Shown here: piece by piece, positions 1 to 39,415 of the stretch
Layout: the number at the start of each line of letters is the position of its first letter
How positions within the stretch are numbered: the stretch's first letter is position 1
Program-made: the position numbers and the translations under genes
The notes under the pieces: model-generated
The model's input: the letters and a program-made list of their open reading frames with translations, nothing else
The model's database searches: none
What the model was told of the DNA's origin: nothing
IMG/VR virus record: IMGVR_UViG_3300005613_000175
Span: 1-39,415 of that record
Origin: a virus
Reading direction: 5' to 3' (one strand)
DNA: 39,415 nt

Positions 1-255
1 TTTCTCTTTTTCGAATTTGTCTTTTAGCCACAGATCAAACTTCTCAATCTTTCCGCCTGCTTCTAAATACTTACCATGCTCGGCTTTAAGCTCATTTTCT
101 TTTTTTAAAGCAGTCTTCATTTCTATTAAAAGCTCGTCTAGGTCAGCACAACGCTGTTCTAGAGTGAGTTTTGGATCGTAAATGATTGAATAAACACTTG
201 ATTTCTCGTCTCTGTAAAAATGAGAAATTACTCTAGCGTCACCTGAAATCTTCAT
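1..255 (-). CDS. Partial hypothetical protein, C-terminus off window
   Basis: An open minus-strand frame starts at ATG 255 and runs off the left edge, giving 85 visible codons. It is preceded by a strong Shine-Dalgarno (GAAGGAAGG at 262-270). The visible protein begins MKISGDARVISHFYRDEK and continues as a Lys/Glu-rich, probably helical stretch. I do not recognise the family. It is transcribed away from the fibre gene at 462, so the space between them should hold divergent promoters. The true 3' end is unknown. Confidence 0.75.
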   Translation of the reverse strand, partial: MKISGDARVISHFYRDEKSSVYSIIYDPKLTLEQRCADLDELLIEMKTALKKENELKAEHGKYLEAGGKIEKFDLWLKDKFEKEK

Positions 256-354
256 AAAACACCTTCCTTCTTTGTTAGCACGTTAAGAATCCATTAAATA
301 GCACAATATTAAAATAATAAGTATTGCCATTTTCTTCCACTTAATAAAGATTAA

Positions 355-461
355 GGTTAAGAATAAATTTTAACCCGCTGTATTGCGGACGACCGCTAAA
401 AAGCGATGACCGTTGAAAGCATTTAGCTTACAGCGAAGACCCTACAGCCAAGGAGGAACAG
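355..461 (+). other. Structured leader upstream of fibre cluster
   Basis: The 5' region of the first fibre-cluster gene is rich in inverted repeats. GGTTAA (355-360) pairs with TTAACC (370-375). CGCTGTA (from about 376) can pair with TACAGCG (about 430-437). Between them GCGG/CCGC and CGCT/AGCG form small hairpins. It ends in the strong ribosome site AAGGAGGA just before ATG 462. It could be a folded mRNA leader or a small RNA. No convincing promoter hexamers were found. Confidence 0.35.
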
Positions 462-1010
462 ATGGCAAGAGGCACAAGAGGAAGCAGGCCGATTCAATAT
501 ATTGACGCTAAGGGCCACGTCATTCCTTATAATCCCAGTGATAATACTTCCAAAATTGTTTATTTGAGCGATCTTTACAGGATTTACGGAAGCACTCGAC
601 CTGGAACTGCAACTAGTGTTGCAGGCTGGAGGATCTCGAAAGAGACTGTTGATACAAGTGGCAATACTACTGACATTCAGTTTTACAATGGCGACAATGA
701 TTTTAACAATGTATGGAATAGTGGAACTACATTGAACATTAGCGGTGCTAGTAAAGCAAGTCCCTGTGTGGTTACTGTTAGCTCTACTTCTACTTTGAGT
801 AGCAATGACATTGTTTACATAGCTTCAGTTGGAGGCATGACTCAGATTAATTCACGCTATTTTAAAATAACTGTAATAAACAGTACTACTTTTTCTCTTC
901 AAGACCCTGACAATGACGCAAACATAGACAGTTCAGCTTATACGACTTATACGAGTGGTGGAACAGTAAACAAAGTCGAATTCGCTAATCCTTCAAACGG
1001 GTGGAGTTGA
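462..1010 (+). CDS. Putative virion/tail appendage protein with FCCH-like beta domain
   Basis: 182 aa, starting at ATG behind AAGGAGGA. It is Ser/Thr/Asn/Gly-rich and has no signal peptide or membrane segment, as expected of a beta-structured virion protein. Residues about 98-172 form a module (VVTVSS, GGM, TTFSL, then a Tyr-Thr rich end with SGGTV) that recurs in the proteins at 30219-30908 and 32713-34923. It resembles the FCCH-like beta domain often annotated in phage structural proteins; I infer this from pattern only. It opens the plus-strand fibre cluster and is followed by an HNH gene 50 nt downstream. It may be an adaptor or a minor fibre. Confidence 0.6.
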   Translation: MARGTRGSRPIQYIDAKGHVIPYNPSDNTSKIVYLSDLYRIYGSTRPGTATSVAGWRISKETVDTSGNTTDIQFYNGDNDFNNVWNSGTTLNISGASKASPCVVTVSSTSTLSSNDIVYIASVGGMTQINSRYFKITVINSTTFSLQDPDNDANIDSSAYTTYTSGGTVNKVEFANPSNGWS

Positions 1011-1060
1011 TTAAATTTATAGCATAATGTACTGTCATTCCTATAACAAGGAGTGGCAAA

Positions 1061-1540
1061 ATGGTAAAAAAATATGATAAAGAAAAGGAACATAAGAGGT
1101 ATCTAAGAAAGAAAGCTAAGAATCCTGAGAGATATAAAGCTTTAAATTATGAATGTGTAAAAAGATACAGGAAAAAGAATCGAGATAAAGTTAGAGCTCA
1201 AGGAAGAGAATATGCAAAAAGAAAACCTAAAAAGACTTTAACTGAAAAAGAGAAGGCCAAAAAAGTTGAATGGGTTCAAAAGTGGCAAAGAAAGAACAGA
1301 GAAAAAACAAGAGCTCAAGGAAAACTTAGATACGCAGTAAAGATAGGCAAAATAAAGAAGCCAGAAAATTGTGAGGTATGCAACAAAGTGACAAAATTAG
1401 AAGGACATCACAGAGATTACAAGAAACCATTAGAAGTAATCTGGGTATGTAGAGCTTGTCATGCATATACTCACAGACTTAAAGATAAAGAATTAAGAGA
1501 GAGAAAAATTTTCTCTTTTAAATCCTCAGCAAAGGGCTGA
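1061..1540 (+). CDS. HNH homing endonuclease (first of a related pair)
   Basis: 159 aa, very Lys/Arg-rich. The N-terminal 90 residues are basic and helical (repeats of KKNRDKVRAQG type), suited to DNA contact. The C-terminal third has an HNH/zinc fold: a CxxC pair (CEVC), the EGHH core, then WVCRACH supplying a second cysteine pair. It lies directly upstream of a fibre gene whose start is displaced or altered. It is paralogous to the gene at 3518-4054 (shared KEHxRYLxKKAKxPER segment) but lacks that protein's N-terminal Cys4 finger. No group I intron ends are evident, so this looks like a free-standing homing gene. SD AAGGAG lies about 8 nt before ATG. Confidence 0.85.
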   Translation: MVKKYDKEKEHKRYLRKKAKNPERYKALNYECVKRYRKKNRDKVRAQGREYAKRKPKKTLTEKEKAKKVEWVQKWQRKNREKTRAQGKLRYAVKIGKIKKPENCEVCNKVTKLEGHHRDYKKPLEVIWVCRACHAYTHRLKDKELRERKIFSFKSSAKG

Positions 1541-1542
1541 GT

Positions 1543-1556
1543 AGGAGGTACGTATC
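1543..1556 (+). promoter_or_regulatory. Ribosome binding site with ATC start codon of fibre gene
   Basis: AGGAGGT (1543-1549) is followed after 4 nt by ATC (1554-1556), in frame with the fibre gene. The frame is closed just upstream by TAG at 1542-1544. Aligning the encoded IPNSINPFSGRFDF with the start of the paralogue at 4076 (MPMRMNPISGRFDW) puts ATC exactly opposite the paralogue's ATG. The first in-frame ATG (1701) would discard 49 conserved codons. Confidence 0.6.
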
Positions 1557-3458
1557 CCAAACTCTATTAATCCGTTTTCAGGAAGGTTTGACTTTAGGGG
1601 AGTTGGTTTTGTCGTAAAAGACACAGCTCCTACTACAAGTGATTATGATTCTTATGATGTACCTACAGTATGGATACATGACGCCTTAAATAAGCCGTAT
1701 ATGCTGGTGAACAAGACTGAATCTACCCAAAAGGCTACATGGATTGAAATTGCATCTACTACTTTTGACTTTTATGATTCTGTTAAATCAATCGTTAATT
1801 GTACAAATGCTCCTCCAACCGAGGTTTTAAAAGACAGATATATCATTGATAATACAGTTGGTACGGTCAATGCTGCATGGGATGGAGCAGCCAAAAACGA
1901 CCTTGTTGAATTTGATGGTAGTGTATGGGTTAACACTTCACCTTCTACAGGTGGAATAACATATGTTGAAGATGTTACTGCTTTATATGTCTATAGCGGA
2001 ACAGTCTGGAATCCGATTGGTTCTGCAGTTCCTGACGCTACAACTGCTGTTAAAGGAGCTGTATATTTAGCGACAAATGCTCAATCTATAGCTGGTTCAT
2101 TAACGACTAATTATTCAATTAATCCTAGCAGTTTGAAGGCAAAACTTGGAACGCAAACTAATCATGGGGTGTTGGTTGGAAGCGGAGATACTAGTGCAAT
2201 TACAGCATTATCTGTAGGCACTAATGGACAAGTCTTAGTAGGTTCATCATCTGCTGACCCTGTATTTGCCACTTTAGCCTCATCTAATGGATCTATTACC
2301 TATGCTACTGGGGCAGGAAGTTTGGGGTTGACGGTTACTCAAGCTGGAGAAGCTCAATTAGGAGGAGCACAATTAGCGACATCTGCTGAAGTTACTGCGG
2401 GATCTGACGATACTGTTATAGTAACTCCTTCCAAGTTAACAACAAAGTTAGGAACGCAGACAGCGCATGGTGTTGCAATTGGGGCAGGAACGACTTCTAA
2501 TTTAGCATGGACAGCTACTGGGACTGCTGGTCAACCCCTTTTAAGTGGAGGAAGTGGAGCAGACCCTGACTGGGGAACATTAAGTGCAAGTTATGGCGGA
2601 ACAGGGGCTACAACGCTAACAGATCATGGAGTACTAATCGGAAGTGGAACTTCAGCAATTACGGCTACAGCCACAGGAAGTGCAGGGCAGATATTTAGAA
2701 GTGCTGGTGCTTCAGCCGATCCTGACTGGACTACATTTACGATACCTGCAACTTTTGCTCAAGGAGATGTGTTATATGCTTCTGCAGCAAATACTGTTGC
2801 TGGGCTAACCAAGGACAGCAATGCTACTCGTTATCTTTCTAATACTGGCAGTTCTAATAATCCTGCGTGGGCACAAGTCAATGTCGAGAATGGGGTTACT
2901 GGGACTTTGCCTGTTGGGAATGGTGGTACTGGTGCTACTTCGATTACTGACCATGCTTTGGTTGTTGGTTCTGCTACTGCTGCTGTAACAGAGATCGGCC
3001 CATTGACTAATGGACAGCTGGTAGTAGGCTCAACTGGAGCTGACCCTGTAGCTGCGACTTTGACAGCAGGGACAGGTATTACAGTTACTAATGCTGCTGG
3101 TAGCATTACCGTAGCAGCAAGTGGTTCTGGTGTTACATGGACAGAAGTGACAGGGACTACTCAAACAATGGCGATAAACAACGCCTACATTGCCAATAAC
3201 GCTAATTTAGTGACTTTAACCTTGCCAGATGTAGCTGCTGTGGGATCAGTTATCCAAGTGGTAGGCAAAGGAGCTGGCTTATTTAAAATAGCACAAAATG
3301 CTGGTGAGCAGATCCATTTTTATAATGACTCAACTACAAGTGGGACTGGTGGTTATATTCAGGCTAACCAACGATACGAGAATGTAGAGCTTGTATGCAT
3401 AACTGATTCTGTAGAATGGGAAGTAATTAGGTCGGTAGGAAACCTGACCGTGAATTAA
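1554..3458 (+). CDS. Tail fibre protein 1 (probable ATC start)
   Basis: About 634 aa if read from ATC 1554; a start at ATG 1701 would give 585 aa. Residues 1 to about 300 match the fibre at 4076-7576: the SGRFDF opening, TFDFYDSV, DGAAKNDLVEFDG, then NPSSLKAKLGTQ. The centre holds about four degenerate repeats of roughly 50 aa of the type HGVLIGSG...GQ...ADP...TL, common in Ser/Thr/Gly-rich phage fibres. The C-terminal 100 residues (a NNAYIANN stretch, then VIQVVGKG, then QANQRYE) look like a beta-structured tip. It would bind the host surface. The HNH gene upstream ends 13 nt before the start, so re-initiation is plausible. Confidence 0.75.
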   Translation: MPNSINPFSGRFDFRGVGFVVKDTAPTTSDYDSYDVPTVWIHDALNKPYMLVNKTESTQKATWIEIASTTFDFYDSVKSIVNCTNAPPTEVLKDRYIIDNTVGTVNAAWDGAAKNDLVEFDGSVWVNTSPSTGGITYVEDVTALYVYSGTVWNPIGSAVPDATTAVKGAVYLATNAQSIAGSLTTNYSINPSSLKAKLGTQTNHGVLVGSGDTSAITALSVGTNGQVLVGSSSADPVFATLASSNGSITYATGAGSLGLTVTQAGEAQLGGAQLATSAEVTAGSDDTVIVTPSKLTTKLGTQTAHGVAIGAGTTSNLAWTATGTAGQPLLSGGSGADPDWGTLSASYGGTGATTLTDHGVLIGSGTSAITATATGSAGQIFRSAGASADPDWTTFTIPATFAQGDVLYASAANTVAGLTKDSNATRYLSNTGSSNNPAWAQVNVENGVTGTLPVGNGGTGATSITDHALVVGSATAAVTEIGPLTNGQLVVGSTGADPVAATLTAGTGITVTNAAGSITVAASGSGVTWTEVTGTTQTMAINNAYIANNANLVTLTLPDVAAVGSVIQVVGKGAGLFKIAQNAGEQIHFYNDSTTSGTGGYIQANQRYENVELVCITDSVEWEVIRSVGNLTVN

Positions 3459-3477
3459 GGATTAGAAAATGAGAAAG

Positions 3478-3486
3478 TGTTATAAT
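3478..3486 (+). promoter_or_regulatory. Extended -10 promoter candidate for HNH gene
   Basis: TGTTATAAT matches an extended -10 (TGn + TATAAT at 3481-3486) about 30 nt upstream of the HNH start at 3518. No good -35 lies 17 nt upstream, which is usual for extended -10 promoters. It lies in the short gap after the first fibre gene and could drive the HNH gene independently. Confidence 0.45.
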
Positions 3487-3517
3487 ACCAACCTTTTACG
3501 AAGGAAGGTATGTAACT

Positions 3518-4054
3518 ATGAAAAATTGTTCAAAGTGTGGTATAGAAAAGAATGAAACAGAGTTTGTTAAGAAAAGTAAAACAGAACATGCAGCACATTG
3601 TAAAGAATGTGAAAATGCTTACAGAAGAAAAAGATATAATAAACAAAAAGAACATGAGAGGTATTTAAAAAAGAAAGCTAAAGATCCTGAAAGATGGAAC
3701 AGAATGAACAATGAAAATTCGAAACGATATTGGGCTAACAATAAAGAAAAATTTAGAGAAAGAGCTAGGAGACATGCAAAAAAAAGAAGAGAAAAATATA
3801 AACGAACATCAGAACAATTAGTTAAAGAAAGGATATATAACAGAAAATATAAAATAAAAAATAAAGAAAAGTTAAAAACTCATTATTTGGTTTTAAAGGC
3901 TTTAAAAGAAGGCAAATTAATAAAGCCTAAAAAATGTGAAAAATGTAAAAAAATAGGTGAAGTTCATGGTCATCATGAAAATTATAACAAACCATATGAT
4001 GTCATTTGGTTATGTAGGGAATGTCATGGATTTATACACAGATTACCAGTGTAA
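3518..4054 (+). CDS. HNH homing endonuclease with N-terminal Cys4 finger
   Basis: 178 aa. Residues 4-7 (CSKC) and 28-31 (CKEC) form an N-terminal zinc finger. A long Lys/Arg-rich helical middle follows, then an HNH/zinc domain: CEKC, HGHHENY, and WLCRECH. Fingers plus HNH are typical of phage free-standing homing nucleases. It is a paralogue of 1061-1540 and, like it, stands directly in front of a fibre gene (start 4076, 21 nt downstream). SD GAAGGAAGG precedes ATG. Base composition is more A-rich than the fibre genes on either side, consistent with separate origin. Confidence 0.85.
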   Translation: MKNCSKCGIEKNETEFVKKSKTEHAAHCKECENAYRRKRYNKQKEHERYLKKKAKDPERWNRMNNENSKRYWANNKEKFRERARRHAKKRREKYKRTSEQLVKERIYNRKYKIKNKEKLKTHYLVLKALKEGKLIKPKKCEKCKKIGEVHGHHENYNKPYDVIWLCRECHGFIHRLPV

Positions 4055-4075
4055 AAAACTAAAGGAGAATGTCTT

Positions 4076-7000
4076 ATGCCTATGAGGATGAACCCGATTT
4101 CGGGAAGATTTGATTGGAAAGGAGTTAACTATGTGGTTAAGACAACCTCTCCTTCTTCTTCGGACTATGACTCTTATGACGTTCCCACAATCTGGATACA
4201 TGACCAACTTAACCAAGCATGGCTACTGGTAAATAAAGACGAATCTACACAAACACCTATTTGGATAAAACTTGGTTCAACAGGCTTTGATTTTTACGAT
4301 TCAGTTTTAGCTATTGCGGTTTGTACAGCCTTACCTCCGACAGAGACATTAGGAGCTAGATATATCTTGGACAATACTGCAGGTTCGGTTAATCCTGCAT
4401 GGGACGGAGCAGCTAAAAACGACCTTGTTGAATTTGACGGAACTGTCTGGGTAAAAACTACTCCTACAGCAGGTGGTTTCTGTTATGTAGAAAATGTTGG
4501 ACAGATTTACGTATTTAATGGTTCTGCATGGAGTTCTATTTCTATAGCAGTTCCAGATATGACTACTACAGTTAAGGGAGTAGGGGAATTAGCTACTGAT
4601 GCTGAAACAATAGCTGGGTCACTGACAGACTATCATGTTGTCAATCCTAGCTCTTTAAAGGCTAAATTAGGCACTCAAACAGATCATGGAGTATTGATAG
4701 GCTCTGGAGACAGCAACGCTATTACAGCTACTTCTGCAGGTACAAGCGGGCAGGTATTAGTAGGCTCAAGTTCAGCCGATCCTGTGTTCGCTACTTTAGC
4801 TTCTAGTGATAGTTCAATAACATATGCTACTGGGGCAGGAACGCTAGGCTTAACAGTAACTCAAGCTGGAGAGACACAGCTTGGTGGGGCAGAAATAGCT
4901 ACTAGCGCTGAGACAACTGCTTATAGTTCTGATACTTTAATAGTTACTCCTAACAAACTAGGTTTAGCCTTTGCTTCTCCAAATCCTATAGGTTCAACAG
5001 CAGCGAATACTGGGGCATTTTCTTCTTTATCAGCTACTTCTTTATCGTCTGGATTGCTTTCAGCTACCTATGCAGGAACACCTACTGCAACAACTGACAT
5101 TGTAACTATCACTAACTCTGGCAATGCAGCATCAATGACAGCTACTGGCACAGCCATTCTTTTCAATCAATACTATAATGATGGAACGCCTGCAGCAGCT
5201 GATGCTGGCAGAATTGCAGTCATCACCGAGGGTAACTGGACAATTACATCTAGCACTCAAGATTCATATATGAGCTTTCAAACTGCAATTGATGGAGTCT
5301 TAACCGAACGAATAAAAATAACATCAACAGGAATAGACATAACTCAGATTAGTTCTAATCTTGGTTTAACAGTTAGTGGAGGTACTCACCCAGCAGTAAA
5401 TGTAACTGATGGAACAAGAATAGTAAAAATACAATCGCTTACAGCCGAGGATACTGGTACTGTAGGGACACAAACTTCACATAAATTTTCTTTTTTGACT
5501 AACAATGCTATTGTCGGAACTTTTGACACAGCTGGCAATTTTGGAATTGGAACAGCCTCTCCTTCTTCACTTTTAGATCTACAGAAAGCAGGAACGGTCA
5601 CAGCTACAACTGACATTTTAGAAATTACCAATTCTGGAAACGCTGCGAGCATGACTGCCACAGGCACAGCTATCTTGTTCAACCAGTACTATAATGATGG
5701 AACGCCTGCAGCAGCCGACTCTGGCAGGATTGCCGTTCTGACGGAGGGTAACTGGACATCTACAGCCTCTACTCAAGATTCCAAAATGGAACTAGGGGTA
5801 GTAACAAACGGAGTATATAACCAAAGACTTACATTAACCAGTGACGGATATGCACGAGTTGATTTCCAATCTGAAATATCTGCTTACGGTTTAAATTTTG
5901 GATCACCTGACCTTCTAGGAACAAAGAATAGAATTGCGATAAATGGAGCTTCTTATAGACGTGGTGATATGCACTTTATTCTTCAAGAAGCAGCAGATGT
6001 AACAGATTCAGTGTTGGGAACAGATACTCGCATGAAAATCCAATATGCTGATGGTTTTGTAGCTATTGGTAGAAACTTTACTGCAACATCACAATTAGAT
6101 ATTCAGCAACCTGGAACAGTTACAGCCACCACAGATATTTTAGAGATAACCAATAGTGGCAATGCAGCCTCGATGACAGCTACAGGCACTGGTATTTTAT
6201 TCAACCAGTACTATAACGACGGAACACCTGCAGCAGCCGACGCTGGTAGGATTGCTGTTATAACAGAGGGCAATTGGACAAGCACTGGTTCTACTCAAGA
6301 CAGCTATATGTCTTTCCAGACTTGTTTAAATGGGACAGTAGCCGAGAAATTTAGAGTTTCAAGCGATGCTCATATTTCTGGTGGCACAACAATCTCTACC
6401 AATGATGAAGTAGATTTCAGGTATACAATAGACGGTGAAGCATCTCTTCGTATTCATAATGCACAACCTACACCATCAGGCGGTTTATATACTTCAATAA
6501 TCTTTGGAGGATACCGTGATTCTGATCCTAATGAAATAGTAGGTGGCATAAGAATTAAGCATAACCAAGGTGGACGTGCTGATTGGCTAGCTCATGGCGG
6601 AAATATGGAATTTTGGGTTCAACCTGGAACTGGAAATCTTACTAAATATGTAACTATTGAAAGACTTGGTTTAACTACACATGAAATTGAAGGAACAGTC
6701 ACTACAACTACAGATTTCTTAGCTTTAACAAATGCTGGCAATGCAGCCTCGATGACAGCTACAGGCACAGGCATACTGTTTAACCAATACGCATATGACG
6801 GAGCTACTCCTGCGGTAGCTGACGCTGGCAGGATCGCTGTTATTACTGAAGGCAATTGGACAACAGCAGATGTCAATAGTCAAGACAGCTATATGAGTCT
6901 TCAGACAGCTTTAAATGGTACTGTTTCTGAAGCGGTAAGAATTAGTTCTAACAATAAAGTTGGAATCAACTATGGAGACCCTTCTTCTGCTGGAAGATTA

Positions 7001-7576
7001 AACCTTGCTATTTCTGATGCAAATACAACTGCTTTCCAAAATGCAGAACAAGAATCTATTCGGCTTGAAAATACTGATAGTACAAATGGCAACTTCTCAT
7101 CTATAGCTTTTTATTCAGCAAATACTGTTGTAGCTGCTGGTATGGCTGCTAAGGTTACAGATCATACAAATAGCTATGCTTCAATAGGTTTTTGGACTCG
7201 TTCTGCTGGAACTGGATTCACAAACAAGATGTCAATATCAGAAGTAGGGGGAATTATATATCCACCTACCTCTACTCAAGACATTGTCGCAGGCACAGGG
7301 ATCACCGCAGCAATGCTTGCTAGAAACATTAAAATCCAAGGTTCTGGTGGAGCTGTAGATATTAGTGCTAACCCACAGATTGCAGCAGGCACAGATGGTC
7401 AAGTAATTACCTTTATTGGACAGAACGATACTAATACAGTTAAGTTTGAGACAGGAGCTGGCTTGAAACTACAGAGTGGTGCTGCATTTACAATGGGACA
7501 GGGTGATATTTTATCGCTAGTGTACGACTCTGGATTGTCACTATGGTTGGAGCTTTTCAGAAGCAATAACAGCTAA
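4076..7576 (+). CDS. Tail fibre protein 2, large, with four internal repeats
   Basis: 1166 aa, ATG behind AAAGGAG. The N-terminal 300 residues are shared with fibre 1 (virion-attachment module). From about residue 338 a module of roughly 80 aa (TTDI..ITNSGNAASM, TGTAILFNQYYNDG, RIAVITEGNW, QDSYMS) occurs four times, at about nt 5090, 5599, 6120 and 6703. Variable inserts lie between copies, including GIGTASPSSLLDLQK, a phrase typical of long phage fibres. The final 100 aa (DIVAGTGI, IKIQGSGGAV, DTNTVKFE) are homologous to the end of the 7591-8466 protein. Role: long receptor-binding fibre. The near-identical repeats would favour recombination. Confidence 0.85.
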   Translation: MPMRMNPISGRFDWKGVNYVVKTTSPSSSDYDSYDVPTIWIHDQLNQAWLLVNKDESTQTPIWIKLGSTGFDFYDSVLAIAVCTALPPTETLGARYILDNTAGSVNPAWDGAAKNDLVEFDGTVWVKTTPTAGGFCYVENVGQIYVFNGSAWSSISIAVPDMTTTVKGVGELATDAETIAGSLTDYHVVNPSSLKAKLGTQTDHGVLIGSGDSNAITATSAGTSGQVLVGSSSADPVFATLASSDSSITYATGAGTLGLTVTQAGETQLGGAEIATSAETTAYSSDTLIVTPNKLGLAFASPNPIGSTAANTGAFSSLSATSLSSGLLSATYAGTPTATTDIVTITNSGNAASMTATGTAILFNQYYNDGTPAAADAGRIAVITEGNWTITSSTQDSYMSFQTAIDGVLTERIKITSTGIDITQISSNLGLTVSGGTHPAVNVTDGTRIVKIQSLTAEDTGTVGTQTSHKFSFLTNNAIVGTFDTAGNFGIGTASPSSLLDLQKAGTVTATTDILEITNSGNAASMTATGTAILFNQYYNDGTPAAADSGRIAVLTEGNWTSTASTQDSKMELGVVTNGVYNQRLTLTSDGYARVDFQSEISAYGLNFGSPDLLGTKNRIAINGASYRRGDMHFILQEAADVTDSVLGTDTRMKIQYADGFVAIGRNFTATSQLDIQQPGTVTATTDILEITNSGNAASMTATGTGILFNQYYNDGTPAAADAGRIAVITEGNWTSTGSTQDSYMSFQTCLNGTVAEKFRVSSDAHISGGTTISTNDEVDFRYTIDGEASLRIHNAQPTPSGGLYTSIIFGGYRDSDPNEIVGGIRIKHNQGGRADWLAHGGNMEFWVQPGTGNLTKYVTIERLGLTTHEIEGTVTTTTDFLALTNAGNAASMTATGTGILFNQYAYDGATPAVADAGRIAVITEGNWTTADVNSQDSYMSLQTALNGTVSEAVRISSNNKVGINYGDPSSAGRLNLAISDANTTAFQNAEQESIRLENTDSTNGNFSSIAFYSANTVVAAGMAAKVTDHTNSYASIGFWTRSAGTGFTNKMSISEVGGIIYPPTSTQDIVAGTGITAAMLARNIKIQGSGGAVDISANPQIAAGTDGQVITFIGQNDTNTVKFETGAGLKLQSGAAFTMGQGDILSLVYDSGLSLWLELFRSNNS

Positions 7577-7590
7577 AAAAGGTTTAAGTA

Positions 7591-8466
7591 ATGCCAAGTT
7601 TAGGGCAAGGATTATCATGGACAGAGTTTACTACCTTTCTAACACCAGATGGTGATGTTGGAATAGGTACTAACGGACCTACTGCTCTTTTAGACCTAGA
7701 AAAAACTGGCACAGCTAAAGACCTAACTACTTTTTTAGAGATCACAAATTCATACCAAGCTGCAGATATGGACGGGACAGGCTCTTCCATATTGTTCAAT
7801 CAATGGGCGACAGACTCACAGCCTTATGCTTGCGCTAGAATAAACGCTATAGCCAATAATGACTGGACATCAACAGGTACTTCTCAAGATGCTGTACTTT
7901 CTTTTTCTTATGCAAATAACGGCTCAATAATTGAGGGATTAAGATTAAGTGGCAATTATGTAGCAACGATTGCTAATGGGCAATCTGCAGGCTCTTTATA
8001 TTTTGGATCAGGTAACGCAGCAATAACACTAAATTCAAGCAACCTTACTCTCTTATCAGTTTCAGGGAAGGTAGTTTTAAGTGCTGGCTCATCTGGAAAC
8101 GCTAATCTTGCAGTTACGAATAATGGCGGTGTTTATATGCAGCCAGATGGTATCCAATCGATTGTCGCAGGCACAGGAATAGCTGCTAGTGTTTTAAAAG
8201 GTTTTATAAAAGTGCAAGGATCAGGCGGAGCAGTAACAGTAACAGCGACTCCTAGCATTGCAGCTGGTGAAGCTGGACAATTATTAATTTTAGTAGGAGC
8301 ATCAGATACAAACACCTTAACTTTGCAAGACGAATCATCACTTGCAAGTTCTGGGCTACAGTTAGCTGGTGGTGCTAATGTTACATTGGGATTATACGAT
8401 ACGCTGTTTTTGGTATATTCAAATGCAGGGAACAAATGGTGTGAGATTTCGCGCAGCGCGAACTGA
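7591..8466 (+). CDS. Short tail fibre paralogue (one repeat plus shared tip)
   Basis: 291 aa. It carries a fifth, diverged copy of the fibre 2 module (FLEITNSYQAADM, SSILFNQW, NDWTSTGTSQD) near residues 40-110 and the shared C-terminal module (SIVAGTGI, IKVQGSGGAV, DTNTLTLQ). It lacks the N-terminal attachment module of fibres 1 and 2, so it probably docks on another fibre or arose by partial duplication of the end of 4076-7576, 14 nt upstream. The start ATG has only a weak AAGG site. Function as an accessory fibre is inferred. Confidence 0.7.
   Translation: MPSLGQGLSWTEFTTFLTPDGDVGIGTNGPTALLDLEKTGTAKDLTTFLEITNSYQAADMDGTGSSILFNQWATDSQPYACARINAIANNDWTSTGTSQDAVLSFSYANNGSIIEGLRLSGNYVATIANGQSAGSLYFGSGNAAITLNSSNLTLLSVSGKVVLSAGSSGNANLAVTNNGGVYMQPDGIQSIVAGTGIAASVLKGFIKVQGSGGAVTVTATPSIAAGEAGQLLILVGASDTNTLTLQDESSLASSGLQLAGGANVTLGLYDTLFLVYSNAGNKWCEISRSAN
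8448..8462 (+). repeat. GC-rich perfect hairpin at gene end
   Basis: TTCGCG-CAG-CGCGAA is a perfect 6-bp palindrome in AT-rich DNA, spanning the last codons of the short fibre gene. No T-tract follows directly, so it is at most a weak terminator. It may instead stabilise the mRNA 3' end or pause transcription. Confidence 0.5.
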
Positions 8467-8497
8467 ATAATTAAAGTTTTAAAAAAGAGGTGCTTAT

Positions 8498-9109
8498 ATG
8501 CCAGACCAAGGACATGGACAAGTTTGGAGATACCCTGGAAGCGGTAGCAATTATACTGAAATTGGAGCAACTGGAGTTGTAACTCTTTATGGCTCTGCTG
8601 ATGTTTATAGAACTAGACCCTATGTTTTTAATTTTTCAAATATCACAGCTCAAGGAAAACCAACTCTAGTCAATCGTGGTGTTTTCTTTGGTTTTAGCCT
8701 GCCAGTATATAATACTGATAATGAAGAGCTTTATGCTTGTAACTGTATTCCAATGGACTGGGACGGTGCTAGCGATATGACTTTATATGTCGGAGGCTGG
8801 ATTGATACAGCTAATACAAGTAAAAACTTTAAGCTTCAGGCTAGTTTTGAGCATTGGACAGCAGGGGATACTGTTCCTACAACAACAGTAGATGTGGAAG
8901 TAGAAACAGATACAGGCACAGCAGCCCAGTATAAATCATTTAAGATTGCATTTACTTATGATGCTGATGGGCAAGGTGTAGTTGCAGGAGATGCTGTTGG
9001 ATTTAGGCTTAGAAGGATAGCTGCTGCTTCTGATGAGATTACAGGCGAATTTGTAGTAGAAGGAGCGGTATTGCAGTACAAAACTAACAAGCTTGGCGGA
9101 AGCGTTTAA
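8498..9109 (+). CDS. Putative virion structural protein
   Basis: 203 aa, ATG behind AGAGGTG. Beta-rich, with no signal or membrane segment. It begins MPDQGHGQVWRYPGSGSN and has a long compact domain (residues about 45-195) with phrases such as FSLPVYNTDNEELYACN and AGDAVGFRLRR that look like a jelly-roll or carbohydrate-binding-type sandwich. I do not recognise the family. Its place between fibre genes and its 14-nt spacing to the next small gene make a tail or capsid appendage likely. Confidence 0.6.
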   Translation: MPDQGHGQVWRYPGSGSNYTEIGATGVVTLYGSADVYRTRPYVFNFSNITAQGKPTLVNRGVFFGFSLPVYNTDNEELYACNCIPMDWDGASDMTLYVGGWIDTANTSKNFKLQASFEHWTAGDTVPTTTVDVEVETDTGTAAQYKSFKIAFTYDADGQGVVAGDAVGFRLRRIAAASDEITGEFVVEGAVLQYKTNKLGGSV

Positions 9110-9123
9110 ATAAGGAGAGAATA

Positions 9124-9252
9124 ATGGCAAAGCAATGTCCTGGAGGCAAAATCAGATCAGGAGGTCAAGGCAAAGGCTATGGAACAGGGAAAGGCTCTGG
9201 TCCTAGGGGCAAGCCTTCACCTACTAGACGCGGTGGAAGAAGGGGGAGGTAA
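9124..9252 (+). CDS. Small Gly/Arg/Lys-rich basic protein
   Basis: 42 aa, ATG with AAGGAG 8 nt upstream. Nearly every residue is Gly, Lys, Arg, Ser, Pro or Gln, ending RRGGRRGR. Such small basic proteins in structural operons may bind DNA or RNA or be packaged with the genome; the role here is unknown. Its last codons contain the GGGGGAGG that serves as the ribosome site of the next gene (start 9256), so the two are translationally linked. Confidence 0.6.
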   Translation: MAKQCPGGKIRSGGQGKGYGTGKGSGPRGKPSPTRRGGRRGR

Positions 9253-9255
9253 GCT

Positions 9256-9900
9256 ATGGTAACGCAGAATAACTGGGGCAGCGATACAAATGTCCAAGTA
9301 GCTAAAGGCGGTACAGGGCAGACTACCTATACCAATGGGCAGCTCTTAATCGGCAACACGACTGGTAACACGCTGTCTAAGGCTACGCTGACGGAAGGTT
9401 CAGGAGTTACGATCACTAACGGAGCTGGTACGATTACGATTGCTGCTAGTGGTGGAACTCCTTCTGTTACAAGTGCTTTTTTAGCTTATTTAGCTACTAC
9501 AGTCACAAATGTAACTGGTCATGGAGCAGTATTTACATTAGGAACAACAACTGCTCTTACCGAAGTTTTTGATACTGGATCAGATTTTAATACGAATGGT
9601 ACTTATACAGCACCTTCTAATGGAAAGTATTTATTAACAGGTGGGTGTAATATAATTGATTATTCTGCTTCGGGTGCTGTTGTTTCAACAATAGTTACTT
9701 CAAACGGATCATATAAAGTATTTATAGGAGAATTTTCAAATCCTCCTTCTGTTGGTTGTGCTGGAAGTGTTTTTTGTGATATGGACACCTCTGATACAGC
9801 AACAATAACAGTGTCGGCAGCTGGACTAATTGGTAATACAGCAGATGTAAGCGGAACGGGAAGAGAGAGTTTTTTTTCTGGGTTAATATTATCTACGTAA
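9256..9900 (+). CDS. Tail fibre with C1q-like C-terminal domain
   Basis: 214 aa, ATG 4 nt after the preceding stop. The N-terminal 70 residues are one fibre repeat (AKGGTGQTTYTNGQLLIGN, then GVTITNGAGTITIAASG). The rest (SAFLAYLATTVTNVTG, TEVFDTGSDFN, YTAPSNGKYLLTG) fits the C1q/TNF-like trimeric beta-sandwich found at the tips of many phage fibres. It probably trimerises and contacts the host surface. The assignment is by pattern and was not searched. Confidence 0.7.
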   Translation: MVTQNNWGSDTNVQVAKGGTGQTTYTNGQLLIGNTTGNTLSKATLTEGSGVTITNGAGTITIAASGGTPSVTSAFLAYLATTVTNVTGHGAVFTLGTTTALTEVFDTGSDFNTNGTYTAPSNGKYLLTGGCNIIDYSASGAVVSTIVTSNGSYKVFIGEFSNPPSVGCAGSVFCDMDTSDTATITVSAAGLIGNTADVSGTGRESFFSGLILST

Positions 9901-9909
9901 GGAGAATTT

Positions 9910-10485
9910 ATGAAGGCTATAGGATCTAAAGGTTTTAAATTAAACGCACAGGACAAAAAAGCCTTTGAGCATTTTGTTTTAGTAAAACCGAAAAAATGGT
10001 GTGAGGACGCATTGTCGGGTATGCTGAATAAAGCAATTAAGACAATTTTAAGAGACTGGCTACCAAAATATAAAGAGACCAACGAAACTATCACTGCTAA
10101 TTTAGCACAGCTTATCCCTGCTATCGTGGCTATGGAAGGATTCAAGCCTTACAACTACATGACTGCTAACATGAAAAAAGCTAAAAGAAAAGACTCTAAC
10201 GCTAAAGACATTGAAATCTGGGATGATGGCTTTGACATTGAAGACTGGCAAGAAACCGCTTTAAAGGCTTTCTACGCTGATCCTGAGCAGCAGCTATATG
10301 ACTTTATGGAAAACAAGATAGCCTGCCGAAAAGAAGCCTTTGAGCGTGAATACGAGCCTAAGCTATATGCCGATCCAGAAGTCCAAGAGATTCCTAGAGA
10401 TGTGGACGATCTAATAGACCTAATAGCCAGCAAAGCAGACTACAAGAACCGAAAGCTAAGAGAAGCTGACAGAGAGACACTTTGA
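9910..10485 (+). CDS. Hypothetical protein ending the fibre cluster
   Basis: 191 aa, ATG behind AAGGAG, 9 nt after the C1q-type fibre. Charged and helical, unlike the fibres. It begins MKAIGSKGFKLNAQDKKAFE and ends with a segment containing ADPEVQEIPRDVDDLIDLI. Tail-fibre-linked phage proteins of this look exist, and a chaperone or assembly role is possible but not shown. It is the last plus-strand gene before the convergent minus-strand block; the next gene's stop abuts at 10486 and no strong terminator is visible. Confidence 0.6.
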   Translation: MKAIGSKGFKLNAQDKKAFEHFVLVKPKKWCEDALSGMLNKAIKTILRDWLPKYKETNETITANLAQLIPAIVAMEGFKPYNYMTANMKKAKRKDSNAKDIEIWDDGFDIEDWQETALKAFYADPEQQLYDFMENKIACRKEAFEREYEPKLYADPEVQEIPRDVDDLIDLIASKADYKNRKLREADRETL

Positions 10486-10752
10486 CTAGATCTCTTCGCT
10501 ATCGTCCTCTTCTTCGCCGGGTGGAAATCTTAGGTTGATGTTAAGCTCTTCATCTTCGTAAAGCTCTTGTTTCAATTCAGCAATAGCATTGTCTAAATCA
10601 TTAATTCGGTGTAATTGGATAGCGTTTTGCTCTCTGATCTCATTAATTAGTTCTTTATTGGCATGGCGGTTAGCGAAGTAAAAAGCAACTCCGAAGCCCA
10701 TAGCTACTGTTACAGCATAGAACACATCAAAAAAGTCTAAGTCTATAAACAT
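10486..10752 (-). CDS. Single-pass membrane protein with coiled coil (spanin-like candidate)
   Basis: 88 aa. An N-terminal hydrophobic segment (about residues 6-27, FFDVFYAVTVAMGFGVAFYF) is followed by a charged helix (NKELINEIREQNAIQLHRI, then AELKQELYED) and an acidic tail. This fits an inner-membrane anchor with periplasmic or cytoplasmic coiled coil, as in inner spanins or holin partners. SD TTAAGGAAAT overlaps the end of the preceding 41-aa membrane protein. No endolysin is recognised nearby, so a lysis role is only a suggestion. Confidence 0.6.
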   Translation of the reverse strand: MFIDLDFFDVFYAVTVAMGFGVAFYFANRHANKELINEIREQNAIQLHRINDLDNAIAELKQELYEDEELNINLRFPPGEEEDDSEEI

Positions 10753-10753
10753 T

Positions 10754-10879
10754 TTATTTCCTTAAGTTTAAGAATTTCTTTAATTTAAGCATAAAAAGGT
10801 CTCGGTTATCAGACTCCCAGAAATAGATACCTAGAACAAGTGTAACTAAGCCTAAGGCTACAGAAATAAAAGCAAACAT
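10754..10879 (-). CDS. Tiny membrane protein (holin-like candidate)
   Basis: 41 aa, ATG 10879 behind AAGGAGCG. One hydrophobic helix (MFAFISVALGLVTLVLGIYF) is followed by a basic tail (KLKKFLNLRK). It sits 1 nt before the 88-aa membrane protein and after the RusA gene. Size and topology fit a small holin or a regulator of a membrane partner; there is no direct proof. Confidence 0.55.
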   Translation of the reverse strand: MFAFISVALGLVTLVLGIYFWESDNRDLFMLKLKKFLNLRK

Positions 10880-10899
10880 GGATCGCTCCTTGGTTTTCT

Positions 10900-11316
10900 T
10901 TATATTTTCTTTATGCCATTTGTCGGATTTAAGTAAAATACTGTTTTACCTTCTAAAGCCCAAACCTTCTTAACCGAGACTTTCCAAATCAAGCGATCAT
11001 CTTCCCATAACACACCATTGAAGCTGTCAAACAAAAACTTCAATCCGTTATCTACATCAAATAGTTTTTCATGTGGTATCTCTTTACCGGCTTTAAGAGC
11101 TTCTCTGCGGTGTTTTGGAAGAGCTTTTGGCGTAGGCATATAAAATATCACTTTAACTTCAATAGGCTCTGTATAAGGCTTAAAACCCTCTGGAAGCTGT
11201 TCTTTGATGATAAGACGCATATTTCTTTTAACTTGGAAGAGAGGGTCGTACATGAAGTTCTTAGATATCCTAGCTCTTGTCTGTGGAATAGGCTTGCCTG
11301 GTATCTCAAATCGCAT
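10900..11316 (-). CDS. rusA: RusA-family Holliday junction resolvase
   Basis: 138 aa from ATG 11316 (an ATG at 11337 would add 7 residues but lacks a ribosome site and overlaps the upstream stop). Features of RusA: N-terminal FEIPGKPIPQTRARI strand and Arg-rich turn, the DVDN motif followed by LKFLFDSFNG, and the EDDRLI segment supplying further acidic residues of the active site. RusA cuts four-way junctions symmetrically. Phages use it to resolve recombination intermediates before packaging, which matches the ERF/YqaJ operon in this genome. It is the fifth gene of a tightly packed minus-strand run. Confidence 0.85.
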   Translation of the reverse strand: MRFEIPGKPIPQTRARISKNFMYDPLFQVKRNMRLIIKEQLPEGFKPYTEPIEVKVIFYMPTPKALPKHRREALKAGKEIPHEKLFDVDNGLKFLFDSFNGVLWEDDRLIWKVSVKKVWALEGKTVFYLNPTNGIKKI

Positions 11317-11317
11317 G

Positions 11318-11506
11318 CTACCACTCGAATTTTGCATTAATAATTACATCATTTATTTCTTCAATCTGGCTGGCTTTAACAGCCTTCTCTACTAACCGTT
11401 GCAAGTCTTCATTGGCTTTGCAGACTGGATAATTTTCGTTGGAGATGTACTCTTTTTTTGTAAAAGTGGCTGACTCGCCTTTGACTTTGATCGTTAAAGT
11501 GATCAT
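11318..11506 (-). CDS. Small hypothetical protein
   Basis: 62 aa, ATG behind AGGAG. It begins MITLTIKVKGESATFTKKEYI, a likely beta-strand start, then a charged helix containing LVEKAVKASQIEEIND. No recognised domain. Its stop TAG directly precedes the ATG chosen for the resolvase, suggesting translational coupling. Confidence 0.6.
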   Translation of the reverse strand: MITLTIKVKGESATFTKKEYISNENYPVCKANEDLQRLVEKAVKASQIEEINDVIINAKFEW

Positions 11507-11514
11507 AAAAACTC

Positions 11515-11931
11515 CTACTTGTTAAGATCGTCTGTATCTACAGGATACCTAAGATATCTCATGTTAAAAACCTTCTTTACTTGGTCATCATTAATGTAGC
11601 CTAAGAGCAGATCATTGGCTTGCATCTGCTCTTTTGTCTCCTCGTCTATGGAGTTACTCTTTCGACTTTTCTTCGCCAGCACATTTAGCTGGTACAGCAG
11701 GTTTTCTTTCTTCTTTAACTGTTTTTGCTGGAGGAGGGCTTTTTTTTTCCGTATCTCAACTTGCCATTTGTTCAGAAAAAGACTTAAGCCTTCTATGATA
11801 TCTTCTTCATCACGGTAGTATTTGCCACATTTGACAATCTTTTCAAAAGAATCAGCTAGATACTTATTAGGATTTGGCGGCTCTTTCTTATCTTTTTGAA
11901 TAGGTTCAGCAGGCTTGATTTTTTCAATCAT
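11515..11931 (-). CDS. Lys/Glu-rich helical hypothetical protein
   Basis: 138 aa. The N-terminus is Pro/Lys-rich (PAEPIQKDKKEPPNPNKYL) and the middle is a strongly charged helix (KWQVEIRKKKALLQQKQLKK) that may form a coiled coil. The start ATG overlaps the stop of the HTH gene upstream in an ATGA arrangement with GGGAG before it. The family is unknown. In position it belongs to the early/replication operon. Confidence 0.6.
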   Translation of the reverse strand: MIEKIKPAEPIQKDKKEPPNPNKYLADSFEKIVKCGKYYRDEEDIIEGLSLFLNKWQVEIRKKKALLQQKQLKKKENLLYQLNVLAKKSRKSNSIDEETKEQMQANDLLLGYINDDQVKKVFNMRYLRYPVDTDDLNK

Positions 11932-12125
11932 CCAGATCTCCCTCTTTGATGGATATTGGTATACTTAACATTTCTTTGCGTGCGCAGCCAGATAATATCA
12001 GCTGACTTTTGCAAGATAGGTTGCCCTTTGCAGGCACGGTAGATAACGTTATTGGATAATCCAGTGAATCTGGCAAACTCGAATGGAGTCATGCCGATAG
12101 AGTCTAGGTACTCTTGTAGTCTCAT
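11928..12125 (-). CDS. Small HTH (Cro/CI-type) DNA-binding protein
   Basis: 65 aa from ATG 12125 (GGGAG 9 nt upstream); ATG 12134 would add three residues but has no room for a ribosome site. The sequence MTPFEFARFTGLSNNVIYRACKGQ is a clear helix-turn-helix of the Cro/CI or MerR kind: helix, turn with G-L-S, recognition helix. It probably regulates an early or replication promoter. Unusually, its start region directly abuts the end of an IS200/IS605-type right end (12128-12131), so the transposon remnant forms its leader. Confidence 0.7.
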   Translation of the reverse strand: MRLQEYLDSIGMTPFEFARFTGLSNNVIYRACKGQPILQKSADIIWLRTQRNVKYTNIHQRGRSG

Positions 12126-12127
12126 AA

Positions 12128-12265
12128 TTGACATCTCCCACGGCTAAAGCCGATGGGATTCCTAATTCACAGAGAACAGCTTTGCAACAAATTATTGTTG
12201 CCGAGTCTTCCATTCTCTCCAAAGGCTTAACATCCCGTCAGCCCGACGGATAGACCTTAAAAGGT
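12128..12265 (-). mobile_element. Orphan IS200/IS605 right end, omega-RNA-like
   Basis: Read on the minus strand this has the hallmarks of the 3' end of a tnpB element. There is a block GATGTTAAGCCTTTGGAGAG, which resembles the tnpB stop-region/omega RNA junction and could encode a DVKPLE-type end. It is followed by an AGAGAA/TTCTCT stem enclosing a GCAACA/TGTTGC hairpin, then GAATCCCATCGGCTTTAGCC with its complementary CGTGGGAG arm, then TGTCAA at the boundary (12128-12134). CCGTC/GACGG (12235-12249) and ACCTT/AAGGT hairpins lie further in. No tnpA or tnpB coding sequence is present. I infer a remnant or a domesticated guide-like RNA. Confidence 0.55.
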
Positions 12266-12336
12266 AAAGTTTTTGTTTTATTCTATGTAAAACATTCTTT
12301 TAAGTAAACTAAAAACTTAAAACGTTTTTAAGCTAC

Positions 12337-12450
12337 CTATTTGCTGTTCTTCCATGTTAGGAAGGCAATCATACCAACCATGCAAAGAAAGGCTAAAATC
12401 AGCCCTCCAAAAGCAAAATACGAGCCTATTTCAGAACAGATCAGTTTCAG
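12337..12450 (-). CDS. Possible tiny membrane protein with non-ATG start
   Basis: This reading frame overlaps the end of 12431-12739 and ends TAG at 12337. It encodes a clear hydrophobic helix (YFAFGGLILAFLCMVGMIAF) plus a short polar tail (TWKNSK). No ATG, GTG or TTG precedes the helix. A CTG at 12448-12450 has GGAGG 6 nt upstream and is my tentative start (37 aa). Such overlapped membrane microproteins are common in phages, but the missing standard start lowers confidence. Confidence 0.3.
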   Translation of the reverse strand: MKLICSEIGSYFAFGGLILAFLCMVGMIAFLTWKNSK

Positions 12451-12739
12451 GTTCGGCCTCCAAGGCTGATGGTTGAAGGTTAACTAAGTATTGATCCAAA
12501 GCTTTTAGGGCTTCTTGAAAGATGAGAGGATTAAGTTTAGGTGTTCTCTCATAGATCGGCAGCCATTGCTCTCCACGCTTAACAGCTCCTAGAGACAGCC
12601 ATCTCTTGTCGCCTTTGACAAAGTAGCCTACCCCTCGGAAGATCTCGGATCTGGCAGCATCATGGGTAACCTTGATGTCAGCAAAGCCTTGCCTAAGGTT
12701 ACGCTCGTTAGGCTCATAGTTTAAGATTGTTACTTGCAT
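12431..12739 (-). CDS. Small hypothetical replication-operon protein
   Basis: 102 aa, ATG behind AGAGGACTAA. It starts MQVTILNYEPNERNLRQGFA and contains DIKVTHDAARSEIFRGVGYF followed by KRWLSLGAVKRGEQWLPIYE. The alternating strands and late helix recall small phage SpoVG-like or single-strand-binding-associated proteins; I cannot assign it. It lies 0 nt downstream of the primase-type zinc-finger gene, so it is very probably co-translated with replication genes. Confidence 0.6.
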   Translation of the reverse strand: MQVTILNYEPNERNLRQGFADIKVTHDAARSEIFRGVGYFVKGDKRWLSLGAVKRGEQWLPIYERTPKLNPLIFQEALKALDQYLVNLQPSALEAEPETDLF

Positions 12740-13153
12740 TTAGTCCTCTAAGATTGAATTTAAAAGTTTGTTAAGTTTATCTGCTTTTTCTTTTCTTCTA
12801 GTTTTTTCTTCAATACTTAGAAGCTCTTTATTTTTAGTTGAGCTTTCAGTAAATTCAAGCTTTACCCCAAACTTTTTGGCTAAAGTCTCAATAGCATCTA
12901 CAAAAGTCATTTTTTTATAAGTCATTAGAAACTCAATAGCATCACCAGAAGCTCCACACTCAAAGCAAAAATATTTATTATCAGTTATGATTAAGGAATA
13001 TTCATTTAGTTTATCATGAAAAGGTTCATGAAAGGGACAAGCATGAGTAAAAAACAAATGGCTCTTTTGATAATGAAGAATGTCATCAATAAGATCTGGC
13101 AAGTAAATGCTTTTTTGTAATTTTTCTAGGCTCTCTTTAGTAAATGTTTTCAT
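12740..13153 (-). CDS. Standalone DnaG-type (CHC2) zinc-finger protein
   Basis: 137 aa, ATG behind AAGGAG. Residues 36-75 are a primase zinc-binding domain: Cys39 and His42 (ACPFH), then Cys63 and Cys66 (FCFECGAS) followed by the GDAIEFLM signature that ends the CHC2 fold. Full DnaG primases continue into a TOPRIM RNA-polymerase domain; here the protein ends in a short charged helix and no TOPRIM gene is present in the window. It may recognise initiation sites for a host or separately encoded primase, or act as a regulator. It lies between helicase and a small gene in the replication operon. Confidence 0.75.
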   Translation of the reverse strand: MKTFTKESLEKLQKSIYLPDLIDDILHYQKSHLFFTHACPFHEPFHDKLNEYSLIITDNKYFCFECGASGDAIEFLMTYKKMTFVDAIETLAKKFGVKLEFTESSTKNKELLSIEEKTRRKEKADKLNKLLNSILED

Positions 13154-13167
13154 TCTTACTCCTTATT

Positions 13168-14742
13168 TTAATTTTTAAAAATATATTCATTAATTATATC
13201 AGCAGCTTGTCCTTTTGTAAGCTCGGAGATTCCTGCTTTAAATCTGTTTTTTTCTAACAAGCTTTTTTGTTTTGGGCTTATTAATTGCTGTCTCCATGGA
13301 GCATTTCTGTTTACCAAAATGAAATTGGAAAGATTCTTTTTAACATAAGCTTCTGCAATCCCATAAGCCATTTCAAAGTCTAAATTACATTCAAGTATAT
13401 CATTTTTAATCTCTTTATTAGTAGTCTTTACTAAGAAAAAACCATCTTCTTGTTTAATAATATTCACATCATATTTAACACCTTTAAGAGTCATATTTCC
13501 TGATTTTTCTTTATTCCATTGGAAGTCATTTGGGAAAAGATTAATTTTAACCAAGAAAGTTTTAAGATTTTTGTTCAGTTTAGGAGGAAGATCTGAAAGA
13601 ATTTGATTTTCTCTTTCTCTAGTGTTTTGTTCATCAAAATAGTCGGAAATTGTTCCAGTCTTATCATGCAAAAGTTTAGAAACAGATTGGACAGTTCTAT
13701 TAATGTCAGTAAAATCCATGACAAGACAATCAGTCTTGTTCGGATAAAGCCTAAGCCCTCTTCCGATCATTTGCTGAAAAGCACCAGCTGATTTAGTAGG
13801 TTTGGCAATAATAATAGAATTGACTGAAGGCTCATCAAATCCTTCGGTTAAAATTTGGCAGTTAGTTAATACTTGTATTTTATCATCTTTAAAATCTGAA
13901 AGAATTCGTTGCCTTTCTTCCGTTTTCATTCCTCCGTAAATAAATTGAGCTTTAAAACCTTTGTCTATAAAAGCAGATGCAAGATTTTGGGCATGATTAA
14001 CAGAAGTGCAAAAAGCAATAGTCTTACGATCTGAAGCTTCTTCTGTAAATTTATCTATAATATTTTCTATAAGCTCAGGACAATTCATCTTTTGGTCTAG
14101 TTTGTCTTCCGGAAAGTCATCTAAAATATGTTTATGTTTATTAGCTTCATTTTCAATGTCGGTAAAATCAAGATCGGATCTAATCTGCTTTGAAATAATA
14201 GGACATAAGAACTGAGAATTAATCATTGAAACTATGGACTTTTCAAAAGTAATCTCATCATAGATTTCAGCAAGTCCTTTCTTGTCAGAACGGAAGGCCG
14301 TAGCCGTAAAACCAACCAAAAGATCAGGATTAATTCTATTTAAGACTTTCCTCCAAGTATCAGCGGCACTATGATGACACTCATCAGCCACAATCAACTT
14401 AAAGCCTTTAGTAGAAAGTATTTCTAAAGACTTATTAGTTGAAGCCGATTGAACTGTAGCTACTAGAATATCGCTGTCATAATCTTTGTCTTTAGCATAA
14501 AGTAGTCCAATCTTTTTATCTTTATTGAAAAGCTTCATCTTACGAGCGGTTTGAAAGAGAAGTTCTTCAGTATGGGTCAAAACTAAAGTCTTAACACCAA
14601 AACGATTGATAAGTGAGCCAAAAATTACAGTCTTGCCTGATCCAGTCGGAAGAGATACAAGCAGATTTCTTTTGCCTTTAGCATAAGAATCTTTAATCTT
14701 TTGAATACAATCTTCTTGATAATGTCTAAGAGTTATCGGCAT
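13168..14742 (-). CDS. SF2 DEAD/DEAH-type helicase
   Basis: 524 aa from ATG 14742 (AAGGAG 5 nt upstream; the TTG further up lacks a site). RecA-like domain 1: LRHYQ Q-motif-like start, Walker A PTGSGKT (32-38), DECHH (120-124), FTATA (145-149). Domain 2: IAFCTSVNHAQ, NCQILTEGFDEPSV, and QMIGRGLR (motif VI arginine finger). This is the UvsW/RadD/type III restriction-like group of SF2 enzymes. In a phage replication operon it probably remodels forks or recombination intermediates rather than acting as the main replicative helicase, which the DnaC-like neighbour would load from the host. Confidence 0.85.
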   Translation of the reverse strand: MPITLRHYQEDCIQKIKDSYAKGKRNLLVSLPTGSGKTVIFGSLINRFGVKTLVLTHTEELLFQTARKMKLFNKDKKIGLLYAKDKDYDSDILVATVQSASTNKSLEILSTKGFKLIVADECHHSAADTWRKVLNRINPDLLVGFTATAFRSDKKGLAEIYDEITFEKSIVSMINSQFLCPIISKQIRSDLDFTDIENEANKHKHILDDFPEDKLDQKMNCPELIENIIDKFTEEASDRKTIAFCTSVNHAQNLASAFIDKGFKAQFIYGGMKTEERQRILSDFKDDKIQVLTNCQILTEGFDEPSVNSIIIAKPTKSAGAFQQMIGRGLRLYPNKTDCLVMDFTDINRTVQSVSKLLHDKTGTISDYFDEQNTRERENQILSDLPPKLNKNLKTFLVKINLFPNDFQWNKEKSGNMTLKGVKYDVNIIKQEDGFFLVKTTNKEIKNDILECNLDFEMAYGIAEAYVKKNLSNFILVNRNAPWRQQLISPKQKSLLEKNRFKAGISELTKGQAADIINEYIFKN

Positions 14743-14775
14743 TCTTACTCCTTCCAAGAGTTGGTTTTAAGCTTA

Positions 14776-15702
14776 CTAAACAAGCCTTTCTTTGTCTAAT
14801 CTCTTATCTTTTCCGGTGGCGTTTATAACTCTTCCTGAAAATAAGCGACTGGCTATCCTTTGACCTAAAACTTCTTTAAGCTCTTCTTTTAAGACATTTG
14901 AAGTAATGAAAGTAGGCTTTATCTCCGACCAGCGATAATCGATTAAGTCAAGCATGGTTTCTATCCTCCAGTCTGTAACTTTATTGCTTCCAAGATCATC
15001 AAGAATAAGATAATCAACTCTCTTCCAAACATTTAAGAGATTATAAATATGTCCATTGTCTTTCTGTTCAATATAGAGTTCTTCTAGAAAGCGTTTGATG
15101 TCTTTAGAGATAAAGTTTTTATTGAGATCATGTAGTTTTTTCATCAAAGCACAGCAGCAATAAGTCTTTCCTATCCCTGTACTTCCACAAAGGGTCAAAA
15201 AGGGAACAGCTCCACTGATCCAGTCATCAAAAGCTTTTCTTATCCCTTCCGGAGCGGACTTGAGATCAGCCGACTGAAAAATCTTACCGAAACCATACTC
15301 TGAAACATTAAAGGCTTTCTTTTCAAAGAGTGGATATTTAGCTTCTCTATCCTGCAAAGGCTTAATAAACTCTCCATCTTCAGAAGAAAACAGTTCCCAT
15401 GAGTAAAGTTTAAGGTCAGGATCTCCCAAGATTGTATAGCCTTCAGGCTCTCTGAAGATGTAGCCTATCCGCCCATTGTATTCAGGATATTTACAGTTTT
15501 GGACTTCATAAAGCTCAAGACCTATGCGATTGTATCTACCAAGATGTACAGCTTCAAAACTCGATTGTGAGGTCAGCTTCAGGCGCCTTCCATTGGTTGT
15601 CAGTAAAGTTATCCGGACTTTTTCTTTTGGGGCTTTGGCGTTGGTTTCTAAGCCATTTGAGCAAAGCCCTGTAGTGGTTTGAATATTGGTGGTTATTAGC
15701 AT
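14776..15702 (-). CDS. DnaC-like helicase loader (AAA+ ATPase)
   Basis: 308 aa from ATG 15702. The C-terminal 170 residues are an AAA+ domain: Walker A GSTGIGKT (173-180), Walker B YLILDDLG (231-238), KPTFITSN sensor strand and a basic C-terminal Arg pair (GQRIASRLFSGR). Helicase loaders of this type deliver host DnaB to the phage origin. The chosen start overlaps the upstream initiator gene by 149 nt in another frame; GGAGG lies 9 nt before it. No later ATG exists before the ATPase domain, so the alternative is a non-ATG start near 15550. The N-terminal 48 residues are therefore doubtful. Confidence 0.8.
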   Translation of the reverse strand: MLITTNIQTTTGLCSNGLETNAKAPKEKVRITLLTTNGRRLKLTSQSSFEAVHLGRYNRIGLELYEVQNCKYPEYNGRIGYIFREPEGYTILGDPDLKLYSWELFSSEDGEFIKPLQDREAKYPLFEKKAFNVSEYGFGKIFQSADLKSAPEGIRKAFDDWISGAVPFLTLCGSTGIGKTYCCCALMKKLHDLNKNFISKDIKRFLEELYIEQKDNGHIYNLLNVWKRVDYLILDDLGSNKVTDWRIETMLDLIDYRWSEIKPTFITSNVLKEELKEVLGQRIASRLFSGRVINATGKDKRLDKERLV

Positions 15703-16417
15703 ACTGGTAATCCTCCATGTCTAGCAAGAGACTGTTGAGGTTTGACTCTGTTGTTAGCTCCTTAAGCTTCTGAAGCTCTTCCGGGGTTAGCCAGATGTTT
15801 TCCTTGACCTGCTGAAGGTTAGGACGGTTTTTCTTAACCACATGCTTAGGTACTTTTGAGAAGGTAGGGGGGTTAGGGGGCGAAGCTCCCTTTGGTTGTA
15901 AAGACTTTTCTTGAACAGGTTTGAGGCTTTCTTTATCTATTTCTTTAGTATCTGTTTCTATATCTGTTTTAGTATCTGGTATAGGTCTGCCCTTTTGGGA
16001 TAATCCATTTGCCCTTTTGGGATAATCCATTTGCCCTTTTGGGCATTTGTCTATGGAAATGTATTGTTTTTCGTTTTTGAAGGAATACCAGCAAGTGCGG
16101 TCATATTCATGCTTATTATAATTTCCTTTAATGATAATTTGATGCTTAACTAATTTATCTAAAATATTTCTTGTTTGTTTATATGACCAATATGGAAAGT
16201 GGGCAGCAATTTCTTCGATAGTCTCATATGTCCAAGTCCTTCCATCATGAAAATTGCGTTTAAGATTTTTATTCCGATTAATCCAAAATTGAAAATGATG
16301 AACTAAGACAGCAATGTCAATTCCATATAGAGATGCGAGTTCTACATCAAAAGAATGATGAAGGCTACTAACTTTTTCTTGATTTTCTTTTACTTTGTTT
16401 GGTAGACTGTTGTCCAT
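15554..16417 (-). CDS. Replication initiator, winged-helix (lambda O/DnaD-like)
   Basis: 287 aa, ATG behind AGAGGA. Residues 20-120 form a winged-helix domain common to phage initiators (IDIAVLVHHFQFWINRNK, then RTWTYETIEEIAAHFPYWSY, then the wing). A low-complexity linker follows (PKRANGLSQKGRPIP, TDIETDTKEIDKES), then a C-terminal helical part with YRALLKWLRNQ typical of proteins that contact the loader. It would bind the origin and recruit the DnaC-like protein. As in phage lambda O, the linker-coding DNA contains tandem repeats (15989-16043) that may be its own binding sites. Confidence 0.75.
   Translation of the reverse strand: MDNSLPNKVKENQEKVSSLHHSFDVELASLYGIDIAVLVHHFQFWINRNKNLKRNFHDGRTWTYETIEEIAAHFPYWSYKQTRNILDKLVKHQIIIKGNYNKHEYDRTCWYSFKNEKQYISIDKCPKGQMDYPKRANGLSQKGRPIPDTKTDIETDTKEIDKESLKPVQEKSLQPKGASPPNPPTFSKVPKHVVKKNRPNLQQVKENIWLTPEELQKLKELTTESNLNSLLLDMEDYQYANNHQYSNHYRALLKWLRNQRQSPKRKSPDNFTDNQWKAPEADLTIEF
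15989..16043. repeat. Iteron-like tandem repeats inside initiator gene (origin candidate)
   Basis: A 22-bp unit beginning GCCCTTTTGGGATAATCC is repeated at 15989-16010 and 16011-16032, with a third partial copy (GCCCTTTTGGGC, 16033-16044). Each unit has the small palindrome CCCTTTTGGG and the spacing is close to two helical turns. A-T rich sequence with repeated TATCTG flanks it at 15945-15985. Iterons inside the initiator gene are the lambda ori arrangement. The alternative is a simple coding repeat in a disordered linker. Confidence 0.5.
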
Positions 16418-16459
16418 AAAAATTCCTCTGTTAGTAACTTTAACTTAGGAAACAAAATG

Positions 16460-16487
16460 AGCCTCTCGCACTAACGAGGGGCTTTTT
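16460..16487 (+). terminator. Terminator-like hairpin
   Basis: AGCCTCTCG and CGAGGGGCT (16460-16482) pair over 9 positions with one wobble, loop CACTAA, followed by TTTTT. Orientation is plus strand. No plus-strand gene ends here, so it may end a short transcript or insulate the start of the minus-strand replication operon. Confidence 0.5.
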
Positions 16488-16597
16488 CGTTTACGGAACT
16501 TAAATCTATTCTCAAATTAATTCTTGATCAACTTATTTTTTTAGTTGCTTAGATAAAATTTTTTTCGTAAAACTAAATTGTTTTATTCTCAGTTTTT

Positions 16598-16721
16598 GAC
16601 CTTCCGAGGCGCATAGTGGCACATAAGGCAAGTTAGTGCATTGGATCGTAACCAATGTGGTGTGGGGGGATAGCATATAATACTTGTTAAGGCTATCTCT
16701 AGTAGGAAGGTCTTTTTTTTT
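16598..16721 (+). ncRNA. Candidate structured small RNA with terminator tail
   Basis: GACCTTCC (16598-16605) pairs perfectly with GGAAGGTC (16705-16712) across about 100 nt, and nine T follow (16713-16721). Inside, CATTGG-ATCGTAA-CCAATG makes a 6-bp stem with a 7-nt loop like an anticodon arm, and GATAGC/GCTATC makes another arm. It is G-rich in an AT-rich genome and has no open frame. No GTTCRA T-loop is present, so it is not a standard tRNA. A weak -10 (TATTCT, 16584-16589) lies upstream. It could be a phage regulatory RNA or part of an origin. Confidence 0.45.
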
Positions 16722-17000
16722 CTGAGGGAATCTCAGCAGACCGAAATCTGTTTGAGTAGAAAGGAGACAGGAGATATCCAGTCTTAGCTAGCACTTTCGA
16801 CCCTCTTTTTTTTAACTCAATCAACTCACAATCAGCTCATGAGCCAAATACCAAATCGGTATCAAAGTGATTGTCATTATGACTATCAGATTGATAGGTA
16901 CAAAAAAACCCCCTGAAGTTTTTATACCTCAGGAGGTCAAGGAGTTCTAGAAATGAAAAATCATCAAAAGAACTATTTAAAGTTAAAACTGGAGATTGTT
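16722..17000. other. Intergenic region between replication and recombination blocks
   Basis: Together with 16418-16721 this makes about 580 nt with no supported gene. It holds the plus-strand hairpin at 16460, the structured RNA candidate at 16598 and the minus-strand terminator at 16902. A short minus-strand frame after the terminator encodes a hydrophobic peptide (PINLIVIMTITLIPIWYLA), but it has only an internal ATG and is not called. A purine-rich GAAAGGAGACAGGAG stretch at about 16760-16774 is not followed by a good start. Confidence 0.4.
16902..16936 (-). terminator. Intrinsic terminator of recombination operon
   Basis: On the minus strand CCTCCTGA pairs with TCAGGGGG (one wobble position) around a 12-nt AT-rich loop and is followed by TTTTTTT. 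It lies 65 nt beyond the stop of the YqaJ gene (17001), the last gene of the operon starting at 19236, so it fits transcription end for that unit. Confidence 0.75.
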
Positions 17001-17903
17001 TTAAACCTCGAATGTTATTTTTACATAAGAGCTATTTTCTTTCCTAAATCTTTTTAGCTCTTCTTCAGAAATTTTCCACTCTTTCTGAACAGACTTCCAG
17101 TCTACATTACCTTTACGATTGACTTGCACAAGCTTAACCCCAGCATGTCTAAAATAAACAGACTTGCCTTCTGCTAGCTCTTTAAGCTGCTTTTCAACTG
17201 TCTTATAGTTCTTCTCAGCCTCGTTAAGCTCTTCTTTGAGATCTTTTAGCTTGTTAGCTAGCTGGTTCTCAAAGTCGTTATCATTTAAGACTAAATCTTT
17301 ATGAGTCAAAGCTGGTGGCTTCTCCGGCAGAATATTCTTAAACCAGAAATTAGTCTCTGCCGTAACTATCTTGTCTTGAAGCTTCTCATCTCTTGTAATA
17401 AGAATATATTCAGCATCTATCAACTCATTATTTTGACTGAACACAAAAAAATCTAAATGCATACCTTCCCAGTCCATAACAAGCATTGTCTTTTGACATT
17501 GGATTACATATGCCTCAGGAATTATGCCATTACGCACGTTTTCAAGTGTCTTTAAGCCTGTTGTCTTGATTTCGTGACCTTCGGTAGCCCCCTCGTTAAT
17601 ACAATCCAAAGAACAGCCCATAAACGTATGCTCTCCAGATTCATAACAGGCTGGTTTAAAGTCCTGCTGGAACTTATCGCAGATTATCTTTCTGGCTAAA
17701 GGTTCTAACTCTTTACCTCTTCGCATAATTTCATTTTCTTCTTGTTCCTTTCCAAAGATTTTTTCTTCAAATAACTGGAAAGATGTTTTCCAAGGTGAGA
17801 GCCCGAGCAAAGCTGCGGAATCTGTTCCACATAAATGAAGTCTGCGCCAACTTTTCCATTCTTCATTTCCTTGCTCCAAGTTAATCTTTTGTGGTTTATT
17901 CAT
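17001..17903 (-). CDS. YqaJ-family (lambda exonuclease-like) recombination nuclease
   Basis: 300 aa, ATG with AAGGAG 7 nt upstream. N-terminal signature EWKSWRRLHLCGTDSAALLG with SPWKT, then RRGKELEPLAR (Glu67), then the PD-(D/E)XK core: Asp100 in CSLD and Glu111-Ile-Lys113 in HEIKTT, and the later helix VIQCQKTMLVMDW. The C-terminus carries a helical arm (LKDLKEELNEAEKNYKTVEK). Such 5'-3' exonucleases resect double-strand ends and hand the strand to an annealing protein; here the ERF gene is in the same operon. The operon terminator follows. Confidence 0.88.
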   Translation of the reverse strand: MNKPQKINLEQGNEEWKSWRRLHLCGTDSAALLGLSPWKTSFQLFEEKIFGKEQEENEIMRRGKELEPLARKIICDKFQQDFKPACYESGEHTFMGCSLDCINEGATEGHEIKTTGLKTLENVRNGIIPEAYVIQCQKTMLVMDWEGMHLDFFVFSQNNELIDAEYILITRDEKLQDKIVTAETNFWFKNILPEKPPALTHKDLVLNDNDFENQLANKLKDLKEELNEAEKNYKTVEKQLKELAEGKSVYFRHAGVKLVQVNRKGNVDWKSVQKEWKISEEELKRFRKENSSYVKITFEV

Positions 17904-17926
17904 AACTAAACTCCTTTTGTTTTATT

Positions 17927-18433
17927 TTAATATTTCCATCCATATTTAAAGCTTAATCCGGGTATCCAAGAAACCCCTTCAGAGGTAAAAGTCGGAAATC
18001 TTAGATTAAGCTCTTTAATGTGTTTTTGATATTCTCTGCCTAATGTAAAAATAGGACTGATATGGCTAACAAACGCATGATCAAAATATGCTCCACCATA
18101 AGAAAAACCAAAGCTTGTCCCAGCTCCAAAATAGTCTCTTTCATTAAAATATCTTAGCCCTTTGATGTGACTCTCAACGCTACTAGCTATAAAAATTGTA
18201 GCTACATTAACGCTCAAATCAAAAGCTTGGTCTTTATCTTTAATGCGATACCCTAGCCCTACTGTAGGTAGTGGCAACGGTAAATAAATACCTGCACTCC
18301 CGTACCGAAAAGAGCTACTCTCTTTATAATCTGCTGAATCTTGATATTCTACCCATTCAGCGTTCCAATCTTCCTCTGGTTCTGCTGCAAAACCAGTGAT
18401 CATTAATAAACTAGCTACTAATAGTTTTTTCAT
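17927..18433 (-). CDS. Exported outer-membrane barrel-like protein
   Basis: 168 aa, ATG behind AAGGAGTTTAGTT. Residues 1-18 (MKKLLVASLLMITGFAAE) are a signal peptide with likely cleavage after GFA or FAA. The mature part alternates hydrophobic and polar residues in strands (IYLPLPLPTVGLGYR, FDLSVNVATIFIA, YFGAGTSFGFSYGG, HISPIFTLGREY, LSFKYGWKY) and ends in Tyr, as Gram-negative barrels do. The pattern resembles small outer-membrane-type proteins I associate with environmental Chlamydiota; this was not searched. It is sandwiched between the annealing protein and the exonuclease, a strange place for an envelope protein. A role in receptor masking or host envelope change is inference. Confidence 0.7.
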   Translation of the reverse strand: MKKLLVASLLMITGFAAEPEEDWNAEWVEYQDSADYKESSSFRYGSAGIYLPLPLPTVGLGYRIKDKDQAFDLSVNVATIFIASSVESHIKGLRYFNERDYFGAGTSFGFSYGGAYFDHAFVSHISPIFTLGREYQKHIKELNLRFPTFTSEGVSWIPGLSFKYGWKY

Positions 18434-18435
18434 AA

Positions 18436-19083
18436 CTAAACTCCTTTCTTGCTTTGTTTTTTCTTCTCAGCTTCTAAATTTAACAGCTCTTTCTTGATCG
18501 CTGCTAAATCTAACTGGCTTATGTGATTGATTTTATATACCCTCCTTAAATGCTCTTCAAAGGCTGCCACCCTGTCAACTGGCAGTTCTATTAAATAAGA
18601 CTCCGCTAAATTTATTAGCTCTTTCTTCTTCTTGAGTAGCTCTTCACTACTAGGCTGCTTATGCATCTTTTCATTTTGTAACCCTTGCGCATCATCATCC
18701 TCTTCCGCTGCAATCGATAACAAAGCCCCCAGCGAATACCTCTTAATATAAGTTATCTGTCCTCCAATCTGCTGCATGGTTTGCCCTTGAAGCGAAATAG
18801 GAAAGGTAACCTCTCCAATCTTAGAACCGTCTTTATATTGCAAATAAGTACTCAAAAGAGGCTTATCTTCTTTATAGATAATATCATGCTTGATAAGTAA
18901 ACCAGCCTCTAATAACGGCTGCTTAACACAGCTATATACCTCGGCTAGATCAGCATAAGCAAAATCCCTTCCCTGGTATTTAACTCTCTTATTAAAGCTA
19001 GGCTTCTTGAACTTCTTAGAAGCTTCAACAAACGCCTCATAAGCATTTGTAGATAATGCTTTCTCTTCTTTTTGTTTATTCAT
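18436..19083 (-). CDS. erf: ERF-family single-strand annealing protein
   Basis: 215 aa, ATG behind AAGGAGTTTAGTT. ERF signature: AYADLAEVYSCVKQPLLEAG, then the core QQIGGQITYIKRYSLGALLS and IAAEEDDDAQG. The C-terminal 80 residues are Lys/Glu-rich and helical (SEELLKKKKELINLAESYL). ERF proteins anneal complementary single strands in phage recombination and genome circularisation. Together with the YqaJ nuclease it makes a complete exonuclease/annealase pair. First main gene after the strong promoter at 19243-19271. Confidence 0.88.
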   Translation of the reverse strand: MNKQKEEKALSTNAYEAFVEASKKFKKPSFNKRVKYQGRDFAYADLAEVYSCVKQPLLEAGLLIKHDIIYKEDKPLLSTYLQYKDGSKIGEVTFPISLQGQTMQQIGGQITYIKRYSLGALLSIAAEEDDDAQGLQNEKMHKQPSSEELLKKKKELINLAESYLIELPVDRVAAFEEHLRRVYKINHISQLDLAAIKKELLNLEAEKKKQSKKGV

Positions 19084-19104
19084 AACTAAACTCCTTAGTT
19101 TAAA

Positions 19105-19119
19105 AGGGGGTTGCCCCCC
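19105..19119 (-). terminator. Attenuator-like hairpin in recombination operon leader
   Basis: On the minus strand GGGGG-GCAA-CCCCC is followed by TTTT, between promoter and the ERF start (hairpin about 19106-19119). A perfect GC stem with a short U tract in a leader suggests partial termination or mRNA protection; the tract is short, so readthrough is expected. Confidence 0.55.
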
Positions 19120-19226
19120 TCGGTTTATAGCTCTATATCATTATCGTTTAAAATTTCCCTTGCCATTTCTTCTATCGCATACCAACAAATTTCATGCTTA
19201 ACACTCCTTTATTGTGATAGATTATA

Positions 19227-19247
19227 ATAATCAATCACTTTGATTAT
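19227..19247. promoter_or_regulatory. Palindromic operator candidate over the start site
   Basis: ATAATCA (19227-19233) and TGATTAT (19241-19247) are perfect 7-bp inverted arms separated by 7 nt. The palindrome covers the -10 and the expected transcription start of the minus-strand promoter, the usual place for a repressor site. The cognate repressor is unknown; HTH proteins at 11928-12125 and 38631-38840 are candidates. Confidence 0.45.
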
Positions 19248-19271
19248 ATTTATAACCTTTCTTTTTGTCAA
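19243..19271 (-). promoter_or_regulatory. Perfect consensus sigma70 promoter of recombination operon
   Basis: On the minus strand TTGACA (19266-19271 complement), a 17-nt spacer and TATAAT (19243-19248 complement) match the consensus at all 12 positions. Transcription should start near 19236 and read the ERF, barrel-like and YqaJ genes. This is a classic strong early promoter using host RNA polymerase. Confidence 0.85.
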
Positions 19272-19293
19272 TGAAGAATATTTCTTTTACTTT
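19265..19293 (+). promoter_or_regulatory. Weak divergent promoter candidate for packaging genes
   Basis: TTGTCA (19265-19270), 17 nt, TACTTT (19288-19293) on the plus strand, sharing its -35 DNA with the opposing early promoter. It would start about 45 nt before ATG 19344. The -10 is poor, so this is tentative. Confidence 0.25.
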
Positions 19294-19343
19294 TAAGCTT
19301 AGCCTAAATCTCTACAGCTTACACACTAAAATAAAAAATTGTC

Positions 19344-19889
19344 ATGGCTCAAGGCGCTCCAAAAGGTAATAATTACGCTTTCTTTCGGAAAGATCACCCA
19401 ACCTATTCTGATAAGCAAATAGACGACATTTGCCAAGACCTCCTAAAATGGGCGAATGAGGCTGAAGATTTACACTTGTCTGGCTTTGCTCTTAAATACG
19501 GAAGATCTGAAGCATGGCTTTTTAATTTAGCTAAAAATCATAAGCAATTAAAAGAAACTATCCCACTCGCTAAACGCTTATTAGCAAAAAAGATGCTAAA
19601 TCTTTCTTTTTATAATAAGTCTGTAAACGCTTATACTGGCTTAGCTTATCTACCCGTTTATGACCAAGATTATAAGGCTTATTTAGATCATAAAGCTACT
19701 GTCCAAGCTGAAGCTAACCAAAAAGCAAAAGAAGCTTCTAGCTCTCAAGGTACAATTATTAACCTCCATTATCCGGATAAACACGAGGTTGTAAATGCTG
19801 GTAAGACAACGCCTAACAGCGATTGTAATAAAGCAAAACAAGCCAAAACCTCTAAAGGTAATTCAAAGCGTACTCCTAAAAAGGCGTAA
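19344..19889 (+). CDS. Putative terminase small subunit
   Basis: 181 aa. It begins MAQGAPKGNNYAFFRKDHPT, a phrase typical of small phage packaging proteins, followed by a helical body (QIDDICQDLLKWANEAEDLH, LSGFALKYGRSEAWLFNLAK) with a helix-turn-helix-like segment, and a Lys/Ser-rich tail. Small terminases recognise the packaging site and deliver DNA to the large subunit, encoded here 2.3 kb downstream. No good ribosome site precedes the ATG. It is the first gene of the plus-strand block; assignment by pattern and position. Confidence 0.6.
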   Translation: MAQGAPKGNNYAFFRKDHPTYSDKQIDDICQDLLKWANEAEDLHLSGFALKYGRSEAWLFNLAKNHKQLKETIPLAKRLLAKKMLNLSFYNKSVNAYTGLAYLPVYDQDYKAYLDHKATVQAEANQKAKEASSSQGTIINLHYPDKHEVVNAGKTTPNSDCNKAKQAKTSKGNSKRTPKKA

Positions 19890-20106
19890 CTTATTAAAGT
19901 ATTGCTGGCTTGACTGCCCCCGTCATATAGCTCACGAATCTTATATATCTCTCCCCCCTGAAAATCTAGTCTGGAAAGTCTTAGAAATCTTTTCTCTCAA
20001 GTATTTATTTGATGCGAATGAAATCAAACAAGCCTACACTAATAAACATATAATCCAAGTTATCAAAGGTGGTACTTATGACCTTACCCGCATCACTACA
20101 AATTAG
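19795..20106 (+). CDS. Overlapping hypothetical protein
   Basis: 103 aa in a different frame, overlapping the end of the small terminase by 95 nt and the start of the next gene by 29 nt. ATG 19795 has GAGG 6 nt upstream. The N-terminal third is basic and shaped by the overlap. The non-overlapped part (ESYISLPPENLVWKVLEIFS, LFDANEIKQAYTNK) looks like ordinary coding sequence and fills an otherwise empty 188-nt gap. Family unknown; it may be a remnant extended at its start. Confidence 0.45.
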   Translation: MLVRQRLTAIVIKQNKPKPLKVIQSVLLKRRNLLKYCWLDCPRHIAHESYISLPPENLVWKVLEIFSLKYLFDANEIKQAYTNKHIIQVIKGGTYDLTRITTN

Positions 20107-20548
20107 CCCTCAAGCTAGAGATATAACCTTTTCTTTTGCAGACTCTTTTAATTGCTGCCGATCATGTCGGACGCCTGATGACCGTATGTATGTTAACTCT
20201 CAAGGGCAATTAGAAAGATACAAAGTACACAAAGCCAACGGCTCACCTGAACAAGCCTTTGAAAGAGCTATTAGCCACTTAAACCTAACAATGGAAAGGA
20301 AGATTGTTTCTTTCCAAGGTGACCCTGACATATTCGCCCGTAAAGTTGATAGAGTGTTTCAGTCTATCAATGCCCTTAAAGAGATAAACCGTTCTCACAT
20401 TGAAGCGATTAACTCTTTAATGCTTGAGTACTTACAAGAGAAGCAGGAAGGTATTAAGCATGTTAAGTTTAAGGACAGGATTGTTCACCCTGTCGAGCTA
20501 TTAGAAGAGCCTGAGAGGGTAGAAGCTAGTAAGTGTGAAATATTATGA
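20078..20548 (+). CDS. Hypothetical protein
   Basis: 156 aa from ATG 20078 (AAAGG 8 nt upstream; GTG 20069 is less likely). It has a CRSC pair in FNCCRSCRTPDDRMYV that might bind metal or form disulphides, then a charged helical part (ERAISHLNLTMERKIVSFQG, HIEAINSLMLEYLQEKQEG). I recognise no family. It lies between the packaging genes and its partner is unknown. Confidence 0.55.
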   Translation: MTLPASLQISPQARDITFSFADSFNCCRSCRTPDDRMYVNSQGQLERYKVHKANGSPEQAFERAISHLNLTMERKIVSFQGDPDIFARKVDRVFQSINALKEINRSHIEAINSLMLEYLQEKQEGIKHVKFKDRIVHPVELLEEPERVEASKCEIL

Positions 20549-20997
20549 GTATAGCGAGGTTAGAGACTATTAACTATTCATTCTTAAGCTATGGAGTTGT
20601 ATTCAGTGGAGCGAAACTGTGTCAAGTATTGTTGAGCGAGCTGAGGTTTTAAGCGACTTTGTGAGCTATGACGAACTTTGGAGCGTATTAAGAAAGTTTG
20701 AGCGTAAGCGATTTCTTTCTAACCGAGCATCCAAGCGAGGTATATATATATTTATGGATAGAGTAACCCTAACGCGTAACTCCGTTACTTGTGCCTTAAA
20801 GTCAAGATTATATGGAATGCAATCAGCAGGGTTGGAATCTTATGGACATGATTTATAGTAAAATTAAAAAAGTGTGTCAAGCTTTTTTTTTGACTTTTAT
20901 AGACAAAAATATTTTTAATGAACGTCTGATAATATTTATTATGTTAAACATAGTCCTTGTAAATTCTAAAAAATAGCAAAAAACAGAAGGGGATAAA
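20549..20997 (+). other. AGCG-rich stretch and leader, doubtful coding
   Basis: A 449-nt interval with one doubtful frame: GTG 20619 to TAG 20858, 79 aa, no ribosome site, ending LYGMQSAGLESYGHDL. The motif AGCGA or AGCGT recurs about nine times between 20553 and 20740, which shapes the frame and argues for a repeat-rich element or decayed gene. GTAAC-TCC-GTTAC gives a small hairpin near 20777. The 3' part holds a promoter candidate (20890-20919). It could include packaging-related DNA since it lies between terminase genes. Confidence 0.4.
20890..20919 (+). promoter_or_regulatory. Promoter candidate for packaging/head operon
   Basis: TTGACT (20890-20895), 18 nt, TTTAAT (20914-20919): five of six matches in each hexamer, in very AT-rich DNA, about 80 nt before ATG 20998. 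It would drive the long plus-strand operon. Other -10-like sequences (GATAAT) lie just downstream. Confidence 0.5.
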
Positions 20998-21138
20998 ATG
21001 CCATTGAAAGCAGGGAAGGGACAAAAAGTAATAAAAAGTAACATTAGAGAGATGATAAGAGCAGGTCACCCAGTTAAGCAGGCGGTAGCTGCTGCCTACT
21101 CAAAAGCGGGCAAATCTAAAAAGAAGGGCAAGAGATGA
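20998..21138 (+). CDS. Small basic phage protein (MPLKxGKxQK type)
   Basis: 46 aa, ATG behind [27 protein letters not shown], then [12 protein letters not shown] and a Lys-rich end (SKKKGKR). This pattern is familiar from many short phage proteins encoded near terminases; function unknown, probably nucleic-acid binding from its charge. Its stop overlaps the ATG of the next gene (ATGA). Confidence 0.75.
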
Positions 21139-21362
21139 CACCAGATGATTACGATGATTTTATTGCATGGAAGAGAGGTTTAAACAAAGTATATTCTAAT
21201 GCTTATCTAAAAAGGCATAAAATACATAGTAGCGAATATGCTAATTGGAAGGTTCAAAATGATATTAGCATGTATGATGAGAAAGTGCTAATTAAGCTAT
21301 ATGCATTAGAAAAGCAAGTAGACAGGTTAGAGTCGATATTATATAAAGCCTTAGATGGCTAG
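21135..21362 (+). CDS. Small hypothetical protein
   Basis: 75 aa, starting in an ATGA overlap with the previous stop. Acidic start ([15 protein letters not shown]), then a helix ending in a leucine-spaced segment ([20 protein letters not shown]) that could form a short coiled coil. No family recognised. Part of the tight cluster before the large terminase. Confidence 0.6.
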
Positions 21363-21371
21363 GGGGCAATT

Positions 21372-21584
21372 ATGCGTTATTTTATGTTAGCTAGTATGTT
21401 TCTATGTTTAAGTGGCTGCGGAGTGATTAAAGGGCACTCAAATCCAATGATTAATGCAGGAATTAAAGTAATTGATAAAACAATGCCAGAAGATTCGTAT
21501 ATAGAAGAAAAAATAGAAGATGTTATCGAAGGAACTACTGGACTATCTTTAGACTTATCACCAGCTAGCCCAGAGGAGGAATAA
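21372..21584 (+). CDS. Small lipoprotein (outer spanin-like candidate)
   Basis: 70 aa. Residues 1-17 form a type II signal with lipobox LSGC (Cys16 or nearby), so the mature protein should be lipid-anchored. The rest is short and acidic, ending TGLSLDLSPASPEEE. Small phage lipoproteins of this kind can serve as outer spanins (Rz1 role) or in superinfection exclusion; it is not notably Pro-rich. Its stop TAA overlaps the next ATG. Confidence 0.7.
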   Translation: MRYFMLASMFLCLSGCGVIKGHSNPMINAGIKVIDKTMPEDSYIEEKIEDVIEGTTGLSLDLSPASPEEE

Positions 21585-21982
21585 TGACCGCTATTGTTAC
21601 CTTTAATTCTGTTAGAATGATAGAAGCCGATTATCATTCAGATCTAAGAGACAGAACAACTGATCTCTCTATTAAAAGAGATTGTCTTCAAAGAATTAAA
21701 ACTATCTTCAGGCATTTTAGGATACAAGACGGGCCTACTCAGCTAGAAAGAGTTGTTAATGAGATAAAAATTAGATATGGTTATAGCCACGCAATTTTTC
21801 TTTATGAATCTAGCACTTTTCCGCATGAGATAATATTGTTTAGAAGTCCTGAATCAGCAAATGAGGGAGCTGTTTTTGAGGTTGACAGCACCGACAGCAT
21901 AAGAAGCGACAACAGCGCTCAAGGTGATGAAGAAGAGTCAGCAGAGCTCCCAGAATTTATAGACCCATGGGGGCACATATGA
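21584..21982 (+). CDS. Hypothetical protein
   Basis: 132 aa, start in TAATG overlap with the lipoprotein gene. Soluble, with an N-terminal mixed domain (FNSVRMIEADYHSDLRDRTT, LERVVNEIKIRYGYSHAIFL) and an acidic Ser-rich C-terminus (SDNSAQGDEEESAELPEF). No family recognised. Position suggests a packaging or early virion assembly function. Confidence 0.55.
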   Translation: MTAIVTFNSVRMIEADYHSDLRDRTTDLSIKRDCLQRIKTIFRHFRIQDGPTQLERVVNEIKIRYGYSHAIFLYESSTFPHEIILFRSPESANEGAVFEVDSTDSIRSDNSAQGDEEESAELPEFIDPWGHI

Positions 21983-22191
21983 AAGTTATTTATGAGTTTG
22001 ATCCTGATGAGGACAGAGACGCTTTAAAGATGGTACAGGCTGCAAATGATTATTATATAGCCTTATGGGACATCTGGAGCAAATGCCGGGAAGTCTGGAA
22101 GCGTGAAGAGAAGCCTAGCGAGGACAGAGTTAAACTTGCTGAAGATATAGCGGAAATAATAGATCGAACTAATATGCATGAAATAAGTTAG
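21979..22191 (+). CDS. Small acidic protein upstream of terminase
   Basis: 70 aa from ATG 21979, which overlaps the preceding stop (ATGA) and has GGGGG 5 nt upstream; ATG 21967 is less likely. MKVIYEFDPDEDRDALKMVQ, then ALWDIWSKCREVWKREEK. Short proteins with this opening and the Trp-rich helix occur next to phage terminases; role unknown. Confidence 0.65.
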   Translation: MKVIYEFDPDEDRDALKMVQAANDYYIALWDIWSKCREVWKREEKPSEDRVKLAEDIAEIIDRTNMHEIS

Positions 22192-22216
22192 TTATTTTCA
22201 AAGGAAGGAGTTAGTT

Positions 22217-24760
22217 TTGGAAGTGAGAGAACTTGATTTTTGTATACCTTACGAATTTACTCCTAGGCATTATCAAGAGCCTTTTTTTGATGCAATGAGA
22301 CACCAAGGTTATCGTTTTGCTATTCTATTATTTCCTAGAAGACACGGGAAAGACAAGACAGCTTTTAATTACATGGTAGAGCGTATGACGCAGGAAGTAG
22401 GCAACTATGCTTATATTTTTCCGACTGGTTCATTGGCTCGTAAGGCTGCATGGCAAAACATTGACAAAGACGGATTTAGGTTGTTAGATCATATCCCGAA
22501 AGAGTTAATCAAGCGTAAACTAGATCAACAGATGTTTATTGAACTTAATAATGGTTCTACGCTGACATTCTTTGGTTCAGACAAGCAAATATCTGTAGGC
22601 ACGAACTTTAGGGGGATAGTGTTCAGCGAGTTTGCTTTGCAGAATCCAGAGACTTATTACTATCTAAGGCCAGTAATTTTGGAGAACAAAGGCTTTATTA
22701 TTATTGCGACTTGCGTATCTCCAGATACTTTAGTTTTATCTCAGAGTGGTTTAACTAGAATCAAGAATGTTTCTTCCAGTCGTAAAGAATATACAACACT
22801 AAATAAAAGAATTTGGGGATTAGGAGGTTTTCATAAAGCAAGTGATTTTTATTATGGTGGTAAGCAAAAGACACTTAAGATAAAGCTACAAAGTGGGTAT
22901 AAGCTTGAATGTACGCCAGTTCATCCGGTTTGGAATGGTTCTAAATGGGTTAAAGCTCAAGACTGGAAGGTTGGAGACTTAGTACCTGTTCAGTATGGGC
23001 AAGATATTTGGGGAAATGGTTTTGATTGTTCTGATTTTGAAAAAAAAGGTCGTGTAACTAGGAAAGAATTATTCGATTTTTCTAATTTAGACAATGATTT
23101 TTTCTATCTACTAGGTTTAATTCATGCAGATGGTTGTTATGATAAGAATAAGATCTGTGTAACCAAGAAGAAAGATCAAGAGATAATAGATTTTTTACAT
23201 ATTAATGGTTTTAGGACATTAAAAGACGGAATGCATCACGAACTATCATGCCGTCACTTGATAGATTTTCTTGAATATGCAGGTTTCAAGCATGGTGCTA
23301 GAAATAAAACACTTTCCGACAAATTATTAAACTGTTCTAAAGAGCAAATGAAAGCGTTTATTCAAGGCTTATTTGATGGTGATGGATGTAGTGCTTCTAA
23401 TACCAAAAAACGTGGAAATATTAAGCTAACATCTACTAATGAATCTTTTCTAAATGACTTGCAAGTAGTTCTTTTAAATTTTGGGATAGTCTCATCAATT
23501 AGAACTGAAAATAAACCTCCAACTGAAAGGGTTAAGGTTTGGAGTAGGATATATAATCTTGAGATTACAGGTTATTTTGCTAATCAGTTTTATAAGAATA
23601 TTGGTTTTAGACTTGAGAGGAAGCAGCAAAACTGGAAATACGTACCTGAATCATGCAAGAAAGAGCATGGAAATATTTATCCGATTGACAGTTCAAAATT
23701 AGAAGGAATTCCTTTGCATAGGCTCACTAATCCTAATTGTATTACTAGAAGAACTATAAGAGCTTTAAACGAGAAAAAACAGCATCCTTATTTAAAGGAA
23801 CTTCTTAAAGAGAAGTTTTTCTATTCTCCTATTAAAAGCATAGAGAAATCAGAAAGTGAGGTGTTTGACTTTGTAATTCCTGATACGCATTCGTTCTTTA
23901 GCAATGGATTTGTTAGCCACAACACGCCCCGGGGCAAAAATACATTCTATGACTTATGGCAAATGGCTAAGAAGAATCCTAACTGGTTTACGCATAGGCT
24001 GACATGGAAAGAGGCGGGAGTCTTTACGGAAGAGGACATAGAAGAAGAGCGTTTAAACGGAATGTCTGAAGAGATGATACAATCCGAGTATAACACAGAG
24101 TTTGCAGGCTTGGAGGGATCTTATTATATAAGAGCATTAGACAAGATGCGCCTTAATGGGCAGATAGGGAGAGTGCCTTTTGATCCTAGTGCTAGGGTAA
24201 ATACAAGTTTTGATTTAGGAATCGGTGATAGTACGGTTATATGTTTTTTTCAAATTGTAGCAAATGAAATCCATTTTATTGATTATTATGAAGCAGACGG
24301 AGAAGCTCTTAGTCACTATGTAAATGTTATAGAGCGCAAGGCTAAGGAAAATGGTTGGTTATTAGGGCAGCATTACGCTCCTCACGACTGTCTCAACCGT
24401 GAACTCGGAACAGGTATAAGCAGGCAGCAGGTAGCTGCGGGCTTGGGTCTTAACTTTATAATCTTACCTACGCTTAAAATGAAATTAGCAGATGGTATTG
24501 AGTGTGTAAGGGGTTTATTCCCCAGAATATGGATTGATGAAATGAAATGTGAAAGATTGATTAAAGCCTTAGAGAACTATTGCAAAGACTATGATGATAA
24601 AAGACAAATCTTTAGTGAAAGACCTCGGCATAATTGGGCATCTCACGGCGCAGATTCATTTCGTTACGCCTGTTTAGCAGTTAAGAGTTTTGGAAATCAA
24701 GGGCTTGGAATGTCACGGGAAGAGCTTTACGAGATCAACGCGAGGTCTAGGCGTCTATGA
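22217..24760 (+). CDS. terL: Terminase large subunit, intein-containing
   Basis: 847 aa precursor, about 443 aa after splicing. The TTG start has GGAAGGAG 6 nt upstream. ATPase: RRHGKDKT Walker A-like (41-48), IVFSEF Walker B region, and coupling motif TPRGKN, split by the intein right before its Thr. Nuclease: SFDLGIGDSTVICFFQ, HYAPHDCLNRELGTGISR, and HNWASHGADSFRYACLA near the end, the usual RNase H-type terminase features. It packages DNA into the procapsid through the portal. No frameshift is seen, so the protein should be active only after intein removal. Confidence 0.93.
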   Translation: MEVRELDFCIPYEFTPRHYQEPFFDAMRHQGYRFAILLFPRRHGKDKTAFNYMVERMTQEVGNYAYIFPTGSLARKAAWQNIDKDGFRLLDHIPKELIKRKLDQQMFIELNNGSTLTFFGSDKQISVGTNFRGIVFSEFALQNPETYYYLRPVILENKGFIIIATCVSPDTLVLSQSGLTRIKNVSSSRKEYTTLNKRIWGLGGFHKASDFYYGGKQKTLKIKLQSGYKLECTPVHPVWNGSKWVKAQDWKVGDLVPVQYGQDIWGNGFDCSDFEKKGRVTRKELFDFSNLDNDFFYLLGLIHADGCYDKNKICVTKKKDQEIIDFLHINGFRTLKDGMHHELSCRHLIDFLEYAGFKHGARNKTLSDKLLNCSKEQMKAFIQGLFDGDGCSASNTKKRGNIKLTSTNESFLNDLQVVLLNFGIVSSIRTENKPPTERVKVWSRIYNLEITGYFANQFYKNIGFRLERKQQNWKYVPESCKKEHGNIYPIDSSKLEGIPLHRLTNPNCITRRTIRALNEKKQHPYLKELLKEKFFYSPIKSIEKSESEVFDFVIPDTHSFFSNGFVSHNTPRGKNTFYDLWQMAKKNPNWFTHRLTWKEAGVFTEEDIEEERLNGMSEEMIQSEYNTEFAGLEGSYYIRALDKMRLNGQIGRVPFDPSARVNTSFDLGIGDSTVICFFQIVANEIHFIDYYEADGEALSHYVNVIERKAKENGWLLGQHYAPHDCLNRELGTGISRQQVAAGLGLNFIILPTLKMKLADGIECVRGLFPRIWIDEMKCERLIKALENYCKDYDDKRQIFSERPRHNWASHGADSFRYACLAVKSFGNQGLGMSREELYEINARSRRL
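22712..23923 (+). mobile_element. LAGLIDADG intein in terminase
   Basis: Residues 166-569 (404 aa). It starts with Cys (CVSPDTLVL, block A), block B ECTPVHPVW, two endonuclease motifs LLGLIHADG and FIQGLFDGDG, and ends FVIPDTHSFFSNGFVSHN with the splicing His-Asn. The next residue is Thr, a valid +1 nucleophile. All splicing and nuclease residues appear present, so it should both splice and home. The insertion splits the conserved ATP-TPRG motif of the terminase, a typical active-site location for inteins. Confidence 0.92.
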
Positions 24761-24909
24761 GAAGGATAAAGACTGAAAGGTTACCTGAGAGAGATTTGTT
24801 TAGTAATGAAATGATAACTGAACAGCAAAGAGAAGAATTGGAAAAGGCTATACAAAGAGACGCTAAAAAATGGGAAGAATATCAAAAAAGATGTAAAGAA
24901 GTTGAGTAA
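24757..24909 (+). CDS. Small charged helical protein
   Basis: 50 aa, ATG overlapping the terminase stop (ATGA). MRRIKTERLPERDLFSNEMI, then a Glu/Lys-rich helix. No family recognised. Tight overlap with terL supports translation. Confidence 0.55.
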   Translation: MRRIKTERLPERDLFSNEMITEQQREELEKAIQRDAKKWEEYQKRCKEVE

Positions 24910-24946
24910 TCCGTAGACTATAACGGAATTAATTTTGGGAGGAGTG

Positions 24947-25117
24947 ATGAGTGTTTGGGAATTAATAATTGTAATATTAGCATGTTTTGGCATTTTTACT
25001 ATTGTGGTTATAACAATGGTAGTTGTAAGCAAGGGTGTAATTGATTTTGAATTTGAAGAATTAAAAAAAGAAATAAACGATTTAAATATTAGAATTGAGA
25101 AATTAGAGAAGGAGTGA
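24947..25117 (+). CDS. Small membrane protein with coiled coil
   Basis: 56 aa, ATG with GGGAGGAG just upstream. One transmembrane helix (WELIIVILACFGIFTIVVIT) then a heptad-like helix (LKKEINDLNIRIEKLEKE). Same architecture as the 88-aa protein at 10486-10752. It could be an inner spanin or holin-type protein near the lipoprotein gene, or a membrane anchor; unproven. Confidence 0.6.
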   Translation: MSVWELIIVILACFGIFTIVVITMVVVSKGVIDFEFEELKKEINDLNIRIEKLEKE

Positions 25118-25119
25118 GC

Positions 25120-25296
25120 ATGAAAAAGATAAAAGCATTTGAGCTTGGAGATAAACAGTATACTAAAGACGATATTGGAGCTATGGAACGAGGTGAAGCA
25201 GGTATGCTTGTTTTAGATATGATTTTTGATTTACAAGATCAAATTAACGGTATCCATGAATTATTAGATCGTGACCTTTACGATATTTCAGATTAA
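25120..25296 (+). CDS. Small hypothetical protein
   Basis: 58 aa from ATG 25120 (AAGGAG 5 nt upstream, inside the previous gene's end). MKKIKAFELGDKQYTKDDIG, then DLQDQINGIHELLDRDLYDI. Acidic and helical. Family unknown. Confidence 0.55.
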   Translation: MKKIKAFELGDKQYTKDDIGAMERGEAGMLVLDMIFDLQDQINGIHELLDRDLYDISD

Positions 25297-25384
25297 TCAA
25301 TCTTTTTTCAATTATCAAACATTAAGTATTAACAAAATATTTTACTTTACATAAGTTAAAGCTAACTCTGTAAAAAGGTTGGCT

Positions 25385-25432
25385 ATGGCTAGAGATGATA
25401 AAGATATTGAAACTGAATTCGAGGAGTATTGG
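25385..25432 (+). pseudogene. Possible 5' stub of a gene interrupted by HNH insertion
   Basis: ATG 25385 (AAAAGG 6 nt upstream) starts MARDDKDIETEFEEYW, acidic and coding-like, then runs straight into the antisense HNH gene whose stop lies at 25433. A short frame on the other side of that gene (25931-25968, MAYKPCLTQEAA) ends overlapping the portal start. The two may be halves of one small gene upstream of the portal. The plus frame happens to stay open through the HNH gene, codon-aligned with it, but the encoded sequence there looks like antisense. Confidence 0.3.
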
Positions 25433-25921
25433 TTAACTCTTTTTTTTTCTTGGGCTTCTATTTTGATATTGTTGTTCTCTAGTAGCCCATCTACAGTTTT
25501 CTTTAGAATAACCTTTGTCGTTATCGATTCTATCAATTGTAAGGTTTTTTGGCCTTTTACCCATATCTTTATAGAATCGAAGAAAACCATTCTTCCATTC
25601 ATCACAAACCGTTATTCCTTTAGCTCCATACCATTTATAGCCTTTTATATTTTTGTTATAGCAGCGCGTTTTCATAGATCTCCATATTCTATATTCGATC
25701 GAGTTACTCATATTATGAGATTTATTAGGAGGGTTGGCGCTTCCACATTTACGGCATTGCATCGATTGTCCACTTTGCAAATTAGAACTATAGTGAATTT
25801 TGATTGTTCCACATTCGCATTGGCAAATCCATCTAGGTTTTGTGTATTTTTTATGAGGAGCTCTTTTCAGAACTTTCCATTTTCCGATTTTTTTACCAGT
25901 AAAATCAATAAGTTTAGGCAT
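25433..25921 (-). CDS. HNH endonuclease, antisense to head operon
   Basis: 162 aa. N-terminal zinc ribbon (KIGKWKVLKRAPHKK, ICQCECGT, then MQCRKCGSANP) followed by the domain typical of phage HNH homing nucleases: YRIWRSMKTRCYN, YKWYGAKGITVCDEW, DMGKRPKNLTIDRIDNDKGY, NCRWATREQQYQN. The DRIDN-x-GY...NCRWAT segment carries the catalytic His/Asn-type core variant. It is the only minus-strand gene in a 19-kb plus-strand block, directly before the portal, and unrelated in sequence to the two HNH genes in the fibre cluster. Confidence 0.88.
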   Translation of the reverse strand: MPKLIDFTGKKIGKWKVLKRAPHKKYTKPRWICQCECGTIKIHYSSNLQSGQSMQCRKCGSANPPNKSHNMSNSIEYRIWRSMKTRCYNKNIKGYKWYGAKGITVCDEWKNGFLRFYKDMGKRPKNLTIDRIDNDKGYSKENCRWATREQQYQNRSPRKKKS

Positions 25922-25965
25922 ACAAATATTATGGCATACAAGCCTTGTTTAACGCAAGAGGCAGC

Positions 25966-28014
25966 ATGAGAAAAGACGATTATACGCTGAAAAAAGACTT
26001 TGATGACTATTACACTGAAGGCTTGGCTTGCTGGTCAACCGCTTATGAAGAGATGAACATCGACGTACGAATGTTTCTCGGAGATCAGTTTTCCGATACC
26101 GATAAAGCATTATTAGCCGAAGAAGGTCGCAGTGCCTATATCTACAATTATCTACAAAGGAATATCAATTTAGTCACAGGCTATCAGCGTAAAAACCGTC
26201 TGGGGTTTGGTATTGATCCTCAGAGCGGAGAGGATATGCAGGTAGCTGATGTTTTAGAAGACTTGCTTATCTGGCAGGCTCAAAAAAGCAATTTCTACAA
26301 TGTTTTTAGTGATGGTTTTGAAGAAGCAGCAATTACTGGCTGTTCTATGTTGTCTTTTGGAATAGATTACTCAAAAGATCCTATTAATGGGGATATTATT
26401 TGTCGGGCAGAGCCATTTGAAAGTTTTATGATCGATCCTCATTTTACGCAAATGGATTTATCTGACTGTAGATTTTTCATGCGCCGTAAATATGTAGATA
26501 AGGCACAGGCACAGCAGCTTTTGCCTATGGCGAAAAAAGATATAGATTCTTTAGTACCTGGCGTTCCTGACAATAAGTTTTCTTATATGAGTTATTCCCA
26601 GAACAGATATGAAAATACTCTTTATGCCTTAGATGAAATGTACACCTCTGTTTCTAAAAAAGTTGATTATTTAACCCATAGACAGACAGGACAGCAAATA
26701 AAGTGGAAGGGCAAAAAAGATGGGTTGAAATACTTATTATCAGTCGATCCATATTGGGTTCATACTGTTGGTTATGAGCCAAGCATTGAATACACAACAT
26801 ACCTTCAAAACGAGCCGATGTATAACGGAAATGATCCATTTGGCATAGATGATTATCCATGCGTACCTTTTTTATGGATTATGCGACCTCAATATAACGA
26901 TTATCGCTACAAGATTCAGGGCATGATAAGAGTGGCTAGAGACCCACAGGAAGAGTATAACAAAGTCCGCTCTACCATGGTTGATATTCTTAGATCACAG
27001 CCTAATAGTGGCTGGCAGATCGAAGAAGGAGCAGTTAAGAATCCTAAAGATTTAACGAAGGTTGGGCAAGGACAAATTATCGAAATGAGTCCTGGAAGAT
27101 CAATTCAGGCAGCTCAAAAGATTCAGCCAGCCGATTTATCTCAAGGAATCGTTAGTTTATCTCAACAGCTCAATACTGACATCTTACAGTTACCTGGTTT
27201 GAACGAAGAGGCATTAGGAGTAGCAGAGCAGGGCAATACCGAGATTTCTGGAACTCTAGCTAAGATGAGGACAGCTAATAGCATCACAATTCTAAAAAGT
27301 GCATTTGATAAAGCAGAACTAACTCAAAAGCTAGCAGGGCAGAAACTTTTAAAAATGATGCTGGTTAATTACACGCCTCAAAAATTAAGTCAGATAGTAG
27401 GCAGACCAATCCCACAGATTGATATTGATAAGGCAATGAAATACGACATTGTAGTTAAAGAAGCTCTACTCACAGACACTCAAAAAACCTTGTCTTATGT
27501 ACAGGCATTGCAAGCTAAGGCAGCAGGCATAAACATTCCTGACGGCTTTGTTCTTCAGCAAATGCCTATCGCTAACAAGTCTGAGTTAATGGAAGCCTAC
27601 AGCCAAGAAGCTAAACAAGCTCAAGAGCAGCAGGCTAAGGTTAATGAGCAAGAGCAAATGCAGTTAAGACTTCAGAACTCAGAGATTGTGCATAAGTTAT
27701 CACTAGCCGAGCAGCAAAGAGAGACAGCGGTATCTAGGCAGGCTCTAGCACAGCAGCACTTAGCTAACAGCTATGCTGACAGGGCTAAAGGGCTTCTAGA
27801 CAATGTTAAGGCAGCCAAAGAGATACAGGGCATGGAACAAGAGCAAGTAATGAAAGGATTGGCTTTTCTGTTGCAGCTTCAAGACATGGCAGGCCAGAAA
27901 GAAACATCACAAGTAAAAGACACTTCTCAAGAGAGTGCTAAAGATGTTGTAGCTTTCAATCAGCTTAACAAGATGGCTGGGCTAAATACAATGCTTGGAG
28001 GTTCTAATGGTTAA
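25966..28014 (+). CDS. Portal protein (P22-type)
   Basis: 682 aa from ATG 25966 (AGAGG upstream; a TTG further up is unlikely). P22-like portal features: FLGDQFSDTDKALLAEEGRS, then YIYNYLQRNINLVTGYQRKN, PFESFMIDPHF, the RPQYNDYRYKIQGMIRVARD helix segment and a long Gln-rich helical C-terminus (EAKQAQEQQAKVNEQEQMQL). Twelve copies form the DNA channel at one capsid vertex, docking terminase and neck proteins. P22-type portals point to a short-tailed phage. The following gene overlaps its stop by 8 nt. Confidence 0.9.
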   Translation: MRKDDYTLKKDFDDYYTEGLACWSTAYEEMNIDVRMFLGDQFSDTDKALLAEEGRSAYIYNYLQRNINLVTGYQRKNRLGFGIDPQSGEDMQVADVLEDLLIWQAQKSNFYNVFSDGFEEAAITGCSMLSFGIDYSKDPINGDIICRAEPFESFMIDPHFTQMDLSDCRFFMRRKYVDKAQAQQLLPMAKKDIDSLVPGVPDNKFSYMSYSQNRYENTLYALDEMYTSVSKKVDYLTHRQTGQQIKWKGKKDGLKYLLSVDPYWVHTVGYEPSIEYTTYLQNEPMYNGNDPFGIDDYPCVPFLWIMRPQYNDYRYKIQGMIRVARDPQEEYNKVRSTMVDILRSQPNSGWQIEEGAVKNPKDLTKVGQGQIIEMSPGRSIQAAQKIQPADLSQGIVSLSQQLNTDILQLPGLNEEALGVAEQGNTEISGTLAKMRTANSITILKSAFDKAELTQKLAGQKLLKMMLVNYTPQKLSQIVGRPIPQIDIDKAMKYDIVVKEALLTDTQKTLSYVQALQAKAAGINIPDGFVLQQMPIANKSELMEAYSQEAKQAQEQQAKVNEQEQMQLRLQNSEIVHKLSLAEQQRETAVSRQALAQQHLANSYADRAKGLLDNVKAAKEIQGMEQEQVMKGLAFLLQLQDMAGQKETSQVKDTSQESAKDVVAFNQLNKMAGLNTMLGGSNG

Positions 28015-28444
28015 GCTAATCTTACCGGCAAAGTATGAAAAGATGATGAAAGAAAAAAGCCTTGAAGAAGCGAAGAACTTTACTAGGCATAAGATAAGAG
28101 AGATAGCTCAGAAGTATTATGACAAAGCTCCTGAAGTTAAGGAATGGTGGATACGAATAATTGGAAAGAGAGACTTATACAGCAACAAGATTAACGCCAT
28201 GATTTCAGCAGCTGATAAAGACAACCGACACAAGATAGACATACCGATTCAAGGTGCGCAGATGTGGTATGTGAACATGAAAACCAATGAAGTAAGGCTC
28301 GAATGGATACTGCCGTTTAGCAAGGCTAAGCAAGCTGACAGAATCGAGTCGGTTACAAATAATAACCTACTGATTAAGCAGTCGTTTGATAAGGCTGCTA
28401 GATTTTTAGGGAAAGATTTAATTACTGGTAAGGCAGTGAGATGA
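28007..28444 (+). CDS. Hypothetical protein after portal
   Basis: 145 aa from ATG 28007, which has GGAGG 5 nt upstream inside the portal gene's end. MVKLILPAKYEKMMKEKSLE, NFTRHKIREIAQKYYDKAPE, and a later VRLEWILPFSKAKQADRIES. Basic, helical. No family recognised. The overlap suggests coupling with the portal. Confidence 0.6.
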   Translation: MVKLILPAKYEKMMKEKSLEEAKNFTRHKIREIAQKYYDKAPEVKEWWIRIIGKRDLYSNKINAMISAADKDNRHKIDIPIQGAQMWYVNMKTNEVRLEWILPFSKAKQADRIESVTNNNLLIKQSFDKAARFLGKDLITGKAVR

Positions 28445-28477
28445 GTTGTACGGAAATCCCGAACAACTGAAGAGCTA

Positions 28478-28523
28478 TATGTATGGAGTCAAATGTCTAT
28501 ATGTACGGAGTACTCCATACATA
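28478..28523 (+). repeat. 12-bp perfect hairpin between portal and scaffold genes
   Basis: TATGTATGGAGT (28478-28489) and ACTCCATACATA (28512-28523) form a perfect 12-bp stem with a 22-nt loop, which itself contains TGTACGGAGT, a near-copy of the left arm. A GTTGT/ACAAC hairpin precedes it and AGGG/CCCT follows. No T-tract, so not a terminator. Probably an mRNA processing or translation-control structure in the 170-nt gap that precedes the scaffold. Confidence 0.55.
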
Positions 28524-28616
28524 ACAAAGTTAAGGGTCGTCTCCCTGAAGTGATTTATAGATTGCAAGCTATAACTCATGGAAAAGGACGTAAAACCAAA
28601 ATGGAAGGAGAAAAGT

Positions 28617-29246
28617 ATGACAGAAGACGTAAAAGAAGAAGCTCAACCCGTCGATGAGCAGAAAGAGAGCGTAAAAGCTGAGGTCGCTACGCAGCAGGGT
28701 GATGATAAGGAGCAGAATTTCAAAGCTCTACGGGAAAGTAGAGACGAGTGGAAGACGAAGGCAGAACAAATGCAAGCTGAAATTGACGCTGTAAAAGCTC
28801 AACAGCAGCATGCACAGCAGCCCAAGTCTAAAATAGCTTCTTATCTTGAGGGAGAAGATGACGATTGGATGACAAAGTCTGAAGCTAAGCAGTTTCGACA
28901 AGATATGCTTAATGAGATGAAGACAATGTCAGCCAGAGCCAAATATCCTGACGCCCAACAGTTGTTAAACAAATATGCAAAAGAAGTTCCTAATAGTGTT
29001 GCTCAGGCAATTGCACAGACAGGGGACATTGAGGCAGCGATAGAAGCAGTAAAGATGACTCCCGCTTACATTCGGGACCACACGACTGACCATATTAACG
29101 CCGCTAAGGCAATAGAGAATGCCGATAAACCAAAAAGTGCGCTAGGTGTCGGTTCTACGGCCAAGGTAAGCGGGGGAACTCGTTATGACCAAATGTCTGC
29201 TATGGAAAGAATGCAAATGCAAGAGAAGTTTATTAGGGGCGGATAA
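28617..29246 (+). CDS. Scaffolding protein
   Basis: 209 aa from ATG 28617 (GGAAGGAG 6 nt upstream; ATG 28578 lacks a site). Acidic, Gln/Lys-rich and helical (NFKALRESRDEWKTKAEQMQ, QFRQDMLNEMKTMSARAKYP), ending MSAMERMQMQEKFIRGG, a short C-terminal end typical of capsid-binding scaffolds. Lies directly before the major capsid gene, as scaffolds do. It would direct procapsid assembly and exit before packaging. Confidence 0.75.
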   Translation: MTEDVKEEAQPVDEQKESVKAEVATQQGDDKEQNFKALRESRDEWKTKAEQMQAEIDAVKAQQQHAQQPKSKIASYLEGEDDDWMTKSEAKQFRQDMLNEMKTMSARAKYPDAQQLLNKYAKEVPNSVAQAIAQTGDIEAAIEAVKMTPAYIRDHTTDHINAAKAIENADKPKSALGVGSTAKVSGGTRYDQMSAMERMQMQEKFIRGG

Positions 29247-29260
29247 AAAAAGGAAATTAA

Positions 29261-30205
29261 ATGACTAACGTAACAACTACTAGCTATGTTGATGATGCCG
29301 TAGGCGTATGGTATAACAAGTCGCTGCTAGACCCAGCCAATCCATTGCTTATTGCTAATCAATTTGGACAGATGAAGAGTATTCCAAAAGGAAACTCTAA
29401 GAAAATTCGTTATAGTCGGTTTGAGAAATTGTCTGAAGCTACTACAGCTTTAACTGAAGGTATAGAGCCTAACGGACAAACTTTAGACGTTACAAGAATG
29501 GACGCCTCTTGCAGTCAATTCGGTGATTTTGTGGTATTGACTGATGTTGTAGAGCTGACAGTATCCGATCCTGTAGCGAATGAAGCCAACAGACGCCTAG
29601 GCGAGCAAATGGGGGAAACCTTAGATACTTTGACATATGATGTGTTAAAGGCTACTGCTTCTTACTATAATTGCACTGACGGTGCTGATGGTCAAACTCC
29701 GACTGAATTAACCCAGACTGACATTGATACTAACGTACAGACTTTGATGGATAATGATGCGAAGATGTACACCGAGATCATGCCAGCTTCTAAAGGCTTT
29801 GGAACAGCTCCATTGGATCAATCTTACTATGCTATCTCTAATACTGCGGTATATAGAGACCTAAAAGATGTAGATTCATGGGTTCCAAGAAACCAATATC
29901 CACAGCCTGCTTCTCGTAAGCAAGGTGAGTTTGGATATACTGACAACGTAAGATGGTGCTTATCTTCACACGCACCTTCAACTGGTTCAGGCGCAAGCAA
30001 GCAGTATTATACTTTCTTGCTAGGTCGTGATGCTTATGGCGTTGTAGACATTGCCACTGGAAATGCCGAGTCTATCTACATTCCTCCTGGAGGCACTGGT
30101 GATAGATTGAAGCAGAGATCTTCTCTAGGCTGGAAAGCATGGCACGCATGTAAGATTCTAAACGATGACTTTATCATTCGCATAATGGCGACTATAACTC
30201 AATAA
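29261..30205 (+). CDS. Major capsid protein (N4-gp56-like)
   Basis: 314 aa, ATG with AGGAAAT upstream. HK97-fold features of the N4 gp56 group: long N-terminal arm (VWYNKSLLDPANPLLIANQF), IPKGNSKKIRYSRFEKL, the central FGDFVVLTDVVELTV, and a C-terminal WKAWHACKILNDDFIIRIM. It forms the icosahedral shell. Position after portal and scaffold agrees. Confidence 0.88.
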   Translation: MTNVTTTSYVDDAVGVWYNKSLLDPANPLLIANQFGQMKSIPKGNSKKIRYSRFEKLSEATTALTEGIEPNGQTLDVTRMDASCSQFGDFVVLTDVVELTVSDPVANEANRRLGEQMGETLDTLTYDVLKATASYYNCTDGADGQTPTELTQTDIDTNVQTLMDNDAKMYTEIMPASKGFGTAPLDQSYYAISNTAVYRDLKDVDSWVPRNQYPQPASRKQGEFGYTDNVRWCLSSHAPSTGSGASKQYYTFLLGRDAYGVVDIATGNAESIYIPPGGTGDRLKQRSSLGWKAWHACKILNDDFIIRIMATITQ

Positions 30206-30218
30206 GGGAGGAATTTAC

Positions 30219-30908
30219 ATGGCGACTATTAAGAAATTTAGTCTTACTTCAGGTGGAGCTGCTTACAATTTAAACGTAGGCTTTGTACCTGATACTGTGA
30301 CAGTTTGGAACTATACCAAATGGGCAACTGATGGTAGTAAAGTAAAGTTTTACTGGCATAAAGGCATGACAGCAGCTTATGCGCTGTCAGAGATTTGTGA
30401 TGATACTGGTGTGAACCGTGCGATTGAAACCAGCAACGGTTTTACCGAGTACGATTCTTCTAGCATTACCGACAATTCTCGAACAGTGAGCGGTATTACA
30501 GCAGCTAATCCTGGTGTAGTAACTGTTTCTTCAAGCATTGGAGCTTCAGCTAGTGCTGACGGTGCTTGGTTTGGTATTGACCAGATTACCGATTCAACTA
30601 AGCCTTTTGCTGATAGTGTCAAATTTGACGATATTGGCGGAATGGTTGAGCTGAACGCACTTGGCCCTGTAAGGATCAAGTCTTGGTTATCTTCAACTAC
30701 CTTCTCGCTGGATCTGGACACTTCAAGCTACACAGCTTTTAGTGCTGGAACTGCGCGCAACCAGGCATTGAATGTCTCTACTGACATCAAAGATAGTGGC
30801 TTCAAGGGTATTACTCTTGGTTCTACTGTTATTGGTGCGAATTCTGATGTACTTTACATTGAGTGCGTTAAGAGCGATGAATATAAAGCATTAGGTGACA
30901 TTGGTTAA
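30219..30908 (+). CDS. Putative capsid decoration or head fibre protein
   Basis: 229 aa, ATG behind GGGAGGA. Beta-rich and Ser/Thr/Gly-rich. N-terminal domain (YNLNVGFVPDTVTVWNYTKW) plus, from about residue 97, an FCCH-like module (VVTVSSS, GGMVEL, TTFSLDLDTSSYTAFSAGT) also seen in 462-1010 and 32713-34923. It directly follows the capsid gene, where decoration proteins usually lie; the role is inferred. A hairpin follows the stop. Confidence 0.6.
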   Translation: MATIKKFSLTSGGAAYNLNVGFVPDTVTVWNYTKWATDGSKVKFYWHKGMTAAYALSEICDDTGVNRAIETSNGFTEYDSSSITDNSRTVSGITAANPGVVTVSSSIGASASADGAWFGIDQITDSTKPFADSVKFDDIGGMVELNALGPVRIKSWLSSTTFSLDLDTSSYTAFSAGTARNQALNVSTDIKDSGFKGITLGSTVIGANSDVLYIECVKSDEYKALGDIG

Positions 30909-30928
30909 GCCTTTGTAGCTTAATTTTT

Positions 30929-30956
30929 TAAGCCCTCGGCTTAGCTGGGGGCTAAT
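30929..30956 (+). terminator. Weak terminator-like hairpin
   Basis: AAGCCC and GGGGCT arms (about 30930-30953) with an internal GGC/GCT bulged stem, after the capsid and decoration genes and before the gene at 30983. The 3' tract is only ATTTAA, so it is probably a partial terminator that sets the high capsid-to-downstream ratio. Confidence 0.4.
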
Positions 30957-30982
30957 TTAAAAAAGGAAGGAGAGAGTTATTT

Positions 30983-31426
30983 ATGGTAGAAGCAGTAAAA
31001 AAAGTAAATATAGTGCAGCCAGTAGTAGCTGGTAATGCAGTTAAAAGACAAGTTAAGCGAGCAATGAGAAGTGTCCCTAGCCGAAAGCCTGTCTATAAAA
31101 GAGTGCCTAAAATTGAGAAATGGGCAAAAGGGATTTTTCATTTTAACGATGTAGCTGGTGGAACTTTAAGTTGCACAATTCAAGGTGAGCATAAGAGCTA
31201 TAAAGACGGAGATGAATATACAGAGCCTCTAGCTATCTTTGAAAAGATGAACGAGGAGTGCAAAGTAGTAAAGCGCAGGCATGTCTCTGGTGGTGATAAC
31301 CACGGAGCATTTGTAAAGACCAATCGTTATGAGCCTCGTTTATGGTGGGAGATTACAGAACGCTTTGACAAAAAGACCATTATTAATGTTGTTGATGAAG
31401 CAGCAACTAAGGCACAAAACAAGTAG
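30983..31426 (+). CDS. Hypothetical head-region protein
   Basis: 147 aa, ATG with AGGAAGGAGAG upstream. Basic N-terminal third (VKRQVKRAMRSVPSRKPVYK), then a compact domain (KGIFHFNDVAGGTLSCTIQG, RYEPRLWWEITERFDKK). No recognised family. In this position phages usually encode minor head or completion proteins. Confidence 0.55.
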   Translation: MVEAVKKVNIVQPVVAGNAVKRQVKRAMRSVPSRKPVYKRVPKIEKWAKGIFHFNDVAGGTLSCTIQGEHKSYKDGDEYTEPLAIFEKMNEECKVVKRRHVSGGDNHGAFVKTNRYEPRLWWEITERFDKKTIINVVDEAATKAQNK

Positions 31427-31433
31427 GTAAGCT

Positions 31434-32147
31434 ATGACAGTGGCGTATGGAAGATGGAATTATGACGAGATAGCAACGAAGGTTAGGAATTACACTTCTA
31501 TGCCTTCTACTAGCCAGTTGAGTGCTGCTGATTTAATCAAAGCGGTAAATAAGTATTATCGGTTTGAACTCCCGTCTGATATACGCCCTATGCAGCTTAA
31601 GACTTGGTATGCGGTGACATTATCGGCAGGTGATGCTGATTATGACTTAAAGGAGACATTTTACGAGACCTATGCAGTCTTAGGGAGCAATGCTTATATA
31701 AGTACTACTAGTGGCTATAAGCAGCACAATGTAGATGTTTATTTTGAGCCTAGTGCTTTTTATGAGCTATGGGTAGATGACAAAGATTATACGGCTTCTG
31801 CTAATCGGGCACAGCCTTCTGATGTACTAGTTTATAATAATATCCTCCTTTTTAGAAGATGTCCTGATGATACTTACTATTTTAATATAGAAGCATGGCG
31901 GAGGCCGTATGTTTATGTTATTGGTGGGAGTTCTACTGCTACGTATTTTGTTAATGATACTGACCAGCCTGAAATGGAAGAGTGGGGAAATGCGATAGCC
32001 TTAGGAACAGCCAAGCAGATACTTTTAGAGGCTGGTGATGACGAGAGTTTCCAGAGGGTAGAAGCTATGTATCAAAGAGAGTTAAGCAAGATAAATTCGC
32101 AGACGCTTTTATGGTTAAGTCCAAGGCGACCTGCACCTAAATTTTAG
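31434..32147 (+). CDS. Head-tail adaptor/neck protein
   Basis: 237 aa. MTVAYGRWNYDEIATKVRNY, then LSAADLIKAVNKYYRFELPS, RPMQLKTWYAVTLSAGDADY, and a late helix (WGNAIALGTAKQILLEAGDD). This arrangement of N-terminal helices, beta core and C-terminal helix fits podovirus adaptor or tail-accessory proteins that join portal and tail (gp4-like in role). Assigned by pattern and by position between capsid and tail genes. Confidence 0.65.
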   Translation: MTVAYGRWNYDEIATKVRNYTSMPSTSQLSAADLIKAVNKYYRFELPSDIRPMQLKTWYAVTLSAGDADYDLKETFYETYAVLGSNAYISTTSGYKQHNVDVYFEPSAFYELWVDDKDYTASANRAQPSDVLVYNNILLFRRCPDDTYYFNIEAWRRPYVYVIGGSSTATYFVNDTDQPEMEEWGNAIALGTAKQILLEAGDDESFQRVEAMYQRELSKINSQTLLWLSPRRPAPKF

Positions 32148-32155
32148 AGGGGATT

Positions 32156-32704
32156 ATGGCATATACTAGAGACAAACCAGCAGCTAGTGACATTCTTAGC
32201 ACAAGTCAGAACGACATAAAAAATAACTTTAATACTGCTGATACTAGCTTTGCGATTAACCATTATGCTTTTATTGAGACTGATTCTGATTTAGCTGGGA
32301 AGCACAAGTATTGTACTTTGCAAGAGCAGTCTGCTCCTACAACAGTTGCTAATGAATTATCGCTTTATTCTAAAGAGACAGACTCTATTTCTACATTGTT
32401 TTTAAGACATGAAAGCGCAGGAACAGAAGTGCAGCTAAGTGTAGCAGCTAGTAATGTTTCAGCAGCAGCAGCAGGCTCTTCTTACTTGCCTGGTGGCGTA
32501 ATTATCAAATGGGGAACGGGAACTGCAGGTACAGCAGTAACTTTTGGAACAGCATTTCCTAATAATTGTTGGTCGGTAAATGTTACAACTCAAGCTGCTG
32601 AAACTGCAATTAGCTGGATATATGTTACTGCTAAATCAAAAACAGGCTTTCAAACAACAGACCTGAACACTTGGGGTTTTCAATACATAGCAATAGGCAA
32701 CTAG
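32156..32704 (+). CDS. Tail fibre-like protein with gp53-type C-terminus
   Basis: 182 aa, ATG behind GAGGGG. N-terminal helix (SDILSTSQNDIKNNFNTADT) followed by a beta-rich body. The C-terminal third (GGVIIKWGTGTAG, FGTAFPNNCWSVNVTTQ, KTGFQTTDLNTWGFQYIAIG) matches the trimeric beta tip found in many tail fibres and often named after gp53. It suggests a receptor-contacting spike encoded in the neck region rather than in the fibre cluster. Confidence 0.7.
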   Translation: MAYTRDKPAASDILSTSQNDIKNNFNTADTSFAINHYAFIETDSDLAGKHKYCTLQEQSAPTTVANELSLYSKETDSISTLFLRHESAGTEVQLSVAASNVSAAAAGSSYLPGGVIIKWGTGTAGTAVTFGTAFPNNCWSVNVTTQAAETAISWIYVTAKSKTGFQTTDLNTWGFQYIAIGN

Positions 32705-32712
32705 AGGGAAAA

Positions 32713-34923
32713 ATGGCATATAAGCCTTATTTAATAGCGCCGTATACCGAAGGGGAGCAAAACTCGACTGCTGCTTGGCTATTGCCTGAAAACGCCTTTG
32801 AAACGCTTGAGAATGCTTATGTGACTGCTGATTCGACAATAAAAAAGAAAAGCGGGACATATCTTAAAGGCAGACTGCAAAAGCAAGTTACAGGTACAGC
32901 AACGAGTGGATCAGGAACAGGCCCTTATACAGCCACTTTAGCAAATACACCTGTAGCACCTGGGACAGTTAAGATTTATGATAATACAACAACTTTGCTA
33001 GGCACAGATAATGGAGCTGGTGGCTTTACTGGTTCTGGTTCAGCTGGAGAAGTAATTGCTGGAGATGTGAATTATGCAACTGGTGCTGTTGGTGGTGTAA
33101 CTGCTATAACATTAAAAGCTGCCCCTGCTGCTTCCGTCACAGTTAATTATGACTATTACCCTATGTCTCCCGTCATGGGGATCTGCAAAAGAGAAACCGA
33201 TAATGTCAATATTGATGATACTATACTCTTTGATCGAACCACAGCCTACAAATGGGACGCTTCTGATCTGCGATTTGAAGATATAAATACGGCTGGTCAG
33301 ACTTGGAGCGGAACTGATTATGACTTTTTTTGGAGCTGTAATTATTATACCGTTAGCGGAAATAAACTATTTTGGGCAACTAATGGCAAATCTACAAATG
33401 GTTCTGGTGCTGATGGAATTAAATATCTTAGCTCTACTACTTGGGCGACTCTAAGAGCTCCTTTAGAAGATTCGGGAACTCCAGCTTATCTTGAAGGCTG
33501 TAAATTTCTAGTTCCTTTTAAAAGTCGTTTAATTGCTCTAAACACTTATGAAGAGTCAGGGCCTGTACATTATGCACAAAGGGCCAGATGGTGCAAGATT
33601 GGCAATCCTACTACAATTTCGCCAGCAGCTTCTAGTGTATGGAGAAGTGATGCTATCGGCTATGGTGGTTATATTGATGCTTCTACAGATGAGCATATAA
33701 CTGGGTGTGCCTTTGTTGGAGAGGATTTGATAGTTTATTTTGAAAGATCGACTTGGAAGCTGGCTTATACAGGCATTAAAGAGCAGCCATTTACTTTTAG
33801 AAAAATATCTGATGAATACGGCTGTGAATCTCCTCATAGCATTATTGGACTAAAGGGAAACTCTTTAGCGATTGGACAGAAAGCCTTAACCACTTGTAAT
33901 GGACAGTCAATTGAAAGAATAGACGAAAAGATACCAAAGGCTATTGCTACTATTAGAAACAAGACTCAAGGCAAGCAGCGAGTACATGGTGTAAGAGACA
34001 CAAATGAAGAGCTAATTTACTGGGCTATTCCAACTAGAGAAGACCGAACCTATCCTAATAAAGTATTAGTTTTTAATGAAAAGAACGGAGCTTTTTCTTA
34101 TTTTAATGACAATTTTACTGCTCTTGGAACTTATCAAAATGTAACTGGCAAAATTTGGTCTATTTTTACTAAATCTCCTCAAGATACTTGGAAAATGCAA
34201 GATTCTAGCTGGGACGATCTTGGCAATAAAGCTGAATCTAGACAGATTCTTGGCGGTAATCAACAAGGTTTTATCTCTATTTTATACACAAAGCAAGTTA
34301 ATAGCCCTTATTTGCACGCTACAAGCATTACTACTGGCACAAACCAACTAACAATTACTTCTGCAGATCACACTTTAGAAAATGGTGACTATGTAAAGCT
34401 TACAAACCTATGTGGCATTTCTGATTATGGCGAAAACACTGGGACTTATAAGATAAAAGAGCGTGCTGATGACACTTTTGTAGTTCCTATTATCGGCGTA
34501 AGTGGTACTTATACTGGCGGTGGCACAATTACTAAAGTAACACCGTTTAATATTGTAACTAAGAAGTTCAATCCTTTAGTTCCAGAAGGTTCTCAGTTAA
34601 AAATTGGCTATGTTGATTTGTTTATCGGTAATACTAATACAGGTCAAATTTCTTTAGACGTAATTGTAGATAATTTAAGCGGAAAGGGAACAGAGTATGT
34701 TAAGTCTATTACTAATTTACCTACTACTCATCAATATGGGCCTGACAATGCTGATAAATATTGGCATAGAGTTTTAATCAACAGCCGTGGGCAATTTCTA
34801 CAGCTTAAAATGAGCTTAGATGATGACCAGATTACTAATGATAGTTATTTGCTAGAGCCTTTTGAACTACATGGTATGAACTTGTGGCTAACTAAATCTG
34901 GTAAATGGATAGGTTTGAAATGA
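32713..34923 (+). CDS. Large tail/neck structural protein with FCCH-like module
   Basis: 736 aa from ATG 32713 (GAGGGAAA upstream; the earlier TTG lies in the previous gene). MAYKPYLIAPYTEGEQNSTA, LPENAFETLENAYVTADSTI, then several blade-like segments (ILFDRTTAYKWDA, GCKFLVPFKSRLIALNTYEE, RARWCKIGNPTTIS), consistent with a beta-propeller-like tail stabilisation or nozzle-type protein of podoviruses. An FCCH-like module lies near nt 34310-34535. Likely part of the short tail; exact role inferred. Confidence 0.65.
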   Translation: MAYKPYLIAPYTEGEQNSTAAWLLPENAFETLENAYVTADSTIKKKSGTYLKGRLQKQVTGTATSGSGTGPYTATLANTPVAPGTVKIYDNTTTLLGTDNGAGGFTGSGSAGEVIAGDVNYATGAVGGVTAITLKAAPAASVTVNYDYYPMSPVMGICKRETDNVNIDDTILFDRTTAYKWDASDLRFEDINTAGQTWSGTDYDFFWSCNYYTVSGNKLFWATNGKSTNGSGADGIKYLSSTTWATLRAPLEDSGTPAYLEGCKFLVPFKSRLIALNTYEESGPVHYAQRARWCKIGNPTTISPAASSVWRSDAIGYGGYIDASTDEHITGCAFVGEDLIVYFERSTWKLAYTGIKEQPFTFRKISDEYGCESPHSIIGLKGNSLAIGQKALTTCNGQSIERIDEKIPKAIATIRNKTQGKQRVHGVRDTNEELIYWAIPTREDRTYPNKVLVFNEKNGAFSYFNDNFTALGTYQNVTGKIWSIFTKSPQDTWKMQDSSWDDLGNKAESRQILGGNQQGFISILYTKQVNSPYLHATSITTGTNQLTITSADHTLENGDYVKLTNLCGISDYGENTGTYKIKERADDTFVVPIIGVSGTYTGGGTITKVTPFNIVTKKFNPLVPEGSQLKIGYVDLFIGNTNTGQISLDVIVDNLSGKGTEYVKSITNLPTTHQYGPDNADKYWHRVLINSRGQFLQLKMSLDDDQITNDSYLLEPFELHGMNLWLTKSGKWIGLK

Positions 34924-35384
34924 GTAGTTTTATACCTGATTACTTTTTATCAGAGAGCGAGAATTTTTTAGATAAGACCTATGATGATTTCAGAGTCACC
35001 TTTAACGACACTTATTCTGAAATAGCCAAAAATGTAAACACTAAGGAACTTGGCTATTATCAACCTACCGAAATGGTGAATGGGCAACGTTGGTATGATA
35101 CTCCACAGAACTATAAGACTGTTTACAGAAAGAGGGTTGATGTAGGGGCGTTGTTAGACACTGCTAACAAGCCAGCAGCCCATGATATTACGATTACAGC
35201 AAGTACAATTGTTACTCGCATTTATGGCACAGCAAATTATGCTTCAAATGAATTTTTACCTCTGCCATATATGGGAGCAAATCCAATCTACTTGTCGATG
35301 GATGGGTCTTATGTTAATGTTCAATCAACAAGTAACAGAACAAATTACACGGCGTATGTCATAATTGAATACGTCCAAGGATAA
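34920..35384 (+). CDS. Tail structural protein
   Basis: 154 aa from ATG 34920, overlapping the previous stop (ATGA). MSSFIPDYFLSESENFLDKT, GQRWYDTPQNYKTVYRKRVD, then beta strands with TRIYGTANYASNEFLPLPYM and YTAYVIIEYVQG. This two-part layout, with a strand-rich C-terminus rich in Tyr, is common in small phage tail or receptor proteins. Function inferred from position. Confidence 0.6.
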   Translation: MSSFIPDYFLSESENFLDKTYDDFRVTFNDTYSEIAKNVNTKELGYYQPTEMVNGQRWYDTPQNYKTVYRKRVDVGALLDTANKPAAHDITITASTIVTRIYGTANYASNEFLPLPYMGANPIYLSMDGSYVNVQSTSNRTNYTAYVIIEYVQG

Positions 35385-35396
35385 AAGGAGGCCGAA

Positions 35397-35978
35397 ATGG
35401 GCTTTTGGACAGGAAGTAAAGGAAAATATAAGCAAGTTCAGCAGTTTGGTCCTGAACAGATGGACTTGTATCGTCAGCAAATGGCTCAAATGGCTGGACC
35501 TATGGGACAGGGTTTTGACTATTTAAATAGACAACTACAAGGATATGCTCCTGGCGAAAGTCCTATGGAGCAAATGGCTATGAGGCAATTTAGAGAACAG
35601 ACTATTCCTGAATTGAGTGAGCAGTTCGCTGGATTAGGAGCTACCAGTGGGTCTGGCTTTGGTCAGCAAATGGGAGCACAAGCAGCAGGATTGCAAGAGC
35701 AAATGGCAGGCATGAGAGATCAGCAGCAAGCACAAGCCTATCAGCAGATGATGCAGATGCTAGGACAGGCTCAAGGACAGAATCCTTATCAGAATGTCTA
35801 TCAACCAGGCAAGCAAGGTGCTTTATCACAGATTTCTCCTTTATTAGGAATGGTTGGAGGGGCAATGGCTCCTTATGCTGCTCAACGGTTGTTTAGCCCT
35901 AGTCAGCAGCAAGGCTGGAATCCAGCAGATACTAGTTATGCCTATAACCCTCAATATGGCCAACGGGCTATGTACTAA
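35397..35978 (+). CDS. Gln/Met-rich internal virion (ejection-type) protein
   Basis: 193 aa, ATG behind AAAGGAGG. Composed of Gln, Met, Gly and Ala, with helical segments (EQMDLYRQQMAQMAGPMGQG, QQAQAYQQMMQMLGQAQGQ) and a hydrophobic Gly-rich stretch (ISPLLGMVGGAMAPYAAQRL) that could insert in a membrane. In short-tailed phages such proteins are stored in the head and ejected with DNA. It forms a set with the next two genes. Confidence 0.6.
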   Translation: MGFWTGSKGKYKQVQQFGPEQMDLYRQQMAQMAGPMGQGFDYLNRQLQGYAPGESPMEQMAMRQFREQTIPELSEQFAGLGATSGSGFGQQMGAQAAGLQEQMAGMRDQQQAQAYQQMMQMLGQAQGQNPYQNVYQPGKQGALSQISPLLGMVGGAMAPYAAQRLFSPSQQQGWNPADTSYAYNPQYGQRAMY

Positions 35979-35990
35979 GGAGTAAAAATC

Positions 35991-36791
35991 ATGGGAATAT
36001 TTGTAGAGCCTACACAACCTAGTGGACTTGAAAAATTTATAGGAGCATTTACTGGTGGAGTGCAGATGAGCTTGCCTCAAGTTATGAAAGATATGCAGCA
36101 GCAAAGGAATTTAAAGCGCTTTGCTTCTATGCTAGGAGGTCAAGGTGGTGGTGCAGGTGGAGATCTAAGCCAAATGATGCAGAATCCAATGATGATGGCT
36201 TATGCAAGTCAACTTGGGTTTGGAGATGCTTTTTCTAAGGCTGGCGAGATGCAGATGAAGCAAAAAGAATTAGAGATGAAGCAACAAAAAGCTTCTGGTA
36301 AGATGCCACCAGAAAGAGTAGAAGATTTATTGGGTGGAATTGATGAATTAAAAGAACTAACTCCCTATGTTGGAAGCGGTTTTGGAACTAAAACTTTTGG
36401 AGGAGATTTAAGAAGAGAAACTCTTCAAAAAAGATCGCAAATTGACTCACAAGCCTCTGAAATTTTAAGTATAATAAAAGAAATGGATAGTAAAGGAAAT
36501 CTTCCAAAAGGCATTTATGAAGATATGTTAAAAAGAGTTCCTAAATCTACTGATTCTGAAAGGGTTTATAAAGGAAAACTTGACGCCTTTAAAAGCATTC
36601 TAAACAGACAGCTTCCAAGAAATTTTAGGCAAAAACAAATGGAATCTGGGCAATCTCAACGAAGTCAGCAAAAACCTCAATTTGACATTTCTAATCCAGA
36701 ACATAAAAAACGTAGAGATTTTATTTTAAAGCAGACAAAGGGAAATAGACAAAAAGCTCATGAGCTTTTATTACAGGAGTTTCAACAATGA
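35991..36791 (+). CDS. Internal virion (ejection-type) protein
   Basis: 266 aa, ATG with AAGGAG upstream. N-terminal Gly-rich and hydrophobic part (SGLEKFIGAFTGGVQMSLPQ, FASMLGGQGGGAGGD), then charged helices (AGEMQMKQKELEMKQQKASG) and a C-terminal helical region. Likely head-internal and ejected. Overlaps the next start (ATGA). Confidence 0.55.
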   Translation: MGIFVEPTQPSGLEKFIGAFTGGVQMSLPQVMKDMQQQRNLKRFASMLGGQGGGAGGDLSQMMQNPMMMAYASQLGFGDAFSKAGEMQMKQKELEMKQQKASGKMPPERVEDLLGGIDELKELTPYVGSGFGTKTFGGDLRRETLQKRSQIDSQASEILSIIKEMDSKGNLPKGIYEDMLKRVPKSTDSERVYKGKLDAFKSILNRQLPRNFRQKQMESGQSQRSQQKPQFDISNPEHKKRRDFILKQTKGNRQKAHELLLQEFQQ

Positions 36792-38515
36792 GCACAAGCA
36801 GTTTTTTTAGTGATTTAGACATGCCAGAAGTCTCAAAATCACAAGAAAATTCCTTTTTTTCTGATTTATCTCCAAAGACTGTCGGACGTACTGGAGCTCC
36901 TATTGCAAGCAAAGAATTTGTAGACAATGCTATTCAAATTCCATTAGGTCTCTTTAAAAAAGCAACTTATTTGGTAGATCTTTGGAACGCAGCAGCAACT
37001 GGTGAATCTTTAGCAGAATTAGAAGACTTAGATCCTTATAGAATAGCTCAATTAAGACAAGAATTTCCTCAAGTCGAATGGCCAGAACCAGGAAAAGAAA
37101 TAGACAAAACTAAATTTCTTCAATCTATTGAACAAGCTCAGGCAAGTTTACCCACTCAAGAAAATATAGAAAAAGCCTTTGAAGAAAGACTTAAGATTTC
37201 TTTAAGACCTAAAACTCCAGCACAAAAACGGCTGCGACTTGGTGGAGAAGCAGCTTCTTTTCCAGCAGAAACATCTCAAAAAGTAATAAGTGGTTTATTA
37301 GCTCCTACTTATGAAATGGGCTTAGAAGAAGCTGGTGTGCCAGAACAAATCGCAGAACCAGTAGCTTTTGGATTATCTCAACTTCGGGTTCCTGCAGCAG
37401 CAGAAGAAGAGTCCTTTTTAGGAATTACAAAAAGACCACCTACCGAACCTTCTGCTGGAGAACCTCCATCTGATTTGATAAGTTATCCATCTGTTGGTGA
37501 TACTGAAAAAATTGGACCTTCAGGAATCCAAGAATTAGTTAAAAGTTCTAAAGTAAATCCAGACAAAATAGGTGATGTTTTTTCTAAAAGAGCTTTTAAA
37601 AATACATCTCAAGGTGGAAAAGCCATTTCTAATGAAATTAGAGCTTTAGATGATGCTGCCTATAAAGCAGTAAATAAAAATTATGAAATTTCAAGATCTT
37701 TAAATAAAGGCGTTATAGTAGAAAGACCTATATTAGTTGGTGAATTAAGAAATTCTTTAAAAGAATTAGAACAGATTCCTTCATTATCTAGTCCAGAAAA
37801 GCAACTAAGGACTTCTATTAAACAAATATTAAAAAGATTGGAGGGTTCGGAAGCTGGTGAATTTGTTGGTACTTACAAACCCATTTCTAATCAAATTTTA
37901 ATCGATCAAATTCAAAGTCTTAGAAAAAAAGTAGACTATGATTTTGCTCATGGTGATGCTTCTAATATTTTTAGACCTACAATCCGTCATCTCCAAGAAT
38001 CAGTAGAAAATGCTGCTTCCTCAAATCCAAAGGCTTTAAATGCATGGAAAGAAGCTACTAATTCTTATCGCGAATGGGCTGAGACTTTTGACAGTCCTTA
38101 TGTTCGACCTTTAAGAAACACCTCTAATAAAGACTTTAGCAAAATGTATAAAAGAACTTTAGATGTCGATGAATATGGAGTCTTAAAAGACGTTTTAAAT
38201 AAATCTAAAAAGGGAAGAGCTTTATCCGAAATGATCGAAAGAGATTTAATTGAAAAGCGTCTAGGTAAGTTTTATAAAGACCCTTCTAAAATAACTTTAA
38301 GAGAACTGGGGGCAGAACTTAGAGAATTAGAAGATATTATTGATCCTAAAAAATTGAATAAAGTAATGACATCGTTATTAAAAGCTCAAAAAGCTTCATC
38401 AGCAGTAAAGTTAGGAAAAAACATAGCTAAGAAAGCTGCTTTTTATGGAACAGGTGGTATTGTTGGAAATAAAGTTCTCAAGGTCTTTTTAAAAACAGCT
38501 TCTCGATCACTCTGA
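36788..38515 (+). CDS. Large internal virion (ejection-type) protein
   Basis: 575 aa. It begins with a duplicated short motif (SSFFSDLDMPEVSKS and NSFFSDLSPKT), then long charged helices (ALDDAAYKAVNKNYEISRSL, RGRALSEMIERDLIEKRLGK-type segments) and a C-terminal Lys/Ala/Gly-rich hydrophobic end. This is typical of podovirus ejection proteins that build a channel across the envelope. No enzyme (transglycosylase) motif is seen. It ends 9 nt inside a convergent small gene. Confidence 0.6.
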   Translation: MSTSSFFSDLDMPEVSKSQENSFFSDLSPKTVGRTGAPIASKEFVDNAIQIPLGLFKKATYLVDLWNAAATGESLAELEDLDPYRIAQLRQEFPQVEWPEPGKEIDKTKFLQSIEQAQASLPTQENIEKAFEERLKISLRPKTPAQKRLRLGGEAASFPAETSQKVISGLLAPTYEMGLEEAGVPEQIAEPVAFGLSQLRVPAAAEEESFLGITKRPPTEPSAGEPPSDLISYPSVGDTEKIGPSGIQELVKSSKVNPDKIGDVFSKRAFKNTSQGGKAISNEIRALDDAAYKAVNKNYEISRSLNKGVIVERPILVGELRNSLKELEQIPSLSSPEKQLRTSIKQILKRLEGSEAGEFVGTYKPISNQILIDQIQSLRKKVDYDFAHGDASNIFRPTIRHLQESVENAASSNPKALNAWKEATNSYREWAETFDSPYVRPLRNTSNKDFSKMYKRTLDVDEYGVLKDVLNKSKKGRALSEMIERDLIEKRLGKFYKDPSKITLRELGAELRELEDIIDPKKLNKVMTSLLKAQKASSAVKLGKNIAKKAAFYGTGGIVGNKVLKVFLKTASRSL

Positions 38516-38611
38516 AGAAGAAAAAAGTGTTTTAAATAATTCAACTAGATCTGGTCCAATATCTGCAATTGCAAAAAAAACTATTAATGCTACAAATAAT
38601 CCGATAATCAT
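38507..38611 (-). CDS. Tiny membrane protein
   Basis: 34 aa, ATG 38611 behind GGAGGGG. One hydrophobic helix (MIIGLFVALIVFFAIADI) then a short amphipathic tail ending SSSE. It overlaps the end of the ejection gene on the other strand by 9 nt and lies just after the HTH gene. Could be a holin-like or regulatory microprotein; function unknown. Confidence 0.55.
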   Translation of the reverse strand: MIIGLFVALIVFFAIADIGPDLVELFKTLFSSSE

Positions 38612-38630
38612 AACCCCTCCAATTAACTGT

Positions 38631-38840
38631 TTAGTTTTTATTCTGTTTTCTTAATATTTCGAAAAACTTATCTGCATCAACTAAGACTCTTCTTTTGTAC
38701 TTTAAAAATGCTTTTTCAAAACCGTTTTTGGGACTTTCAGCTTTTACAGCCCAAATAGCTGCTTCACTAGCAGGCCATGAGCCACTTTCTTTATTATTTT
38801 GAGCAAATTGTTTAACTGTAAAGTAATTGTTTTTATCCAT
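38631..38840 (-). CDS. Small HTH protein (excisionase-like)
   Basis: 69 aa from ATG 38840 (AAAGAGG 9 nt upstream; TTG 38849 has no room for one). YFTVKQFAQNN opens a winged helix-turn-helix, and the end FLKYKRRVLVDADKFFEIL matches the strand-plus-helix close of excisionase/AlpA-like DNA-binding proteins. With no integrase in the window it is more likely a transcription regulator. Repeated GGTAGTT sites lie in its upstream region (38884-39027). Confidence 0.65.
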   Translation of the reverse strand: MDKNNYFTVKQFAQNNKESGSWPASEAAIWAVKAESPKNGFEKAFLKYKRRVLVDADKFFEILRKQNKN

Positions 38841-39229
38841 TTTAGCCAACCTCTTTTTGTTTTAACCTACTTTAGTCCAGTTCGGTAGTTTTGTTCAAGT
38901 GAAAAGGGTAGTTCCTAAAAAAAGACTACCATCAAAAGCAAGATTCTTTGTCTATGAAATGGGTGTCATCATAATTTAGATCATACCCTTTTTAGTTTGT
39001 CAAAAAGCCCTGAATAGGGGGGTAGTTTAGCAATGAATGGCCCCCCCATTTAAAAATAAGTATTATCAAGAAATTCCTTCGTTGTTAACTTAAAAATTGA
39101 ATTTGCCATCAATGGCGACTCTATGCGTGGAGTTTATCACGTGGACGGCTGACGGCTTAGGCTAGCATTGGCTGACTCTGAGATATGACGGAGTTACAAT
39201 CATATTAAAAAAACCATTGAGGTAAAATC
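38841..39229. other. Repeat-bearing intergenic region before last fibre gene
   Basis: About 390 nt without a supported gene. GGTAGTT occurs at 38884-38890, 38907-38913 and 39021-39027, and ACTACC at 38925-38930 makes an inverted pair with the second copy: possible operators for the adjacent HTH protein. GGGGGG (39017-39022) and CCCCCCC (39041-39047) form a strong hairpin. Further on, GCCAT/ATGGC and several short GC-rich arms (39105-39195) suggest a folded leader for the fibre gene at 39230, comparable with that before 462. Confidence 0.45.
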
Positions 39230-39415
39230 ATGGTTAGAAGAAAAGACCCCTTAACGCACCTAAAGGGAAGAAGAAGAGGCATAATTAATGTTTCTAAAGA
39301 CGGTGCTCCTGGTACTACAGACACACAATACGATGTTGGTACTCTCTGGATTGATAGAACCAATAAAAACGCCTATGTTTTAGTTAGTAAAGCTGGAGCT
39401 GGCACCGCTAACTGG
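39230..39415 (+). CDS. Tail fibre protein 3, partial (right edge)
   Basis: 62 visible codons, ATG with TTGAGG about 6 nt upstream. MVRRKDPLTHLKGRRRG, then QYDVGTLWIDRTNKNAYVLV followed by SKAGAGTANW. The segment of the form DVGTLWIDRTNKNAYVLVSK aligns with DVPTIWIHDQLNQAWLLVNK of fibre 2 and the matching part of fibre 1, so it is a third member of the same N-terminal fibre family. The rest lies beyond the window. Confidence 0.7.
   Translation, partial: MVRRKDPLTHLKGRRRGIINVSKDGAPGTTDTQYDVGTLWIDRTNKNAYVLVSKAGAGTANW

Follow-up and report, generated by a model that had tools for sequence, protein, structure and literature searches.

A predicted outer-membrane barrel of a Chlamydiota protein family encoded in the recombination operon of a likely chlamydial phage

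The virus genome analyzed here, a complete IMG/VR record of 39,415 bases (the window in what follows), encodes a 168-aa protein that is very probably an exported outer-membrane barrel of a Chlamydiota family, acting at the chlamydial cell surface. The barrel, its family, and its operon are well supported, and the phage probably uses the protein to alter the surface of the infected cell. As to what this alteration achieves, we favor superinfection exclusion or receptor masking, a serious possibility that we place somewhat short of an even chance. The open reading frame, first recognized from the sequence itself, is present on the minus strand, running from 18433 to 17927, while the plus strand of the same interval is rich in stops and closed as a reading frame. 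No exact terminal repeat of 12 to 200 bases was found in the window.

The barrel gene is the second of three in a compact minus-strand operon, preceded by an ERF single-strand annealing protein (18436-19083; PF04404, E = 3.8e-13; phrog_2324, 5.6e-25) and followed by a YqaJ/RecE-like nuclease (17001-17903; PF09588, E = 1.4e-19; phrog_434, RecE-like, 1.1e-47). These Pfam and PHROG matches of both neighbors agree with the placement between an annealase and a nuclease given in the initial annotation, which had also described a ribosome-site cassette common to the three genes and a perfect promoter. The cassette, AGGAGTTTAGTTATGA, is identical at 16 of 16 bases at all three starts (19080-19095 for ERF, 18430-18445 for the barrel gene, and 17900-17915 for YqaJ, all minus strand), and these are its only occurrences in the window, where 0.06 would be expected by chance even with 2 mismatches permitted. 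Its 14-base core was absent from the other loci compared. The promoter is of the sigma-70 type, TTGACA-17-TATAAT, matching at 12 of 12 positions upstream of ERF (19271-19243, minus strand), and is the single perfect copy in the window versus 0.03 expected. A terminator-like hairpin of 13 pairs with a T run lies after YqaJ (16907-16938, minus strand). Promoter, cassette, and terminator all belong to the operon, and in having no promoter or terminator of its own, the barrel gene does not resemble a moron. We also observed a G-rich/C-rich hairpin (GGGGGGCAACCCCC followed by TTTT; 19098-19125, minus strand) downstream of the perfect promoter and ahead of the ERF ribosome site. It could act as an attenuator of the operon, in which case antitermination would be implied; the leader upstream of ERF as a whole showed no significant folding (z = -1.65).

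The N-terminus of the protein (residues 1-16, MKKLLVASLLMITGFA; 18386-18433, minus strand; cleavage site placed by eye) resembles a signal peptide and is the most hydrophobic among the 41 window genes scored, with a 9-residue mean of 2.98. The barrel domain, delimited by AlphaFold2 strands and pLDDT, spans residues 40-168 (17930-18316, minus strand) and ends in an alternating C-terminal beta-signal, LSFKYGWKY, which 0.28% of shuffled versions of the protein reach. Among 35 aligned sequences of the family, the beta-signal is found in 28 and an aromatic C-terminal residue in 33. Judged by hydrophobicity and pattern, the protein thus carries both the signal peptide and the beta-signal of an eight-stranded outer-membrane barrel, and both the export signal and the terminal aromatic residue proposed at the outset have stood. 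The barrel-like alternation of strands that had been read by eye fared differently, since it was not above that of shuffled sequences (815 of 5000 shuffles reach it), and strand amphipathicity was dropped as evidence for this reason. The barrel therefore rests on the homologs and the structural model, not on a visible pattern.

Given the 35-row alignment, AlphaFold2 predicted an eight-stranded barrel of OmpA/OmpX-like topology, with strands at residues 40-51, 55-66, 69-80, 83-95, 100-113, 121-134, 138-145, and 159-167. Ten-residue blocks have pLDDT values of 92-98 from residue 41 onward, except for one loop block at 75; when run with no homologs, AlphaFold2 fails on this protein (pLDDT 29). 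The prediction gave no soluble, non-barrel fold of the kind that would have contradicted the initial annotation. Foldseek searches with the model returned OmpA, OprF, OmpX, OmpW, Ail, and NspA as the nearest solved structures, and the top matches in the viral library BFVD include phage proteins annotated as outer-membrane barrels. The predicted likeness to the OmpA transmembrane domain, OprF, OmpX, Ail, and NspA lies in the eight-stranded fold (Foldseek E = 2e-4 to 9e-3), with 9%-14% identity over the structural alignment and TM-scores of 0.4-0.67, whereas the window protein has no sequence-profile match to them and shorter predicted outer loops. A profile search against solved structures gave chance-level matches only, to immunoglobulin-type chains. 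We also checked whether trimmed outer loops are a general rule of phage copies, and this was not supported.

The protein itself has no Pfam or NCBIfam match and no significant PHROG match, and the 35 aligned sequences have none in Pfam or NCBIfam, save for one weak, unrelated match; none of them matches the curated sequence families of OmpA, Ail-OmpX, or Lom. Close-relative scans of IMG/VR and genome contigs with the barrel as query, tblastn of named phages with three family members, and tblastn of plasmids with one member likewise returned no match. Homologs were reached only by whole-genome searches in the Chlamydiota, the intracellular phylum that had been guessed beforehand, and by profile. 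The single sequence matched 62 of 234 Chlamydiota genomes at E <= 0.1, the best value being 2.2e-17, and most of the matches lay in open frames some 160-240 aa long. A profile search extended the family to 89 of the 234, with up to four copies per genome and some tandem pairs. The same profile found nothing in three outgroups, namely the phylum that includes a Phycisphaerae (planctomycete) assembly (199 genomes), the phylum that includes a Kiritimatiellae assembly (241), and the class that includes a Halomonas (Gammaproteobacteria) genome (229). Across the Chlamydiota and these outgroups, the latter comprising 669 genomes, the family is restricted to the Chlamydiota and phages. Several large chromosomal contigs carry copies, among them the complete chromosome of a Simkaniaceae member (L008/G001) and a near-full-length contig of a 1.5 Mb genome (G160), so the family is not explained by contamination.

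Within the family alignment (A1; proteins of about 160-230 aa), homology is full-length and the G-Y-R, Y-x-G-x-G, and C-terminal YGxxF/Y motifs are conserved. Members for which sequence is available open with what resembles a signal peptide, and almost all have an aromatic last residue. The window copy shares these ends and the invariant Y44, G61, R63, Y101, G105, G132, and G165, and differs in being phage-encoded, in lying in a recombination operon, and in having only 20%-34% identity to other members. A pattern scan drawn from A1 was given up because the alignment is too diverse. One could suppose, from its cytoplasmic operon partners, that the protein is an accessory recombination factor working with ERF and YqaJ and forms no membrane barrel. 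We consider this very improbable in view of the signal-peptide-like start, the beta-signal, and the barrel model, and the homologs are not recombination factors, nor do the chromosomal ones sit beside recombination genes in the contexts read. As a separate observation, the contig of a near homolog in a chlamydial genome (L156:4487-7565; G191:C141) carries a tandem of three exported, outer-membrane-like proteins of 335-350 aa.

Evidence for the phage lineage and its host comes from the portal protein (25945-28014, plus strand), which is of the P22 type as read from its phrog_156 assignment and its matches to named phages, the best of which show ~23% identity over most of the protein. Relatives of the portal were found in 11 of the 234 Chlamydiota genomes, mostly at 25%-37% identity, and several of their contigs are 35-41 kb long and have capsid and tail genes in common with the window. 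A chlamydial host is likely on the strength of both the barrel family and the occurrence of these relatives in chlamydial assemblies, the portal-bearing contigs being parts of metagenome-assembled genomes whose bins may be imperfect. Neither the ERF nor the YqaJ sequence, used singly to scan IMG/VR, retrieved a relative. The window ORFs scanned include no integrase, which weakens the case for lysogenic conversion and favors a role in lytic growth.

All related phage contigs in the chlamydial assemblies lack the barrel gene, so it is dispensable for the lineage, and no similar candidate with a signal peptide and an aromatic end was recognized on these contigs. On chlamydial contigs that carry an annealase homolog together with a YqaJ homolog, the two genes abut or overlap (L165, L166, L167, L168, L169, and L170), and in L172, the one with a recognizable ERF, two short ORFs lacking a signal peptide lie between them. 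The YqaJ ORF of this last contig (L172:2435-3244; G149:C2) starts with a long Ala-Met low-complexity run, read as Ser-His repeats on the opposite strand, an unusual expanded DNA repeat at a gene start. Whole-record searches of IMG/VR relatives, found by portal alignment, detected the barrel family in 5 of 44, using a profile that included the L278 and L248 sequences. In L278 (E = 6e-36) the gene is encoded on the opposite strand in the terminase-portal interval, an interval it also occupies in L248 and L251, which are the same phage (E of about 3e-29), and in L254 and L280 (E = 5e-13 and 2e-9) it is beside the structural-gene end near a serine resolvase. The chromosomal profile A1 had been the first to pick up L278 and L248 (E = 2.5e-23 and 1.3e-8), and it also matches the L254 and L280 copies (9e-14 and 2.5e-11). 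Counting the window, the family occurs in five different phages, at three kinds of genome position. In being absent from related phages and present in a few at different sites, the gene does have the distribution of a moron, and its recurrence at other genome sites in the lineage points to phage use and not to accident. A serine resolvase gene near the barrel gene in two IMG/VR relatives (L295:6457-7038; L297:6067-6633) is a possible route for cargo exchange.

This distribution also bears on the idea that the barrel is a passenger, a host gene picked up recently and useless to the phage. Its absence from most relatives examined and a GC3 of 0.24, below the 0.36 and 0.38 of its operon neighbors, are what one might expect of such a gene, but the ORF is intact and has the operon's own ribosome-site cassette, the same family occurs in four further phages, and the sequence is about 66%-80% diverged from every known copy. 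Because of this divergence, it is not a recent acquisition from any sampled source, and we regard a useless passenger as quite unlikely. Over 130 residues, the L278 copy and the window protein share 25% identity, and in a phylogenetic tree the two group with four copies from chlamydial genomes (support 89/90). A single phage clade of barrels was neither shown nor rejected (AU p = 0.067 with three copies, 0.145 with two).

We propose that a member of the chlamydial small eight-stranded barrel family entered the phage genome and now resides in the early recombination operon. The protein would be made early, leave the cytoplasm through Sec, and depend on the host BAM machinery to fold into the outer membrane, changing the cell surface during phage replication. 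There it may displace, pair with, or cover host surface barrels that serve as receptor, and the phage would benefit by not losing further particles to a doomed cell. Exclusion or masking leads among the possible outcomes because of the early-gene position, the lack of any lysogeny module seen, and the capacity of a host-family barrel to replace a receptor or its partner; the short outer loops of the model would limit steric masking. Known phage exclusion proteins offer an analogy. The Cor proteins of phages phi80 and N15 are listed as receptor inactivators (exclusion review, PMC11436027). T5 Llp also inactivates its receptor. Neither Llp nor Cor is known to be a barrel, whereas the window protein is predicted to be one. 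The likeness would be confined to the outcome proposed here, in which an envelope protein made by the phage blocks adsorption.

Other effects at the surface have to be weighed. Surface conversion in lysogens has been attributed to lambda Lom and Ail-like proteins, and the window gene is similar to the Lom type and to the BFVD barrels in being a phage gene for an outer-membrane barrel, with a matching fold in BFVD. It differs from Lom in sequence family, in host phylum, and in location, the known genes occupying a lysogen-expressed accessory site and this one an early recombination operon. A conversion that helps the bacterium, altering its interaction with the eukaryotic host or inclusion through adhesion or resistance to stress or immunity, would suit the Ail and OmpX fold matches and the multi-copy, surface-type host family. 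We nevertheless think it rather unlikely, as no stable lysogen is apparent from the ORFs scanned, the predicted outer loops are short, unlike those of typical adhesins, and the operon is of a lytic type. We give similarly low weight to envelope maintenance, in which the barrel would stabilize or supplement the outer membrane during host shutdown or alter its permeability, with no action on a receptor. A small barrel with short predicted loops, expected early from the operon promoter, would fit such a role, but eight-stranded barrels generally have no open pore, and most related phage records examined do without the barrel. Returning to exclusion or masking, a broader version is more doubtful, namely that one chlamydial barrel family recurs, at different genome sites, in the tailed phages that infect chlamydia-like bacteria and supplies early lytic mimics of a receptor or its partner, closing the cell to further phages.

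To our knowledge, those phages of chlamydiae that have been isolated are microviruses, small and with single-stranded DNA, and only these surfaced in a search of a literature library, which returned no study of tailed chlamydial phages and none on the barrel family. The window and the phages related to it indicate a lineage with double-stranded DNA that is linked to the Chlamydiota, with one host surface-barrel family as a probable contact point between phage and bacterium. This family has no curated model despite its presence in more than a third of the chlamydial genomes searched, and its phage-borne members point to candidate receptor-related proteins in obligately intracellular bacteria, making these surface proteins testable.

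Several other features of the window were observed. The terminase large subunit (22217-24760, plus strand; 847 aa) contains an apparent intein with a homing-endonuclease-like part, roughly at residues 166-569, and the terminases of relatives match only both flanks. Look-alikes of HNH-type free-standing endonucleases occur at 1061-1540 and 3518-4054 (plus strand) and 25433-25921 (minus strand), with relatives on chlamydial phage contigs. A 70-aa protein at 21372-21584 (plus strand), with no Pfam or PHROG match, has a lipoprotein-like start (MRYFMLASMFLCLSGC) and the second most hydrophobic N-terminus among the window genes scored, and could be an outer-membrane lipoprotein of the spanin or exclusion type.
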